A stretch of DNA of 64,000 nucleotides from Methanococcoides methylutens MM1 (GCF_000970325.1 NZ_CP009518.1:248001-312000), one strand, 5' to 3'. Numbered from the stretch's first letter, positions 1 through 64,000 are shown. Numbers and translations: made by a program. The notes: a model not told the origin generated them from the sequence alone.

Positions 1-138
1 GTGGGTGTTGTAATACTACCTGGTGTTACTATTGGAGAAAATGCGATTGTCACAGCAGGCTCGGTTGTGACAAAAAATATTCCAGCAAATTGTATTGCTC
101 AAGGTAATCCTGCAGAAGTGGTATATGAATTGAAATAA
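1..138 (+). CDS. Hexapeptide-repeat acyltransferase, C-terminal fragment
   Basis: This is the 3' end of a gene cut by the left edge; 45 codons are readable before the TAA. The residues show left-handed beta-helix hexapeptide repeats ([19 protein letters not shown]), followed by the usual ending of these enzymes with an NPAEVV motif. Such enzymes transfer acetyl or other acyl groups to sugars or amino-sugars in the cytoplasm. It lies 31 bases upstream of a DUF354 gene on the same strand, so it probably belongs to the same polysaccharide operon. The acceptor cannot be told from this fragment. Confidence 0.8.
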
Positions 139-169
139 TTCCAAAAATGATGTTAAGGAGGATAGATAC

Positions 170-1252
170 ATGAAAATTCTAGTAAGTCTCTCTCATCCGG
201 CACACGTGCATTTATTTAAATATGTTATTTGGGATCTTCAAAGAAAAGGTCATTGCGTAAAAATTGTAGCGAGGGATAAAGAAATCTGCACAAATCTCCT
301 GGATATTTATAATTTTGATTATACTGTGATTAGCAAGGTAGGCAATGGTTTATTCGGTCTTGGAATTGAGATGTTCTCTAGAATTAAAAATTTAATACCA
401 ATTATTAGATCCTTTAATCCAGATTGTATTATTTCACTTTTGGATCCCTCAGTATCTATCTCAGCTAAAATTTGTGGGAAAGATTTGATCTCTTTTAGTG
501 ATACTGAACATTGCAAAATTATAATCAAATTGTCTCTCCCTTTCACTGATCTGATATTAACTCCATGTTGTTTTAAAAAAGATTTTGGAAAAAAGCAGGT
601 TCGCTACACTGGATATCATGAGCTTGCTTACCTTCATCCCAATTACTTCACACCCAATCCAGAAGTCCTAAGTGAACTTGAACTTAAAGAAGGTGATCCA
701 TTTATTATCATGAGGTTTGTATCTTGGGGCGCCAGTCATGATGTTGGTCACCATGGAATTCAGGACAAAGTCAAGTTCGTAGAAGAGCTTGAAAAGTATG
801 GTCCTGTTCTAATTACTTCGGAAGTTCAGTTGGAATCTGAATTGGAGGATTACAGGATAAAAGTATCTTCTGAAAAACTACATGATTTGCTCTACTATGC
901 AAGTTTGTGTGTTGGGGATGGTGGTACAACTGCTGTAGAGAGTGCAATTTTGGGCACTCCTTCGATTTATGTATCTTCTCTCGTTGGAACTATGGGTAAT
1001 TTTTCGGAGCTAGAAGCAAAATATGGTCTCTTGCTAAACTATAATGATTCACATCTTGCGCTGGAAAAAGCAGTTAAACTCATGCAAAAGCCAAATCTCA
1101 AAGACGAGTGGACAATGAAAAAAGCTCAGTTATTGAATGATAAAATCGATGTCACTGCATTCATTATATGGTTTATTGAAAATTACCCTGAAAGTCTCAT
1201 AACAATGAAAAGACATCCAGATACTCAATATAATTTCAGAGTAATAGAATAA
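170..1252 (+). CDS. DUF354 family protein, glycosyltransferase-like (copy 1)
   Basis: A 360-residue protein of the DUF354 family, whose members resemble GT-B fold glycosyltransferases and UDP-GlcNAc 2-epimerases. Visible marks are the N-terminal SHPAHVHLFK segment, where HPAHVH is typical, the GDGGTTAVESAILGTPS nucleotide-sugar-binding-like loop at about residues 245-262, and a central RFVSWGASHDVGHHG segment. The start follows a GGAGG ribosome site. A close paralogue lies at 3358-4401, and two FemAB-like genes sit between them. The likely role is making or modifying a surface glycan; the substrate is unknown. No membrane segment is seen. The last 20 or so residues differ from the paralogue. 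Confidence 0.82.
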   Translation: MKILVSLSHPAHVHLFKYVIWDLQRKGHCVKIVARDKEICTNLLDIYNFDYTVISKVGNGLFGLGIEMFSRIKNLIPIIRSFNPDCIISLLDPSVSISAKICGKDLISFSDTEHCKIIIKLSLPFTDLILTPCCFKKDFGKKQVRYTGYHELAYLHPNYFTPNPEVLSELELKEGDPFIIMRFVSWGASHDVGHHGIQDKVKFVEELEKYGPVLITSEVQLESELEDYRIKVSSEKLHDLLYYASLCVGDGGTTAVESAILGTPSIYVSSLVGTMGNFSELEAKYGLLLNYNDSHLALEKAVKLMQKPNLKDEWTMKKAQLLNDKIDVTAFIIWFIENYPESLITMKRHPDTQYNFRVIE

Positions 1253-1296
1253 AAGTAGTAAGTATAGTCGGAATAAGTTATTTGGGGGTGTGGTAA

Positions 1297-2322
1297 ATGA
1301 CAAAGATTGTAACCAAGGTTAAAGATGAAGAATGGGATGCATTTTTACGGAATTACAACACTGCAAGTTTATACCACACTCATCACTGGAAACATTTTTT
1401 GGAAAAAACGTTTAACTATGAATCCAATTATATATTTGCAAAAGATGAATGTGAAAATATAGTTGGATTGTTGCCTCTGTTTTATGTTAAAAGCAAATTG
1501 ACTGGCAATCGATTGTGTTCTGTACCATTTTCTCATACTTGTGGGTATGTTGGTTCTGAGTATGCAAAGAATCTGTTGATTGATGAGGGAGTAGATTTAT
1601 TTTCTAGGCTAGATTCCAATTATTTTGAAATTAGGGACCTAGTAAATTCTAGTGGATTTTGTCATCATATCTTGTTTTCTACCCATGTCTTAGAATTATC
1701 TTCAAATATTGACGAAACATGGTTAAAATTGCATAAAGGGACTAGAAGGGGAGTTAATAAGTCAAAATCGATGGGTGTCTCTGTCCATTCTACTAAAAAC
1801 ATCGAAGATTTAAAACAATTTTATGAATTAAATTGTATTACTAAAAAAAGAATAGGTGTACCATGTCATCCATGGAAGCATTTTAAAAATATGTTTAATT
1901 TGTTAAATGAACATGTTTCTCTTTATATTGCAAAATATGATGATGAAATTGTTGCAGGTGGAATTTTTGAATATTTTGGTGATAGTGTTACTTTTGCATA
2001 TGGTGCATCTAACCCCTGTCATTTAAACAAACGTCCTAATAATGCATTAATCTGGAGATGTATTGAAGATGCATGTGTAAATGGATACAAATACTTTGAT
2101 TTTGGTCGCACATCCGATGAAAATATAGGATTGATGAATTTCAAAAGACGGTGGGGGGGAATTGAAAAACAATTATATTATAGCTATTATCCATGCGATA
2201 CGAAACCTTTTGCTACAAACCGAAGTAATATCATGTATAAATGTGGGACAAAGATAGTTCAAAAAACACCGTTTCCCATCTATAAGAAAGCAAGCGATAT
2301 ACTTTTTGTGCATTTTGGGTGA
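1297..2322 (+). CDS. FemAB/GNAT-like transferase (copy 1)
   Basis: 341 residues with the layout of FemAB/BioF2-like acyltransferases (GNAT_6 type), which move aminoacyl or acyl groups to peptidoglycan-like or polysaccharide acceptors. Family marks are the N-terminal SLYHTHHWKHFLE segment, a central basic stretch (HKGTRRGVNKSK), and a C-terminal KYFDFGRTS...MNFKRRWGG motif near residues 267-288. A strong GGGGGTG ribosome site precedes the ATG. A second member of the family follows four bases downstream. Archaea lack murein, so an amino-acid or acyl substituent on a surface sugar is a reasonable inference, not shown here. Confidence 0.78.
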   Translation: MTKIVTKVKDEEWDAFLRNYNTASLYHTHHWKHFLEKTFNYESNYIFAKDECENIVGLLPLFYVKSKLTGNRLCSVPFSHTCGYVGSEYAKNLLIDEGVDLFSRLDSNYFEIRDLVNSSGFCHHILFSTHVLELSSNIDETWLKLHKGTRRGVNKSKSMGVSVHSTKNIEDLKQFYELNCITKKRIGVPCHPWKHFKNMFNLLNEHVSLYIAKYDDEIVAGGIFEYFGDSVTFAYGASNPCHLNKRPNNALIWRCIEDACVNGYKYFDFGRTSDENIGLMNFKRRWGGIEKQLYYSYYPCDTKPFATNRSNIMYKCGTKIVQKTPFPIYKKASDILFVHFG

Positions 2323-2326
2323 TATC

Positions 2327-3340
2327 ATGCACATTACTAGTGAGATCACTGATCAAAAATGGGATGAATATGTGAAGTCTCATCCTTTTGGAAACATATT
2401 CCAAACTACGTCAATGTTCAATGTTTACAGAAATACAAAAGGTTATTTTCCAATAAAAGTCTGTGCTGTTAATGAAGTCACGAATGAAATTGATGGTGTA
2501 TTACTCGGCGTGACAATCCATGAAATGACAGGTTTATTGGGTAAAGGTTTTTTGGGGAAATTTTCTACACGATCTATTATTCAAGGTGGTCCTCTTGTGT
2601 CTGATAACTCAATTGTTACTTTGTCGAAAATGATACTTGAGTACGATCAAAAAGTCCAAAACAACTCTCTTTATAATCAAATATGGAATTTGAATGATAA
2701 TAAAAAATTGTTACAAAATATGAAATATTATAAGTATGAGGGTCATCTAAATTTTTTGATAAAATTAGATCAACCGGAGGAGACTCTTTGGTTAAAAATA
2801 CATAAATCAAAAAGAAAAAATATTAATCGCATGCTAAAAAAAGGTGTGATTATTGAAGAAATAAAAAACAAAAAAAAGATCCCCGTTTTTTATGAGTTAT
2901 TGAAAGAGACTTATAGTCGTGTAAAAGTACCACTTGCTGATATAACTTTATTTGCATCAGCATTTGATCAGCTTGTTCCAAAAAATATGGCAAGATTCTT
3001 TTTAGCAAAATATGATGATGCTTACATTGGAGGTAGGGCTATTTTAACATACAATGATCTCATTTATGATTGGTATGCCGCAGCCTCAAACAATGCATTA
3101 TCAATGCATCCCAATGAGTGCCTTGTATGGCATATTCTCAAATGGGGTATGGATAACAATTACAAATTATTTGATTTCGGAGGGGCTGGTAAACCAGGTA
3201 TGCAATATGGTCCAAGAGAATTTAAAAGAGAGTTTGGGGGAGATATGGTTAATTATGGTAGATATACTCACATTTATTCCCCTTTGAAGATGAAATTTAC
3301 AGATATTGGTTTAAAATTATATCAAAAATCTCCTTTATAA
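2327..3340 (+). CDS. FemAB/GNAT-like transferase (copy 2)
   Basis: 337 residues if started at the ATG at 2327, which lies just after the upstream TGA and has a GGGTGAT ribosome site; an earlier in-frame start at 2306 would overlap the previous gene. Family marks are an NIFQTTSMFNVYR N-terminal block, a basic HKSKRKNINRML segment, and the C-terminal LFDFGGAGKPGMQYGPREFK block. It is a diverged paralogue of the gene before it. The two are probably translated together between the two DUF354 copies, which suggests that they act on the same glycan. Acceptor and donor are unknown. Confidence 0.78.
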   Translation: MHITSEITDQKWDEYVKSHPFGNIFQTTSMFNVYRNTKGYFPIKVCAVNEVTNEIDGVLLGVTIHEMTGLLGKGFLGKFSTRSIIQGGPLVSDNSIVTLSKMILEYDQKVQNNSLYNQIWNLNDNKKLLQNMKYYKYEGHLNFLIKLDQPEETLWLKIHKSKRKNINRMLKKGVIIEEIKNKKKIPVFYELLKETYSRVKVPLADITLFASAFDQLVPKNMARFFLAKYDDAYIGGRAILTYNDLIYDWYAAASNNALSMHPNECLVWHILKWGMDNNYKLFDFGGAGKPGMQYGPREFKREFGGDMVNYGRYTHIYSPLKMKFTDIGLKLYQKSPL

Positions 3341-3357
3341 TATTTGATCGTGGTAAT

Positions 3358-4401
3358 ATGAAAATAGTAGTTGATATAAATCATCCAGCTCATGTCCATG
3401 CCTTTAAGAATTTCATATGGGAAATGGAAAATAGGGGACATGAAGTGTTGATAACCGCTACTGAAAAAGATGTAGCATTTACATTGTTAGATAGTTATGG
3501 TTTTAATTATATCAACCTAGGTAGTTATGGAAAATCTTTGATTCAAAAATTAATCAATATACCAATTCTAGATTTTAAAATGTATAGGGCAGTAAAAAGT
3601 TTTAAGCCTGATATATTTGTAGGTTTGGGTTCAATTCGAGCAGCTCATGCTTCTTTTTTACTACGTAACAAATGTATTTTGTTTGAAGACACTGAACACA
3701 GTATGGAACAGATCAAGTTATATCTTCCTTTTGTGGATACCATTTGTACTCCAAGTTGCTTTAAAAGGGATCTTGGGGAAAAACAGATTCGATACAATGG
3801 TTACCATGAACTAGCATATTTACACCCAATCAATTTTAAGCCGGATATAGAAGTACTTACCAAACTGGGACTAAGTGAGAATGATACTTTCACAATTGTA
3901 AGATTTGTTTCATGGAACGCGAGTCATGATGTCGGTCAGCATGGTATAAGCCATAAAATAAAATTCGTGAAAGAACTGGAAAAATATAGCCAAGTATTCA
4001 TTACATCTGAAACAATATTGGATGATGAGCTTGAAAAGTATAGAATTAAAGTTCCACCTGAACAACTGCACAATCTCTTATATTACGCTAGCCTATATAT
4101 TGGTGATGGAGGTACTACTGCAGTTGAAAGTGCAATTTTGGGTACTCCTTCGATTTATGTTTCATCTCTCGTTGGGAAAATGGGCAATTTCATTGAACTT
4201 GAAGAGAAATATGGGATGATCTTAAATTATAATAATCCCGATAAAGCTTTGGAGAAAGCAGTTGAGATTATTCAAAAGTCAAATCTCAAAAATGAGTGGA
4301 AAAACAAAAGAGATCGGATGTTGAAAGATAAAATCGATGTAAATGCATTTATGGTTAATTTCGTTGAAAATTATTCAAATATTTCTGTAAGCAGGGTATA
4401 A
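3358..4401 (+). CDS. DUF354 family protein, glycosyltransferase-like (copy 2)
   Basis: 347 residues, closely related to the protein at 170-1252. It carries the same NHPAHVHAFK start, the RFVSWNASHDVGQHG segment and the GDGGTTAVESAILGTPS loop. DNA similarity is highest around 4120-4190, where long runs match copy 1. This is the last gene before a gap of about 370 bases, so it probably ends the first transcription unit. A glycosyltransferase-like role in the local polysaccharide pathway is inferred from the fold family and neighbours. Confidence 0.82.
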   Translation: MKIVVDINHPAHVHAFKNFIWEMENRGHEVLITATEKDVAFTLLDSYGFNYINLGSYGKSLIQKLINIPILDFKMYRAVKSFKPDIFVGLGSIRAAHASFLLRNKCILFEDTEHSMEQIKLYLPFVDTICTPSCFKRDLGEKQIRYNGYHELAYLHPINFKPDIEVLTKLGLSENDTFTIVRFVSWNASHDVGQHGISHKIKFVKELEKYSQVFITSETILDDELEKYRIKVPPEQLHNLLYYASLYIGDGGTTAVESAILGTPSIYVSSLVGKMGNFIELEEKYGMILNYNNPDKALEKAVEIIQKSNLKNEWKNKRDRMLKDKIDVNAFMVNFVENYSNISVSRV

Positions 4402-4768
4402 ATTTTGAGTATTTCTCCACATTGAGCAGATGGTTTAATATCTTTAGTCTCTAATTCCATTTCCGCTGATGCAGGAAATATTGGCGATTAATTTAGGGTA
4501 ACATTTCATCAGTTTGTAAAAGATTAAATATTGATTCATAAATAAGAGAATTGAAATCGTTTTCTCGTAATGGTGTAGTTGTTGGATTGAATATTTATAA
4601 GGTAAGGAAAACGATATTTTTCTTAATAATAGGCTAATTTAATTATTAGCTCAAAGTTTAAGAGAATCAATATAGTTATATTTGAGTGAAGGCATAATAT
4701 GTAAATGTATATGAAATTTTCATTGCTTGATTGTTGTACCTAATAGTATTGATGGGGGGTCTTCAATT
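4402..4768 (+). other. Intergenic region with candidate promoter
   Basis: No gene is seen in these AT-rich 367 bases. A TATA-like sequence, GAATATTTATAAGG, lies at about 4587-4600 and could drive the second polysaccharide unit, which would leave a long leader. A strong GGGGGG ribosome site at 4754-4759 serves the ATG at 4769. Confidence 0.45.
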
Positions 4769-6109
4769 ATGTTTAATAAATATATATCTATATTTGTTCA
4801 TCAAATGGGGGATTTGAATTTTTATTCTATGTATAAAAGACTGCTTAAAAGTCAGTGGAAATCTTATGATGAATTAAAGATTGATCAGGAAAAACAACTG
4901 AGGCATATGGTTCATTTTGCTTATGAAAATGTACCTTATTATCATAACCTTTTCAAAGATCTTAACTTGAGGGCGGACAGTATAAAAAAAGTAGAAGATT
5001 TGGAAAAACTTCCTATATTAAATAAAGACATAATCAAACAAAATTGGGAATATTTCAAGCCTCTTAACCTTGGTAATATGAAATATTATATACACTCAAC
5101 CGGTGGATCGACTGGAACTCCTTTTCAATATAGGTTACTGAAATTAGATCGTTTCCTTTCCGGTGCAATGATGTATCGCGGATGGGGGTATGGGGGTTAC
5201 GAATTGGGGGATAAGATGGTGTTTCTGGCTGGTTCTTCTCTTGATGTTGGTGCCAACTCTTTTATTGTAAAAAAAGTGCATGAAATAACTCGTAATATTC
5301 GTAAATTATCTTCTTTTGACATGGGATATGAAGATATGTATAAATACGCAGGGACAATACAAACATTTAATCCAAAATCAATTCGAGGTTATGCTTCTTC
5401 AATAAATCTATTTGGTTCATTTGTTAAGGATAATGCCATTGATCTACCTGATATTTCTGCCATCTACACAACTGCAGAAAAATTGCTCCCACATATGCGT
5501 GACAATATTGAGGATGCATTTGACTGTGATGTTTATGATACTTACGGTTTGAATGATGGTGGGGTGGGTGCATATGAGTGCTTTGAGCATACTGGTCTTC
5601 ACATTGATACTGAGCGAAGTATTATGGAAATTGTCGATGATGACGGATATCAAATGTCAGATGGTATTGGAAATATTTTAGCAACAAGTTTGTACAATTA
5701 TGCAATGCCTTTTATAAGGTATGATACCGGGGATATGGGTCACATCATTGATGATCAGTGTGGATGTGGAAGAAAATCGAAGCTACTGAAGGAAGTAATT
5801 GGTCGGTCGGTTGATATTCTTATAACTCCTGAAGGTAAGAAAGTCCATGGGTATTTTTTATTGTATATCTTTTGGGAATATGGTGCTGGAATTGAAAATT
5901 ATCAAGTAATCCAGAACAAAATTAATAACATTTTGATAAAAATAGTACCAACTGATCATTTTGATGTAAATAATCTGTCCCTTATTAGGAATTCAATAAA
6001 AGCTAAATCAGCTTCTTGGAACGTAGATTTTGAATTTGTTGATTCAATTGAAAAAACGAAGGCTGGGAAATATAAGTTTATACTTAATCAGTTGGAGCCA
6101 TTATTATGA
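4769..6109 (+). CDS. CapK/PaaK-like adenylate-forming protein
   Basis: 446 residues from the ATG at 4769, which has a GGGGGGT ribosome site; a longer frame from 4727 has none. It belongs to the phenylacetate-CoA ligase/CapK group of the adenylate-forming superfamily. The ATP loop is STGGSTGTPF near residue 112, followed by YTTAEKL, YGLNDGG and RYDTGDMG blocks, and a C-terminal region ending in KTKAGKYKF, where the catalytic lysine of the family is expected. CapK-type proteins are common in polysaccharide loci, where they are thought to activate an acid for attachment to a sugar. The FemAB-like genes upstream could be partners, but this is inference. Confidence 0.8.
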   Translation: MFNKYISIFVHQMGDLNFYSMYKRLLKSQWKSYDELKIDQEKQLRHMVHFAYENVPYYHNLFKDLNLRADSIKKVEDLEKLPILNKDIIKQNWEYFKPLNLGNMKYYIHSTGGSTGTPFQYRLLKLDRFLSGAMMYRGWGYGGYELGDKMVFLAGSSLDVGANSFIVKKVHEITRNIRKLSSFDMGYEDMYKYAGTIQTFNPKSIRGYASSINLFGSFVKDNAIDLPDISAIYTTAEKLLPHMRDNIEDAFDCDVYDTYGLNDGGVGAYECFEHTGLHIDTERSIMEIVDDDGYQMSDGIGNILATSLYNYAMPFIRYDTGDMGHIIDDQCGCGRKSKLLKEVIGRSVDILITPEGKKVHGYFLLYIFWEYGAGIENYQVIQNKINNILIKIVPTDHFDVNNLSLIRNSIKAKSASWNVDFEFVDSIEKTKAGKYKFILNQLEPLL

Positions 6110-7200
6110 AATTTGGTATTCTGGCCTCAAATAATATTTATGTAGAAGAAACAACGAACGGTTTATCTAATTTTGCTGATATTAGTGCTATTGTCTTAAA
6201 AAGTAAAAAAGAACACTGTAACTATAATCATTCTATTGATTTATACCTTGTTGAGAAAACATTTATTCAATTGTTGAAATTACCTCTAATATTGGAAAAG
6301 TTGTCTAAAAAGGTAGATGCTTTTATAGTACATTATATGAATCCATATTTTTCATTGCTGATTATTCTTGGGTTTATAAACAAGCCAATTGTATATTTTT
6401 GTTATGGAGGAGATGTTAGGAAATCGAAATTTAGAAACTATTTAACTAAGAAAGCATTAGATCATGTTGATTTGATATTTGTAGAAGCTCCTTCTCAAAA
6501 AAAGTATTTGCACGATTTTTTTCATGTTCCTCTCAATAGATTGCAATCATCGGTCATTGTTTTTCCTTTAAATCCATGCTTTAAAAAAATGGATAATGAA
6601 TTGCATTCTGAAATAAGAGACAAATGGAATATTCACAAAAAATATGTGATTTTCTCTCCTCGTACCTTACATTCACATTACAACCATCATATCTTATTGG
6701 AAGGAATTGCGAATATTTGTGAAGAATTTAAGTTAGATATCCAAGTCGTTCTCACAGGTGTTGGTAATAAAGCTTATCTGTCAGATCTAATGAACTATAG
6801 TCATGAACATAATATTGACCTTATTAGTTTGAATTGTTTTCTTCAACCGGAAGAGATGGCAGAGATCTATAATATTTCAATAATTAATGCAAATATACCT
6901 TTGCATGACCAATTTGGTAGGTCAATCATGGAAGGATGTATGTGTGGATCCATTCCTCTCTTAAATTCTAATGTGCCCGCATATCATGATTTCTTAAAAG
7001 AAGGCGAAAATTGTTTTTTTGTAGATACAAATCCAAGATTAATTGCTGAAAAAATAATGTTTATTTTAGAGAACCACCGCAAATATTCAAATTTATTTTA
7101 TCAATCAAATTATAAAATTTTTAAACCTTATCAAGCTGTATCTTATATATACAAAAATCTTGCAGAAGCAATTGGAGATATTTCATTGAAAGGAGAATAA
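6106..7200 (+). CDS. Glycosyltransferase, GT-B fold (GT4-like)
   Basis: 364 residues. The gene overlaps the stop of the CapK-like gene by four bases (ATGA), which implies coupled translation. The C-terminal half shows the retaining GT4 pattern, with a donor-binding GRSIMEGCMCGSIPLL block near residues 270-285 and PAYHDFLKEGENCF after it. The N-terminal half has a Rossmann-like CYGGDVRKSK segment. It probably transfers a sugar from a nucleotide donor to a growing lipid-linked or surface glycan on the cytoplasmic side. Donor and acceptor are unknown. Confidence 0.83.
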   Translation: MKFGILASNNIYVEETTNGLSNFADISAIVLKSKKEHCNYNHSIDLYLVEKTFIQLLKLPLILEKLSKKVDAFIVHYMNPYFSLLIILGFINKPIVYFCYGGDVRKSKFRNYLTKKALDHVDLIFVEAPSQKKYLHDFFHVPLNRLQSSVIVFPLNPCFKKMDNELHSEIRDKWNIHKKYVIFSPRTLHSHYNHHILLEGIANICEEFKLDIQVVLTGVGNKAYLSDLMNYSHEHNIDLISLNCFLQPEEMAEIYNISIINANIPLHDQFGRSIMEGCMCGSIPLLNSNVPAYHDFLKEGENCFFVDTNPRLIAEKIMFILENHRKYSNLFYQSNYKIFKPYQAVSYIYKNLAEAIGDISLKGE

Positions 7201-7206
7201 TGTGCT

Positions 7207-8340
7207 ATGAATTGGAAAATTCCATTGTTTAAAATTCATTCTGACAAGAATGACCTCGATTATGTTTCTAGGGTTATAAAAAGAGGATCATTTTGGGCAA
7301 TTGGTCCAGAAGTTAAAGACTTTGAAGAAAATATTGCAGAGTATATTGGAACAAAATATGCAGTTGTTTTTAATTCAGGCACCTCTGCTTTACACGCTCT
7401 TATGATAGCTTATGGAATTTCAGAAACTGATGAATTAATTGTTCCCTCTTTCACTTTTATTTCAACGGCTAATGCTCCACAGTTCACGAGGTCGAAACCA
7501 GTTTTTGCAGAGATTGAGGAAAACACTTTTGGTTTGGATCCGGAAGATGTTAATGAAAAGATTACTTCTAAAACAAAAGCCATTCTTCCTATTCATTATG
7601 GCGGATGTCCTTGTCAGATTCGCGAATTAAGGGAAATTGCTGACGATCACAATTTGCTTCTTATAGAGGATGCTGCAGAAGCAATGGGTTCCAAATTGAA
7701 TAATAAAAAAATAGGAACATTTGGAGATTCTGCAATGTTTAGCTTTTGTCAAAATAAAATAATCTCTACTGGTGAAGGTGGTGCAATTACCACTGAGTCA
7801 GATGACATCTATAATAAATTACAACTCATCTTGTCTCATGGCAGACAAGATACAGAAAATTATTTTTCATCTGCAAAGTCAATGGATTATGTAATGTTGG
7901 GTCACAATTTCAGAATGTCAAGTATTATTGCAGCATTGGGATTGTCACAATTACAGAAAATCGACGATAATATTAGCCTTAGAAGGGAAAAAGCAAATTA
8001 TTTGAATAATAAGTTATCTCATCTTTCTAATATTTCATTACCTGTATTCTCGGATGATTATTATTGTGTTTATCAAATGTACACTATTAGGGTAAAAAAT
8101 AATTTAAGGGATTCATTATCTACTTACTTGTCGAACAAAGGAATTATGACAAAAATTTATTTCCCACCTGTGCATTTGACAAGTTTTTACAAATCATCAT
8201 TTGGATATAAATCTGGATACCTTCCTATTACTGAAAAGGTTTCGAAGGAAGTATTATCTTTACCAATTTATCCATCAATAACGTTTGAAGAAATGGATTA
8301 TATTATAAAATGTATCTCTGACTTTTTTGAGGGTGTGTGA
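7207..8340 (+). CDS. DegT/DnrJ/EryC1/StrS-type sugar aminotransferase
   Basis: 377 residues, a PLP-dependent aminotransferase that converts a keto-sugar nucleotide to an amino sugar. The fold family is shown by FNSGTSALHALM near residue 60, VPSFTFISTANA near 80, IEDAAEAMGS near 156 with the PLP-binding aspartate, and SFCQNKIISTGEGG with the Schiff-base lysine near residue 184. The full family length is present. The next gene encodes a 4,6-dehydratase-like enzyme and the one after it an acyltransferase. The three together look like a route to an N-acylated 4-amino-4,6-dideoxy sugar. Confidence 0.88.
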   Translation: MNWKIPLFKIHSDKNDLDYVSRVIKRGSFWAIGPEVKDFEENIAEYIGTKYAVVFNSGTSALHALMIAYGISETDELIVPSFTFISTANAPQFTRSKPVFAEIEENTFGLDPEDVNEKITSKTKAILPIHYGGCPCQIRELREIADDHNLLLIEDAAEAMGSKLNNKKIGTFGDSAMFSFCQNKIISTGEGGAITTESDDIYNKLQLILSHGRQDTENYFSSAKSMDYVMLGHNFRMSSIIAALGLSQLQKIDDNISLRREKANYLNNKLSHLSNISLPVFSDDYYCVYQMYTIRVKNNLRDSLSTYLSNKGIMTKIYFPPVHLTSFYKSSFGYKSGYLPITEKVSKEVLSLPIYPSITFEEMDYIIKCISDFFEGV

Positions 8341-8341
8341 A

Positions 8342-9328
8342 ATGGAAAATATATTTGCTGGGAAAACTATTTTGGTAACTGGTGGGACTGGTTCAATTGG
8401 CAAAGAGATTGTAAACCAGGTTCTTCAATATGATATAAACAAAGTTGTTGTTTTTAGTAGAGATGAAATAAAACATTTTGTTCTTAAGAATCTGATTGTT
8501 GATTCAAGGTTAGATACATTTGTAGGAGATGTGCGAGATCCAAGTAGCCTTGCTCGTTTGTTCGACAGGTATAATTTTGATATCATATATCATGCAGCCG
8601 CTATGAAGCATGTTGTTGTTTGTGAAAATCATCCCCATGAATGTGCTTATACAAACATTTTTGGAACACAAAATGTGATTGATGCAGCAATCAGAAATGA
8701 AGTCCCTAAGTTGGTTACTATTAGTACAGATAAAGCTTCTTCACCTGTTAATGTTATGGGATGTACCAAATATATTGCAGAAACAATTACCTTAAATGCG
8801 AATTATTCATGTGTTCGCTTTGGTAATGTTGCAAATTCAAGAGGTTCTGTAATTCCTATATTCTTGGATTGTTTAGTAAATGGCACTCCACTCACTCTTA
8901 CTGACCCAGAAGTAACACGTTTTGTTTTCAAAATTCCAGATGCTGTAAAATTAGTTCTCAGTGCGACAAAATATTCAAGTGGTGGTGATCTTTTCATTTT
9001 GAAAATGAAGGCATTTAAGTTGGGAGATTTACTAGATGTTCTTGTTAATAAAATTGTTCCACGATTAGGAATTGATAAAGAACAAATAATTATCAATAAA
9101 ATTGGTTTACTGCCTGGCGAAAAATTACATGAAGATCTATTAAATGAATCTGAGTTAAGTAGAGTCTACGAGATGCAGGATATGTATGTTGTATTAAAAG
9201 AACATGAGTCCTCATCACGTTCAGATCTTGCTGAAATAAATCTGATGTCGTATACATCTAGTGATGTAGAACTTATTTCTAAAGATGAGCTAGAATCTTT
9301 TATTTTGGATTACTTAAGGAACAAATGA
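8342..9328 (+). CDS. CapD/PseB-type nucleotide-sugar 4,6-dehydratase
   Basis: 328 residues from the ATG at 8342, directly after the previous stop and behind GAGGGTG; an in-frame TTG at 8327 would overlap. It is an extended short-chain dehydrogenase with a TGGTGSIG dinucleotide loop near residue 13, the HAAAMKHV block typical of the CapD/FlaA1/PseB group, and STDKASSPVNVMGCTKY holding the catalytic region. It is the soluble, short form without membrane segments. The likely substrate is a UDP-N-acetylhexosamine, giving the 4-keto-6-deoxy sugar used by the neighbouring aminotransferase. Inverting and retaining forms cannot be told apart by eye. Confidence 0.85.
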   Translation: MENIFAGKTILVTGGTGSIGKEIVNQVLQYDINKVVVFSRDEIKHFVLKNLIVDSRLDTFVGDVRDPSSLARLFDRYNFDIIYHAAAMKHVVVCENHPHECAYTNIFGTQNVIDAAIRNEVPKLVTISTDKASSPVNVMGCTKYIAETITLNANYSCVRFGNVANSRGSVIPIFLDCLVNGTPLTLTDPEVTRFVFKIPDAVKLVLSATKYSSGGDLFILKMKAFKLGDLLDVLVNKIVPRLGIDKEQIIINKIGLLPGEKLHEDLLNESELSRVYEMQDMYVVLKEHESSSRSDLAEINLMSYTSSDVELISKDELESFILDYLRNK

Positions 9329-9337
9329 GGCTTATTT

Positions 9338-9892
9338 ATGGAGGATAGTTTTACTTCTATTCAATCAAGTAGGTTTTGTGATAATGCTTCCCATTTCAAA
9401 AGAATTGGTAAGAATGTAACGATTTATTCTTCTTCAAAAATAGTAAAAAAGGAGGTAATCGAAATTTCAGACAATTCGATGATTGATGATTTTACTTTTA
9501 TTTATGGTGGGGATGGTATTAGTATAGGGAAGTTTGTTCATATTGCTTCCTTTGTTAGTGTTACTGGAGGTGGGAAATTAACCATGGGTGATTACTCTGT
9601 TCTTAGTTGTGGGGTCAGAGTTTTGACAGGATCCGATACTTATCATGGTGGTAAAAGAATGACTTCTGCATTACCAATTGAACAAAGAAATGTTGTTAAA
9701 GGTAGTGTTGTTATAGGGAAAGATGCTTTTATAGGTGCAAATTCTGTAATTCATCCCGATGTATCTATAGGAGAAGGAGCGGTTATTGGTAGTAATAGTC
9801 TTGTTCTTAATGATGTAGATCCATGGAGCATTAATGTTGGAAGTCCATGCAAAAAAATAGGTGTAAGGGACAAAATATTAGATTCCATTTAA
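9338..9892 (+). CDS. Hexapeptide-repeat O- or N-acyltransferase
   Basis: 184 residues with left-handed beta-helix repeats (for example IGKDAFIGANSVIHPDVSIGEG near residues 126-147) and the C-terminal VGSPCKKIG cap seen in WbbJ/LacA-type acetyltransferases. A histidine in the SDTYHGG segment is a candidate catalytic base. It begins nine bases after the dehydratase gene. It would most simply acetylate the amino sugar made by the two upstream enzymes, by analogy with PseB-PseC-PseH type pathways. It is the last forward gene before the convergent membrane-protein gene. Confidence 0.82.
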   Translation: MEDSFTSIQSSRFCDNASHFKRIGKNVTIYSSSKIVKKEVIEISDNSMIDDFTFIYGGDGISIGKFVHIASFVSVTGGGKLTMGDYSVLSCGVRVLTGSDTYHGGKRMTSALPIEQRNVVKGSVVIGKDAFIGANSVIHPDVSIGEGAVIGSNSLVLNDVDPWSINVGSPCKKIGVRDKILDSI

Positions 9893-9928
9893 TTCAGAGC
9901 ACTTGAATGAATGTGTCTCATACACATT

Positions 9929-11881
9929 TTATATGTATGCTTTTACATTTCCATTATTATTTATCAAGTTATAATTCTTGTTTAGGTCTTCTTCAAAATT
10001 TTCCCCGAGTACGATCTCAGGGGTTCCCTGGCCTCCAACTTGTACTGGCCTTCTTAATGAACATTTTCTCCATGTTACTATACTACCAGTCATGTTGTTC
10101 CAATCAATGCTACCTTCAACTGTAATTTGATAGTCATTTGATAAATCTCTTTTCAAATATGTTTGGAAAGGTCTTTCTCGTGTTTGAAGATCTGATGTTA
10201 TATATCCCTCATATGACTTATTTATTGCTTCATATAGGGATATTTCTGAATCAGTCCAAACCATTTTTTGATTGTTTCCATATACTGGGGAATCCATGTT
10301 TGCAAATGAATTTGTTATCATAAAAAATGAACCTATTATGAGTAGTGAGGATATAATTATAAATCCATATTTTTTAATTGTAAACATGTTGGCAATTTTT
10401 GAAAATCCAATTGCAGCAAATGGTACAAATGTTATGTAAATAAATGCAGGCCATCTATATGGTACTATGTTTCTTATTCCCATTACGGGGAATGCAAAAA
10501 ATATAAAGAACAAAACGGTTAACATCACTAACATCGAAAACTTGGTGTTACATTTTTCTTTTTTTGCTAAGCCATGAAGACTGCCAATGGTTCCAAGAAA
10601 TACAAATATTAGGAATCCAAGAATATTTAAAATTGAATTCCATGAGTCTTCACTATTTGGCATCGACTCTCTTCCTAAAAAGCTAGCTTCGTTTGTTAAA
10701 GAATCAATTAGTCCATTTGTAACTGAATCAAAAAAAGGATATTTTGGGTCCATCCAATGAAAAATTAATATTGCTATGGACAGTATGCAGATTGTACTTG
10801 TTATTGTTAATTTTGTTTTATGATATTGGGCTTTATAGATCAAATCGTATATGGACTGCCCTATGTATAACGAAATTATAGATATTATTAATATAAAAGA
10901 AGATATCGTGTGTGTCCATATTATTAATGCTATAAACAGGATCAAGAATACTTTATATATGGCTCTATGATTCTTTTTGTTTATAAGTAAGAAATACATA
11001 ATTATTGTATATAATGCAATTCCAAATGTCATGGCAATAACTTGAACACTCCATTGAATGTGAAAGTCTGAAAGGTTAATTAGAAGTGTTGAAAGTAGTG
11101 CCAGATTTATGCTATTTGTAATTGACTTTACTGTCAGAAATACAAAAAGTGTGCTAAAAACAAGTATTATTCCTACGATTGCCATTGATTCTTTTGTAGA
11201 TATATTTCCAAGGATGCTTGATATGGATGCAAAAATATGCATAATTGGATAATTACTATAATATTCGTGAATTTGGTGAAGGTTACTGGTTCCAAAAGCC
11301 AAAATATCTTTTATTATTTCAGCATGTGCCCAGGGATCTGAACCTACTGGATATGGTGAGATAAAGTATGCACTAAACCTTACTATCAGAGAAACAAGAA
11401 AAATCTTTGAAAGTAATATATATTTTTCTATATACTTTTGATCATCGAAAGACAATATTTCTAATCCCACTGAAGCCACTGCAATTGATATGCTTACAAA
11501 GAATATTGGTGGGCGGTAATATGTTTCTGCAAATTGATAAACAAGTAAAGCAATAGTTATACAGATCCAATAAACAATTCTAGTTATATTTCGTGATTTT
11601 TCATTAAGTTTAAATATATTTTCTTTATTCTCAACTAATAATTTATCTCTATTTGAAAGGTATATCATACACGTAATAGTAATCAGTGGGCCTAACGTAA
11701 TCATATAGTTGTTACTATATATTAAGTTCAAAGATGATATTAAAAGACCAAGTGCAGTTCCAATAATTGCAAATTTGCCATCAATTGTATATATTACAAA
11801 TTTATCAATTTTTTTAGCTACGAATATGGAGATTAACAAGGTAAGAGCAATTACAATTGGTGCTAGTTCTTTGAATATCAT
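9929..11881 (-). CDS. Large polytopic membrane protein, GT-C glycosyltransferase-like
   Basis: About 650 residues from the ATG at 11881, which has a GGGGAT ribosome site; a TTG two codons earlier is possible. Many hydrophobic segments cover the first 520 residues, followed by a soluble C-terminal part of about 130 residues. A GSDPWAHAEIIKDI segment after the early helices resembles the acidic first-loop motif of GT-C enzymes that use polyprenyl-phosphate sugars. The gene follows the flippase by two bases, so both are probably one unit. A role in glycan assembly outside the membrane is likely. The exact family is not certain from sequence alone. Confidence 0.68.
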   Translation of the reverse strand: MIFKELAPIVIALTLLISIFVAKKIDKFVIYTIDGKFAIIGTALGLLISSLNLIYSNNYMITLGPLITITCMIYLSNRDKLLVENKENIFKLNEKSRNITRIVYWICITIALLVYQFAETYYRPPIFFVSISIAVASVGLEILSFDDQKYIEKYILLSKIFLVSLIVRFSAYFISPYPVGSDPWAHAEIIKDILAFGTSNLHQIHEYYSNYPIMHIFASISSILGNISTKESMAIVGIILVFSTLFVFLTVKSITNSINLALLSTLLINLSDFHIQWSVQVIAMTFGIALYTIIMYFLLINKKNHRAIYKVFLILFIALIIWTHTISSFILIISIISLYIGQSIYDLIYKAQYHKTKLTITSTICILSIAILIFHWMDPKYPFFDSVTNGLIDSLTNEASFLGRESMPNSEDSWNSILNILGFLIFVFLGTIGSLHGLAKKEKCNTKFSMLVMLTVLFFIFFAFPVMGIRNIVPYRWPAFIYITFVPFAAIGFSKIANMFTIKKYGFIIISSLLIIGSFFMITNSFANMDSPVYGNNQKMVWTDSEISLYEAINKSYEGYITSDLQTRERPFQTYLKRDLSNDYQITVEGSIDWNNMTGSIVTWRKCSLRRPVQVGGQGTPEIVLGENFEEDLNKNYNLINNNGNVKAYI

Positions 11882-11883
11882 TA

Positions 11884-13164
11884 TCAAATCCCCATAATAT
11901 TTTTTTCATATGTATATCTTTTGATAAAATACAGGTTTATTAATGTTGTAAACAACAGTGAGGCAGTTGTAGCACTTGCAGCCCCGATAAGACCATATTT
12001 CGGAATGAGTGCAATGTTCAACAACGTATTCATAACTGCACATACTGCACTAATTTTGAACACGATCTCTACTTTTCCAATACTTGACAAGCATGATCCG
12101 ACTGAAACAAAGGTTGCATAAATTGCGTATCCAATGGTCAATATTAATAAAGGAGCATAGGCAGGTATAAATTCCTCGGTGAAAATAATTTCTATTAGGT
12201 TTTTCCCGAAAAGTGCAAAGAATAAAGTTATAATTATTGTTAACAAAAACGTTTTTTTCATTGTTCCTTTTATTACCTCTCTTACGCTTTCAAGATCGTT
12301 TTCTGCATAGTATTTGGCAATTGCTGCAGTTGTAACTCTTTGCGTTGCTTGGGGAAGCAATGTAATGCCACTCATAAATATAACTGCTACTGCATAATAT
12401 CCAACATCTGTACTATTCATGAAATGACCTATTAGAATGCTATCAATTTGGGTGTTAATTATTCCAATTGAATTTGCAAGGACTACGTAAAATCCAAATA
12501 TTGATACTTCTTTTAGCACTGTTTTAATTAATGCCTGTTTTGTAGTAAGGTAATTTTTGACAAAGATAAGGGATATGGTTCCTATCAAAATCGTAGGGAT
12601 GACAAAACCGACGATTGCACCCCTGACATTCATATCAAGAAAGAGCACTAATATTATGGATATGAGCATTATTGATACATTTTGAACAATATTTACAACA
12701 GCATATGATTTCATTTTTCGTAAACCGTTTAGTGTGCCAATGACCGACTTTTGTATAGCTATAAATGGGATGCAAAAAGCTGTGAGCTTTAAAAGTTCGG
12801 TCATCTCAGGATTGTGAAATAATTGGATTGAGATCGTGCTTGAAAGTGAGTATAGCAAGATGCTAATTGCCGATCCACTAACAAGTGAAGCAATAATGCC
12901 TGATGATACAAACTCTTTGATCTTTTCTTGTTCATCGCTGTACTGTGCAACATATTTAGTTAATGCAGCACCAATTCCAAATGCTGCAAACTGCATTCCA
13001 AACATATATATTGTAAAAACAAGCGTATAAATGCCAAGCCCAGTAGGTCCTAATTCTTTTCCCAGAACGATTCTCAGCAGTAAATGAGAAAAAGATGTAA
13101 CAGCAAGGCTAATGAAAGACCACTGAATATCTTTCATAGTTTTGGTGAAGTTTGGTTTGAACAT
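11884..13164 (-). CDS. Wzx/MATE-superfamily oligosaccharide flippase
   Basis: 426 residues with about 12-14 hydrophobic helices and the pattern of the polysaccharide-transport (Wzx) branch of the MOP superfamily. The N-terminal block FLLRIVLGKELGPTGLGIY-like sequence near residues 28-46 is characteristic. It is expected to move lipid-linked oligosaccharides across the cytoplasmic membrane. The flippase and the GT-C-like protein downstream run opposite to the biosynthetic genes at 1-9.9 kb, and they probably serve the same glycan. The ATG at 13164 has a weak AAAGG site. Confidence 0.85.
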   Translation of the reverse strand: MFKPNFTKTMKDIQWSFISLAVTSFSHLLLRIVLGKELGPTGLGIYTLVFTIYMFGMQFAAFGIGAALTKYVAQYSDEQEKIKEFVSSGIIASLVSGSAISILLYSLSSTISIQLFHNPEMTELLKLTAFCIPFIAIQKSVIGTLNGLRKMKSYAVVNIVQNVSIMLISIILVLFLDMNVRGAIVGFVIPTILIGTISLIFVKNYLTTKQALIKTVLKEVSIFGFYVVLANSIGIINTQIDSILIGHFMNSTDVGYYAVAVIFMSGITLLPQATQRVTTAAIAKYYAENDLESVREVIKGTMKKTFLLTIIITLFFALFGKNLIEIIFTEEFIPAYAPLLILTIGYAIYATFVSVGSCLSSIGKVEIVFKISAVCAVMNTLLNIALIPKYGLIGAASATTASLLFTTLINLYFIKRYTYEKNIMGI

Positions 13165-13505
13165 CTTTTGATACCTTTGCTGTCAAAAATTTGCTATTCA
13201 CCATGAATTCAACTTTGTTTCAATGTGTTTGGTTTTTCCAAAAAAGTCTGATTATTATATCTTAGTAATCTTAATATCATTAACGATTCCAATTTAAAAT
13301 ATCTTTTTATTAAGATATTAGGTTACTGTCTATAAAGACATAATGTTCTTATTTTTGCTCTGTAGAAATCTTTTTCTCTATTTAGTTAATTCAATATATT
13401 TTTTATAATAAGAAGTCCCATGTATAAGTTTGCTCTAGAAACACAAGGGGTCGGTTGTGTTTTGTCTAACAAGTACTTAATATTTATCGATATAGCTATG
13501 CAAGT

Positions 13506-13548
13506 GACTTCTGACATTGCTATTGCAATGTCATCGCAATAGGAAGTC
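13506..13548. repeat. Nested inverted repeat (hairpin)
   Basis: GACATTGC (13513-13520) and GCAATGTC (13525-13532) form a perfect 8-bp stem with a TATT loop. GACTTC (13506-13511) pairs with GAAGTC (13543-13548) as an outer stem. It sits at the left side of the IS5-like remnant. The role is unknown. Confidence 0.6.
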
Positions 13549-13661
13549 GAGCCATTATGTCATGAATAAAGGCTATGATTCTGAAAAGAAGGCATGGGGA
13601 TGTCTCTGTGCAAGAAGATATCGAAACCAAGTAAAAGAAGTGAAATTCAACGTGTTAATAC

Positions 13662-13689
13662 ACAATCTTGACATGTATGTCAAGATTGT
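13662..13689. repeat. Perfect 13-bp inverted repeat followed by a T-run
   Basis: ACAATCTTGACAT and its exact complement are separated by only two bases (GT), and TATTTTTAG follows. It could be a terminator-like hairpin, a binding site, or the fused end of a mobile element. The two-base spacer is short for an RNA hairpin, so a cruciform or protein-binding palindrome is equally possible. Confidence 0.65.
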
Positions 13690-13940
13690 ATTTTTAGTAT
13701 GGTTGAGGATTTCGACAAGGCCTAAAAATAGTATCGAAAAGCTCGTTTATTGTATTTCTAGATCTGTGTAGGAATTCTGTTTTATTATATATTGATCTCT
13801 ATGACCATTGTGTATAATTATTATGTTCATAAATGTTTAATGTGTGGGCACACATATTTATTTTAAATTATTATAATGGTGTTGGATATTAGGGATAACT
13901 TAATTAATGATAATTCTGTATCATTTGTCCATAATATCTA

Positions 13941-13950
13941 ATTTATAAAT
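13941..13950 (+). promoter_or_regulatory. Candidate TATA box for the dockerin surface protein
   Basis: ATTTATAAAT lies about 30 bases before the ATG at 13980. A start of transcription about 25 bases downstream would leave a very short leader that contains the AAGGGG ribosome site at 13966-13971. Confidence 0.5.
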
Positions 13951-13979
13951 ATGCGAAATATTAGTAAGGGGATCTCTCT

Positions 13980-16900
13980 ATGAATTTTGTGAAGGTTACA
14001 ATTTTGTTAGCGTTAACAGTTTTGTCGTTGTTAACTATTCCAACCGTTTTGTGTAGTGCATCAGCAACTGTTTATGTGGATACAGATGGCAGTGGTGACT
14101 ATAACTGCGATGGGATAAATGACGAAGTGGAAATTAATGATGCATTGGAATATGTAAGAAACAATGATGCTGTTACGACTGTTCATCTAAATGGTCCTAA
14201 TACATACTGGATATCGAATCCAGTATTAATTGGAAGCGATACAATACTTGAAGGTGATTCTGATGCTATAATAAAGCTTGTCAATAATGCTGGCTGGGCT
14301 CAAAATGTTGGATTAGTTGAGCCCTTCGGTGGATCTGCCAATAATATTATAATTCAAGGATTTGAAATTGATGGGAACTATGCAAATCAAGCAGTGCCTT
14401 CTGGGGCATTATACTATACGCTACTATTAATGGATGGTACTACTGACTTAACTGTTCGAAACATGTATCTTCATGATAATAGAAACGATGGTGTGCGTGT
14501 GTTTTATAGTTCATATTCTGAAGGCGTTGGTAACATCAATATATATGATAACACGTTCTATAGGTGTGCACATGATAGTGTTTATTTATGGAAAGTTAGC
14601 AATGCAAACGTTTATAATAATACAATAACACAACGCACAAATAGTGGTATCAGAGCTACGGATTCTAATAATATTAGAATATATGGTAACACAATCGACC
14701 CTGTTATCTCTACGGCTGGGGCAGGTATTCAAATTCAAAAAACAAATTCTGCCGTAGCAATGGACAATATTGAAGTCTATAACAATAAAATTTACAATGC
14801 AAATTTGGCTGGTATTTGGTTAGAAGGATATAATTCATATATTAAAGAAGATACAAATGTACACATTCATCATAATACCATTACTGGAAGTGGAATTTGT
14901 AATGGATTACAAGCAAATGGAGCAGGCATTTTAACTCATGGATTTAATGTTCTAATTGAAGATAATGTTTTAGATAGTAATTATCAAGATGGTATCTCTG
15001 CTAATGTATGGAATACTCCACCAAGTGATGCAGGATTTGTATTAGATGTTCGTAATAACATTATTACAAATACCCTCCCTACACCGACTGAATCATCAAC
15101 TACTGGTTATGGTTTAAACAATTACGAAACTGCAACACATACAATCATCTCAAACTATAACTACATCTACAATAATGCATTAGGTGATTATAAGAACACA
15201 GGTTCTACCACAGATATTAATGAAGCTCCAACTGATAATGATCTCAACAATGCACCTGTTCTGAACTTTATTGGTAGCAGGACAGTAGATGTAGGAAATA
15301 CTTTGAATTTCATAGTCAGTGCCTCGGATGCTGATGGTGATAGCCTTGCTTACTCCGTCATAGGTCTTCCAAGAGGTGCTAATTTTGGGGTTGTATCAGG
15401 TGAATTCAGCTGGATTCCAGACTCAACTCAAACAGGCACTTACACTGTCACCTTTGAAGTGACTGATGGAAAATTAACTGATTCCGAAACCATGACTATT
15501 AATGTAAATTCAGTTGTCAACGCACCTGTCCTTAATTCCATTGGTGATATGAGCGTTACTGAAGGTAGTCTCTTAAGCTTTGTGATTAGTGCTTCAGATG
15601 CTGATGGTGACAGTCTCACATACTCTGCATCAGGTCTCCCGTCAGGTGCAGCATTTGATGGTGCATCCCGGTTGTTCAGCTGGAAACCGGTTGCAGGTCA
15701 GGCAGGTATATATGATATCACTTTTGCAGTGACTGACGGACAACTGACCGATTCTGAGGTCATATCTATCACTGTAAGTCCGGAAGGAACTTCCGCAGGC
15801 ACTTCTGATACCATGTATATCAACCGTTTGCGTGAGTCCACTCCTGACGCCACACTTATGGGTGACAGCTATGTAGATCTCGGAAACATTGTCGAGGTGG
15901 GCAGTTACAGGGAGGTAATGTGGTTTGACCTGAGCGAGTACAGCACTACCGATGCCGTGGTAAGCGCAACCCTCTCCATGAACTGGTATTACCCTGAAAA
16001 TGCTCCACGTAATCAGGATACGGTTGTTGAGATCTACAGAGCAGCAGACTGGGACCCTGCACAGGTGAGCTGGAACGAGAAGGCTGCCGGAGTTCCATGG
16101 AACGATGCTGGTGGTGACTGGTTCGACAGTACCGGTGTAGCTCAGGGAAGTATGCCTTATGCATCTATAACGTTCAGTGGTAGCGATGTTCCTGACAACG
16201 GGGTCTATGAGTTCGATGTCACAGAACTTGTACAGGAATATGTCAGCGGCGAACATGCAAATACCGGCTTCTTCATCAAGGCACGCAATGAGAACGATAA
16301 CTACATTGCTTTCGATGGTACTGCAAATGACCTTAAGAAACCAAAACTCACAGTGACCGTTTCAACCACTAGTAATCTTGCTCCTGTGATGGACCCAATC
16401 GCAGATCAGGTGGTTGATGAAGGAGCTACACTAAGCTTTGGTGTAACCGCCTCTGATGCTGATGGTGACAGCCTCACATACTCATCCACAGGTGCCCCGG
16501 CTGGAGCAACCTTTGATCCAGCTACTGCTGAGTTCACATGGACTCCTGCAGATAGCCAGGCAGGAATCTATGGCGTTATGTTCGAGGTCAGTGACGGTGA
16601 GCTCACAGATTCTAAGGCCATCTTAATTGCAGTGAATGCAGTAGACAATGATCCATCAGGCAACAATGCTCCTGTAATTACAGCATTCGAGCCAGCTAAT
16701 AATGATGTTTTTGAGGAAGGCTCCGTGATCAACATCGGTGTAACTGCTTCTGATGTAGATGGCCAGGATCTGACCTATCTGTTAAAGATCGATGGTGTAT
16801 CCGTCAGCACAACTTCCAGTTATGTATGGAAGAGTACCGATAATGCAAATCGTGGACCTCATGTTATCGAAGCAGTTGTGAGCGATGGGACCGATCAGGT

Positions 16901-17114
16901 GACAGTCCAGCACGTTATCACTATCATCAAGATCCATCCACGCTGGGATGTGAATCAGGACGGTGTGGTGAACATTCTTGACGTCACCATAGTGGCCCAG
17001 AACCTCGGTTCTGAAAAGCCACATCCAAGCTGGGATGTAAATGAGGATGGTGTTGTGAACATTCAGGACCTCACAATTGTGGCACATTACTTCGGTGAAA
17101 CAATACAACTGTGA
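13980..17114 (+). CDS. Secreted beta-helix, Ig-like, disaggregatase-related (DNRLRE) and dockerin protein
   Basis: 1044 residues, exported through a signal peptide at about residues 1-28. Residues 30-420 are a right-handed parallel beta-helix of the kind found in carbohydrate-active and NosD-like proteins. Two Ig-like (cadherin-like, SDADGDSLTY motif) domains lie at about 424-510 and 513-600. A DNRLRE/disaggregatase-related module starting YINRLRESTPDA spans 609-795, and two more Ig-like domains span 800-985. The C-terminus has two dockerin type I repeats (WDVNQDGVVNILD and WDVNEDGVVNIQD, about 990-1038). The domain types match methanosarcinal disaggregatase-like proteins, so action on a surface polysaccharide is a reasonable inference. 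Base composition shifts from AT-rich to GC-richer near 15.5-15.8 kb, which suggests a mosaic gene. No cohesin partner is in the window. Confidence 0.88.
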   Translation: MNFVKVTILLALTVLSLLTIPTVLCSASATVYVDTDGSGDYNCDGINDEVEINDALEYVRNNDAVTTVHLNGPNTYWISNPVLIGSDTILEGDSDAIIKLVNNAGWAQNVGLVEPFGGSANNIIIQGFEIDGNYANQAVPSGALYYTLLLMDGTTDLTVRNMYLHDNRNDGVRVFYSSYSEGVGNINIYDNTFYRCAHDSVYLWKVSNANVYNNTITQRTNSGIRATDSNNIRIYGNTIDPVISTAGAGIQIQKTNSAVAMDNIEVYNNKIYNANLAGIWLEGYNSYIKEDTNVHIHHNTITGSGICNGLQANGAGILTHGFNVLIEDNVLDSNYQDGISANVWNTPPSDAGFVLDVRNNIITNTLPTPTESSTTGYGLNNYETATHTIISNYNYIYNNALGDYKNTGSTTDINEAPTDNDLNNAPVLNFIGSRTVDVGNTLNFIVSASDADGDSLAYSVIGLPRGANFGVVSGEFSWIPDSTQTGTYTVTFEVTDGKLTDSETMTINVNSVVNAPVLNSIGDMSVTEGSLLSFVISASDADGDSLTYSASGLPSGAAFDGASRLFSWKPVAGQAGIYDITFAVTDGQLTDSEVISITVSPEGTSAGTSDTMYINRLRESTPDATLMGDSYVDLGNIVEVGSYREVMWFDLSEYSTTDAVVSATLSMNWYYPENAPRNQDTVVEIYRAADWDPAQVSWNEKAAGVPWNDAGGDWFDSTGVAQGSMPYASITFSGSDVPDNGVYEFDVTELVQEYVSGEHANTGFFIKARNENDNYIAFDGTANDLKKPKLTVTVSTTSNLAPVMDPIADQVVDEGATLSFGVTASDADGDSLTYSSTGAPAGATFDPATAEFTWTPADSQAGIYGVMFEVSDGELTDSKAILIAVNAVDNDPSGNNAPVITAFEPANNDVFEEGSVINIGVTASDVDGQDLTYLLKIDGVSVSTTSSYVWKSTDNANRGPHVIEAVVSDGTDQVTVQHVITIIKIHPRWDVNQDGVVNILDVTIVAQNLGSEKPHPSWDVNEDGVVNIQDLTIVAHYFGETIQL

Positions 17115-17139
17115 GATGAATATATTTCATCTCTTTTTT
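17113..17139 (+). terminator. Hairpin plus T-run after the dockerin gene
   Basis: GAGATGAA pairs with TTCATCTC across a TATAT loop and is followed by TTTTTT. It begins at the stop codon of the surface-protein gene, and its position and shape fit a transcript end. Confidence 0.72.
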
Positions 17140-17324
17140 CTCTTTTATTTTTCGAGATGTGCTTCATGAATTATGGCCTTAAATAAATATATTTTATTGA
17201 CTTCTTTATGGATTTTCAAATAACTTAAATCAAATCGATTTGTAAACATTTAGTCATATGTATTAATATTAGCTGCAAATACATTCATAACATTTATAAG
17301 AAACAACAACATGCTTTCTTTATT

Positions 17325-18764
17325 ATGAGAATTCATTTCTCCTTTTTAGTGCTATTATTTATTTTGATATTAGCCATCTCTATTTTTTCATTGGATTCTT
17401 CAACATCATCAACTGTATATGTTGCTACAGATGGTAGTGGAGACTATAATTGTGATGGGATAAATGACGAAGTAGAAATTAATAGTGCATTATCATTTGT
17501 AGCAAGCAATGATGATTTCACAACTGTTCACCTGAATGGTTCTAATACTTTCTGGATAAGTGGCACTATCTTCATTGGAAGCAATACAATACTTGAAGGC
17601 GATTCTGATGCTGTAATCAAGCTTGTCAATAATGCTGAATGGGATGCAGGGATTGGATTGATTGAACCACTTGGTGGGGTAGCTGACGACATTACAATTC
17701 AGGGGTTTGAAATTGATGGGAACTCTGGAAATCAAGCAGTACCATCTGGTGCATTATTTTACACCATCTTACTATTAGATGATTGTACAAATGTAATTGT
17801 GAGAAATATGTATTTACATGATTCCAATAATGATGGAATTCGGGTGCATTATGATTCCTATTCTGAAGGCACTGGGAATATCATTGTGTACAACAATACA
17901 ATTTCTAAGTGTGCCCATGATGGTGTTTATCTGTGGAGAGTTAGCAATGCAAATGTATATGGTAACACAATAATACCACGTACAAATAGCGGTATAAGGG
18001 CGGTAGCTTCCAATCATATTTCAATCTATAATAACACAATTGACCCACAACTAGCTACAGGGGGGGCAGGTATTCAGATTCAAAAAAATGACTTTGTTGT
18101 ATCGATGAATGATATTGAAATTTACAATAATAACATTCATAATTCTAATTTGGCCGGAATTTGGTTGAATGGGTATAATACCTACGATAAGGGGGATGCA
18201 AATGTGTATATTCATCACAATATCATAACCGGAAGCGGCCAATGTAATGGATTAAAATCAAATGGTGCTGGAATTTTGATTCACGGTTTTAATTCCATAA
18301 TTGAAAACAATGTTTTGGATGATAATTACCAAGATGGAATATCAATTAATGTATGGGACGTTCCACCATCCGATACAGGATTCACAATAATTGTTCATAA
18401 TAATATTGTTACGAATACCGTTCCGACACCAGACTTTCCCTTAACTAGTGGGTATGGTATAAACAATTACGAAACTGCAACACATACAATCATCTCAAAC
18501 TATAACAATGTCTACAATAATGCATTAGGTAATTACAAGAACACAGGTTCTACCACAGACATTCATGTAGATCCACTTTTTGCAGATTCCTCTGCTCTCG
18601 ATTACCACTTAAAGAGTACTGGAGGTCGCTGGTCCGATGATGGTTGGATATTTGACACCGTCTCAAGTCCACTTCTCGATGCAGGACACCCCGAATCTGA
18701 TTACAGCAGTGAACCAGCATCAAATGGTAACAGAATCAATATTGGACGATACGGTAACACCTAG
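17325..18764 (+). CDS. Secreted beta-helix protein, disaggregatase-associated type; ends at an amber codon
   Basis: 479 residues up to UAG. A signal peptide covers about residues 1-25, followed by DGSGDYNCDGINDEVEIN and a parallel beta-helix nearly colinear with the first 420 residues of the protein at 13980. Unlike that protein it keeps the normal C-terminal cap (DPLFADSSALDYHLKS to NIGRYGNT). A TATA-like CATTTATAAG at 17294-17303 lies so close to the ATG that the mRNA may be nearly leaderless; no ribosome site is seen. The stop at 18762-18764 is UAG, and eight more codons (EASRSASD) follow before TAA at 18789. Those residues look like the usual family ending, so the true end may be 18791 by pyrrolysine readthrough or ancestral sequence. 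Confidence 0.8.
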   Translation: MRIHFSFLVLLFILILAISIFSLDSSTSSTVYVATDGSGDYNCDGINDEVEINSALSFVASNDDFTTVHLNGSNTFWISGTIFIGSNTILEGDSDAVIKLVNNAEWDAGIGLIEPLGGVADDITIQGFEIDGNSGNQAVPSGALFYTILLLDDCTNVIVRNMYLHDSNNDGIRVHYDSYSEGTGNIIVYNNTISKCAHDGVYLWRVSNANVYGNTIIPRTNSGIRAVASNHISIYNNTIDPQLATGGAGIQIQKNDFVVSMNDIEIYNNNIHNSNLAGIWLNGYNTYDKGDANVYIHHNIITGSGQCNGLKSNGAGILIHGFNSIIENNVLDDNYQDGISINVWDVPPSDTGFTIIVHNNIVTNTVPTPDFPLTSGYGINNYETATHTIISNYNNVYNNALGNYKNTGSTTDIHVDPLFADSSALDYHLKSTGGRWSDDGWIFDTVSSPLLDAGHPESDYSSEPASNGNRINIGRYGNT

Positions 18765-18791
18765 GAGGCATCCAGAAGCGCTTCTGACTAA

Positions 18792-19050
18792 ATATGGATC
18801 CATTCATCTCCCCTGTACAGTCACTACTTGTACTATTGCAGTCTTGGACAGTTTTGCATTCACAGATATTGTTAGTGTTGTGTTCCATGTCTGGAGCTTC
18901 GAATGTTTAGATGTTCTGCGTTAGAATGCTAATGTTCCCTTGTGCAGCATTCCTCTAGTGAACTGGGCATATATATAGCAACACTGACTGTTTGGGCATT
19001 AAATGGGAATACACTTTGCCATCGTCAAATAGTCGTAAATTCGGTCAAAT
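18792..19050 (+). other. Intergenic stretch between the beta-helix gene and a decayed domain
   Basis: About 260 bases with stops in all frames. It probably holds eroded coding DNA that once joined the beta-helix gene to the Ig-like remnant downstream, but I cannot recognise a domain here. A 95-codon frame at 18637-18924 is mostly a shifted reading of the upstream gene. Confidence 0.4.
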
Positions 19051-19169
19051 GTGCTTTATTCTGAATTTGATTAGTGTTAGGTCACTTGAAGCCGAATTGT
19101 TCTAAGCTTTAATGTTGTTTCTTTGGATGCTGTTGATGGCAACCTTACTTACTCATCTATGGATATCTC

Positions 19170-19175
19170 ATTCAA
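19170..19175. repeat. Target-site duplication, left copy
   Basis: ATTCAA directly precedes the left terminal repeat of the IS. An identical ATTCAA (20778-20783) directly follows the right terminal repeat. Confidence 0.82.
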
Positions 19176-20777
19176 CCCAAGGTTGACAGTCAAAATAAGT
19201 ATAAGTGTTCTTAGTTGTATTTGAATCGACCAAAATGCAAACAAAACTAAGAACATACGAAATAGTTCCTAACACCAATATATCCTTTCCGATTGGAACC
19301 ATCTTGACCGTTGAAAAACTCTATGATGCCCTTGATTTTCTCACTGTATTTGGTAAACATAAAAGACATGGTATTGACATCAATAAACTATTGAAAGCTC
19401 TTGTGAGCTATAAGCTCACAGATAATTTCAGCATCAAAAAAGCACATGGATGGATAAATCGTGATGAAGTCCTTGACCATTTTAACCTTGATGAATTCAG
19501 CGAAAGAACTCTCTATCGAGTTCTTGGAATAATTGGTGCAAATCGAGAGGAGATCATTTCAGACATCCAGGATAACTTGTTCAAAAGATATGATTTCGAA
19601 CATACCAATATCAATATGGATTGGACAAGTGTTGTTCTTCATGGCGATAAAGCTTCACTTGGTAAATACGGTTACAGCCGTGATCACAGGCCAGATAAGA
19701 AACAAATAACCATAGGGATCAGCGAACTCGCTGATCCTATCAACCTTCCCATTGGGATCACTGTAGAGAAAGGTAACCTGAATGATCAAACTCATTTTAA
19801 GAAGACGTATCATCAAGTAAACAAGAGACTAAGAAAAGGTTCTCTTGTTGTCTTTGATAAAGGTGCAAACAGTATAGATAATACTGCTTTGATCAGAGCC
19901 GATGAGATGCAGTACATAACTGCAAAAAAGCTCAATAAAAGCGATGATAAGATCATCGCAGATTTTGATGAATATTCTCCAGAAATCGTTGATGCCGAGA
20001 ATGGGATTTATGGAATCAAGATCAATAAACCCAATCGTGTGAACTATCTTTACTTCTCAGAGAAACTTCAAAAAGAACAATTGGAATCAAAGGGAAGAAA
20101 AGTTCTAAGACAAATTCATGAAGCTAAAGAGCTACAGGAGATCATTGACAGAAAAAAGAAGATCCCAAAACGTTTCAGGATCAATAATGTACTGATCGAT
20201 GTAAGCTACTCATTTCAGACGAAACTGATTAGACTCAGTGAAGATGAAGCGATTAAACTTCTTGAAGAAAAGCTCATTACTGGAAGGGAAGGATTTTTCT
20301 GCCTAAAATCAAGCAAGAATTTGACACTAAAACAGGCACTTCTAACATATCGGAAAAAGGATTCTATTGAAAAGATCTTTCATTCTTTGAAGAACGAGAT
20401 CGAGATCAAACCGTTGAGAGTTTGGACGGATGATAGCATTTATGGTGCTATTATCATTGGGTTTATTGCACAGATGTTCATATCGCTGATGCGATATGAA
20501 TTTGCAGAACTGAAACATACGTCAACAAAATTCATCAAAAAATCCATTTCGAATTTGACAGTTACGGTGGATTCATGGCAGAGAAAATCAAAAAAGTACA
20601 TTTACGCCAATTTTGATGCGATAAATACTCTGATATTGAGGTCAAAGTGGGGCATTTCATGACAAATTGAGTGAATTTGTTGAAACTGTCAAATAGGATA
20701 TCCTGACAAAAAAGCAAAAATTTGGATGAAAGAGAAGGTATTCTCTTTAGAAAAGGGTCAAAACTGTCAAACTTGGG
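19176..20777 (+). mobile_element. Intact insertion sequence, IS1634/IS4-type, 1602 bp
   Basis: The ends are near-perfect 15-bp inverted repeats: CCCAAGGTTGACAGT at 19176-19190 and ACTGTCAAACTTGGG at 20763-20777, with 14 of 15 positions matching. A 6-bp duplication ATTCAA flanks both ends. One transposase gene fills most of the element. The uninterrupted reading frame, matching ends and matching duplication point to a fairly recent insertion. It landed in an already decayed Ig-like domain. A related but heavily degraded copy lies at about 21958-23125. Confidence 0.87.
19235..20662 (+). CDS. DDE transposase of the IS1634/IS4 group
   Basis: 475 residues from the ATG at 19235; an upstream in-frame start at 19205 is less likely. 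It catalyses cut-and-paste movement of the surrounding element. Candidate catalytic residues are the aspartate in INMDWTSVVL (about residue 131), the aspartate in VVFDKGANS (about 210) and the glutamate in DSIEKIFHSLK (about 380), which has the E-x6-K spacing of the IS4-type signature. No frameshift or in-frame stop is seen, so the enzyme could be active. Confidence 0.88.
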   Translation: MQTKLRTYEIVPNTNISFPIGTILTVEKLYDALDFLTVFGKHKRHGIDINKLLKALVSYKLTDNFSIKKAHGWINRDEVLDHFNLDEFSERTLYRVLGIIGANREEIISDIQDNLFKRYDFEHTNINMDWTSVVLHGDKASLGKYGYSRDHRPDKKQITIGISELADPINLPIGITVEKGNLNDQTHFKKTYHQVNKRLRKGSLVVFDKGANSIDNTALIRADEMQYITAKKLNKSDDKIIADFDEYSPEIVDAENGIYGIKINKPNRVNYLYFSEKLQKEQLESKGRKVLRQIHEAKELQEIIDRKKKIPKRFRINNVLIDVSYSFQTKLIRLSEDEAIKLLEEKLITGREGFFCLKSSKNLTLKQALLTYRKKDSIEKIFHSLKNEIEIKPLRVWTDDSIYGAIIIGFIAQMFISLMRYEFAELKHTSTKFIKKSISNLTVTVDSWQRKSKKYIYANFDAINTLILRSKWGIS

Positions 20778-20783
20778 ATTCAA
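20778..20783. repeat. Target-site duplication, right copy
   Basis: ATTCAA directly follows the right terminal repeat and is identical to 19170-19175. Confidence 0.82.
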
Positions 20784-20944
20784 GATAAGTACTGACAGCT
20801 TCGTATATGCTTTTATTTTGATCCCGCCCGGGGTCATACAGAGTATCTATGATGTGCTTCTCGAAGTTTAAAGGTGGTATATTTATTAATTCAGAAGGAA
20901 TCATCATTATTGTGGATGCGATTAGAATTTCATCTGATCAGTAA

Positions 20945-21248
20945 TGCTCCGCGGATTTATATTTGAACCAATTATGATGAATTTAGTGGCACTAACTGAA
21001 ATACTTGTCTTGACATACAAAACATTACCTTTATGTTTTTGGATTAAACGAGTACAAGAAGCTTCTTGTTATAAAGATTATAGTAGTTTAGACAAATTCG
21101 GAAAGGGGGATTTCTACAGGAACCTAATTTGATGATCTCATTTATTTATAAGTGTTCTTCCCTCATTTTTCACTCAAAATACATGCCAACAAGTTTATCT
21201 ATTTACACTGTGTATTTATATATGAGGGGAAATGTGGAGGTGTTGGGT
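20945..21248 (+). other. Intergenic region before the small secreted protein
   Basis: About 300 AT-rich bases with no recognisable gene. A GTATTTATATATG stretch near 21211-21223 is a candidate TATA element for the gene at 21249. GGAGGTG at 21236-21242 is its ribosome site. Confidence 0.45.
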
Positions 21249-21710
21249 ATGAAAACAAAACTATTAGTCTTTTTATCCATTGCAATAATACTAATGACAA
21301 TGGGTATCGCAGCAGCAAATGAAAGAGATATTGACGTTAAGCCAGGTTCATTCCCAAATTCTATTAATCTAAAGAGCAATGGCGTACTTCCTGTTGGACT
21401 ATTTGGAAACGCGACGCCAGGGTTTGAACTTGATGTAAACGAGGTTGATCCAGATACTCTGAGGCTTGGTCCAGCCAATCCACCATCTTATGGTCCATAT
21501 GATGCTACCCCATTAAGATGGGCAATTGAAGATATCAACGAAGATGGAGTTGACGATATGATCCTCCATTTTAAAGTTAAAGCGATCGGAATAGAAGGTC
21601 ATCACACACACCTTGTTTTGATTGGTGAGCTTTATGATGGTGCTACTTTTTCCGATGGTACTACTACCTTCTTTGCTATTGACTCAATAAGGCCTCTTGT
21701 AAAACCTTGA
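21249..21710 (+). CDS. Small secreted protein with an IDVKPGSFPNSIN-type beta domain
   Basis: 153 residues from the ATG at 21249, which has a strong GGAGGTG site; a longer frame from 21129 lacks a ribosome site and would bury the signal peptide. Residues 1-24 (KLLVFLSIAIILMTMGIAA) form a signal peptide. The mature part begins with the IDVKPGSFPNSINLKSNGVLPV motif, which is common in exported archaeal and bacterial proteins and often repeated in surface proteins; its function is unknown. Acidic DINEDGVDDM could bind calcium. It lies among surface-protein genes and probably acts outside the cell. Confidence 0.75.
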   Translation: MKTKLLVFLSIAIILMTMGIAAANERDIDVKPGSFPNSINLKSNGVLPVGLFGNATPGFELDVNEVDPDTLRLGPANPPSYGPYDATPLRWAIEDINEDGVDDMILHFKVKAIGIEGHHTHLVLIGELYDGATFSDGTTTFFAIDSIRPLVKP

Positions 21711-21740
21711 TTCTGATTCAACCTCAGAATCTTTTTTTTT
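21709..21740 (+). terminator. Hairpin plus T-run after the small secreted protein
   Basis: GATTCTGA pairs with TCAGAATC across a short loop, and a run of nine T follows. It starts at the stop codon. Confidence 0.78.
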
Positions 21741-21957
21741 ACTTAATGGCGAAGATTAATCTAAACAAATAATATTAACATTTTAGTTTTTAGCATTGAG
21801 TTTAATTCTGTCAGTTCAAATTTAAAATCCTCTCTTTTCTCAGGACAACTACTTTTCATTATCTTGACGGTATTTATAATTCAAATCTTAGTTATCACTA
21901 AGGATTAATACTTTCTTTTATTATTCTACTTGTTTTATAGTTATCTAATTATAATTA

Positions 21958-23125
21958 TTCTTAGTTATGTTGATTTGATCAAAAATACAACAAAAATAAG
22001 GCATTGGAGGCCGAACAATATAAAAAATATCTTGTGTGATTGGAACATACTTGCTGTGAAGAATTCGATGATCTCTTGAATTTTAAATCTGTTTTTAGCA
22101 AATACAAGCAACGTGGAGTTGCTATCTATTATTTTTTGAAGTTCTTTTAATCTATAAGTTCAAGACAATTTTAGCGGCAAAAAGGATATGAATTGATTAG
22201 TCGTGTAGTGGTTATTTCAGATATCTAGTATTAACTCTTCGCCCGATATGGTTTCGAATATACTACATAAACATAGATTTGATTAGCATTGTTTTTCATG
22301 AAGACAATTCTCTAGTTGGAATATGGCTATGTCCTTGATTACATACCAGATTAGATATCCGTCGTAATCATCAAACTCACTGTCAGCAAGTATAATCCTA
22401 TTGTTTTCCGATGATACACATCTCTCAAACCTTCAACAATGGACACTCCTTTTTTAATGTTACGTTCCCCATCTCGAACTTTTGATAGGTAGCATCAACA
22501 TATATTTATCAAATCCCATGTTCAATTTGTTTATCGGAAAATTCATAACTTTTTTGTCAAGTTCTTTGGCAATCATTGGGAGTCTTAGCCTTGAAATACT
22601 TTCTATGCACAATCCTTATGTGATCTTTTCAATCTTTTTCGTTGAAAAATATTGAATCTGGGATTAAACAATAACATTCTCAATTGCTTTTTATGTTCGA
22701 GAATAGTTCTCAAATAACTTAGTTTCGAATGCTATATTATATGGTTGTGTTTTTCTGAAGGTTAATACACCATGTTTTGTTGTAAAGGTTTTATCCAGAT
22801 ACCAATCCGCGATTTACTCGAGCGTCAGATCTTTCATGTTTTCCTGCACCTTATTGTTCAATACTTCGTTCAAGAACCAAGTGTGGGACTTATTATAATT
22901 TACAGCAATTTTGTGACTATCGACAGTTACTGTGGATTCATGAAGAAGAATGCTAAAAAAGTAAATGTATTCCAATTTTTATTGGATAAGTACCTTGATT
23001 TTGAGCTATGAATGTCAATTTCATGGTAAATTCAGTGAATTCATTAGGATTATCGAATAGGATTTCCTAACTAAAAAAAGAAACTCTCTTTAAAACGGGT
23101 TGAATCCTTTAAATTTCAGATCTTG
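21958..23125 (+). mobile_element. Heavily decayed IS1634-like element
   Basis: The DNA aligns by eye, with many mismatches and gaps, to the intact IS at 19176-20777. The left part (about 21958-22400) matches from the transposase start through the segment encoding DWTSVVLHGDKASLG and the start of the following region. The right part (about 22810-23125) matches the 3' end, including the SNLTVTVDS-coding stretch and the trailing TAGGATATCC-like DNA (TAGGATTTCC here). The middle is missing and is replaced by DNA with reverse-strand similarity to another transposase. No intact frame remains; a 79-codon frame at 22772-23011 is an accident of this decay. Confidence 0.6.
22430..22790 (-). pseudogene. 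Decayed IS256/Mutator-like transposase fragment
   Basis: On the reverse strand, about 22510-22655 reads STKKIEKIT, a stop, then ESISRLRLPMIAKELDKKV. This is the pattern of the 'S-T-R-K-V ... S-I-S-x-S-x-V-S-x-I-A-K-x-L-D-x-x-V' region of IS256-type enzymes. After a frameshift, YVDATYQKFEMG (about 22470-22505) matches the first catalytic block 'L/VDATYxKVR'. It lies between the two halves of the decayed IS1634-like element in opposite orientation, as expected for nested insertion. Confidence 0.5.
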
Positions 23126-23279
23126 TTGAAAATAGGGGTAAGCCTTTAAACCATAATTTTAATTTGAAGGTATGGGCGGTACTCTGAAACCGTTTTTAAG
23201 CATTTCTCTAATGTCTCTTCATTATTGTGATTATTGATAATTAGTATGCTGCTTTCAAATCGTATCATTTGACTTAAAG

Positions 23280-23744
23280 CTATGATCCTTTCAAATGTCC
23301 GTGTACATCAATCTCTCCGTGTACGATCCTTGTGGAAGAAATAGGTATATCATCATCGGCCATGACGTACTCGATCCTGACGATCTTTATTTCCGGCCTA
23401 CCGTTGGCCTTTCGGAGCTCGTTGATCTTCAGGGCTACGGGATAGGTTTCGGGGGATACCACGATACATTCGTAGTCGCCTTCCAGGGTAGTGCCGTAGG
23501 GGTCGGTGAGCATCTGGATCTGATAGTGGGATTCGGGGACGTTGAGTTCCTTGAGGTAGTAAAGAAGGTTGGCTTTGCGGGTGGGGTAGTCGGGGATGTC
23601 GCGGTTCTTCTGGCCAGCCATTTCGTCGGATGTGAGGCCGATGTCCAGGATATCATCTCCGGCAGTCTCAAATGCTTTCTTTATCAGGTGCTTGTGTCCG
23701 TCGTGGAGGTACTCGAAGGTTCCTCCTACTGCTGTTCTTCCCAT
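23280..23744 (-). CDS. coaD: Phosphopantetheine adenylyltransferase, archaeal type
   Basis: 154 residues. It adenylates 4'-phosphopantetheine to dephospho-CoA in CoA biosynthesis. The nucleotidyltransferase signature is GGTFEYLHDGHKHL at about residues 7-20 (H-x-G-H), and the second signature is PISSTRI near residue 138. It is the short archaeal/eukaryotic-type enzyme. The stop is UAG, but a UAA follows one codon later, so readthrough would add only two residues. The gene stands alone, divergent from radA, and marks the left edge of the compact GC-richer region. Confidence 0.9.
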   Translation of the reverse strand: MGRTAVGGTFEYLHDGHKHLIKKAFETAGDDILDIGLTSDEMAGQKNRDIPDYPTRKANLLYYLKELNVPESHYQIQMLTDPYGTTLEGDYECIVVSPETYPVALKINELRKANGRPEIKIVRIEYVMADDDIPISSTRIVHGEIDVHGHLKGS

Positions 23745-24205
23745 TATTTCCTGAAACGGGGTTTTGTATCATAAGTGTTTGTATTGGAGCGGTGGGTTTG
23801 TAGGGTTGCTTTGCGGATCATCAAATTGCAGGTCCGGGATTAAACAGGAAATGCATGCATTTAATACCGATGCAACCACCCCGCCGAAGGCGGCATGTCC
23901 TGTAAAAATGTTTGTCATTAGATTGTATGTTTTCAATTAAAGTCAACTTGCAGATTTGTCATCAAAAGGGACCTGTAGGTCTTTCTTATCATTTTTGATC
24001 CTGCCTTACTGCTAAGTAAGGTACTGGCCAGTAAGATAACCTGCAGTATGACATCTTCCGTTTTTCCGTTTGGGGTGAGTAGTGGGGTATGGCGAAGTTA
24101 ATACTTTCACACCGCTTAGCTCATCCTTAAATACTCCGCGGAGATAAAGAAGAACGAACGTGCACGCTACGAAAAGAAAACTGTGCACCATAAGGAGCTA
24201 TCAAA
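23745..24205. other. Divergent intergenic region coaD/radA
   Basis: 461 bases carry the start regions of two divergent genes. A candidate TATA, CTTAAATACT, lies at 24127-24136, and AAGGAGCT at 24192-24199 is the radA ribosome site. A small GC-rich hairpin, CCGCC-GAA-GGCGG, lies near 23882-23894. I see no RNA gene. Confidence 0.5.
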
Positions 24206-25183
24206 ATGAGTGAAGTTTTATTGGAAGATCTTGATCATGTGGGGCCGGCGACGGCGCAGAAACTTAAGGACGCCGGGTTCAACACGGTCGAGGCCATTGC
24301 TGTGGCATCCCCTGCGGAGCTTGCCAACAGTGCGGAGATAGGTGAATCCACCGCCGCGAAGATCATCAATGCGGCCAGGCAGGCTGCTGACATCGGCGGT
24401 TTCGAGACCGGAGACACTGTGCTTGAGCGCAGGAAACTTGTGGGCAAGCTGACCACCGGCTGCGAGGAGTTCGACGAGATGATGGGCGGTGGTATTGAGA
24501 GCCAGTCCATCACAGAGATGTATGGTGAGTTCGGCTGTGGTAAGACACAGGTCGCCCATCAGCTGGCCGTGAACGTGCAATTGCCTCCGGAGCAGGGCGG
24601 GCTGGGCGGTTCTGTTGTTATCATCGATACCGAGAACACCTTCAGGCCTGAGAGGATCGAGCAGATGGTCAGGGGTCTTTCCGAGAAACATGGCATAGAG
24701 TACGATCCTGAGGAGTTCCTGAAGAACATCCACGTAGCACGTGCCTATAATTCCAATCACCAGATACTTCTTGTGGAATCTGCTTCTGAACTTGCCAACG
24801 AGCTCAAGGATTCCGAGATGCCTGTGAGGCTGCTGATCGTGGACTCTCTCACCGCTCACTTCAGGGCCGAGTACATCGGCAGGGGAACGCTTGCCGACAG
24901 GCAGCAGAAGCTCAACAAGCACCTTCATGACATCCAGCGCTTCGGTGACCTGTTTAACGCCTGTGTGATCGTTACCAACCAGGTTATGTCCAAGCCGGAT
25001 GCCTTCTTCGGGGATCCCACCAAGCCCATCGGTGGGCACATCCTGGGACACACCGCCACCTTCAGGCTGTACATCAGGAAGTCCAAGGGCGACAAGAGGA
25101 TAGTCAAGCTGGTGGACTCACCCAACCTCCCGGACGGCGAGGCTATCATGTCCATCACCACGGAAGGTCTCGGGGATGCATGA
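24206..25183 (+). CDS. radA: DNA repair and recombination protein RadA
   Basis: 325 residues, the archaeal RecA/Rad51 recombinase that forms filaments on single-stranded DNA and drives strand exchange. The N-terminal helix-hairpin-helix domain ([19 protein letters not shown]) covers about residues 5-60. Walker [10 protein letters not shown], is near 107-115, Walker B, LLIVDS, near 209-214, and the L2-side TNQVMSKPD segment near 253. The length is normal and no intein is present. A good ribosome site lies upstream. Confidence 0.97.
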
Positions 25184-25252
25184 GCTGTACCGGGATCCGT
25201 TCCGAATATTGTTAAGGTAAACTTTAAGGTACCATCCGTCATATCTGACTGT

Positions 25253-25936
25253 ATGGTCTTCAAAGCCCTTGTAGTTGATATTGACGGAACTATAACCAAT
25301 CCTGACAGGTCACTGGACCTCCGGGTCGCGAAGAGATTCCGCGAACTCCGGGTTCCGGTGGTCCTTTCCACAGGAAACCCCCTCTGTTACGTTCACGCTG
25401 CTGCAAAGCTCATCGGGCTTGGCGGAATTGTGATCGCGGAGAACGGCGGGGTTATCTCGACCGGTTTTGACAAGCCTTCCATCATAGCTGATGGTATGGA
25501 AAAATGTGAGGAAGCGTACGAATTGTTATCTAACTATTTTGATCTTGAGAAACTGGATGCTGCATACCGCAAGACCGAGGTAGTGCTCCGCAGGGGCATG
25601 GATATCTCACAGCTCAGGGAGATCGTTGAGGACAATGGCATGGAAGTGGAGATCATTGACACCGGCTATGCTGTCCATATCAAGGATGGCAAGATCAACA
25701 AAGGTACAGGACTTCACACAGTGGCCGAACTAATGGGTATTGACACAAAAGATTTCCTGGCCATCGGTGATTCCTGCAATGATGCTGAGATGATGCGCGA
25801 GGCAGGCCTGGGTATAGCTGTGGGCAATGCAGATGATGACGCACGTAAGGCGGCATCCATGGTAACGAAAGCCTCATTCGGTGAGGGTATGCTGGAGGCC
25901 ATCGAATATGCGTTTTCCAATGGCCTGCTTGAATAA
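25253..25936 (+). CDS. Phosphoglycolate phosphatase, archaeal HAD type
   Basis: 227 residues of the Cof-like HAD branch annotated as archaeal phosphoglycolate phosphatase. Motif I is DIDGTI (the catalytic aspartates, residues 8-13), motif II is LSTGN near 39-43, motif III is the lysine in HIKDGKINKG near 145-155, and motif IV is GDSCNDAEMM near 168-177. It removes phosphate from phosphoglycolate or a similar small phosphoester in the cytoplasm; the substrate is inferred from the family. It lies 69 bases after radA and may be transcribed separately. Confidence 0.85.
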   Translation: MVFKALVVDIDGTITNPDRSLDLRVAKRFRELRVPVVLSTGNPLCYVHAAAKLIGLGGIVIAENGGVISTGFDKPSIIADGMEKCEEAYELLSNYFDLEKLDAAYRKTEVVLRRGMDISQLREIVEDNGMEVEIIDTGYAVHIKDGKINKGTGLHTVAELMGIDTKDFLAIGDSCNDAEMMREAGLGIAVGNADDDARKAASMVTKASFGEGMLEAIEYAFSNGLLE

Positions 25937-25956
25937 ATCTAAAAAATAATGGATCT

Positions 25957-26226
25957 TCAGTCACGATCGAATGGCAGGCCCTTTGCCATGGTCTTGTCCA
26001 CTACGATGTAATCTTTGATCGCGCTTACTGACTCGAAAGGTACAATGATGTACTGGCCGTCCTTCTGGTATTTGGAAGTGTCAAGACCTATATCAGGCTT
26101 TACGATAAGGTCTTCCAGTTCTCCGGTCTTTCCATCCATTACGATGTTGTTCAATACGCCAAGTTCGGTTCCGTCAGTAGCCATTACCTGTTTGTTGGAC
26201 AGGTTCTTTGCAAACACTTTTGCCAT
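25957..26226 (-). CDS. PRC-barrel domain protein
   Basis: 89 residues forming a single PRC-barrel domain, with LGVLNNIVMDGKTGELEDLIV and IIVPFESVSAIKDYIVVD blocks. These small beta-barrels are common in archaea and are thought to bind RNA or partner proteins; the exact role is unknown. It follows the CDC48 gene by 33 bases on the same strand and is probably co-transcribed. The ATG has a GGGAG ribosome site. Confidence 0.85.
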   Translation of the reverse strand: MAKVFAKNLSNKQVMATDGTELGVLNNIVMDGKTGELEDLIVKPDIGLDTSKYQKDGQYIIVPFESVSAIKDYIVVDKTMAKGLPFDRD

Positions 26227-26259
26227 CTTTCGTCTCCCTCTAAGTAATTAACAGATTAT

Positions 26260-28476
26260 TTACATGTATCCCATATAAGAACTTGTTTCTTGTTTATGGG
26301 TGCTGCCCTTAAGTTTTTCCTGCATCTTTCCATAGAATTCGGCCATATCCTCTGAGACAGTAGGTTTGACCTTACTCATTGCTGCAAGGAAATGGGTCTT
26401 TTTTACAGAATCCGTTTCGAAGTTCTCACGCAGTGCAAGCATCACAGCTTCCCTGCACACGGCTTCGATATCCGCGCCCACATAACCTTCGGTCATCGCT
26501 GCAAGTTCTGAAATGCTGACCTCCGGGTCCAGCGGGATATTGCGTGTGTGGATGTTGAATATGTTCTCTCTTCCTTCCATTGTGGAATTGCCCACAAGCA
26601 CCAGTCTGTCGAACCTTCCTGAGCGCATAAGAGCTGGGTCGATCATGTCCGGCCTGTTGGTGGCTGCAATGACTACCACTTCTTTCAGGGCCTCCAGCCC
26701 GTCAAGTTCGGTCAGCAGCTGGTTGACCACCTGCTGGGACGCCCTGCCGGTCTCACTGTCAGCCATACGTGTGGTCGCAATGGAATCTATCTCATCGAAG
26801 AATATGATACATGGTGAGACCTGCCTTGCCTTCTTGAAGGTCTCACGGATCGCCTTTTCTGACTCTCCTACGAACTTGGAGAGCATCTGCGGTCCCTTTA
26901 TGCTGATGAAGTTAGCATTGGATTCGTTGGCAACTGCCTGTGCCATCAGTGTCTTTCCGGTTCCCGGTGGCCCATAAAGGAGTATTCCTTTTGGTGCCTT
27001 GATGCCCATCTCCATGATCCTGTCCGGACGCTTGAGTGGCCATTCAACGGCTTCCACGATCTCCTGCTTTGCCTCATCAAGACCTCCCACATCGTCCCAT
27101 TTGATGGATGGTACCTCTACAAGAACCTCTCTCATTGCGGATGGTTCTACTTCAGTGAGTGCATCCTCGAAATCCTCAGGGTTTACTACCAGTTTCTCCA
27201 GTACTTCTTCAGGGATCTCATCCTCGTCGAGGTTGATCTCCGGCAGTATTCTCCTTAATGAGCGCATGGATGCTTCCTGCACCAGTGCAAGAAGGTCCGC
27301 ACCCACGAATCCCTGGGTGTGCTCTGCAAGGTACTCAAGGTCCACATCCTCTGCCATTGGCATTCCGCGGGTATGGATCTGCAGGATCTCCAGGCGGTCG
27401 TCGCTGTCAGGTACTCCGATCTCGATCTCTCTGTCGAACCTTCCGGGCCTGCGCAGTGCCGGATCGATGGAATCCACACGGTTGGTGGCACCGATGACCA
27501 CGATCTGTCCTCTCTCCTCCATACCATCCATCAGTGTGAGCAGCTGGGCGACCACCCTGCGCTCCACTTCTCCGGTCACGTTCTCTCGCTTTGGTGCGAT
27601 GGAGTCGATCTCATCTATGAATATAATGGAAGGTGCGTTTTCTGCAGCTTCCTCGAATATCTTCCTCAGGCGTTCCTCACTTTCACCATAGAACCTTCCC
27701 ATGATCTCCGGTCCTGCTATGTAGAGGAAGTTTGCCCTGGATTCCCCAGCAACCGCCTTTGCGATCAGTGTCTTACCGGTTCCCGGCGGGCCGTACAGTA
27801 TAACTCCCTTTGGGGGTTCGATATTAAGTCTCTGGAAGATCTCATGGTGCTTGAGAGGCAGCTCGATCATCTCGCGTACCCTCTGGATCTCGTCACCCAG
27901 TCCGCCGATGTCCTCATAGGCGATTCCGCGCGCAGCGTCCTCGTAGCCTTTTGCCGGTTTCTGGCGGAGTTCGATCTCCGTGCTTTCCGTAATGATAAGT
28001 ATTCCCTCTTCAGGCGTAGCCTCGATGGCAACAAGAGGTATGGCCTGGTTGCCTGGTGTCGGCTGTGTCATAGAGCTTGTGATAGGAATGACATCTCCTT
28101 CAACAAAGGGGTGTTTCAGTATGTTGTGTTTGATGATCGCCTGGATGTTGGTCCCGAATTCCATTGTGATGCCCTCGGGAGGTGCAAGCACGACCTTCTC
28201 TGCAGGTGTGACCTCTACCCTTCTGATAGCGACCCTCTCTCCTATGCCAACGCCTGCGTTCTGTCGGGTGAAACCGTCTATTCGACCAATTCCCTGACCC
28301 CAGTCCTGTCGGTCTGCCCTCCAGACCTTTGCAGCTGTTGTTTTCTTTCCCTCGATCTCAACGATATCCCCTGGTGAAAGCTGCAAGCTGAGTAAAGTGC
28401 TCGGATCAAGCCTTATGATTCCACGTCCAAAATCGATTGGATGTGCTTTTTCTACTTTGATCTGTAGTTCTTCCAT
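26260..28476 (-). CDS. CDC48/p97-type AAA+ ATPase
   Basis: 738 residues from the ATG at 28476, which has AAGGATGAG at proper spacing; an ATG three codons earlier is also possible. It is a hexameric unfoldase that feeds proteins to degradation or disassembly. The N-domain covers about residues 1-180, with a double-psi barrel and a CDC48-2 region. AAA module D1 has Walker A GPPGTGKT near 225 and Walker B IIFIDEID near 280. D2 has Walker A near 498 and IIFFDEID near 553. Arginine-finger blocks [10 protein letters not shown] and [10 protein letters not shown] are present. The full family length is preserved. Confidence 0.95.
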
Positions 28477-28520
28477 TGGTCTCATCCTTAATTGTTTTAC
28501 TATTTTATTCGGTACAAGGC

Positions 28521-28534
28521 ATAAATAATATATG
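28521..28534 (-). promoter_or_regulatory. Candidate TATA box for the CDC48 gene
   Basis: The reverse strand reads CATATATTATTTAT here, about 45 bases before the chosen start. This leaves room for a short leader containing AAGGATGAG. Confidence 0.5.
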
Positions 28535-28632
28535 GTTCCATGTCCTGTTTTTGCATCCCGGGTAACTCTACTTGTTCCAATTATATGAAAATAGAAGGGG
28601 CTTTGTTACTTATCCTCGAGGTCAGTTTCCGG

Positions 28633-29537
28633 TCATACGTTCAAAAATTCTTCCAGCCCCTGTTTAAGCTCTATCTTTGGTACAAAACCAATTTTTCTGG
28701 ACTTTGAAATATCCGCAAGACTGTGCATGATATCCCCTGCAAGTGGTTCCCCGTGCTCCACGTTCAGGTCCTTGCCAAATAGTTCTATAATGATCTCTGC
28801 AAGCTCGTTGATGGTTGTGCTCCTGCCTGTCGCAGCATTGAACACCTCGCCTACAGCTTCTTTCTTTTTAATGACAAGTTCCACCATGTCAATGATATCA
28901 TGTACAGAGATGAAATCTCTTGTCTGCTCCCCGTCTCCAAAGGCTATCGGGTTCTGGTCATTTCGTACCCTCTCCATGAACTTTGAGATAACTCCGGAAT
29001 AGGGGTTTGAAGGGTCCTGTCTTGGACTGTATATATTGAAAGGCCTGATGCATGTGGTGGGTAATCCGTAAGCCTGGTTGTACATCAGGCAGTATTTCTC
29101 ACCTGATAATTTGCTGGTCCCGTATGGCGAAAGCGGATCCTGCGGATGTTCCTCACTGATTGGCACTTCCACGGGGTTCCCATACACTGCAGCCGAGCTG
29201 AAATAGACGAATCTCTCAAGGTCTGCTTCCCTTGCTGCCTCCAGCAGGTTAAGCGTGCCGAACACATTGTTCTGTGCATCAAAAAGGGGTTCCTGCATGG
29301 ACCTTGCAACGCTGATCTGGGCAGCGGTGTGTATAACAACATCTGCATTTTTCACAAGATCTGAAACATCATCCCGAATGTCGCCTTTTACAGCAGTTAC
29401 GTCTTCAGGTACATTTTCCCTTGTGGTGGATAGTTATCCAAAATAACAACTTCTTTCTTTTCATGAAGTCGGTCAACAAGATAGCTGCCAACCTGACCCA
29501 AACCGCCGGTTATAAGGATCCTTTGCATATTTTCCAT
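28633..29537 (-). pseudogene. NAD-dependent nucleotide-sugar epimerase, frameshifted
   Basis: The gene encodes a GalE-like extended SDR in two frames. The first frame starts at the ATG at 29537 and reads ILITGGLGQVGSYLVDRL, the NAD-binding loop, up to VVILDNY. The second continues TTRENVPEDVTAVKGDIRD and runs to the stop at 28633, with the YGTSKLSGEKY catalytic block. Loss of one base near 29430, within GATAACTATCCACC, would account for the break: restoring it gives DNYSTTREN, a normal family sequence. The rest looks intact and unmutated, so this is either a recent inactivation or a sequencing error. The downstream frame alone (240 residues) lacks the cofactor loop. Confidence 0.8.
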
Positions 29538-29979
29538 GACGTTTGCATAGTTTATACTTATTTTGGGGAAGTTCTTTTAGGAGAGGTGCATTGGGGTAAG
29601 GGTCAGCATGTATAAAATGCCTATTTACAATGTTGCCATATTTTGCCTGCCTTTAGTGTTGTCATCCGGGGTAAGGAATGTTTTAATTGATCGCTTACAA
29701 CTATGTTACCCTTCTCCCTTATATTTAAAAATGGAGCGGGTAAGGACAGTCTAAAAGCATTCGTTAAGTTAATATATCATTGTTGAATAGTGAGGGCAAC
29801 GTACGACCAATACTACTTATTGTTAGTATTGTCGTACGAGAAAAACGTTCTTTCATTCCGTCATTTCTATGAACGGACCAGGGGTCTCAACCGGCCCCTT
29901 TCATCCCCTCTTTCTGATTGTTCTTATTTCGGTTTAGTGTTACTTGTCGGGAAATAATTTAAAAAAAGTGAAAGGACCT
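29538..29979. other. Intergenic region with strong hairpin
   Basis: 442 bases between nikR and the epimerase. The main element is the long inverted repeat at 29800-29838 listed separately. A smaller repeat, CCGT ... ACGG, lies near 29858-29876. I see no coding sequence with support. Confidence 0.5.
29800..29838. repeat. Long imperfect inverted repeat
   Basis: CGTACGACCAATACTA (29800-29815) pairs with TAGTATTGTCGTACG (29824-29838), giving 15 base pairs with one bulged C around an 8-base loop. AAAAACG follows on the forward strand; read in reverse it would be followed by GTTGCC, with no T-run. It could be an RNA structure or a mobile-element trace. It does not match the spacing known for E. 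coli NikR sites. Confidence 0.65.
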
Positions 29980-30402
29980 TCAGATTTTCTCTGCCGGTGG
30001 TGCTGTATTGAGCTTTACGTATTTGACACCTTTCAGTGCCATGAGCCTTTCATCCATTTCCTTTACTTCCTCGCCTTCTCCATCGAATATCACTACTTCG
30101 AGGCAGTTGTCGTGGTCAAGGTGTATGTGGACGGATGACTTTATAAGGTCTGAATAATCGTGCTGTATATCTGCAATGGCGTTGGAAAGGCCTCTTTTTG
30201 TGTGGTCATAGATTATAGTGATGGTACCAACACGACGACCCCTTATATCGCTCATCCATTCGTACTGGTTTATGTAGTTCCTGATGGAATCCCTGATGCC
30301 TTCTGAACGGGAAGAGTATCCTCTGCGTTCGATTATTGAATCAAATTTAGTCAGGAGATTGTCCGGAAGGGACACACCTATTCTCATAAGTTCTTGTTCC
30401 AT
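29980..30402 (-). CDS. nikR: NikR-type nickel-responsive ribbon-helix-helix regulator
   Basis: 140 residues from the ATG at 30402, which has AGGTGA at good spacing; a longer frame from a TTG at 30423 is less likely. The N-terminal ribbon-helix-helix domain ([19 protein letters not shown]) binds DNA. The C-terminal ACT-like domain carries the nickel ligands: a histidine in IYDHTKRG and the cluster [12 protein letters not shown] with HxH and a cysteine, as in known NikR. It would repress nickel uptake or other nickel genes when nickel is plentiful, which makes sense in a methanogen that needs nickel for F430. No nickel transporter lies in the window. Confidence 0.9.
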
Positions 30403-30556
30403 TTTTTTCACCTGGGGGTGCAATTGACATAAAAGGTAATAAATTTATGTATTGTTTTTGTTATTAAAGTTGCGTTTCTGTCATAAAAAGTACACATAGC
30501 ACATGTATATATATTCAGGATTCCTATATGGTAGGTAAAATCCGGAGATGAGTTTA
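30403..30556. promoter_or_regulatory. Divergent promoter region nikR/purC
   Basis: A forward TATA-like ATGTATATATATTC lies at about 30503-30515 for purC. AT-rich DNA near 30436-30450 could serve nikR in reverse. TAATAA (30437-30442) and TTATTA (30461-30466) form a spaced inverted repeat that could be a NikR autoregulatory site, but in such AT-rich DNA this is weak. Confidence 0.45.
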
Positions 30557-31267
30557 ATGAAAACTGAAGAACTTTACTCAGGCAAGGCTAAGACCATATA
30601 CAAGACCGACAATCCTGATGAGCTCATTGCAGAGTTCAGGGATAGTCTTACCGCTTTTGACGGTAAGAAGAAGAGTGAGGCCGAAAAGAAAGGTTACTAC
30701 AATGCCCAGATCTCAAAGAAGATCTTCGAGATGCTTGAGGAAGAAGGCATCAAGACCCACTACCTGGGCATGGTATCCGACACAGACATGCTCGTGAAGA
30801 AAGTGGAGATAGTTCTCATTGAAGTAATTCCAAGGAACATCGCAGCAGGATCTATCACACGCAAGTATCCGATAGAAGAGGGTACTGTCTTCAAGGAACC
30901 GGTCCTTGTCTTCGATTACAAGAGCGATGAGTATGCCGATCCAATGATCAACGATGACATTGCAGTTGCAATGGGCATTGCTACTCGCGAGGAGATCGAT
31001 TACATACGCAGTATGGCATTCAAGATCAATGAGATCCTCAAGAGCTACTTCGAGAGCAAGGGTTTCCTGCTTCCTGACTTCAAGCTGGAGTTCGGAAGGG
31101 CGGATGGTGAGATCTTACTTGCAGACGAGATCTCATGTGACACCTGCAGGTTCTGGGATGTCGAGACCGGAGAGTCCATGGACAAGGACATATTCAGGTT
31201 CGACAAGGGTGACCTCTCAAAGGCATATGAGGAGGTCGCACGCCGTCTCGTTCCTGAGATATTTTGA
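30557..31267 (+). CDS. purC: SAICAR synthetase
   Basis: 236 residues from the ATG at 30557, which has GGAG well placed; an in-frame ATG three codons earlier is too close to that site. The enzyme (phosphoribosylaminoimidazole-succinocarboxamide synthase) joins aspartate to CAIR in purine synthesis. Family blocks are [12 protein letters not shown] at the start, [21 protein letters not shown] in the middle, and [22 protein letters not shown] near residues 178-200, with the acidic metal and substrate residues. The next gene starts 10 bases downstream. Confidence 0.95.
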
Positions 31268-31277
31268 GGAGTAAATA

Positions 31278-32708
31278 GTGAAATATGATGTTATTGTGGT
31301 CGGAGCCGGCATTAGCGGGCTGCTGACCGCACTTACCTTATCCAAGCATGGCAAGAAGGTGCTGGTGCTTGAAAAGATGCATGATGTGGGGGGCAATTGC
31401 AACAGCTATTCCGTGGATGGCTATCAGGTGGACACCGGTCCCCACGCTATCACCCATCTTGCAGAAGGCCCTCTCAGGCGCCTGATGGATAACTATTTTG
31501 ATTACCAGCCGGTCTTTGAGAACTACGGACACTATTATGTAAGGACCGAGGATCGTTTTCTGAAGGTGCCGTCCACAATCAAGGACTTTGTTACCTTTGA
31601 TGTGTTCCCGAGACTTGACCGTCTTGCCATTACACAGTCCATCACAAAGGCTCTCACACTTTCCTCCTTTGGTGTTGACCTTTCAAAGCAATCAGTCTAT
31701 GAATCCCTGCCTGCAAACCTGTCAAAGGAGACCTATGAGTTCGCAGATGCGATATCCTATTTCCTGTCAGGTCGCTCCATGCATGAGACCTCTACCCAGA
31801 GGGTGCTTGCAGGCAGCAGCTTTGTCAGGGACAGCGTAACCCAGGAGCAGTTCGAGGAGTTCATAAAAGAGGAGAAGGTGCCACGCCCTGAGTCAATTCT
31901 TCAGTCTGTACTGCCCTCGAACCTGCACACATCCCTTCACTCAAGGATCAATAACGTTTCCAGTCTTGGAAGGCTTGCCACCAATAAGGTGCACATCTCT
32001 CAGGGCTATCCTCGTAAGGGTTTAAAATCATTGCTCAATGCTCTCCTTTATTCTCTTCCTTCATCCGTGGAGATTAAGACCGGATGCAAGGTTGAGCGCA
32101 TACTCACAAAGGACGGTAAAGCATGCGGTGTAGAAGCGGATGACCTCTATAAGTGTGATCTTGTGGTTTACACCGGTTTTGCATCATCTCTTGGGCAGCT
32201 TGTGGATGACCTTCCAACATCATACGGGGAAATTCTGGATGGTATCGTTCACAGCAAAAGCCTAACTGTCTGGCTGGGTCTTGACAGAATTATGGATGAG
32301 TTCAACTACATGGGCTCTGAGATCTGGTTCAAGGATACGCCTTACTGGGCCATGCCTATCAGCAACTATGATGCATCGCTTGCTCCCAAGGACAAGCAGC
32401 TTGTTGGGTTTGCTTTCTTCCTTGATGAGAACGAGGATGAGGGGAAAGGAATAAAGAATGCTTATGAGACCATCTATAGCGCCATTCCTTCCATACAGGA
32501 CCATGTGGAAATGAACCATGATCAGATACTTGTGCCCGAGAAGGCGGCTGTGACTCTTGATGGTAAATTTGCAGATATCCGTTCCCCGGTTAAGAACCTG
32601 TACATTGCAGGAACGGATACAGATAAGCGTAGCATGGGTGTGACCCGGGCTGCTTACTCTGTAATTGAATTGTTAAAAGTGTTGAACGAGGACGATAATC
32701 TGCACTGA
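31278..32708 (+). CDS. FAD-dependent oxidoreductase, phytoene desaturase/CrtI-like
   Basis: 476 residues from a GTG at 31278 with GAGGAG upstream. The N-terminus is a clear FAD-binding fold (VIVVGAGISGLLTALTLSKHGKKVLVLE), and the C-terminus closes the FAD site (NLYIAGTDTDKRSMGVTRAAY). The family includes carotenoid desaturases, isomerases and related prenyl-lipid enzymes. It lies 10 bases after purC and is probably co-transcribed with it, which gives no functional hint. The substrate is unknown; a polyprenyl or membrane lipid is a guess from the family. Confidence 0.78.
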   Translation: MKYDVIVVGAGISGLLTALTLSKHGKKVLVLEKMHDVGGNCNSYSVDGYQVDTGPHAITHLAEGPLRRLMDNYFDYQPVFENYGHYYVRTEDRFLKVPSTIKDFVTFDVFPRLDRLAITQSITKALTLSSFGVDLSKQSVYESLPANLSKETYEFADAISYFLSGRSMHETSTQRVLAGSSFVRDSVTQEQFEEFIKEEKVPRPESILQSVLPSNLHTSLHSRINNVSSLGRLATNKVHISQGYPRKGLKSLLNALLYSLPSSVEIKTGCKVERILTKDGKACGVEADDLYKCDLVVYTGFASSLGQLVDDLPTSYGEILDGIVHSKSLTVWLGLDRIMDEFNYMGSEIWFKDTPYWAMPISNYDASLAPKDKQLVGFAFFLDENEDEGKGIKNAYETIYSAIPSIQDHVEMNHDQILVPEKAAVTLDGKFADIRSPVKNLYIAGTDTDKRSMGVTRAAYSVIELLKVLNEDDNLH

Positions 32709-33398
32709 TTACCGTCTGATGATCATTGTCCTGAGCCTGTCTGCAGCATGCTCTGTTTTGTCTGCAATATCCGCAATGGTACGCACAAGTTCTATAAGAT
32801 GTAGTACTCCTACAGCACCAATCTCTTTTTCATTCGCATAGATCTCTTTTAACAGATCTTTCTCAATGAGGTCAACTCTGTGTTCCATCTCTTCAATGGT
32901 TGGTACAAGTACCAGGGATTCGTCAATCTCGCGTTTGCTGAAGGAGGTCTCAAGGATCTCACTCAATGAATCGACTAGTTCCTCATATTTTTGCACGGTC
33001 TCAAGCGTCAGGGCTGATAGCTCACAGAGCTTTACTCTGATTGGCTCCGGCATATCGCAGGGTCTCAAAGTAAGCATGAATGCAGCTTCCTGTGCAACAT
33101 CTGCAATGGAGTCCTGTGGCTTGAGGAAATTGAGCAGGTCCTCTGCTTTCACAGGCAGCATGATTGAGGAAGAAAGCTGTGTCCGGATGGTCTGCTTTAT
33201 GATATCTGCTTCGTGTTCGATGTTGTCGATCTGAAGGCTCAGCTCATCAATAAGTGGTTGATTTGTACAGTATGCATTGACAGCCTGGTCCAGTATCTTT
33301 ACGGTTTCCACTCCCTTGGATGCGTGCAGGTAAAGTGGCTTGAACGGTGATCTTGCGAACACGTCAAGTACAGAACGTATGTATTCCATTTTCTTCAT
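32709..33398 (-). CDS. DUF47/PhoU-like phosphate regulatory protein
   Basis: 229 residues from the ATG at 33398, which has GGGGGTTGG before it and overlaps the transporter stop as ATGA. Long amphipathic helices rich in E and D, with an [16 protein letters not shown] block and a late [15 protein letters not shown] block, fit the DUF47 (TIGR00153) PhoU-like family that partners PiT transporters. The overlap with the PiT gene strongly supports a pair in which this cytoplasmic protein modulates phosphate uptake. Confidence 0.85.
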
Positions 33399-34435
33399 AA
33401 TCCAACCCCCAGTAATGCCACGAAGACAAGTGCCGATGTAAGTGCTGCAACAGGCACTGTGATTACCCATGACATAACTATTTTTCCTATAACACTAAGG
33501 TCAACAGCAGCAAGACCGCCTGCGAGTCCAACACCGATCACAGAGCCCACAAGGGTGTGAGTGGTGGAGATCGGCAGGGAACTGTAACTGTGAAAAACTA
33601 CAACGGCTGCCGTTGCAAATTCAGCTGAAAATCCTCTTGTAGGTGTAAGTTCGGTAATCTTTGTACCGATAGTCTCAATCACACGGTATCCCCAGGTTCC
33701 AAGTCCGATGACCATTCCTATACCACCGACAACAAGTACCCACAAAGGTACTACTGCTTCTGCAAGGTTAAGTGCATTAAGACCTGCGTAGAGTGGTCCG
33801 ACAGCATTTGCAACATCGTTGGATCCGTGTGCGAATGCAATGAAACAGGCAGTTCCGACCTGCAGGTACACGAATTTTTTCTCAATGTGATACGGATTAT
33901 CCACTTTTTGCAATATCGTTACCCGGATAATCGAGAATATAAGATATGCAAGTACGGCTCCCAGTACAGGGGAGACCAGCCAGCTGCCAACGATCTTTCC
34001 CAGCACAGCCCAGTTGATGTCTGAGAGTAAAATAATGTTCTGGTATGCGGCAACAATTCCAAAACCAAGGACTGATCCTACAATTGAATGTGTTGTGGAT
34101 ACAGGCAGGTTGTAGAATGTGGCAAATGTGATCCAGAATCCGGCTGCAAGGATAGCTGCAAGCATTCCGATGGCCACAAGGTTTGGATCGATAGCTTTTA
34201 TGGTGTCAATAGGTACAATTCCTTTTGCAATTGTGGAAGTTACCCTTTTTCCAAAGAAAACAGCTCCGATGAACTCGAAGACACCTGCTACGATAATTAC
34301 TTGCTTGAGTGAGAGCGCTCCGCTGCCCACCGATGTTCCCATAGCATTTGCAAGGTCATTGGCACCGATGTTCCATGCCATGTAAAGGCCGGCAAGTACC
34401 AATAATATAACAATTGGATTGAATAGTTCTATCAT
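33395..34435 (-). CDS. pit: PiT-family inorganic phosphate transporter
   Basis: 346 residues with about ten membrane helices in two homologous halves. The signature repeats are [18 protein letters not shown] near residue 24 and [15 protein letters not shown] near 204; the SGSVLGFG-type and LVGSVIGVG segments follow in each half. It takes up phosphate with Na+ or H+. It is translationally coupled to the DUF47 gene. The archaeal form is shorter than bacterial PitA. Confidence 0.92.
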
Positions 34436-34508
34436 ATTCCTCTTCCTGATGTTAACTCTTCACGCCGTTAAGGTTCCATCTTTGATAAATGTATCACTAA
34501 TCATTTTT

Positions 34509-35462
34509 TCATGCAATATTCCCGATATCTTCCCTTGCCTTCTGTGCTTCTTCATTATCTGGCTCAAGTTCAAGAAGCAGGTCGTATGTTGCCAGTGCAT
34601 CTGTGATGTTGTCTTCCTGTACACAGAGTTCAGCAGTATTTATCAGGATGCTCCTTGCATCTTCTTTGTGCCCGAGCTTGTAGAGCAGCTTGCCTCTCTT
34701 TTTCCAGAGCTCTATGTTGGTCACATCGATCTCAAGTGCGTTCTCGATTGCGGTCAGGGCCTCCAGGTATACGGTTTGGCTATTGGTAACAAGAGCTCTC
34801 ATCTCCCACATTTCGGCAGCTGTGAGGAAACATTCAAGGGCTTCCTTTGATTGCCCGAGCTTCCTGTGTGCCATTCCTTTTATGAATATGGGTTCTGTGG
34901 CATCTTCCATGAACTCTATTGCAGAGTCCAGTGCATTGATGGCTGCACCATACCTTTCCTGATTGAAGAACACCATCGCTTTGTTGTACCATGCATGGCC
35001 CATGTCAGGTCTGACCTCTATTGCACGGTCAAAGTTTGCAATTGCTTCGTCCATATTTCCCATTTCAGCAAAAATGCTGCCTTTCAGGAAATAGGTGTCA
35101 GGATCATCGGATGCTAGCTTTTCAAGTTCATTGAATGTCTCAAGAGCGCCTTCAAGATCTCCCTTTGTAGCGATCACATTGCCTTTGAGTTTGAGAACCT
35201 CTGCATTGTCACCATACTTCAGCGCTTCTTCAGCAGCTTTGATCGCATCATCGTAAAGGTGAAGCCCGAAGAGGATCTGTCCCTTGATGAGCCATGCCTG
35301 TGTGGGGTCAGTAGCATGCTTGATGGCCTGTTCCACAACATCAAGGGCCTGTTCATGCTGGCTTTCCCTGCACAACAGACGTACTTCGTTGAGCAGGAAA
35401 TCTGCCAGTTCCTGTGGTGACATATTGTCTTGGTTCTCGGACATAATGTCCAATTGTCTCAT
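34509..35462 (-). CDS. Tetratricopeptide-repeat protein
   Basis: 317 residues made almost entirely of TPR helices, for example AWLIKGQILFGLHLYDDAIK, TYFLKGSIFAEMGNMDEAIA and AWYNKAMVFFNQERYGAAI, so at least seven repeats. It is a protein-protein scaffold with no enzymatic motif or membrane segment. The start is uncertain: 35462 is given, but an ATG six codons later (35444) is also possible, and neither has a clear ribosome site. It lies 26 bases after nreA on the same strand and may be co-transcribed. The partner is unknown. Confidence 0.85.
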   Translation of the reverse strand: MRQLDIMSENQDNMSPQELADFLLNEVRLLCRESQHEQALDVVEQAIKHATDPTQAWLIKGQILFGLHLYDDAIKAAEEALKYGDNAEVLKLKGNVIATKGDLEGALETFNELEKLASDDPDTYFLKGSIFAEMGNMDEAIANFDRAIEVRPDMGHAWYNKAMVFFNQERYGAAINALDSAIEFMEDATEPIFIKGMAHRKLGQSKEALECFLTAAEMWEMRALVTNSQTVYLEALTAIENALEIDVTNIELWKKRGKLLYKLGHKEDARSILINTAELCVQEDNITDALATYDLLLELEPDNEEAQKAREDIGNIA

Positions 35463-35488
35463 AACGTTTTAATGTCTTGCGGAAAAGC

Positions 35489-36709
35489 TTACAAAAAAGA
35501 GTCCAGTGTTCTCTGGAAACGAAGGTCTGAAAGCATCTTCGTCTTTGCTTTCCATTCCGGTGCAGGAGTGCGTACACGTGTTGCCATATCATCCATTGCT
35601 TCCTCTATGGTCTCAAAGGTACGTGGGATGGATGCCATAGCATTTCGGGCGGCTTCCCTTACCACCCAGACTCCCAGCGGGGCCCAGTACTCCGGTGTGA
35701 TCTCCCTTATCATGAAGACCGAAGCCTGCCTTCCTGCATCTTCCAGGTACTCCAGAGCAGCGATGCGGGCTGCGTAGTAGCCGCCGGCAAGATTGGAGTA
35801 GCCCTTTTTGCCATTGATGTCCTCCATATCCTGCCCTATCCAGGAGGATCCTCCGGACCACACTGAACGCTTCATCCATATTTCCAGAAGCTCGAACGAG
35901 AAGACCCTGGGGACCAGCATGATCTCAAAATAGTTGCCAAAACATCCTCCGCTGAACACGGAGATCTCACTTACCAGGGGCATGTCCCTGACGCGGTCGA
36001 TGATATCTTTTCCTGCCATGTCATCGGTTGCGGTGATTGCCCACCGGGTGGGCACAAGCTTGCGCTGCTGCCCCAGAAGACCTATGGAAAGTAGTCGGGT
36101 GATATGCTCGGTGGGAATATCTCCTCTGAAAAGTTCGCATACTACGTCCTTTGCCAGGGCATCGGTGTCATAGGCCAGGTAGTCTACTTTCTTCGGTACC
36201 TTCGGGTTCTCGGCGATATCAAAGTCCTTTACGGCTCCCGATGGTCCCATGGGTGTCAGGACACTGTCGAACTTGAGTTTCTGCTGCAATGGTTTTGAGA
36301 ACCATGCTTCGGTGTCCACCGGTGACTTTGAAAGAGCCAGCTCCTGTGACTTTTCCAGCAATTTATGGGGCTTCATCGCATCTTTCACATCGATGGTGCT
36401 GTTTGCCCTGACCAGCTGGCAGCGAGCGGATATCACATCCTGGATATCCATGGAAAGCCATTGCTTTGGATCCTCAAGTGCCATTGCATCCTTTGCATCG
36501 ACCTGTGGGGGTATCATTGGTCCGGCCTTGACCTGTGGGTAGCCGTACCTCCCCACGAAGACTGCAGGTGGAGATGCACCAAAAACAGAGCCGTCACTCG
36601 AGACAGATGCTGTAGTAGTCTCGGTTGACCTGAACTTTTCAAGGATCGGACACAAAGGTCGCCCGCAAAGTCCTTTCCCTTTACATTTAATACAAAGGCT
36701 TCTGCTCAA
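35489..36709 (-). CDS. nreA: Archaeal DNA repair protein, Nre family
   Basis: 406 residues. The N-terminus has a cysteine zinc motif (CIKCKGKGLCGRPLCP), and the body matches the archaeal Nre family (DUF650/DUF651), which is tied to DNA damage repair in haloarchaea. The last residues, QRTLDSFL, form a PCNA-interacting (PIP) box of the Q-x-x-h-x-x-F-h type, as expected for Nre proteins. Its start overlaps the end of the small regulator gene by four bases. The acting step in repair is not established from sequence. Confidence 0.87.
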   Translation of the reverse strand: MSRSLCIKCKGKGLCGRPLCPILEKFRSTETTTASVSSDGSVFGASPPAVFVGRYGYPQVKAGPMIPPQVDAKDAMALEDPKQWLSMDIQDVISARCQLVRANSTIDVKDAMKPHKLLEKSQELALSKSPVDTEAWFSKPLQQKLKFDSVLTPMGPSGAVKDFDIAENPKVPKKVDYLAYDTDALAKDVVCELFRGDIPTEHITRLLSIGLLGQQRKLVPTRWAITATDDMAGKDIIDRVRDMPLVSEISVFSGGCFGNYFEIMLVPRVFSFELLEIWMKRSVWSGGSSWIGQDMEDINGKKGYSNLAGGYYAARIAALEYLEDAGRQASVFMIREITPEYWAPLGVWVVREAARNAMASIPRTFETIEEAMDDMATRVRTPAPEWKAKTKMLSDLRFQRTLDSFL

Positions 36710-37068
36710 TCTTCCTCATCACTTTTGCACAGGATACAGTACTCTGCACCGGGTACGTTCTTGTACAACCATCCGGAACGCTGTACGAACTTACACACAT
36801 TGCACATCCCTTCGGTCAGGACCTTGTCAGAAGAATTGTTCACGAGCTGGGTGGCAAATCTTTTGATCTCTTCGATGGTATCTTCTGAAAATCCAACTTC
36901 CGCTCCCCGTTTTGCACTAACATACTGCGATACGGCTGCTCTTGAAAGTCCTAATATGTCTGCAACCTGCTGTTGTGTGCATCCGTGGTCGGTCATCATA
37001 GAACGTGCCAGTTCTGCACGTATGGCAGGTAATACTTTCTGTACCATTATCTCGCAGGTAGGTTTCAT
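36706..37068 (-). CDS. Small XRE-like regulator with C-terminal cysteine pairs
   Basis: 120 residues. Residues about 28-55 form a helix-turn-helix (CTQQQVADILGLSRAAVSQY). The C-terminal 35 residues hold CNVC and CILC pairs that could bind zinc or an Fe-S cluster. The gene overlaps nreA by four bases, so the two are probably translated together, and it may control its own operon in response to redox or DNA damage (inference). A relationship to thiamine-type ThiR regulators is not seen; it is the short HTH-plus-cysteines form common in methanogens. Confidence 0.82.
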   Translation of the reverse strand: MKPTCEIMVQKVLPAIRAELARSMMTDHGCTQQQVADILGLSRAAVSQYVSAKRGAEVGFSEDTIEEIKRFATQLVNNSSDKVLTEGMCNVCKFVQRSGWLYKNVPGAEYCILCKSDEED

Positions 37069-37160
37069 TATTTAGTTTCCTTTTTTCGTCCTATATGTTT
37101 TTTTCGTCGGCAAATTGGGGCCGGTATCATTCTAACCTGTCGAAGAATGCTTCCAAAATC

Positions 37161-37197
37161 AAAAAAAGGAACATGGCGATCTTACAAGGCCATGTTC
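37161..37197 (-). terminator. Hairpin plus T-run downstream of the eIF1 gene
   Basis: On the reverse strand GAACATGGC pairs with GCCATGTTC around an 11-base loop, and a run of seven T follows after CC. It lies about 50 bases after the stop of the SUI1 gene and before the regulator gene. Confidence 0.75.
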
Positions 37198-37248
37198 TGT
37201 ATTCGAAAAGTTAAATGAGTTGGTGATGCACAAAGTGCATAACATTGA

Positions 37249-37557
37249 TCAGTCTTTGATCTGTTCCGGAGAGAAACCTTTCTGGACGAGTACTGCTTTC
37301 ATGCGCCCGAGGTGGTTGCCCTGCAGTTCAACGGAACTTCCCTTTACAGTTCCGCCGCACGCGAACTTTGATTTAAGGTACGTGGATAGCTCATGAAGGT
37401 CGATCTCATTCGCATCGAATCCTTCCACAACTGTAACTTCTTTACCGTATCTTCGTCTGTTCACTTTCACTGTTATTCGCTGTTGCTCTTTTGCCACTTC
37501 TTCGCAGATACATAGCTCTGATGGCAAACCGCAAACCGGGCACATTTCTGAACTCAT
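37249..37557 (-). CDS. Translation initiation factor 1 (SUI1/eIF1)
   Basis: 102 residues. It helps select the start codon on the small ribosomal subunit. An N-terminal zinc-ribbon-like [13 protein letters not shown] precedes the SUI1 domain, with [14 protein letters not shown] and the conserved [17 protein letters not shown] block near residues 64-80. The length is typical for archaeal aIF1. A terminator-like hairpin follows. Confidence 0.93.
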
Positions 37558-37626
37558 CTTCTGGTATTTCCTCCGATTATTTACTCACCTGTATAACTAT
37601 TTATATAAATTATAAACAGATATTAT

Positions 37627-37992
37627 ATGTTACTCACAATGTTATTAAAATCTAATGGTGATGTCATTGCATCGGATATTGAATATGCCAAAAGCATGTT
37701 CAGCCAGGCAAAAGGCCTGATGTTCAGAAGCTCTGTTCCGGATAGCTATGCTATGATATTTGTGCTATCTTCGCCAAAGAAGATCTCCCTGCATATGCTC
37801 TTTGTTCCTTTCCCTCTGGACGTCCTATTCCTTAATGAAGAGAAACGAATTGTGAGTACAACGTATCTTCGTCCATGGATCGGCATGGGTGACTCCGGTG
37901 AAAAGGTGAAGTATATAATTGAACTCCCTGCTGGAGTAATCTCCCGTTCAGACCTTTCGGTGGGTGATCATGTGATGTTCGATGAATCCTGA
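37627..37992 (+). CDS. DUF192 family protein
   Basis: 121 residues of the DUF192 family (small beta-rich proteins, function unknown), recognised by AKGLMFRSSVPD near residue 30, MLFVPFPLDVLFLN near 58 and the closing YIIELPAGVISRSDLSVGD. A TATA-like TTATATAAAT at 37601-37610 lies only about 20-25 bases before the ATG, so the mRNA may be leaderless from 37627; a second ATG four codons in is possible. No export signal is seen, unlike many bacterial members. Confidence 0.83.
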   Translation: MLLTMLLKSNGDVIASDIEYAKSMFSQAKGLMFRSSVPDSYAMIFVLSSPKKISLHMLFVPFPLDVLFLNEEKRIVSTTYLRPWIGMGDSGEKVKYIIELPAGVISRSDLSVGDHVMFDES

Positions 37993-38076
37993 ATCTTCTC
38001 TCACCGTTGGAAATCTTTATCTAATCTATGGTTTATTTAAGGCTAAATCATACTCCTTATATTATGAGGCGCACAA

Positions 38077-40224
38077 ATGTTACCGGAAAATGACCTGAAG
38101 ATCATAACAGAAGAGATGGGCAGAGAACCAAACCTTGTTGAACAGGGATGCTTTTTGAACCTGTGGAGTGAACATTGCTCCTATCGTTCCAGTGCTCCTT
38201 TGCTGAAGACATTTACCACTGTTGGCGACCGTGTGATCATCGGTCCCGGTGATGATGCTGCTATCATCCGCTTCGGTGATGGCTGGGTACTTGCCATCGG
38301 TATGGAGAGCCACAACCATCCTTCCTATGTGGACCCCTACAACGGCTCCGCAACAGGTGTGGGAGGTATCGTGCGTGATATCATCTCCATGGGCGCAAGA
38401 CCAATTGCACTGATGGATCCTCTCTATTTCGGTCCTCTGGACACCCCGAAGAACCTCTACCTCTTTGAGCACATCGTTGAAGGTATTGCAGGATACGGAA
38501 ACTGTATTGGAGTTCCTGTTGTCAGGGGAGAGGCTTACTTTGACGAGACCTACAGCGGAAATCCTCTTGTCAATGTTGTTTGCGTGGGCCTTGCCCGCGA
38601 GGAGAATATCGTGACCGCCTGTGCACAGAAAGCAGGCAACAAACTGGTACTTGTGGGTTCCACTACCGGCCGTGACGGTCTTGGTGGTGCATCATTCGCT
38701 TCCCGTGACCTTTCTGAGGAAGCAGAAGCAGAGGACCGCCCAAGCATCCAGATCGGCGACCCTTTCACAGAAAAGCTCCTCATTGAGGCAACCCTCGAGG
38801 CAATCGATACCGGGCATGTACTTTCATGCAGGGATCTTGGTGCAGCAGGTCTTGCAGGTGCAAGTTCCGAAATGGCATCAAAAGGAAATCTTGGAATGCG
38901 CCTGATGGCTGACAAGGTAATTCTTCGTGAATCCGGAATGACCCCTTATGAGATCATGATCTCTGAGTCCCAGGAACGTATCCTCTTTGAGGTCTCACCT
39001 GAGAACGTAGATGAGCTCCTTGCTATAGCAGAGAAGTACGACCTCAATGCCAGCATGATCGGTGAGCTCACAGAGCGTCTCTATTACACCGTTGAGTTCG
39101 AGGGAGAGGTCGTTGCAGATATGCCTGTCAAATTACTTACAGAAGGTGCACCTACCTTTGAGCGTCCTTCAACAGCTCCTGCAGAGCGTGACATTGGTGA
39201 CAAACCAGAGCTACCAACTGACCTGAAGCAAGCAGTAATTGACATTCTTTCATCTCATAACATTGCATCAAAGGAATGGATCTACAGGCAGTACGACCAT
39301 GAGGTCCAGGTCCGTACCGTGGACAAGCCCGGATCAGACGCAGGCGTCCTTCGCATTGCAGACGGCAAGGGTCTTGCACTGTCCTGTGGTTGCAACCCGG
39401 GACACACCCTTCTTGACCCTTACGAGGGCGGAAAGGGAACTCTCATTGAGAACAGCATGAACCTCGCTGTAAAGGGCGCAGAAGGTATAGCCCTCGTGGA
39501 CTGTCTCAACTTCGGTAACCCTGAGAAACCTGACATCTACTGGCAGTTCAAGCATGCCATTCTCGGTCTCGGTGACGCTGCAAGGGATCTTTCCATTCCT
39601 GTTGTCGGAGGTAATGTTTCCCTCTACAATGAGAGTGGCGAATACGGCACAGCCATCGTCCCGACACCATCCATCGGCCTTATCGGAATTACCGGTGACC
39701 TCGAGACAGTACCGGCATCCTTCTTTGAAGGTGAAGGCAACTCCGTCATCCTTGTTGGAGAGACCTTTGATGAAATGGGCGGTTCCGAATACTACAACAT
39801 AAAAGGACTCAGGAACAACGGCAATGTACCAAAGGTACGTGAGAATGCTCCAAAGACCGTTGAGACCTTGATCAGCATTATCAGGGAAGGTAAAATAGAG
39901 GCAGCACATGACGTCTCAGCAGGTGGACTTGCAACAGCTCTTGCTGAAATGTGCAAAGAGACCGGTGCAAGCATAGATCTTTCAGGAGTAAGTGAAGACC
40001 TAAGGGCAGACGACCTCCTGTTCTCAGAATCCCATGCAAGGGCTATCCTTGTGACCTCTGAGAAGGATAAGGTCCTTGAGATGCTCGGTGACATCCCATG
40101 CACCGTGATCGGTACTGTTGGCGGAGATGACCTGAACATCAAAGGCAATGGCTTTGATCTTTCCTTTACTCTCGATGAGATCGCAGAAGCAAGAGCAAGT
40201 CTTACAAAACTGATGATGGAATAA
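38077..40224 (+). CDS. purL: FGAM synthase subunit PurL
   Basis: 715 residues, the small type of phosphoribosylformylglycinamidine synthase that works with separate PurQ and PurS. It converts FGAR to FGAM with ATP and ammonia. Family blocks are [15 protein letters not shown] near residue 28, [13 protein letters not shown] near 58, [22 protein letters not shown] near 76-97 (substrate and ATP sites), and the second-half [14 protein letters not shown] near 611. No glutaminase domain is fused, as usual for archaea. purQ and purS are not next to it. Confidence 0.96.
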
Positions 40225-40334
40225 TTTCCATTATCGTCTTTCTTTTCTTTTTCTTCTCTTCCCGACCAATATACAGGAAGGGCGTGGGAAAATAATTCCC
40301 ACATTTCGTTTTTAGTATGGTGTATAAAAAAAGA

Positions 40335-41513
40335 TCATGCGAGCATTGTTATCTGCTCGACACCTTCAACAAGTGAGTCAACTTCCTCTTCTGTATTGTA
40401 GAGGGCAAAGGATGCTCGCACAGTTCCCTCAACTCCCAGCATTTCCACGGACGGCATAGCACAGTGGTATCCGCTTCGGACGCAGATCTTCCTGGTCTCG
40501 TCCAGTATCATGGCAACATCATGCGGGTTCATGCCTTCCACATTGAACGGAACAACACCTGCCCTGTCCTCAGGTCCGTAGACCTCCACGCCTTCTATCT
40601 CTGCAAGACATTTAGCAGCATATGAAGCCAGGTCTTTCTCATGTTTCTCTATGTCTTCCACACCGATCTCCTGAACGTACTCAACAGCCCTGCCAAGTCC
40701 GATGACTCCCGGGATGTTCGGAGTGCCGGCCTCGAACTTTGATGGGGAAGGTTCCAGCTCATAACTTTCTGTGGTAACAGCATGGACAGTCCCGCCGCCA
40801 ACGTAGGTGGGTTCCAGGACATCAGGGTCTTTGATGCAGAGGATTCCTGTTCCCTGTGGTCCCAGCATTCCCTTGTGTCCGGGTGTGGCAAAGAAGTCGC
40901 ATCCGATCTTATTTACGTCAACGGCCATGTGGCCCGCAGACTGTGAGCCGTCTACAAGGACCATTGCCCCGCTCTTCTGTGCGATATGTGTTATCTTTTC
41001 AACATCCCTTATGGACCCGAAGACATTGGATACGTGGTTGACTGAGACGAGTTTTGTCCTTTCGGTAATTGCAGCATCCACATCTTTCGGGTCGATGCAT
41101 CCTTCACTATCCGATCCTACAATGGTGACATCAACGCCTTTTTCCCTTAACCTCATCCATGGGAGCAGGTTCGAGTGATGCTCTACAAGGGTTGTGATCA
41201 CGTGGTCTCCTGCTTCCCAGTTGAGTCCAAGTGCGACCATATTGATGCTTTCACTCGCATTCTTGGTAAGGACTGTGTTCTCTGGTGCAGTGTTCAGGAA
41301 ATCTGCGATCCTGTCCCTTGCATCCTCATAATTATCAGTGGTCTGTCGGGCGAGCCTGTGAGCTCCTCGACCATGATTTGCTGCGTATTTGAGGAAGTAA
41401 TCGTTCATGGCATTGACTGCCGGGACAGGCGTTTGTGTTGTAGCGCCATTGTCCAGATAGATCACTTCATCAAGGACGGGAAAATCTTTGCGTACGGAAT
41501 GAATGTTAAACAT
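40335..41513 (-). CDS. SufS-like cysteine desulfurase
   Basis: 392 residues, a class V PLP enzyme that releases sulfur from cysteine as a protein persulfide. The PLP lysine is in ATPGHKGMLGPQGTG near residue 225, the PLP-binding HHSNLLPW block near 120, and the catalytic cysteine in CVRSGYHCAMP near 350. It resembles group II (SufS/CsdA) enzymes. A 51-residue gene follows upstream on the same strand, and the divergent ycaO-tfuA pair lies beyond it. It could supply sulfur for Fe-S clusters or for thioamide formation; the second is only suggested by position. Confidence 0.88.
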   Translation of the reverse strand: MFNIHSVRKDFPVLDEVIYLDNGATTQTPVPAVNAMNDYFLKYAANHGRGAHRLARQTTDNYEDARDRIADFLNTAPENTVLTKNASESINMVALGLNWEAGDHVITTLVEHHSNLLPWMRLREKGVDVTIVGSDSEGCIDPKDVDAAITERTKLVSVNHVSNVFGSIRDVEKITHIAQKSGAMVLVDGSQSAGHMAVDVNKIGCDFFATPGHKGMLGPQGTGILCIKDPDVLEPTYVGGGTVHAVTTESYELEPSPSKFEAGTPNIPGVIGLGRAVEYVQEIGVEDIEKHEKDLASYAAKCLAEIEGVEVYGPEDRAGVVPFNVEGMNPHDVAMILDETRKICVRSGYHCAMPSVEMLGVEGTVRASFALYNTEEEVDSLVEGVEQITMLA

Positions 41514-41556
41514 AACCTTCCTTACGCAAGATATCTAAAAATATGTTTTGCAGGCG

Positions 41557-41712
41557 TTATTTCGCCAGCATTCCACCGAGCATGAACTTGTAAAGTTCCA
41601 TCTCCTCAGTGTCCAGTTTTTCAGTAGTTTGCCCACTTACGACTGAATGGTATGTCCCGTCTTCTTCACGCCTTCTGTATTTATCACTTATTTTCGTGAT
41701 ATTTCTCATCAT
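41557..41712 (-). CDS. Small uncharacterised protein, 51 residues
   Basis: A short gene of 51 codons (starts MMRNITKISDKYRRRE, ends LYKFMLGGMLAK) that simple ORF lists miss. The ATG at 41712 has a near-perfect AGGAGG ribosome site five bases upstream, stronger than most genes here. The codons look typical of the genome. It is charged, with no cysteines, signal peptide or membrane segment. It lies 43 bases before the cysteine desulfurase gene, and the two are probably co-transcribed. I do not recognise the family, and no function can be assigned. Confidence 0.68.
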   Translation of the reverse strand: MMRNITKISDKYRRREEDGTYHSVVSGQTTEKLDTEEMELYKFMLGGMLAK

Positions 41713-41869
41713 CTGTTTCCTCCTGTCTCTTCAATTTGATTTCGTAAAAACTAAGCCTCCGTAGATAGCTTAAACACTTTCTTATGTGTTTATCTTATAT
41801 AAATTTTTTGTATAAATTAGTCTGGATTTTGTCGTAAGGGTTATAAGTTGCAAAGGACTTCCGATAAAC

Positions 41870-43150
41870 ATGTCCCATATCCAAATCGATCGATCATTAC
41901 AGTATATGGATGGTACGCAGAGGGTTTTTGATGAGGAAACAACCCTTGGTAACACAAAACCACATCTGGAAGAGATCGGTGTCACAAGGATCGCCAGTAT
42001 CACCGACCTGGACCGTATAGGGATCCCGGTATTCTCTGCCATAAGGCCGACAGCTGCCGAAGGTGCTATTTCTATCTATTCAGGTAAAGGATCTACTGAA
42101 AGCCAGGCAAGGATCTCTTCCATGATGGAGAGCTTTGAAAGATGCCTTGCAGAGCGTATTGGTGTTAATGCTGATATCGTTGAGGATGTGGCCGCAGAAG
42201 AGTTCATCGAATCTGTTGAAAATGCCTCAGATGGTCATGAACTTGTAGATCCCAACAAACTCCTTCTGGCTGAACCTTTACCACCTGAGAGCCTGGTCGA
42301 GTGGACCCAGGGGTGGGACCTTTTGCTCGAGAAGGAGGTCTATGTGCCTTCGAACGCGGTATATCACCCTTATGATTCTCCCGGAATGTCTGCAAGACTT
42401 TTCAGGAGCAATACCAACGGCCTTGCATCAGGGAATGTTATAGAGGAAGCAATATTGCACGGTTTGCTCGAAGTAATTGAGCGTGATGCACTGAGCATTG
42501 CAGAGTTCAACAGGAACCCCGGTAAGCAGATCATCCTCTCCGAAAATGACGGCGTAAATTATGAGCTAATGCAGAAATTTGAATCCAATGGTGTACAGCT
42601 CAAACTTTGGCTGCTTCCTCATGATACCGGCATAACATCTGTTGTGGCCGCAACGGATGATCTTGATCTTAAAGATGCGGCTTTGCTTGTGATGGGTGCA
42701 GGTTCCCACCTGAATCCTGAGATCGCAATAAGAAGGGCTATCACCGAAGCAGCCCAGTCGAGGGTTGTGCAGATACATGGTGCCCGTGAGGATACTGACA
42801 GGGAGAGCTTCGTCAGGCAGATCGGTTATGAACGCATGAAGAGGATGAACCGTTTCTGGTATGAAGATTCTGAGAGCGTTACTACCGGGGAGTTGAATGA
42901 TATCTCAAGTGCAACTCCTGCAGAGAACATCGATGTTGTTCTGGATGAACTGCGCAAGATCACGGACAGTGCTATTGTGGTTGACCTTTCCCGTAAGAAC
43001 GTAGGCGTTCCGGTGGTAAGGGTCATAATCCCGGGATTCGAGCAGTATACCCTCGACCGTGAACGTGTAGGCCATCGTGTGAGAAAAGGACGTAAACCAT
43101 CCCCATCTTCAGAGAAACCCTGGAAGAGAAGGTTCGGCAAACGAAAGTGA
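41870..43150 (+). CDS. ycaO: YcaO-family protein for methyl-CoM reductase thioglycine
   Basis: 426 residues of the YcaO superfamily, ATP-using enzymes that activate a peptide-backbone amide. The ATP/Mg blocks are SSMMESFERCLAERIG near residue 84 and HGLLEVIERDALSIAEFN near residue 197. The C-terminus is basic with prolines (KPSPSSEKPWKRR), as in the methanogen group. In methanogens this protein, with TfuA, is needed to convert an McrA glycine to thioglycine (established for Methanosarcina). The tfuA gene starts four bases downstream, which supports the assignment. The sulfur donor is not known from this sequence. Confidence 0.92.
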   Translation: MSHIQIDRSLQYMDGTQRVFDEETTLGNTKPHLEEIGVTRIASITDLDRIGIPVFSAIRPTAAEGAISIYSGKGSTESQARISSMMESFERCLAERIGVNADIVEDVAAEEFIESVENASDGHELVDPNKLLLAEPLPPESLVEWTQGWDLLLEKEVYVPSNAVYHPYDSPGMSARLFRSNTNGLASGNVIEEAILHGLLEVIERDALSIAEFNRNPGKQIILSENDGVNYELMQKFESNGVQLKLWLLPHDTGITSVVAATDDLDLKDAALLVMGAGSHLNPEIAIRRAITEAAQSRVVQIHGAREDTDRESFVRQIGYERMKRMNRFWYEDSESVTTGELNDISSATPAENIDVVLDELRKITDSAIVVDLSRKNVGVPVVRVIIPGFEQYTLDRERVGHRVRKGRKPSPSSEKPWKRRFGKRK

Positions 43151-43154
43151 TCCT

Positions 43155-43805
43155 ATGAGAGCGGTTGTCTTCGCAGGTACCAGCATCAGCCACGAGGATG
43201 CAAAAGAGATCCTCGATACAACTTACCTGCCACCTGTGGCAAGGGGTGATGTTGATAAGGTCGCCGGTCAGGGCTATGATGTGATCGGTATCATCGATGG
43301 TGTTTTCTTTGACAGGGCTGCAGTGGCTCACAAGGAGATCATCCGTGCAATTAAAAAAGGCATCAAGGTCGTTGGAGGGTGCAGCATGGGTGCATTGCGC
43401 GCGTCAGAACTTGATGTTCATGGAATGGTCGGTGTGGGTACAGTCTATGGCTGGTACCGGGACGGTGTAATTGAATCCGATGACGAGGTCGCAGTGACAA
43501 CCAACCCCGAGACCTTTGAACAGGTCTCACTGCCGCTTGTTAATATCAGGGAGACCTTCAGGAAGGCAGTTGAGCAGGGTCTGATCGATAATGAGACCTG
43601 CAAAGGGCTGATCGCGATAACAAAGAGGATCCATTACCCTCAGAGAAGTTATCTTGGTATTATAAAAAAGGCAGTTGAAGAAGGACTGCTGGAAGATGCA
43701 GAACCCCTGCTGGGCTACTGCAGGAACAATGCATCGGATGTAAAAAGGGAAGATGCAATTCTTGTTCTGAAGAAAGTCAAAGAGATCCTGGACGCAGGGG
43801 AATGA
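43155..43805 (+). CDS. tfuA: TfuA-related thioamidation protein
   Basis: 216 residues of the TfuA-like family. Recognisable blocks are VVFAGTSISHEDAKEIL at the N-terminus, YLPPVARGDVDKV near 27-39, IIDGVFFDRAAVAHKEI near 53, and GCSMGALRASELD near 75-87. It is the partner of YcaO in McrA glycine thioamidation and may deliver sulfur. It sits in a two-gene operon with ycaO, with four bases between them. Confidence 0.92.
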   Translation: MRAVVFAGTSISHEDAKEILDTTYLPPVARGDVDKVAGQGYDVIGIIDGVFFDRAAVAHKEIIRAIKKGIKVVGGCSMGALRASELDVHGMVGVGTVYGWYRDGVIESDDEVAVTTNPETFEQVSLPLVNIRETFRKAVEQGLIDNETCKGLIAITKRIHYPQRSYLGIIKKAVEEGLLEDAEPLLGYCRNNASDVKREDAILVLKKVKEILDAGE

Positions 43806-43808
43806 TGT

Positions 43809-44258
43809 TCATTCCTCATGGGTTTCGTGATGGCTATGTTTGAGGTTGCAGCTGTCATGCTCGATCCTGCCACAAACTCCGAATGTAGGATGGCCCATAG
43901 AGTCGCAGATCGTGTTGATCGCCTTTTTTGATACATAAGCCTCAAACCTTGCAACCTCTGCACATGATTCTTCTGCAGTGAGGCCGTAATGGTTCAGCAT
44001 CAGGCTCAGGATCCTATGCCTTCTCAAAAGGAAGTGTGCATATTCCTCTCCTTTTTCCGTAAGGCTGAAACCCCTGTATGGCACATGGTTCACATATCCG
44101 GATGAAGCAAGCTCATTAATAGCCTTGGTTATGGTAGAGGGGTCCACTCCCATGTGGGCGGAGATCTCAGTGGTGCGAACATTGTCACCCTTCTCAAAGA
44201 GATATTTTATGTATTCTATCTTCCTTGGTGACAGCTCCAGTCCTGTCATATTGTCCAT
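43809..44258 (-). CDS. DtxR/MntR-type metal-dependent regulator
   Basis: 149 residues. The N-terminal winged helix (VRTTEISAHMGVDPSTITKAINELASSGYV, two parts, residues 26-57) is followed by a short dimer domain with metal-type residues in ESCAEVARFEAYVS (about residues 97-110). It lacks the C-terminal SH3-like domain of full DtxR, and so is the MntR-like length. The tail is histidine-rich (HSHHETHEE) and could bind metal. It would repress metal uptake genes when manganese or iron is plentiful. The target is unknown. It is convergent with tfuA, three bases from its end. An internal ATG three codons on is an alternative start. Confidence 0.87.
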   Translation of the reverse strand: MDNMTGLELSPRKIEYIKYLFEKGDNVRTTEISAHMGVDPSTITKAINELASSGYVNHVPYRGFSLTEKGEEYAHFLLRRHRILSLMLNHYGLTAEESCAEVARFEAYVSKKAINTICDSMGHPTFGVCGRIEHDSCNLKHSHHETHEE

Positions 44259-44317
44259 AAGGAGGGTTACGCATGTATTTATTTAAAATTTGCGTCCTCC
44301 CCAAAAATGATTCCTTT

Positions 44318-45166
44318 TCATTTTCCTGTTGCATGCTTGTCAAGAAAATGATCGATGAGGGCTCGCGAGATGCTCTTCTTTTGCGGAAGCTTTGGGATAT
44401 CTTTCACGTGGAACCAGGCTGCATCTTCGATCTCTTCCGGATCGATGTCTATCTCGCCTTCTGCAAAGTTCGCTGTAAATCCTATCATGAGTGATGAGGG
44501 AAATGGCCATGGCTGGCTTGCGAAATAGGTGAGGTCCTTCACAGAAACGCCGACCTCTTCCCTGATCTCCCTGTGGGCAGCGTGCTCAATGGTCTCTCCG
44601 GCTTCCACAAAACCGGCCACAAGCCCGTATATGCCTTCCGGGAAGTTCCTGGACCTTGCCATAAGGAGGTGCTCGTCCCTTTCTATAAGCACAATAACAG
44701 CAGGGCTGATTCGGGGGTAGGCTATATGGGCACAATCATGGCATTGCATGCCCGTCTCTTTCGGGATATATTCTGTAGTTCCTCCGCAGATTCCGCAGTA
44801 TTGGTGAGTGCGGTAGAAATCAGCCATCTGGACTGCCCTTGAGGCAATTCCAAGCATTTCCTCATCGATCACACCATACAGCTCATGAAGGTCGAAGTAT
44901 TGCATATCTTCTTCACATAGCTCTTCTTCCATCTCAAAACAGTAGCATGGTGTGCCATTAATAGTTCCGATATAGATGACCTCAGTTCCATTAATGACCT
45001 TCTCCTCAGGACTGTATTCAAAATACTCTTCCGGCCGACTTGCAGAATCGATCAGGATCTTTCTCATGTGAACGGGAAAATAGAGTGCTTTTCCTTCCGT
45101 ATTGTTCTCGTTTCCGTGGAATTCCAGCTCCTCGCTGGCAAAAGAAGGTCTATACTGAGTGTTCAT
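44318..45166 (-). CDS. nudC: NudC-like NAD pyrophosphatase (Nudix)
   Basis: 282 residues from the ATG at 45166 (AAGTGATG site); a longer frame from 45232 lacks support. It has the NudC architecture: an N-terminal domain, a zinc ribbon (CGICGGTTEY ... CHDC), then the Nudix box GFVEAGETIEHAAHREIREEVG, written here as two pieces GFVEAGETIEHAAH and REIREEVG, near residues 180-201, and the following SQPWPFPSSLM that marks NADH pyrophosphatases. It hydrolyses NAD(H) to NMN(H) and AMP and may act on NAD-capped RNA. It follows the MgtC-like gene on the same strand. Confidence 0.9.
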   Translation of the reverse strand: MNTQYRPSFASEELEFHGNENNTEGKALYFPVHMRKILIDSASRPEEYFEYSPEEKVINGTEVIYIGTINGTPCYCFEMEEELCEEDMQYFDLHELYGVIDEEMLGIASRAVQMADFYRTHQYCGICGGTTEYIPKETGMQCHDCAHIAYPRISPAVIVLIERDEHLLMARSRNFPEGIYGLVAGFVEAGETIEHAAHREIREEVGVSVKDLTYFASQPWPFPSSLMIGFTANFAEGEIDIDPEEIEDAAWFHVKDIPKLPQKKSISRALIDHFLDKHATGK

Positions 45167-45235
45167 AACATCACTTCTTTGAGGTATCGTCCTTAAAGGA
45201 GTTAACGCCTGTAATACATGGTCTGCAGACAAAAT

Positions 45236-46528
45236 TTAAAATAAGGAAGTGCCTGCGTAAAGGCTCCACAGGTACAGGGCTGCAATTCCTATAGCAGCTA
45301 TCAGTATGAGTGTATTCCTTGAGCGGCAATATAGCTCCTTTGATCCGGATATTCTTATGAGTACCAGTTTGTTAAGCGTACTGATGATCCCTGCAGCCAC
45401 TGCTGTCTGTGCAGCTACCGTATACGACACGTTCCCTGAGAATGCAAGGGCTGCTACTGAGGCGGTGACGGCTGAACTGCTTACCAGTCCTCCAAGGGCG
45501 GATGCGTAGACACCGGCATCACCAAGGAATTCGCTTGAAATGCTTGTGACCACAAGCAGGATGGTAAAGATCGCACCGAACCTGAATGCAGGCTTTAGTG
45601 CAAAAGGTGAACCGATCTCCAGTGGTTCGGTCATTATGTCGTTCTTTTTTCTTCGGATGATCACTATTCCGATCGTGATTATGAGCATTGCTAATTGTGG
45701 TGGTAACATCATCAGCATTGTGGATGCAGTGGGGTCAACTATCAGTGCGATCAGGGTGTTGCTGATTATCATGGAAATATTGGACATCAATACTCCGATG
45801 TACAATGCATCCATCAGGCTGGTCCTGTTCTTTGCCATTGTTGCAAGTGCAGCGGTGGTCGCCTCACTGCTTATGAACCCTCCGAAAAGGCCTGAATATG
45901 TAATTCCACCATCCGTTCCGAACTTCTTGAGGGATATGTAGCTGATAAAACCTATGAACATTACCAGGACCACAATTAGTATGGCAGATTTCAGGTTCAG
46001 TACTCCCAATACAGGCTCTTCCGGCATCAGCGGATAAAGGATAAAGGCGACAACAAGGAACTGAACCGCGTTGAGTATCTCCTCATCGGAGAGGTGCTGT
46101 GCGAAGGAGTGAAGTGGTTTTTTCTCGATCAACAGGAGTGTTATAAGCACAGCTATTATTATGGCAAAGAGGAATCTGCCTGTGGATACCAGTACGCCAA
46201 GCAGGTAGGTCGAGAACAAGGCAATGGAACTGGTCATTCCGAGCTTGCCGCTTGTTGTGTATATTCTGTAAACCAGTACAAAACAGGAAGCGGCTATCAG
46301 TGCCGTAGCGATCTGCAGTATGGCGATGTTTATCACCTCTGCAACATAGGCAGCGAGCATTCCGCTAAGACATACTATTGCAAAAGTGCGCACACCTGCG
46401 AAGACTTCCTGGTCCTTGCGGCGGTGTTCCCTTTCTATACCTATCAGTATTCCTATTAACAGGGACAGTATAGCTTTTGTAAGGAAGTCGTATAGTACAG
46501 GGTCCAGTCCGATGTCAAACGTAAGCAC
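45236..46528 (-). CDS. MgtC/SapB N-domain with DUF4010 membrane protein
   Basis: 430 residues with about 12-13 hydrophobic helices. The N-terminal part carries the MgtC signature LIGILIGIEREHRRKDQEVFAG near residues 19-40, split here as LIGILIGIEREHRR and KDQEVFAGVRTF. The C-terminal part is the DUF4010 domain, with GGITYSGLFGGFISSEATT near 205 and GGLVSSSAVTASVAAL near 350. It starts at a GTG with GAGGGG upstream. The family is membrane-bound with unknown transport activity; MgtC proteins are tied to magnesium stress. Confidence 0.85.
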   Translation of the reverse strand: MLTFDIGLDPVLYDFLTKAILSLLIGILIGIEREHRRKDQEVFAGVRTFAIVCLSGMLAAYVAEVINIAILQIATALIAASCFVLVYRIYTTSGKLGMTSSIALFSTYLLGVLVSTGRFLFAIIIAVLITLLLIEKKPLHSFAQHLSDEEILNAVQFLVVAFILYPLMPEEPVLGVLNLKSAILIVVLVMFIGFISYISLKKFGTDGGITYSGLFGGFISSEATTAALATMAKNRTSLMDALYIGVLMSNISMIISNTLIALIVDPTASTMLMMLPPQLAMLIITIGIVIIRRKKNDIMTEPLEIGSPFALKPAFRFGAIFTILLVVTSISSEFLGDAGVYASALGGLVSSSAVTASVAALAFSGNVSYTVAAQTAVAAGIISTLNKLVLIRISGSKELYCRSRNTLILIAAIGIAALYLWSLYAGTSLF

Positions 46529-46702
46529 AATGAAGCCCCTCGTAAAAGTAAAGAGATTTGGTGTTCGATCACTTTATATTAATAATATATATCTCATGAA
46601 CCCTTATAGTATTTTTGAAGTCTTTATTATGTTGCCATCATTTCGGTATTTAATATGATTATTCGCTATTTGATGGCTCAAAAAGGGTGGGAGGTCCTAT
46701 AT
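46529..46702. promoter_or_regulatory. Divergent promoter region MgtC-like/MBL-rhodanese
   Basis: 174 bases between two divergent genes. TTTATATTAATAATATATAT at 46572-46591 is a TATA-rich stretch that could serve either direction. GGGAGGT at 46689-46695 is the ribosome site of the forward gene. Confidence 0.45.
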
Positions 46703-48130
46703 TTGATCATCAGGCAGATATTTACAGACGGAATAGCTCATAGTTCATACCTTCTTGGAGGGAACAATACATGTGCAGTGGTCGATCCGGATCGCGACAT
46801 CGATGTCTACATGGATGTTGCATCTGAGATGGGCTGGAAGATCACCCATGTCCTGGAAACCCATCTACATGCGGATTTCATCTCCGGCCACATGGAACTA
46901 ATGGAAAGGACCGGTGCTAAGATAGTGGTCCCGGCTTCCGCGAATTGTATTTTCGATTCCATGAAGGTATCCAAAGGAGATTCATTTGAGATGGAGGACA
47001 TGGTCATAGAGGTTCTGGAAACCCCGGGACACACGCCGGAGCATGTTTCCTATGTTGTCACTGACAGGTCCCGTGGTGAGGTTCCTGTTTGTGTATTCTG
47101 TGGTGATACCCTTTTTGTAGGCGATGTTGGAAGGCCTGACCTGTTCCCGGGAAGAGCAGAGGAGCTGGCATCAAAACTCCATGACAGCCTTCACGAAAAA
47201 CTGCTGAAACTGCCTGATCATTGTGAAGTATATCCTGCACATGGTGCAGGTTCTCTGTGTGGAAGGTCCATGGCTGCAAAACGCAGTACCACCATCGGTT
47301 ATGAGCGTCTTTACAATTATGCCCTGAACATCAGTGACCGGGAAGATTTCATCCATTCGCTTACTGAGAACATGCCTAAGGCTCCCGACCATTTCAGCCG
47401 TTGCAGCGAGGTCAACAAAAGGGGGCCGGAACTGCTTGATGATCTTCCTTCCCTGAAAGCTATCCCCCCTGCAGATTTCAGCAAAATGGTCGAAGATCCC
47501 GACACCGTTGTCCTTGATATCCGCTGCTATGAGGCATTCGGTGGACGTCATATCCCTGGCGCATACAGCATCGACCTGAAGAGTAATTTTGCCACATTCA
47601 CAGGTTGGTTGCTTCCTCCGGACAGGAACATCCTGCTGGTTTCCGACTCTCCTGAACATGCATCCGAAGCAGCAGTATGGCTACACAGGGTAGATCTTGA
47701 CAGGATCATCGGATTCCTTGAAGGGGGTATGCATGCATGGGCCATGGCAGGTCTTCCCACAGAACATCTCTGTCAGGTGTCAAGTCCTGAGCTTGACAAC
47801 ATGGTCAGGGATGAAGAAGAGTTTATTCTTGTGGACGTCAGGGCATCTTCCGAGTTCAGATCAGGGCATATCGACAGGGCAGTTAACATTCCTGTAGAAG
47901 AGATCAGACATTCTTACAAGGAGCTTGATCCCGGAGCAAAGACTCTGGTGATCTGTGGAAGCGGACATCGCTCCAGCATGGCTGCAAGCATTCTGCAACA
48001 GAATAATTTTAGTGATGTCCACAACGTTTCAGGTGGGATGACAGGTTACAATGCTGCAGGCTTTGGTCCGGATTGTCCGTTGTGTGCACTTCCATGGGCG
48101 TCTTCCGGGAAAGGGAAGAAGGATGAATAA
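46703..48130 (+). CDS. Metallo-beta-lactamase/persulfide dioxygenase-like protein with two rhodanese domains
   Basis: 475 residues if begun at the TTG at 46703, seven bases after GGGAGGT; the ATG at 46655 has no ribosome site. Residues about 1-230 form a beta-lactamase fold with ETHLHADFISGH, TPGHTPEH, FCGDTLFVGDVGR and YPAHGAGSLCG, the pattern of ETHE1/CstB-type persulfide dioxygenases. Two rhodanese domains follow, at about 255-350 and 370-465. The first has SDSP where the catalytic cysteine should be and is probably inactive; the second keeps CGSGHRS. It probably handles sulfane sulfur, oxidising or transferring it. Confidence 0.85.
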   Translation: MIIRQIFTDGIAHSSYLLGGNNTCAVVDPDRDIDVYMDVASEMGWKITHVLETHLHADFISGHMELMERTGAKIVVPASANCIFDSMKVSKGDSFEMEDMVIEVLETPGHTPEHVSYVVTDRSRGEVPVCVFCGDTLFVGDVGRPDLFPGRAEELASKLHDSLHEKLLKLPDHCEVYPAHGAGSLCGRSMAAKRSTTIGYERLYNYALNISDREDFIHSLTENMPKAPDHFSRCSEVNKRGPELLDDLPSLKAIPPADFSKMVEDPDTVVLDIRCYEAFGGRHIPGAYSIDLKSNFATFTGWLLPPDRNILLVSDSPEHASEAAVWLHRVDLDRIIGFLEGGMHAWAMAGLPTEHLCQVSSPELDNMVRDEEEFILVDVRASSEFRSGHIDRAVNIPVEEIRHSYKELDPGAKTLVICGSGHRSSMAASILQQNNFSDVHNVSGGMTGYNAAGFGPDCPLCALPWASSGKGKKDE

Positions 48131-48147
48131 TAAAAGTAATAGGGCCA

Positions 48148-48528
48148 TCAAAGGCTATGCTGTGTCAGCCCGAGTCCCTGGTCCTTGTCCACGTTAATGC
48201 TCTTAGGTCGGTACAACTTCCCTGCTTTCCAGGAATCAATTGCCTCCTGTACTGTAGCATCGGCACCTATGAAGATGTCAATATCATTTTTGTTCAGCAG
48301 GTCCACGATCTTCTGGCCTACTCCGGAACACAGGACAACGTCCACTCCGGCCTTTACCAGCAGTTCATGGGGTAATCCTTTTCCACCCACATGGACACTT
48401 GTGTTCTCCATGACCTCAACTTCTTCTGTTTCGCTGTCATAGATCGTGTATGTGGCAGCCTTTCCAAAATGAAGTTCGACCTCATCTTCCAATCCACCTT
48501 TTTCCGTGCTGGGTATAGCAATTTTCAT
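48148..48528 (-). CDS. NifX/NafY-like iron-molybdenum cofactor-binding domain protein (copy 1)
   Basis: 126 residues of the dinitrogenase iron-molybdenum cofactor family, with IAIPSTEKGGLEDEVELHFGKA at the start and GVDVVLCSGVGQKIVDLL in the middle. Stand-alone members bind metal clusters; some, called orange protein, work with MinD-like ATPases. It is the last gene of the reverse-strand cluster that starts at 52053 and is a paralogue of the first gene there. It has a single cysteine (VLCSG) and no His-rich tail. Confidence 0.85.
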   Translation of the reverse strand: MKIAIPSTEKGGLEDEVELHFGKAATYTIYDSETEEVEVMENTSVHVGGKGLPHELLVKAGVDVVLCSGVGQKIVDLLNKNDIDIFIGADATVQEAIDSWKAGKLYRPKSINVDKDQGLGLTQHSL

Positions 48529-48675
48529 ATTCTCACCTTTTCCGGCGAAGAATATGTTCTCATTATTTGATATACTTCTGCATGGAAAGAAGTCAAAAAA
48601 ATCCCGAAAAAACTGCAGTGGTCTGAAGGTATTAGATTGTACAACTGACGACCTGGGATGATCTGTCAGTTCTAT
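48529..48675 (-). other. Short intergenic region inside the NifX/MinD cluster
   Basis: 147 bases between the MBL gene and the last NifX-like gene. I see no hairpin with a T-run on the reverse strand, so transcription could continue through it. A GAAAAGGTGAG stretch at its left end is the ribosome site of the NifX-like gene. Confidence 0.4.
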
Positions 48676-49332
48676 TCAGATCTCAAAGCTGTACCCTGCC
48701 TCAATAGGTACAAAAGTATCCGGGAACATGCTTTTGATGGTATCGATGTTCGATGTACAGTGTCCGGCACCTATAAACTCCAGTCCTTCCAGAAGTTCAT
48801 ACTCCCTGCTATCATGCAGACCTCCAATGATGCCGCAGACCTCTCCTTCTGAAGCTGCCGCTCCGATTATGGCTTCCAGTCCCGGGTGTGCACATCCTGT
48901 GATGACGAAAATACCTTTTGCTGTTTCCAGCATCAGGGACTGCTCTTTAGGATTATTCCCGAGTTCACCTGTAGAAAAGACGTTGTTGCATATCCTGCAT
49001 CTGTCGGTGACCTCATGCAAAGTGGAATGGGCAGATATCTCTTTTTTAAGTTTCTCTGAAAAGGACGCAGGGACAAAGACCTCAAGGTTCCTGCTGGTGT
49101 TCAATATCACCGGCAGACCACCTATGTGGTCCCAGTGCTGGTGGGAAAGCACGAGAATATCGATATTTTCGACAGGGATATTCAATTCCGACAGATTGTG
49201 CCTTAAAGCACAGCCATCCCACCCCGTATCAAAAAGTATCTTCCTATCCTCGGTCTCAATATAGCAGGAAAATCCCCACCCTTTCCTGAAAGGTGGTTTT
49301 GCTTCATTATCATAGACGATGGTGACCTTCAT
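48676..49332 (-). CDS. Metallo-beta-lactamase-fold hydrolase, MptA/RFAP-synthase-like group
   Basis: 218 residues from the ATG at 49332, which overlaps the stop of the DUF1847 gene (TGATG). Metal-binding blocks are LSHQHWDHIGG near residues 64-74 (HxHxDH), TGCAHPG near 152 and a late GAGHCTS near 194. It belongs to the branch often annotated 7,8-dihydropterin-6-methyl-beta-ribofuranosylaminobenzene-phosphate synthase-like; the true reaction is unknown. The overlap shows that it belongs to the NifX/MinD cluster. Confidence 0.82.
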   Translation of the reverse strand: MKVTIVYDNEAKPPFRKGWGFSCYIETEDRKILFDTGWDGCALRHNLSELNIPVENIDILVLSHQHWDHIGGLPVILNTSRNLEVFVPASFSEKLKKEISAHSTLHEVTDRCRICNNVFSTGELGNNPKEQSLMLETAKGIFVITGCAHPGLEAIIGAAASEGEVCGIIGGLHDSREYELLEGLEFIGAGHCTSNIDTIKSMFPDTFVPIEAGYSFEI

Positions 49333-49904
49333 CACTTGTTCCCCATTCCGAAACGATTCCTCTGGTAATATCCGGAATAAAGTGCCCCTGCAGGATTGTG
49401 TGCAAGGACCCTGTCCTTTACAATGAAAGTCGTGACAGGTGCTTCGGAATACTTGTTGAACATTATGTCGTGGCCCATGCAGAGTCCCACTATGATGTTA
49501 AGGTCTGTTCCCACCCTGTTGAGCATCGTTGCCTGGGCAATGGGGTTGCAGGTTGTTTCCCTTCCCTCTCTGATCTTGTCCAGTCCGTACTTTTCCTTAT
49601 CCACGCCACAGATCTTGCAGCATACGGACTCTACTATGAAGTCTTTCTCAAGTATCTGGCAGAGAGTCCTGGCCTCATCTCCCAGACCCAGGCAGAAAGC
49701 GACCCCGAGTTTGCGGTATCCCATTTCCTTCGCAAAAAGGATGAGCTCTTCAAGCCTTGTTTTCTGCATGTAGAAGTTAGCCTCTATCTTTGAGGCTGCT
49801 TTCATCATATCAAGATCTTCTGCAACATATTCAGGCTGCACTTCCCTTGGAGTACAATCCTTTCCCTCCCTGCATCTTCTTGTATCACAGGATGCGCATT
49901 TCAT
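49332..49904 (-). CDS. DUF1847 cysteine-rich protein
   Basis: 190 residues of the DUF1847 family, which has many cysteines and is thought to bind metal. Blocks are CASCDTRRCREGKDC at the N-terminus, LGVAFCLGLGDEA near 65, VCCKICGVDK near 94 and NIIVGLCMGHDIMF near 135. It lies 39 bases after the second MinD-like ATPase, and its stop overlaps the MBL start. It could be a redox or metallocluster carrier working with the ATPases (inference). Confidence 0.85.
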   Translation of the reverse strand: MKCASCDTRRCREGKDCTPREVQPEYVAEDLDMMKAASKIEANFYMQKTRLEELILFAKEMGYRKLGVAFCLGLGDEARTLCQILEKDFIVESVCCKICGVDKEKYGLDKIREGRETTCNPIAQATMLNRVGTDLNIIVGLCMGHDIMFNKYSEAPVTTFIVKDRVLAHNPAGALYSGYYQRNRFGMGNK

Positions 49905-49943
49905 CGTCTGTCCACCTTTTATAGTATTAATATGCCTTTTTTA

Positions 49944-50813
49944 TTATGAGGTTGCATCGAGTTCTGCTTTCACAGTTCTCCAGATGCTTTTCAGGTTCTC
50001 TGAGAACTCATTGTCCGCATATTCAATGACGGTCTTTTTCCCTATCATCGCCCTGTTAGGTATTGTGTCATACGGAAGCTTTCCTGCAACCACAATGCCA
50101 TTTTCCTCGCATGATATCTCGATCTGCTTTGTGTTTTCTTCATTTATGTTATATTTATTGATGCAGACGATGGCAGGAATTCCGAAATGGTCAGTGACCT
50201 TTATTATTCTTTCCAGATCGTGTATGCCTGATACACTTGGTTCAGTGACAATAAGTGCAAGGTCAGCACCGGTAATGGTAGCTATAACAGGACAGCCTGT
50301 TCCCGGAGGACCGTCGTAGATAACAAGGTCGGAACCATTTTCCCCTGCGAGCGACATTGCATGTTCTTTTACTGAAGTAACAAGTTTACCGCTTGCTTCT
50401 TGTCCGATAAACAGTTCTGCATGTACCATCGGGCCATACCTTGTATTTGAACTGAAGACCGTTCCTGAGGGGTTGTCTACCATTGTAATGGCATTCTCAG
50501 GGCATACATATTCGCAGACCCCGCAACCTTCGCATTTGCAGCTGTTTATGGAATGGTCCGGGAAGATCGCATTAAAATTGCAATTCTCGATACACAGGTT
50601 GCAGCCGGAACATTTCTCATCATCTATATTTGCGACGTCCATTCCGTGGAAATCGAAGGTTTCAATGACCTTTGGTTCAAGTAGAAGATGCATGTTAGGC
50701 GCATCCACATCACAGTCTGCTATAATACTGTTCTCTGCAAGTGATGCAATAGCTGCAGTGATGGTTGTCTTGCCGGTCCCGCCTTTACCGCTTATTATGA
50801 CAAGCTGTTTCAT
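49944..50813 (-). CDS. MinD/Mrp-like P-loop ATPase with ferredoxin insert (copy 1)
   Basis: 289 residues. Deviant Walker A GKGGTGKTT is at residues 8-16. Two 4Fe-4S motifs are inserted near 68-110: CSGCNLCIENC and CEGCGVCEYVC. A Walker B-like LVIYDGPPGTGCPV follows near 160-175. Such proteins load or transfer Fe-S or other metal clusters using ATP. It overlaps the second MinD-like gene by four bases, so the pair probably forms a heteromer, as reported for MrpORP-type complexes. Confidence 0.88.
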   Translation of the reverse strand: MKQLVIISGKGGTGKTTITAAIASLAENSIIADCDVDAPNMHLLLEPKVIETFDFHGMDVANIDDEKCSGCNLCIENCNFNAIFPDHSINSCKCEGCGVCEYVCPENAITMVDNPSGTVFSSNTRYGPMVHAELFIGQEASGKLVTSVKEHAMSLAGENGSDLVIYDGPPGTGCPVIATITGADLALIVTEPSVSGIHDLERIIKVTDHFGIPAIVCINKYNINEENTKQIEISCEENGIVVAGKLPYDTIPNRAMIGKKTVIEYADNEFSENLKSIWRTVKAELDATS

Positions 50814-51667
50814 GCTTCTTCCCTCTTGCCGTATCTGTCTTTTATAGAATTATGGAGCTGCATGAACTTCTCTTTCCACTCTTCCATCTCCTCAACGAAT
50901 GGAATTCCCTCTGAGTAAAGTCGTGCTATCCTTGTATCCTGAGGTATTTTCATAAGGACTTCGATGCCTTCGTCAGCACAGTATTTTTCCACACTGTCAT
51001 CACCGCTTCCACTTCGGTTGATAAGTATTCCGTGTGGTATCTTGAGGATTCTGGCTACTTCTACCGCCAGTTTCAGGTCATGTAATCCAAAGGGAGTGGG
51101 CTCAGTAACAAGGATACAGTAATCGACATCTTCGAGGGTGGTCAGTACAGGGCATGCGGTTCCGGGCGGTGCATCAATAATAGTTGTCCTGGTCGGATCG
51201 ATGTATTTTTTCACCTCTCCGATCACAGGTGATGCCATGGTCTGGCCGATATCCAGCAGTCCTTCGTATAGTTCCGGACCGTTTTGGTCTTTGGTTGTTG
51301 ATTTCCTTATTATGCCTGTAACGATCTCGCATTCTTGAATTGCCCCTTCGGGGCATACCATCATGCATCCGCCACAACTGTGGCATAGTGCAGGAAATGT
51401 CATGATCTTGTTCGGAAGAGTTGCAATCGCATTGAAACGGCAGAATTCAGAACATTTTTTACAATATGTGCAGTTCTCTTCCAGGATTTCAGGGATGATC
51501 GATGTTACCTCTGTGATCGGCTCCATTTCCCTTTTGAGGAACAGGTTGCAGTTAGGTTCTTCAACATCACAGTCCATGAGTTGTGCATTCTGAAGTGAAA
51601 GGGCAAGGTTCACCGCTACAGTGGTCTTGCCTGTTCCACCTTTTCCGCTTGCTATTGCGATCTTCAT
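50810..51667 (-). CDS. MinD/Mrp-like P-loop ATPase with ferredoxin insert (copy 2)
   Basis: 285 residues and a paralogue of the gene at 49944. It has Walker A GKGGTGKTT at residues 7-15, CTYCKKCSEFC and CHSCGGCMMVC cluster motifs near 69-108, and IIDAPPGTACPV near 165. It comes after the His-tailed NifX-like gene (8 bases between) and is coupled to the next ATPase by an ATGA overlap. Its probable role is ATP-dependent metal-cluster handling in the same complex. Confidence 0.88.
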   Translation of the reverse strand: MKIAIASGKGGTGKTTVAVNLALSLQNAQLMDCDVEEPNCNLFLKREMEPITEVTSIIPEILEENCTYCKKCSEFCRFNAIATLPNKIMTFPALCHSCGGCMMVCPEGAIQECEIVTGIIRKSTTKDQNGPELYEGLLDIGQTMASPVIGEVKKYIDPTRTTIIDAPPGTACPVLTTLEDVDYCILVTEPTPFGLHDLKLAVEVARILKIPHGILINRSGSGDDSVEKYCADEGIEVLMKIPQDTRIARLYSEGIPFVEEMEEWKEKFMQLHNSIKDRYGKREEA

Positions 51668-51675
51668 GATATCAT

Positions 51676-52053
51676 TCAGTGCTGGTGATTATGGTCGTGG
51701 TCGTGTCCCTGGCAGACATTCTCACTGTTCGGACTTGCAAGGTTTCCTTCTTTCCATTCTGAAATAGCTGCTTCTACTGTTCCCTGAGCTCCAACGAAAA
51801 CCTCTATCCCGAATTCTGAGAACATGTTGACAGCTTTTGTTCCAAGTCCCCCGCAGAGCATTATATCGACGCCTGCATTTGATAGCAGTTCAGGTGGCAA
51901 TCCCACGCCGCCGTTGTGCTGGCTTGTGTTCTCTACGATCTGGACATCATCTGTTTCGGTGTCAAGTACTGTATATACCGGGACCATTCCAAAGTGCTGT
52001 CCGACAAGGTCTTCTAATCCACCACTTTTTGCAGAAGGTATGCATACTTTCAT
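51676..52053 (-). CDS. NifX/NafY-like domain protein with His-rich tail (copy 2)
   Basis: 125 residues, the first gene of the reverse cluster. The cofactor-binding fold is shown by VCIPSAKSGGLEDLVGQHFG and GVDIMLCGGLGTKAVNMF. The C-terminus is CQGHDHDHNHQH, which copy 1 lacks and which is likely to bind metal (nickel, zinc or copper). AGAGGTT before the ATG is the ribosome site. Together with the two MinD-like ATPases it forms the core of an orange-protein-like system. Confidence 0.86.
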   Translation of the reverse strand: MKVCIPSAKSGGLEDLVGQHFGMVPVYTVLDTETDDVQIVENTSQHNGGVGLPPELLSNAGVDIMLCGGLGTKAVNMFSEFGIEVFVGAQGTVEAAISEWKEGNLASPNSENVCQGHDHDHNHQH

Positions 52054-52374
52054 CTTTTTAACCTCTTATAATTTTTAAATTTGGTTTATTATGCTCATAT
52101 ATGAGGAAGTATATAAAGATGATGGGTTAGCTTGATATATTTAATCTCTTTTGTGCATTTTAATCTTCAAATTTCTAAACCTTTGTATAAGTCCCTGTGG
52201 GTTGTTCCTTACTCAGAATAAGTTGTTCTGGAATGCGATGAAGGTAACAGGTTATAATTAATGCCAATAGAGTATATGCTCGGGAAAACTCGCTTAAAGG
52301 CAGAACAGAATTTAAAAATGAATTTAATTTGAATTTTAAGTAATTAAAAAAAAGAAAGGAAAAAAGAATTGGAC
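52054..52374. other. Intergenic region before the NifX/MinD cluster
   Basis: 321 AT-rich bases with no gene. A perfect 12-bp palindrome, CTCATATATGAG, lies at 52094-52105 about 40 bases before the NifX-like start and could be a TATA element or operator. Near 52320-52370 the reverse strand is rich in T, as expected for transcript ends after mtbA. Confidence 0.5.
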
Positions 52375-53406
52375 TTAGTAAGTCCAGCTCTTTGCGACCT
52401 CGATCATTGCCTGGAGGTTCTCGGTTGGGGTCTGGCTTACTGTACCGCAGCCAGGTGCGAGAAGTCCCTTGCCATCGAGCTCTTTGAGTACTCTCTCAGA
52501 TTCTGTCTTGACGAACTCTGCGCTCTGGTTCCAGAGGCAGTTGACTGGGTCAAGGTTACCGACGATGAGTGCTTTCTCGACCTTTGTGACTGCTGTTGCT
52601 GCGTTAACGTTCTGGTCGACACTGATTGCGTCTACACCGCAGGTCTCCATGATTGCAAGACCTTCTGTTGTGTCACCACAGATGTGGAGTACGGATGGTA
52701 CGCCCTTCTCGTGAAGTGCGTCAATGAGCTTCTGGTGGAATGGTACTACGAACATCTTGTAGAAGTCTCCGCCAATAAGCTGGTAGCTTGCTGTTGGGTC
52801 AATGATTGAGAATACGCTTGCGCCTGCTTCTACCTGTGCGAGTGCGTACTTGATGGAGAAGTCTGTTGCGAATTCCATTACTTCAAGACCGTATTCCTGC
52901 TTTGTCATGATGTCCATGAACCAGGAGTCTCCGGTGAGGTGCTGTGCGAGTGAGAAAGGACCGATCATACTTCCGATGATTGGGACTTCATCTTCATACT
53001 TCTCTTTGAGGATCTTGATTGCTTCGAGGACGATGGAAGTTCTCTTTGCTGGGTCTGCAACATCGAATCCTTCGAACTGCTTGAGGTCGTCAAGGCTTTT
53101 TACAACGTGGCTGATGACGGATGGCTGCTGTACCTTTGTACCGTCCTTGATGCCACAGCCGAAGAACTCTGCTTCTGCGGTGATGTCGAATGGGACACGG
53201 ATTGCTTCGAAACCGACAACTGTGTGACCTGCTTCTGCGAGTGCAGCAAGCTTTGCAGCATCGTAGTTTGCTTCTGGCCAGAATACGTCGATTGCTTCCA
53301 TCTGGTCTACTGTTCCGGTCTGTGTGACACAGACAGCTGGCATCCTGTCAACTTTCTCTCCCTGTAATACGCGGACTAATCTTTCCTTCTGTGTGTATTC
53401 GGACAT
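52375..53406 (-). CDS. mtbA: Methylcobamide:CoM methyltransferase, MtbA/MtaA family
   Basis: 343 residues of the uroporphyrinogen decarboxylase-like methyltransferase family. The enzyme moves a methyl group from a methylated corrinoid protein to coenzyme M, the step joining methylamine or methanol use to methanogenesis. The zinc ligands are expected in LHICGDT near residues 241-247 (His and Cys) and in APGCGTVS near 322 (Cys). The adjacent pyrrolysine operon makes the methylamine form MtbA more likely, but MtaA for methanol cannot be excluded by eye. A TATA box at 53471-53480 and an AAGGAG site precede it. There is no in-frame UAG. Confidence 0.87.
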   Translation of the reverse strand: MSEYTQKERLVRVLQGEKVDRMPAVCVTQTGTVDQMEAIDVFWPEANYDAAKLAALAEAGHTVVGFEAIRVPFDITAEAEFFGCGIKDGTKVQQPSVISHVVKSLDDLKQFEGFDVADPAKRTSIVLEAIKILKEKYEDEVPIIGSMIGPFSLAQHLTGDSWFMDIMTKQEYGLEVMEFATDFSIKYALAQVEAGASVFSIIDPTASYQLIGGDFYKMFVVPFHQKLIDALHEKGVPSVLHICGDTTEGLAIMETCGVDAISVDQNVNAATAVTKVEKALIVGNLDPVNCLWNQSAEFVKTESERVLKELDGKGLLAPGCGTVSQTPTENLQAMIEVAKSWTY

Positions 53407-53470
53407 TTACATTCTCCTTTATACTAAATCCTTTATAATCACTAAAAAGGTAGTTACGCTATGTATTTGC

Positions 53471-53484
53471 AATATATATACCTT
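53471..53484 (-). promoter_or_regulatory. Candidate TATA box for the mtbA gene
   Basis: The reverse strand reads AAGGTATATATATT here. A transcript start about 25 bases on would leave a leader of some 40 bases ending in AAGGAGAATGTAA before the ATG. No hairpin is obvious in the leader. Confidence 0.6.
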
Positions 53485-53612
53485 TTTGTTTGAAAAAAAT
53501 CAAATGCAATAGTCGCATTAGGCAAGTATTTTGGATTTATTTTAGTACTTTATGATATGTTTTGACAGGCATTTTTTCCTGCCAATACATAACTCCTATT
53601 TTTGTATAGAAT

Positions 53613-54392
53613 TTAAAAAATTGAATAGAGCATTGCTGCAACACCAATTACCAGTGGTTCCATGACAAGGTCAATATCGTATTTCTCCACAAGGTCGTCC
53701 GGCAGGGCGCACGGGATGCCCGGGGTTGATACCAGACATCTTTCTGCGATCATTCCTTCTGATATCGTGTTTGCATTTGGGGTTGCCTCAAATACCATGG
53801 AGAACTTCCTTGGTTTTTCAATGTCAAAGGCGTTGACGCCCAGCTCTTCGATAGCTTTGTTCATGAACTCGGTGTTCGGGTCGCATGCATACACATTGAA
53901 TCCCTTTTTCACAAGGTGTGATGCGCCTGCGTATCCCACACGTCCAAGACCGATGACCAGAACGTCCTTTGAATCAGCGTGCTTGTATCTTGAAGCTATC
54001 TCTGAGTAGATCACGCCGGTGCATATATGGTTTGTTGCGATCTTACCATTGCTTAAGTTGTGTGCAATAAAGATATGATCGTCTGCCATCAGTATGATGT
54101 CCGCACCACCTGCAACTGCCTCATAATATCCTGTCATGTCCGGATGTTCGGTGATAAAACCTTCAAGTCCGAAATATTCGGTTATTGCAAGCAGGGATGC
54201 TGAGAAGTTACCAATGATACCGTTGCCAGCAGTGATGGGTACAATTCCCACTTTCTGGTTTCCGGGTTTTGTGCCATAGGCTTCCTCACATATCTGTGAG
54301 ATATCCTCTCCGGTAGCTCCTTTTATAATATCATTGTTCGCGTTAAGCTTGTTCAGCAGGTCTTCCAGATCTTCAGGTGTTAATAATGCCAT
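53613..54392 (-). CDS. pylD: Pyrrolysine synthase dehydrogenase PylD
   Basis: 259 residues from the ATG at 54392 (MALLTPEDL), which matches the length and start of known PylD; a GTG three codons earlier is less likely. It performs the last step of pyrrolysine synthesis, NAD-dependent oxidation and ring closure of D-ornithyl-lysine. The Rossmann loop VLVIGLGRVGYAGA lies near residues 147-160, and the late SMVFEATPNANTISE block is conserved. It is the last gene of the operon, 12 bases after pylC. Confidence 0.95.
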   Translation of the reverse strand: MALLTPEDLEDLLNKLNANNDIIKGATGEDISQICEEAYGTKPGNQKVGIVPITAGNGIIGNFSASLLAITEYFGLEGFITEHPDMTGYYEAVAGGADIILMADDHIFIAHNLSNGKIATNHICTGVIYSEIASRYKHADSKDVLVIGLGRVGYAGASHLVKKGFNVYACDPNTEFMNKAIEELGVNAFDIEKPRKFSMVFEATPNANTISEGMIAERCLVSTPGIPCALPDDLVEKYDIDLVMEPLVIGVAAMLYSIF

Positions 54393-54404
54393 AGTTATCA
54401 CTTC

Positions 54405-55487
54405 TTATAATCCATAATGTTGTCCGATATGTGCAATTCCTCTATTGCGTGCTATTTGTGTTGCATCTTCATCGATGCCCTTTGAGATGAGGGTGAATAC
54501 AGTGTCCTTGCCTTCACTCCTGAAGATCTCAAGTCCGTCCTCTTCATGGTACATATCATACGTGTCTCCCATTGACAGTACATGTTCTCCCACGGGAACA
54601 AGTTCTCCATTCCTCAGCAATAGGTGCTCAAAGATACAGTATCCTTCTTCAGGTGCCCTTTCAATCTCATCAACGCCCTCGTTGAATGCCTTCATGAGCA
54701 TTTCAACAAGGTTGATACCGCTTGAATGGTACACAGCTGTTGGTGTCTGGCTGGGGAACCTGGCATCGATCTCCAGTACCTTAAGTCCTCTTTTGGAGGC
54801 GATGGCCTCTACGTCCATGATACCTTTCAGGTTGAGATTTGCAGCTAATGCGTATGATATCTTCCTGAACTCAGGGTTGTGGTCAATAGGAGTTATCATG
54901 TGGCAATCATAGGTATCATCGATGTGCACCTTTGTTTCCTTCACCACTGCAAAATGCTCCCCATCTCCGATGATCTCCAGTGACACGACATCACCTTCCA
55001 GGTACTCCTCGATCATCATGGAAGGGTCAAGCCCGTCGAGCTCACTGTCATCGTAGATTATCTTTGTCCCTATGCTGCTGCTCTCGCATGGAGGCTTGAC
55101 AAAATACGGCGGTTGTGATGGGTTATCGTCCGGGGTTGGTACTCCTATGGAAACAAAGTATTCCTTGGACCTTTTCTTGTCCATGCTGATGTGGTATGCA
55201 TCAAAATCAAAAAGAACGGGGCATTCCAGCTTACTGCTGATGTCCCGAATAAAATCAAGGGTCCCAAGGTTCTCATTGACCGGAATTATGGCATCTACAT
55301 CCTTTGAGATGTCGATGAATCTTTCCGGTTCCTGAGTTATGTCAAAACAGTGGAACTCGTCAACAACATTGCGTATAAGGGGCATCCTGTTCCGATCGAT
55401 CAGGACAACATCCATCCCCGCTTTCCTGGCAAGATAGCTCACTTCGAAGCCCTGAAGCTTGCCTCCTATCAAACATATCGTCGTCAT
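54405..55487 (-). CDS. pylC: Pyrrolysine ligase PylC
   Basis: 360 residues from the ATG at 55487, one base after the pylB stop. It is an ATP-grasp ligase that joins D-ornithine to lysine. Blocks are ICLIGGKLQGFEVSYLARKAG at the N-terminus, YFVKPPCESSSIGTKI near residue 122 (the glycine-rich lid is altered to serines), and VEAIASKRGLKVLEIDARFPSQTP near 215 with acidic metal ligands. It lies in the pylTSBCD order. Confidence 0.95.
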   Translation of the reverse strand: MTTICLIGGKLQGFEVSYLARKAGMDVVLIDRNRMPLIRNVVDEFHCFDITQEPERFIDISKDVDAIIPVNENLGTLDFIRDISSKLECPVLFDFDAYHISMDKKRSKEYFVSIGVPTPDDNPSQPPYFVKPPCESSSIGTKIIYDDSELDGLDPSMMIEEYLEGDVVSLEIIGDGEHFAVVKETKVHIDDTYDCHMITPIDHNPEFRKISYALAANLNLKGIMDVEAIASKRGLKVLEIDARFPSQTPTAVYHSSGINLVEMLMKAFNEGVDEIERAPEEGYCIFEHLLLRNGELVPVGEHVLSMGDTYDMYHEEDGLEIFRSEGKDTVFTLISKGIDEDATQIARNRGIAHIGQHYGL

Positions 55488-55488
55488 C

Positions 55489-56529
55489 CTATCGCCCCAA
55501 CAACTTCTCGAACTCACTTTGTTCTGCGGGCTCCATGCCCATTGTTTTCAGTCTGGCGACGACACTTTTTACATCCCTGTCCCTTTCGGCATGTTCCCTG
55601 TCATAGTTGACAACACCCTCAAGGGATGAATTGGAAGAAATGATCGATGTGACGACGTTTGCTCCGGCGTTAAGCCTGTGTACCATCCCATCGATCCCTT
55701 CAAGGTCAAGTGATGCCGGAATAAGCTTCTCTGGATATAGAAGACGAAGTATTGAGATGATCTTCAGTTCAGAGGCACAATCTCTTATTTCCTTTCCTTC
55801 CAGTGGTGTTCCCTGCTGTGGCAGGAATGTCATCACGCGCACCATGTCCGGATTAGAGGTTGCCAGTCCTCTCAGTGATATAATGGTGGATTCCATATCA
55901 GGTTCCACTTCTGTGAGCATACCGTCCTCGACAGAGTACCCCATTTGTTTGGCATGGTTCCTTGAATTGATCCTGCCTTCAAATGACTGGTCGACTCTCA
56001 ACTGCTTGTAGAGTTCCATGTCATAGGTTTCCTGGTAAAGGGCGAGGAAGTTGGCTCCGTTGTCCTTTAGCATTTTAAGAGTATTTTCATCGACAACTCC
56101 GGGGGATACCATGATCGGCTTTCCTACCTCTTCTTTTACGATCTTCACAACCTCAGCAAGTCTCTCCGGCTTGTCGTGGAAGTATGGGTCCTCACCCATC
56201 GTAAGGTCCACCATGTGAACATCTTCGGTCTTTATGACCTTGCAGATCTGCCTGATGTCCTCATTGCTGAGGCGGTATCTTTCAATGTCATTGGAGTTTC
56301 TGTAGTAACAGAATGCGCATTTGTTCTTGCAGTATGTGGAGAAGTACACAAAGCTGTACATGAACACCTTGTTTCCGAAGAAATGGTCCCTTATACGGCG
56401 TGCCACATAATGCAGTTTGTCAATTATTTCAGGACTTTCTGTTTCAAGAAGACTCCTGATATCATCATCGGACAACTGTGACCCGGCTATGATCTGGTCT
56501 GCATAGCTATCCAGGTCCTTATTATCCAT
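55489..56529 (-). CDS. pylB: Methylornithine synthase PylB, ends at an amber codon
   Basis: 346 residues from the ATG at 56529. A TTG at 56541, six bases after GAGGTGA, is a plausible alternative that adds four residues. It is a radical SAM mutase that turns lysine into 3-methylornithine. The cluster motif is CKNKCAFC (C-x3-C-x2-C) at about residues 63-70, followed by DLTMGEDPYFHD and ALYQETYD blocks. The stop is UAG (55489-55491). The frame stays open for 42 more codons, overlapping the start of pylC, so some product could be extended with pyrrolysine in this organism. Confidence 0.95.
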   Translation of the reverse strand: MDNKDLDSYADQIIAGSQLSDDDIRSLLETESPEIIDKLHYVARRIRDHFFGNKVFMYSFVYFSTYCKNKCAFCYYRNSNDIERYRLSNEDIRQICKVIKTEDVHMVDLTMGEDPYFHDKPERLAEVVKIVKEEVGKPIMVSPGVVDENTLKMLKDNGANFLALYQETYDMELYKQLRVDQSFEGRINSRNHAKQMGYSVEDGMLTEVEPDMESTIISLRGLATSNPDMVRVMTFLPQQGTPLEGKEIRDCASELKIISILRLLYPEKLIPASLDLEGIDGMVHRLNAGANVVTSIISSNSSLEGVVNYDREHAERDRDVKSVVARLKTMGMEPAEQSEFEKLLGR

Positions 56530-56551
56530 GTTCTCAAACAAGATATTCACC

Positions 56552-57799
<1,248 letters not shown>

Positions 57800-57898
57800 C
57801 TATCGCGAAACACTTCATATTATCATCATCCTTTACTTGCACCGATGCTATTCACATCGAGGTGCTAAAATATGTTTCAATGGAAAGCCATGTCCATC

Positions 57899-57970
57899 TG
57901 GCGGAAACTCCGGGAATCTAACCCGGCTGAACGGATTTAGAGTCCGTTCGATCTACATGATCAAGTCTCC
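57899..57970 (-). tRNA. pylT: tRNA-Pyl, anticodon CUA
   Basis: The reverse strand reads GGAGACTTGATCATGTAGAT at the 5' end, then an anticodon stem with CTCTAAA containing CUA, a GGGTTAGATTCCC T-arm, and ends with an encoded CCA. It has the features special to tRNA-Pyl: a six-base-pair anticodon stem, one base between acceptor and D stems, a short D loop and a three-base variable region. It decodes UAG. It is the first gene of the pylTSBCD operon. A TATA-like CACAAATATG lies about 55 bases upstream. Confidence 0.97.
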
Positions 57971-58294
57971 ATGTTGTTGGGTGTGTGTCCACCTGTTATG
58001 GATACTTTGGCTTTCCTGACATATTTGTGGCAGACATTCGGAAAACATGTCCTCCTGTGTCGCCACGACACTTTCAAATTGCCGGATTCCATATTTAAGA
58101 ATTTCGGATTGATCTTTTTTCCCCAACTTTATTTGTGGATATTTTACGTTGTTCTCTTTAAGGGTATTGTTACTGATAAATGTCGATTTTCTGTTTCATT
58201 ATGCTATTTTAGTTTCATCTATGAGCATTGAAGTTTATAAAGATAAATTTACATAAATTAATATAGCTTTTGTTCCTATCATAGGACGATTAAT
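57971..58294. other. Divergent intergenic region pylT/cobD
   Basis: 324 bases without a gene. The reverse TATA-like CACAAATATG (about 58021-58030) may serve pylT. AAATTAATATAGC near 58255-58267 may serve the forward cobD gene, leaving a short or absent leader. I see no riboswitch-like structure. Confidence 0.5.
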
Positions 58295-59800
58295 GTGACG
58301 ATGAATCTGGAAGATGAAGGTAATTTACCTCTCAAAAAACATATCATAGGTCTTGTGCCCGCATCGCATGGCGGTCTTGTACGCAAGGCATCACAGGAAT
58401 ACGGGATAGAAGAGTCCGATATCATAGACATGAGCGCAAGCCTGAATCCTTATGGCAGCCCGTTCGATCATCCTGAATATGGTCTTGACCTTTCTTCTTT
58501 ATTTGAGGCTTCAAAGCCTGGAATGTATCACTATCCTGACAATCGCTACTTACTGTATAAGGAGGCTGCAGCAAAATTCCTAGGTGATGGGGTAAGTGCA
58601 GAGAACATCATTCCGGGCAATGGTTCATGCGAGACCATTAGACTTGTTGCAGAATGTATCCTGAGTAAAGGCGACACTGTGGGAATTCCACAGCCCACTT
58701 TTGATGAGTATGAGCAGCAGTGCAGGATCATGGGTGCAAACATCCGTTACTTCGAACATGAGGGTCTGATGGAGATCTCTGATGAGGCATTGCAGGACAT
58801 AAAGATCCTATTTGTCTGTAATCCTAACAACCCTACGGGTAAACTTCTACCTCGGGATGATGTACTTGCTCTTGCGGATCGTTGTGAGGCAAATGGTACT
58901 CTCCTGTTTGTGGATGAGGCATTCATGGAGCTTGCAGATGACCCTTCTCAGAGCGTGGCCGATGTAGCAGCAGCCAATGATCACGTTTTTGTACTTCGTT
59001 CACTAACCAAGAATTTCGCCATCCCTGGCATACGCCTGGGATTTGGTGTGGCATCTGAAAGAATGGCAGCTTCATTGAACACTGCAAGATTGTCCTGGAA
59101 CCTTGGTTCGACCCCTGATGTTGTGGGGACGGCCCTCCTGGATATGGAAGGCGGTTGTTACAGCAAATATCTTGAAGAATCCCGTAGATCCATCGAAAAA
59201 GAAAGGAATTTCCTTGTGAAACGCCTGTCGGATATCTATGGCTTCAAACCTCTTCCAAGTGCCGTTAATTATGTCCTTGTTGATATCAGTCAACTTCTGA
59301 TGGATTCTGTGGAGCTTACAGAAAGGCTTGCATCCCATGGTATCCTCGTGAGGGATTGCAGTTCTTTTTACTTACTTGGCAATGATTACGTCCGGATTGC
59401 AGTTCGCAACCGGGATGAGACCGATCGTTTGATCTATGCTATCGGCACTGTTCTGTCAGAGTCCGGAAAGGAATATGGTGAAGAAAAATTGAAGCATACT
59501 ATTGAGTGTGCGGCATCCGGGGAGCCGGCATCCCGGAACACATGTGAATACTATCCCTGCCACTTCAATGGGCAGGACTGTACTTTTTGTTTCTGTCCAT
59601 TCTATCCCTGTGAGGATCTCCGAACAGGGGGCAAGTGGATAGACAGTACCACCGGAAGCAAGGTATGGAGCTGTGAAGACTGCACTGTGATACACAAGAA
59701 AGATGTGGTGCAGGATGTCCTGAAGATCCTGATGCGTGACAGTGAAGCTGATGACAACCTGAAGGTTGCCTGGGAAAAAGTAATTCTTTCCAATATTTGA
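58295..59800 (+). CDS. cobD: Threonine-phosphate decarboxylase CobD with cysteine-rich C-domain (copy 1)
   Basis: 501 residues from a GTG (an ATG two codons later is possible). Residues about 1-390 are a class I/II aminotransferase-like PLP decarboxylase: SASLNPYGSP, PGNGSCETIR, CNPNNPTGKLL, FVDEAFMEL, and the PLP lysine in LTKNFAIPGIRLGFG. It makes aminopropanol phosphate for the cobamide side arm. The extra tail (about 410-501) has CEYYPCHF, DCTFCFCPFYPCED and WSCEDC cysteines that could bind a metal or cluster. A Methanosarcina mazei homologue with this tail was reported to be both L-threonine kinase and decarboxylase. A close paralogue is at 60647. Confidence 0.88.
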   Translation: MTMNLEDEGNLPLKKHIIGLVPASHGGLVRKASQEYGIEESDIIDMSASLNPYGSPFDHPEYGLDLSSLFEASKPGMYHYPDNRYLLYKEAAAKFLGDGVSAENIIPGNGSCETIRLVAECILSKGDTVGIPQPTFDEYEQQCRIMGANIRYFEHEGLMEISDEALQDIKILFVCNPNNPTGKLLPRDDVLALADRCEANGTLLFVDEAFMELADDPSQSVADVAAANDHVFVLRSLTKNFAIPGIRLGFGVASERMAASLNTARLSWNLGSTPDVVGTALLDMEGGCYSKYLEESRRSIEKERNFLVKRLSDIYGFKPLPSAVNYVLVDISQLLMDSVELTERLASHGILVRDCSSFYLLGNDYVRIAVRNRDETDRLIYAIGTVLSESGKEYGEEKLKHTIECAASGEPASRNTCEYYPCHFNGQDCTFCFCPFYPCEDLRTGGKWIDSTTGSKVWSCEDCTVIHKKDVVQDVLKILMRDSEADDNLKVAWEKVILSNI

Positions 59801-59864
59801 TCGGTTTTTTAGTTTCTCTTTTCAGAGTACATTTTCCGATCACCTTCATAATATAGGTATTGAA

Positions 59865-60470
59865 ATGGATGCTATTGTAATGGCTGGTGGCCTGACCCAG
59901 AGGTTGGGCATGGAAGAAAAAGCATGTGTTATGCTCATGGATAGCCCACTTATCAATTATCTCCTGGATTCTCTTCTTGGAGCAATGCATATCGACCGTG
60001 TGTTCGTGCAGGTGTCATCTTATTCTCCGGACACGGAAGACTGCATAAAGAGGGACTATCGTAACAGGGTATCTGTTCTCAGGACATCCGGAGACAATTA
60101 TGTGGGTGATATGGTTGCAGCTGTCAGGGATTCCGGTAGTTCCGGTCCTGTAATGGTGCTGATGCCTGATCTTCCACTGGTGACATCTGAGCATATAGAC
60201 ATGATGGCTAAGGCTTATGAGGGATGTGGCTTCCCGGCTATGTCAGTATATGTGCCTATTGGACTGTATCGCAAGCTCGGCCTGAGGCCGGGGACCGTGT
60301 TTAACAAAAAAGGTTTGATGATCGTTCCTGTGGGTATCAATATCCTTGATTCACTGAAAATTGATGAAGAACAGGATAATTATGATCATGTTGTTGAGAT
60401 CCCTGAGGTAGCTATTAATGTCGATTCTGTGGAAAGTCTTCGTAAATGTCAGGATATGTTATTAAAATGA
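59865..60470 (+). CDS. cobY: GTP:adenosylcobinamide-phosphate guanylyltransferase CobY
   Basis: 201 residues, the archaeal replacement for bacterial CobU guanylyltransferase. The nucleotidyltransferase start AIVMAGGLTQRLGMEEKAC (GGxxxR...EK) is at residues 3-21, and VLMPDLPLVTSEHI near 100 holds the metal-binding aspartate. It activates adenosylcobinamide phosphate with GTP. It lies between the two cobD genes, 64 bases after the first, and fits cobamide assembly. Confidence 0.93.
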   Translation: MDAIVMAGGLTQRLGMEEKACVMLMDSPLINYLLDSLLGAMHIDRVFVQVSSYSPDTEDCIKRDYRNRVSVLRTSGDNYVGDMVAAVRDSGSSGPVMVLMPDLPLVTSEHIDMMAKAYEGCGFPAMSVYVPIGLYRKLGLRPGTVFNKKGLMIVPVGINILDSLKIDEEQDNYDHVVEIPEVAINVDSVESLRKCQDMLLK

Positions 60471-60646
60471 GTGTATTTTGATCCTGGAATCAAACCAAAA
60501 TGATTTATCATCTTCTTCTTATTTCGACTATAACTTTGGATATTGTTGGGCACAGTATCTGTTTTTATTCAACCTTATGTTCCCTTAAAGTAAACCTAAA
60601 TTGAATAACTTAATATATTTGCGGTTCTTTACATTATCCGATAAGC
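60471..60646 (+). promoter_or_regulatory. Promoter region of the second cobD operon
   Basis: 176 bases between cobY and the second cobD. TTAATATATTTG at 60610-60621 is a good TATA candidate. It lies about 30 bases before the GTG start, so the mRNA may have almost no leader. No ribosome site is seen. Confidence 0.5.
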
Positions 60647-62146
60647 GTGTCGCACAAAAAACAAATACCTCTCAAAGATCATATTGCAGAACTTGCCTGC
60701 CCGGCTCACGGGGGCCTGATTCGTGAGATGGCCGGCCGGTATGGTATCCCTGAATCGGAAATGCTGGACCTGAGCGCCAGCCTCAATCCCCTGGGCAGCC
60801 CGTTCGAACATCCTTCCGGAGGCCTTGACCTTGATGCTATTATGGAAAAGGCGGCGAAGAGATTTGGCCAGTATCCGGACAACAGGTATCTGGAATACCG
60901 TTCTGCAGCTGTGAATTTCCTTGGAAATGGACTTTCTGTTGATAATATCGTTCCTGGCAATGGCTCCTGCGAGATCATAAGACTCGTGGCAGAGGCTGTA
61001 CTGGATGAGGGGGACGTCGTGCTAATTCCACACCCCACATTTGCTGAATATGAACAACAGTGTAAGGTTGCCGGGGCGGATGTACGCTACATCAGGCAGG
61101 AGGAGGTCATGGACCTTTCAGACGATGTACTTGAAAGTGCAAAGATCCTCTTTGTCTGTAATCCGAACAATCCTTCAGGTAAACTGCGTTCCAGGGAGGA
61201 CCTCCTGAAACTCGCGGCGAGGTGTGCATCGAAAAATACAATTCTTTTCCTCGATGAAGCTTTCATTGAACTTGCTGACGATCCTTCTCAGAGCATTGCT
61301 GAAGTTGTGGAGGGCAATGATTATCTTTTCATACTACGCTCACTGACCAAGGACTTTGCAATTCCTGGTATCCGACTTGGTTTTGGTGTGGCTTCAAAGA
61401 GAATGGCAGAAGCGCTCAATACTGCAAGGCTTTCCTGGAACCTCGGATCTATTCCTGAGGAGATAGGGATTGCGGTAATGAACATGGAGGGCGGATGTAA
61501 TAGTCCTTATCTTGTTCAGTCCCGTGAAGCCATTAAGAAGGACCGGGAATACCTCATTGAGCGTATCTCTTCAGGAATACGCAAGTTCGTGCCAATTGAT
61601 TCTGAAATTAACTATATCTTAGTGGACATCAGCAACTCTGCATTTGATTCCACCGAACTGATGCAACGCCTTGCTTCCCATGGTGTGCTTATCCGGGATT
61701 GTAGTTCATTCCCGTTCATGGGCAAGGATTTCATAAGGATAGCTGTAAGGCCTAAGGAGGAAACCGACAGGCTATCACGTGCAATAGGGAAGGTCGTTGT
61801 GGAAAAAGCAAGGGAGACTGCCAGGCTGGATCTGATCGCAATGCTTGAAAGCGGTGATGTAAAGCCACAGGGTCCGAATACTGATTGTTCCTACTATCCA
61901 TGTCATCATTTCCCCGGCCAGGACTGTACCTTTTGTTTCTGCCCGTTCTACAAGTGCGAAGATGAACGTACCGGCGGCAAATGGGTGGACCGCTCAAGTG
62001 GAGGAAAGGTCTGGAGCTGCGAGGACTGTGTAATAGTTCATCAGAAGGATGTAGTGGAAAAGATCCTTAATGAGCTCTCAGGCGAAGGCTCCATGGAAGA
62101 AAAACTGAAAAAAGCATGGACTAAGGTTGTGGAGCCTCTTCTATGA
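60647..62146 (+). CDS. cobD: Threonine-phosphate decarboxylase CobD with cysteine-rich C-domain (copy 2)
   Basis: 499 residues from a GTG at 60647. It matches copy 1 along the whole length, with SASLNPLGSP, PGNGSCEIIR, CNPNNPSGKLR, LTKDFAIPGIRLGFG and the tail cysteines CSYYPCHH, DCTFCFCPFYKCED and WSCEDC. Both the PLP lysine and all tail cysteine pairs are kept, so both copies may be active. It overlaps cbiB by four bases (ATGA) and heads the cobD-cbiB-cobZ-cobS operon. The split of duties between the copies is unknown. Confidence 0.88.
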   Translation: MSHKKQIPLKDHIAELACPAHGGLIREMAGRYGIPESEMLDLSASLNPLGSPFEHPSGGLDLDAIMEKAAKRFGQYPDNRYLEYRSAAVNFLGNGLSVDNIVPGNGSCEIIRLVAEAVLDEGDVVLIPHPTFAEYEQQCKVAGADVRYIRQEEVMDLSDDVLESAKILFVCNPNNPSGKLRSREDLLKLAARCASKNTILFLDEAFIELADDPSQSIAEVVEGNDYLFILRSLTKDFAIPGIRLGFGVASKRMAEALNTARLSWNLGSIPEEIGIAVMNMEGGCNSPYLVQSREAIKKDREYLIERISSGIRKFVPIDSEINYILVDISNSAFDSTELMQRLASHGVLIRDCSSFPFMGKDFIRIAVRPKEETDRLSRAIGKVVVEKARETARLDLIAMLESGDVKPQGPNTDCSYYPCHHFPGQDCTFCFCPFYKCEDERTGGKWVDRSSGGKVWSCEDCVIVHQKDVVEKILNELSGEGSMEEKLKKAWTKVVEPLL

Positions 62147-63138
62147 TCGAACTGTTCCTGGCAGACACCGATCACCTGATCTCTGTGCTTCTGCTTGCAA
62201 CTGCATTTGACCTGTTAATAGGGGAACCGCCAACAGCCCTGCATCCGGTAGTGTGGATAGGCAATCTAATAGCTTTCTTCAAAAGATCAGCTCCTGCTAC
62301 TCACAGGAAGCTCTACGGTGTGCTGTTCGCCCTTGTTGTAATACTGTTCGCAGCATCCATTGCCGTTGCTGTACTTTTCATAGCGAACCTGCCGTTCCTG
62401 CCGGGCTTTGTAGTACTTCTCATTGAAGCATATTTCCTCAAGTCCACATTTGCCATACGCCGCCTTATTGAGGCCGGTATGGAGGTCAATGCCGAGCTTG
62501 TAAAGGGCGACCTGCCTTCTGCACGTCAGAAGCTGTCCATGTACGTCAGCAGGGACACTTCACAGTTAAGCGAAGGCCAGGTGTCTTCATCCGTGATAGA
62601 GACCTGCTCGGAGAACTTTGTGGACGGCATATTGAGCCCGCTATTCTATTATGCGATCCTTGGACCATACGGTCTCATAGGTGCATACATCTTCAAGGCA
62701 GTAAGTACCCTTGATTCAATGGTTGGATACATGGATGAGAAACACAGGGACCTCGGTTACTTCTCAGCAAAGACCGATGATGTGCTCAACTGGGTTCCTG
62801 CACGTATCTGTGTTGTTTACATTACCATTGGATCCGTGCTTGCGGGAATGATCTCAAAAGGAAAGAAGCTCGACCACGGTGGTGCTATCAAATGTGCTAC
62901 CAGTGATTGTCGTTCCTGTTCATCCCCGAATTCCGGTTACCCAATGGCTTCTGTGGCCGGTGTGCTTGGGGTACGTCTGGAAAAACCGAACACCTATGTT
63001 ATCGGCAAGGATTTTTCCATGCCTGTGGCAGATGACATAAAACAGGCATCTGTGGTAATTGCTGCAGCCTCTATGCTTGCGGTATTTTCGTTTGCAGTGT
63101 TAATCTATATAATATCAGCTATAATCAACTACATCTAA
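62143..63138 (+). CDS. cbiB: Adenosylcobinamide-phosphate synthase CbiB
   Basis: 331 residues, a membrane enzyme that attaches aminopropanol (phosphate) to adenosylcobyric acid. Blocks are DLLIGEPPTALHPVVWIG near residue 24, SRDTSQLSEGQVSSSVIETCSEN near 135 (two pieces: SRDTSQLSEGQ and SSVIETCSEN), and YFSAKTDDVLNWVPAR near 205. About five membrane helices are seen. It is coupled to the second cobD, whose product supplies its substrate. Confidence 0.94.
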   Translation: MIELFLADTDHLISVLLLATAFDLLIGEPPTALHPVVWIGNLIAFFKRSAPATHRKLYGVLFALVVILFAASIAVAVLFIANLPFLPGFVVLLIEAYFLKSTFAIRRLIEAGMEVNAELVKGDLPSARQKLSMYVSRDTSQLSEGQVSSSVIETCSENFVDGILSPLFYYAILGPYGLIGAYIFKAVSTLDSMVGYMDEKHRDLGYFSAKTDDVLNWVPARICVVYITIGSVLAGMISKGKKLDHGGAIKCATSDCRSCSSPNSGYPMASVAGVLGVRLEKPNTYVIGKDFSMPVADDIKQASVVIAAASMLAVFSFAVLIYIISAIINYI

Positions 63139-63160
63139 TCATACCCAATAAGTGATCATT

Positions 63161-63745
63161 ATGAAACTTTCAGATATAGACTCTCAGGACCTGAAGAAGG
63201 ACCAGCCAAAAGAGCTGGAAGGTGAGATCACCTCCGATATCATCGATATACTGGAGGAGGAAGGTATAACCGTGGATATGCTTGTGGATACTGCTCTTGA
63301 GCTCTATGCTCCGCATCCCGGTCTGGAGACCAGGGAAATCGCAGAAGGGCGTTTCAGGAGAGAACTGGAAATAGCTGTATCTGATGCGAACCTGTGCCTT
63401 CTGATTTATTCCGGTATACTTCTGGAAAGGGAGGGTGAGAAAGGTAAGCTTCCAAATATCAGCAGGAGCTCATACGAGAAAGACCTGACATTTATCATTG
63501 CAGATGAGGTAATCGGAATGAGCATTGCCAAGTATATCAGTGGTGACAAGGGCATGTTCGAGTTTGTTCGTTTTGACAAACAGAAACCTGGAATTCTCTC
63601 AAAGCTAGGTCCGTTCATGGATGACATAATAGGTGGTCTTATCGGCGGAGTTTCAGCTAACATGTACACCAGGGGTATGGCAGATGCAGCGGAAGCTGAG
63701 AAAAAACGTAAAGCTAAAGACGTAAGTGATGTGATCGCAGCATGA
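63161..63745 (+). CDS. cobZ: Alpha-ribazole-5'-phosphate phosphatase CobZ
   Basis: 194 residues from the ATG at 63161 (AAGTGATC site); a GTG three codons earlier is possible. It belongs to the PgpA-like family that includes archaeal CobZ, which replaces bacterial CobC and removes the phosphate from the lower-ligand nucleotide. The PgpA-like domain has VDTALELYAPHPGLE near 46-60 and ADEVIGMSIAKYISGDKGMFEF near 112 (ADEVIGMSIAKY is key). A GGLIGGVSAN stretch is near the end. Its stop overlaps the cobS start. Confidence 0.88.
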   Translation: MKLSDIDSQDLKKDQPKELEGEITSDIIDILEEEGITVDMLVDTALELYAPHPGLETREIAEGRFRRELEIAVSDANLCLLIYSGILLEREGEKGKLPNISRSSYEKDLTFIIADEVIGMSIAKYISGDKGMFEFVRFDKQKPGILSKLGPFMDDIIGGLIGGVSANMYTRGMADAAEAEKKRKAKDVSDVIAA

Positions 63746-64000
63746 ACAACTTTTTCCTTGCTCTTAAGACAAGTTTCGGCTTTCTTTCCACAATTCCTGT
63801 TGGAATCACCATGGAAGGTCTGGATGAGCTTGTAAAGCGCAGTTATCTACAGACATTCGCAGGTGTGGTCCTCGGTATTATGATCGGGGTCTTTGCATAT
63901 ATCACTGAAACCGTGTTGCCGGACCAGATCAGTGCGGTCCTTATCATGGCCTTCATTTACTACCTGACCGGTCTGAACCATCTTGACGGCCTGGCCGATT
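63742..64000 (+). CDS. cobS: Adenosylcobinamide-GDP ribazoletransferase CobS, N-terminal part
   Basis: The ATG at 63742 overlaps the cobZ stop by four bases, and the frame stays open to the right edge (86 codons). The sequence starts NFFLALKTSFGFLSTIPVG, with membrane helices and a YYLTGLNHLDGLAD segment at the edge, the conserved acidic NHLDGLAD motif of CobS. It joins the nucleotide loop to the corrin ring at the membrane in the final assembly steps. The gene continues outside the window. Confidence 0.93.
   Translation, partial: MNNFFLALKTSFGFLSTIPVGITMEGLDELVKRSYLQTFAGVVLGIMIGVFAYITETVLPDQISAVLIMAFIYYLTGLNHLDGLAD

Follow-up and report, generated by a model that had tools for sequence, protein, structure and literature searches.

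A cluster of six genes in Methanococcoides methylutens MM1, encoding two NifX-fold proteins, two ferredoxin-bearing MinD-type ATPases, a DUF1847 protein and a metallo-beta-lactamase-fold (MBL) hydrolase, raises the question of whether these proteins work as one system and what such a system would handle. Methanogens have a large demand for iron-sulfur (Fe-S) clusters; to our knowledge, the storage and movement of iron and sulfide in these organisms are largely unknown, and the function of complexes of the orange-protein (ORP) type is unsettled. The cluster was analysed within a window of 64,000 nt (positions 248001–312000 of the 2.39 Mb single-contig genome). Since the six-gene operon and a second operon share a distinctive promoter, the six genes probably belong, together with that second operon, to one uncharacterised Fe-S cluster handling system. 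The genes, their domains, the conserved order, the relation between the split operons and the shared promoter element are sequence-level results, and what is new among them is the promoter element that ties the two operons together, along with new partners for an operon of the ORP kind.

An ORF check and a Pfam search of the window verified all six ORFs within positions 48148–52053 on the minus strand, in the places and Pfam families that an earlier reading of the sequence alone (the sequence-only reading) had given. In 5' to 3' order these are NifXa (51676–52053; PF02579 Nitro_FeMo-Co, E 7e-19), which ends in a Cys/His-rich C-terminal tail, CQGHDHDHNHQH; MinDa (50810–51667), a MinD/ParA-type ATPase with an inserted 2x[4Fe-4S] ferredoxin domain, and MinDb (49944–50813), a second MinD-type ATPase with ferredoxin, both matching Pfam CbiA/ParA and Fer4; the DUF1847 protein (49332–49904; PF08901, E 9.7e-53), with an N-terminal Cys4 motif and an alpha/beta domain; the MBL protein (48676–49335; PF00753 Lactamase_B, E 3e-12); and NifXb (48148–48528; Nitro_FeMo-Co, E 2e-18), a duplicate of NifXa. 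NifXa and MinDa are separated by 8 nt, MinDa and MinDb overlap by 4 nt, MinDb and the DUF1847 gene are 39 nt apart, the DUF1847 and MBL genes overlap by 4 nt (1 nt if MBL starts at its second codon, an ATG), and 147 nt separate MBL from NifXb. Of the three overlaps or near-overlaps noticed earlier, two are short overlaps and the third is the 8-nt gap. This spacing fits a single transcript, with the six genes as one operon, and a separate transcription start possibly lies ahead of NifXb.

The proposal of a single operon was borne out by gene order in relatives as well as by spacing. The order NifX-MinDa-MinDb-DUF1847-MBL recurs across several Methanosarcinaceae genera, far beyond chance, so that the genes co-occur in a conserved arrangement rather than being scattered. 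A survey of 295 genomes across the phylum found paired ferredoxin-MinD genes in 167, nearly always as two per genome and usually adjoined by NifX genes. DUF1847 was found in 87 of the 295, and 80 of these 87 also carry the MinD pair (odds ratio 16, Fisher p 4e-17, with shared ancestry ignored). The pair lies within the flanks of 32 of 78 DUF1847 loci, in five families. Among 20 further MinD loci, chosen mostly where no adjacent DUF1847 was known, NifX was nearby in 16, DUF134 in 13 and a CDF-NifX fusion in 5. Because NifX is often near MinD pairs and DUF1847 and MBL often are not, the conserved core is NifX-MinD-MinD, to which DUF1847, MBL and a COG0731-like radical SAM protein are repeatedly added as accessories.

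The separation of DUF1847 and MBL from the MinD pair in many genomes means that their roles may be separate. At the extreme, NifX-MinD-MinD would be the sole functional unit and DUF1847 and MBL unrelated passengers on a Methanosarcinaceae transcript, in keeping with the lack of a neighbouring MinD at most DUF1847 loci of several families and with the many MinD pairs that have no DUF1847 and MBL beside them. We nevertheless consider this unlikely, since the adjacency recurs in rearranged orders, which argues for a functional link: two families (f17 and f21) have the order MinDa, DUF364, MinDb, exporter, MBL, radical SAM, DUF1847; in Methanosarcina, DUF1847 is divergent from DUF134-Mrp; and Paludibacter has a fusion of DUF1847 with a histidine phosphatase-like domain, near MBL, NifX and DUF134. 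The suggestion of a broader metal-cluster unit in methanogens was supported, and the unit is conserved among them, although DUF1847 and MBL do not always belong to it (87 genomes with DUF1847 vs 167 with the MinD pair, of 295).

The two accessories were characterised further. DUF1847 scored 178 bits against PF08901 (gathering score 25), and its N-terminal Cys4 motif (C3, C6, C11, C17) and residues C71, C96, C119, C142, H145 and H169 are strongly conserved among 75 sequences. An AF2 model built from 9 sequences reached a pLDDT of 83 and showed a Rossmann-like alpha/beta core (an earlier model from 5 sequences was poor, pLDDT 53). Fold searches with this model returned weak matches, the best in Foldseek at E 5e-3 (Dph2, transcarbamoylases) and the best structural Z, 9.5, to periplasmic binding proteins; no function was therefore assigned from structure. 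The DUF1847 profile had no significant match among PDB sequences, and no mention of the family was found in the literature searched. An alternative setting of DUF1847 in Paludibacter is among thioredoxin-, rhodanese- and disulfide-reductase-like genes. In the MBL protein the HxHxDH metal-binding motif is intact in the ORF translation (SHQHWDH), and the closest PDB chain is 7dck (E 5e-38).

In MinDa, the eight ferredoxin cysteines (66, 69, 72, 76, 95, 98, 101 and 105) together with C172 and C230 are present in 100% of 35 orthologues, and C33 in 97%; in MinDb, the ferredoxin cysteines (68, 71, 74, 78, 94, 97, 100 and 104) together with C34, C174 and C235 are invariant in 36 orthologues. Like Mrp, Nbp35 and ApbC, these proteins are P-loop ATPases with a deviant Walker A motif and a link to Fe-S clusters; unlike them, MinDa and MinDb carry the inserted ferredoxin domain, and neither has a CxxC outside the insert, including the C-terminal CxxC of Mrp/Nbp35. 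A separate Nbp35 with a CxxC is encoded elsewhere in the genome, adjoining DUF134; this DUF134-Mrp pair lies away from the six-gene operon in the Methanococcoides genome, and in many genera Nbp35/Mrp and DUF134 adjoin the NifX operon and are divergent from it. Identity with the cell-division MinD was rejected, as the minD_arch model scored 59–62 bits against a cut-off of 202.

Five ORP proteins are described in Desulfovibrio vulgaris (Orp3, Orp4, Orp5, Orp8 and Orp9/MrpORP; Pardoux et al., PMC6345978). Of these, Orp3 and Orp4 each have two ferredoxin motifs, Orp8 has the NifX fold and Orp9/MrpORP is an Mrp-ORP fusion; Orp3, Orp4 and Orp8 co-purify, and MrpORP is able to load their Fe-S clusters (PMC6345978). 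The six-gene cluster holds equivalents of Orp8, Orp3 and Orp4, namely a stand-alone NifX-fold protein and paired MinD-type proteins with two [4Fe-4S] motifs each, and the Mrp/Nbp35 gene divergent from the NifX operon in relatives recalls orp9 and the divergent orp operons. The resemblance to an orange-protein system is thus closer than the sequence-only reading could see, and one detail of that reading needs correction: MrpORP is not the MinD pair combined with an orange protein but the separate Mrp-ORP fusion (Orp9), the MinD pair corresponding to Orp3/Orp4 (PMC6345978). An MrpORP fusion was sought in the window and rejected (NF041136 scores of 42–61 bits against a cut-off of 450). The cluster differs from ORP systems in having no such fusion, in its archaeal rather than sigma-54 promoter, in the His-rich tail of NifXa, and in its association with DUF1847, MBL, CDF-NifX, IssA-like and FrhB-sulfite reductase proteins, which the D. 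vulgaris study does not list as ORP components (PMC6345978). Membership of the ORP system is not claimed, in part because the Mrp-ORP fusion is absent.

Proteins of the NifX fold do not all carry one cargo (ORP has Mo-Cu-S, MrpORP 3Fe-4S, IssA thioferrate and NifX NifB-co), and this variety counts against the Fe-S reading set out below. The His-rich tail that had been noticed on one copy is indeed confined to NifXa, and its Cys/His-rich character is kept in orthologues from several genera and families. NifXb, which lacks the tail, is 49.6% identical to NifXa and, in the NifX tree, is a duplicate confined to Methanococcoides among the genomes sampled. The tree contains three groups, CDF-fused, IssA-like and NifXa/b. 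IssA of Pyrococcus furiosus stores thioferrate (PMC5524996) and shares the NifX domain with NifXa and NifXb, but these lack its Gly-rich cationic C-terminal tail and form a separate clade; in M. voltae, two proteins of this clade, each with a NifX domain, increase on pyrite. (PMC8516115, PMC9431491). Neither NifXa nor NifXb matched the nitrogenase NifX model TIGR02663. The closest solved structures to NifXa are 1t3v/1o13 (E 2e-14), followed by the D. gigas orange protein 2wfb (E 9.5e-7). The match to 2wfb, and a core gene set equal to Orp8-Orp3-Orp4 (PMC6345978), would suit a true orange-protein system in which the cluster on NifXa is Mo-Cu-S (or other Mo/W-S) and is assembled or positioned by the MinD pair. 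We judge this improbable, however: the uncharacterised 1t3v/1o13-type proteins match NifXa better than ORP does, the neighbourhoods show no sign of Mo/W handling whereas the genes linked to them encode an IssA-like protein and a CDF exporter, and the MrpORP fusion is absent.

These linked genes form the second operon, at 1.154–1.158 Mb (0.86 Mb from the first), which encodes an IssA-like protein with a NifX domain and a Gly/Arg-rich tail, an FrhB-sulfite reductase and a metal exporter of the CDF type fused to a NifX domain (CDF-NifX). This operon, with its copy of the promoter element, lay outside the view of the sequence-only reading. In other genera, the IssA-like NifX, the FrhB-sulfite reductase and CDF-NifX are found in varied combinations inside the NifX-MinD-MinD-DUF1847 operon (seven loci). 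Because sister genera hold its members in this way, a single system was apparently divided in Methanococcoides between two operons with one promoter type. The reductase, an F420-type sulfite/nitrite reductase with FrhB and sulfite-reductase domains, is probably a Group II Fsr, judged from architecture and lineage rather than from active-site residues; Group II Fsr is functionally uncharacterised (PMC10229431). For the CDF domain, the magnetosome transporters MamM/MamB gave the best scores and FieF the next best, all below cut-offs, with DmeF and ZitB far lower. This domain carries HxxxD/HxxxD motifs, which, like the His tail of NifXa, also fit Zn, Ni or Co.

Comparison of upstream regions revealed a common element, TAAATATAT-N17-TTTAWATAYTTC, followed by CTC-N4-TGAG. 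Ahead of the six-gene operon, the predicted promoter element TAAATATAT-N17-TTTATATACTTC (52106–52143, minus strand) has a TATA-box-like second part, and directly 3' of this TATA box is a perfect 12-nt dyad, CTCATATATGAG (52094–52105, minus strand), a candidate operator; related promoters have a CTC-N4-TGAG-like sequence at the dyad position. A looser pattern, TAAATATAT-N17-TTTAWATA, has exactly two matches in the genome, ahead of the six-gene and IssA-like operons, and its reversed control has none in 2.39 Mb. Other Methanococcoides genomes carry the element in the corresponding position, and with at most 2 mismatches, 16 of 18 matches in 11 genomes of the genus were upstream of NifX genes. 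Since the pattern had been written after both sites were seen, a PWM was built from six window-type promoters alone and scanned over 2,365,200 positions of NifX-neighbourhood loci (not random genome). All matches of at least 15 bits were promoters of NifX-led operons; the promoter of the IssA-like operon of the Methanococcoides genome scored 16.5 bits, IssA-type sites in some of the other species stayed under 15 bits, and the matches extended to two further genera (g5 and g12), with the g12 element lying between DUF134 and an IssA-like gene. Because the PWM scanned NifX neighbourhoods, the whole-genome pattern search is the fairer test of specificity. A family-wide search with 3 mismatches was noisy, its reversed control giving about as many matches in many genomes, but its two exact matches in g12 were informative. 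From the common element we infer that the two operons are co-expressed.

With moderate confidence, we read the six-gene operon as an archaeal relative of the ORP machine for inorganic Fe-S units, co-expressed with the second operon and concerned with iron-sulfide assembly, storage and export. NifXa, MinDa and MinDb would assemble into a complex like that of Orp8, Orp3 and Orp4. In it, the two ferredoxin-bearing ATPases may couple ATP use and redox chemistry to the loading of a metal-sulfide unit onto the NifX fold, or to its release from there, with the Cys/His tail of NifXa as a putative metal-transfer arm. The DUF1847 protein may be a Cys-rich accessory that binds metal or persulfide, and MBL may act as a hydrolase, likewise in an accessory role. 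From the second operon, the IssA-like protein would provide storage and the CDF exporter-NifX fusion overflow, beside the FrhB-sulfite reductase, such that both operons together would store, mobilise and export iron and sulfide. The unit on the NifX fold is most likely iron-sulfur, a cargo favoured because the ferredoxin cysteines are invariant in both ATPases, because the IssA-like protein is under the same promoter element and IssA stores thioferrate (PMC5524996), because Nbp35 is linked, and because of the sub-cut-off ranking of the CDF domain.

Some of the same features have been weighed for trafficking or detoxification of Zn, Ni or Co, with NifXa as a His-rich metallochaperone, the MinD pair resembling nickel-inserting ATPases and CDF-NifX exporting the excess. 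The conserved C/H-rich tail, the HxxxD motifs of the CDF and heavy-metal-labelled neighbours in some families (ArsP_2, DUF364) are consistent with such a role, which is nonetheless quite unlikely given that eight invariant ferredoxin cysteines per MinD point to redox or Fe-S work, that the linked IssA-like protein and FrhB-sulfite reductase are Fe/S proteins, and that the CDF matches MamM/MamB and FieF far better than DmeF or ZitB. A network study proposed delivery of cofactor F430, or another step of methyl-coenzyme M reductase maturation, for an ANME-2a NifX-family protein with CDF, 4Fe-4S and P-loop proteins among its listed neighbours (PMC12622379), and in two genera YcaO/TfuA genes lie near the cluster. 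This prediction was based largely on gene proximity; the Orp3, Orp4 and Orp8 core set also exists in Desulfovibrio, a non-methanogen (PMC6345978), and DUF134-MBL-NifX genes lie near the DUF1847 fusion in the Bacteroidota (Paludibacter), all of which make such a role here very improbable.

A more specific form of the Fe-S reading can be offered tentatively, as a doubtful possibility: one dedicated archaeal iron-sulfide economy, in which the IssA-like protein would store thioferrate, the reductase would supply sulfide, the MinD pair and DUF1847 would use ATP to convert what is stored into transferable Fe-S units on NifXa, and CDF-NifX would sense the NifX cargo and export surplus iron. If this were true, ORP-like proteins and Group II Fsr would gain a common function. 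Two operons with a recognisable promoter connect several orphan families (the ferredoxin-MinD pair, DUF1847, CDF-NifX, the IssA-like NifX and the Group II-type Fsr), and the pair supplies specific genes for deletion, tagging and assay.

Upstream of the six-gene operon lie mtbA and pyrrolysine genes. A functional link to them was considered and rejected, as the adjacency is absent in the other genera examined; being confined to Methanococcoides-type loci, it is probably incidental.

A second operon of the same genome (L161:5583-9419, genome positions 1154582-1158418), which encodes an IssA-like NifX, an FrhB-sulfite reductase and a metal exporter fused to a NifX domain (CDF-NifX), shared its promoter element with the window operon, and two DUF169 genes adjoined this second operon in divergent orientation. 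Some Methanococcoides (loci L070:2409-5825 and L069) have an additional IssA/CDF/MinD/MinD operon copy; in L070 the CDF part was gone, only a fragment of DUF1847 was left between MinDb and MBL, and no promoter element was seen upstream. Elsewhere in the M. methylutens genome (L206, near 1690441) is a second DUF134 gene, whose product bears a Gly-rich tail; directly after it comes a COG0731-like radical SAM gene of a family that adjoins MinD/MBL/DUF1847 in other lineages.

In several Paludibacter genomes (L102, L104 and L105), DUF1847 was found amid thioredoxin/thioredoxin reductase-like, rhodanese and CoA-disulfide reductase-like genes, neighbours that hint at persulfide chemistry. Another Paludibacter locus encoded DUF1847 and a histidine phosphatase-like domain as one fused protein (L103:5374-6441), near DUF134, MBL and a NifX whose tail contains His.

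Convergent with the window operon is a gene for an MBL-rhodanese-rhodanese protein (46655-48130) that resembles persulfide-handling enzymes; its position beside the operon was kept across Methanococcoides. YcaO and TfuA genes, of the McrA thioamidation type by gene family, also lie near the cluster (41870-43805), in a block whose order recurs in genus g8. The G+C content of window positions 1-24000 was ~30-41%, compared to 44-52% in the remainder, which suggests that the former is an island or mobile region.
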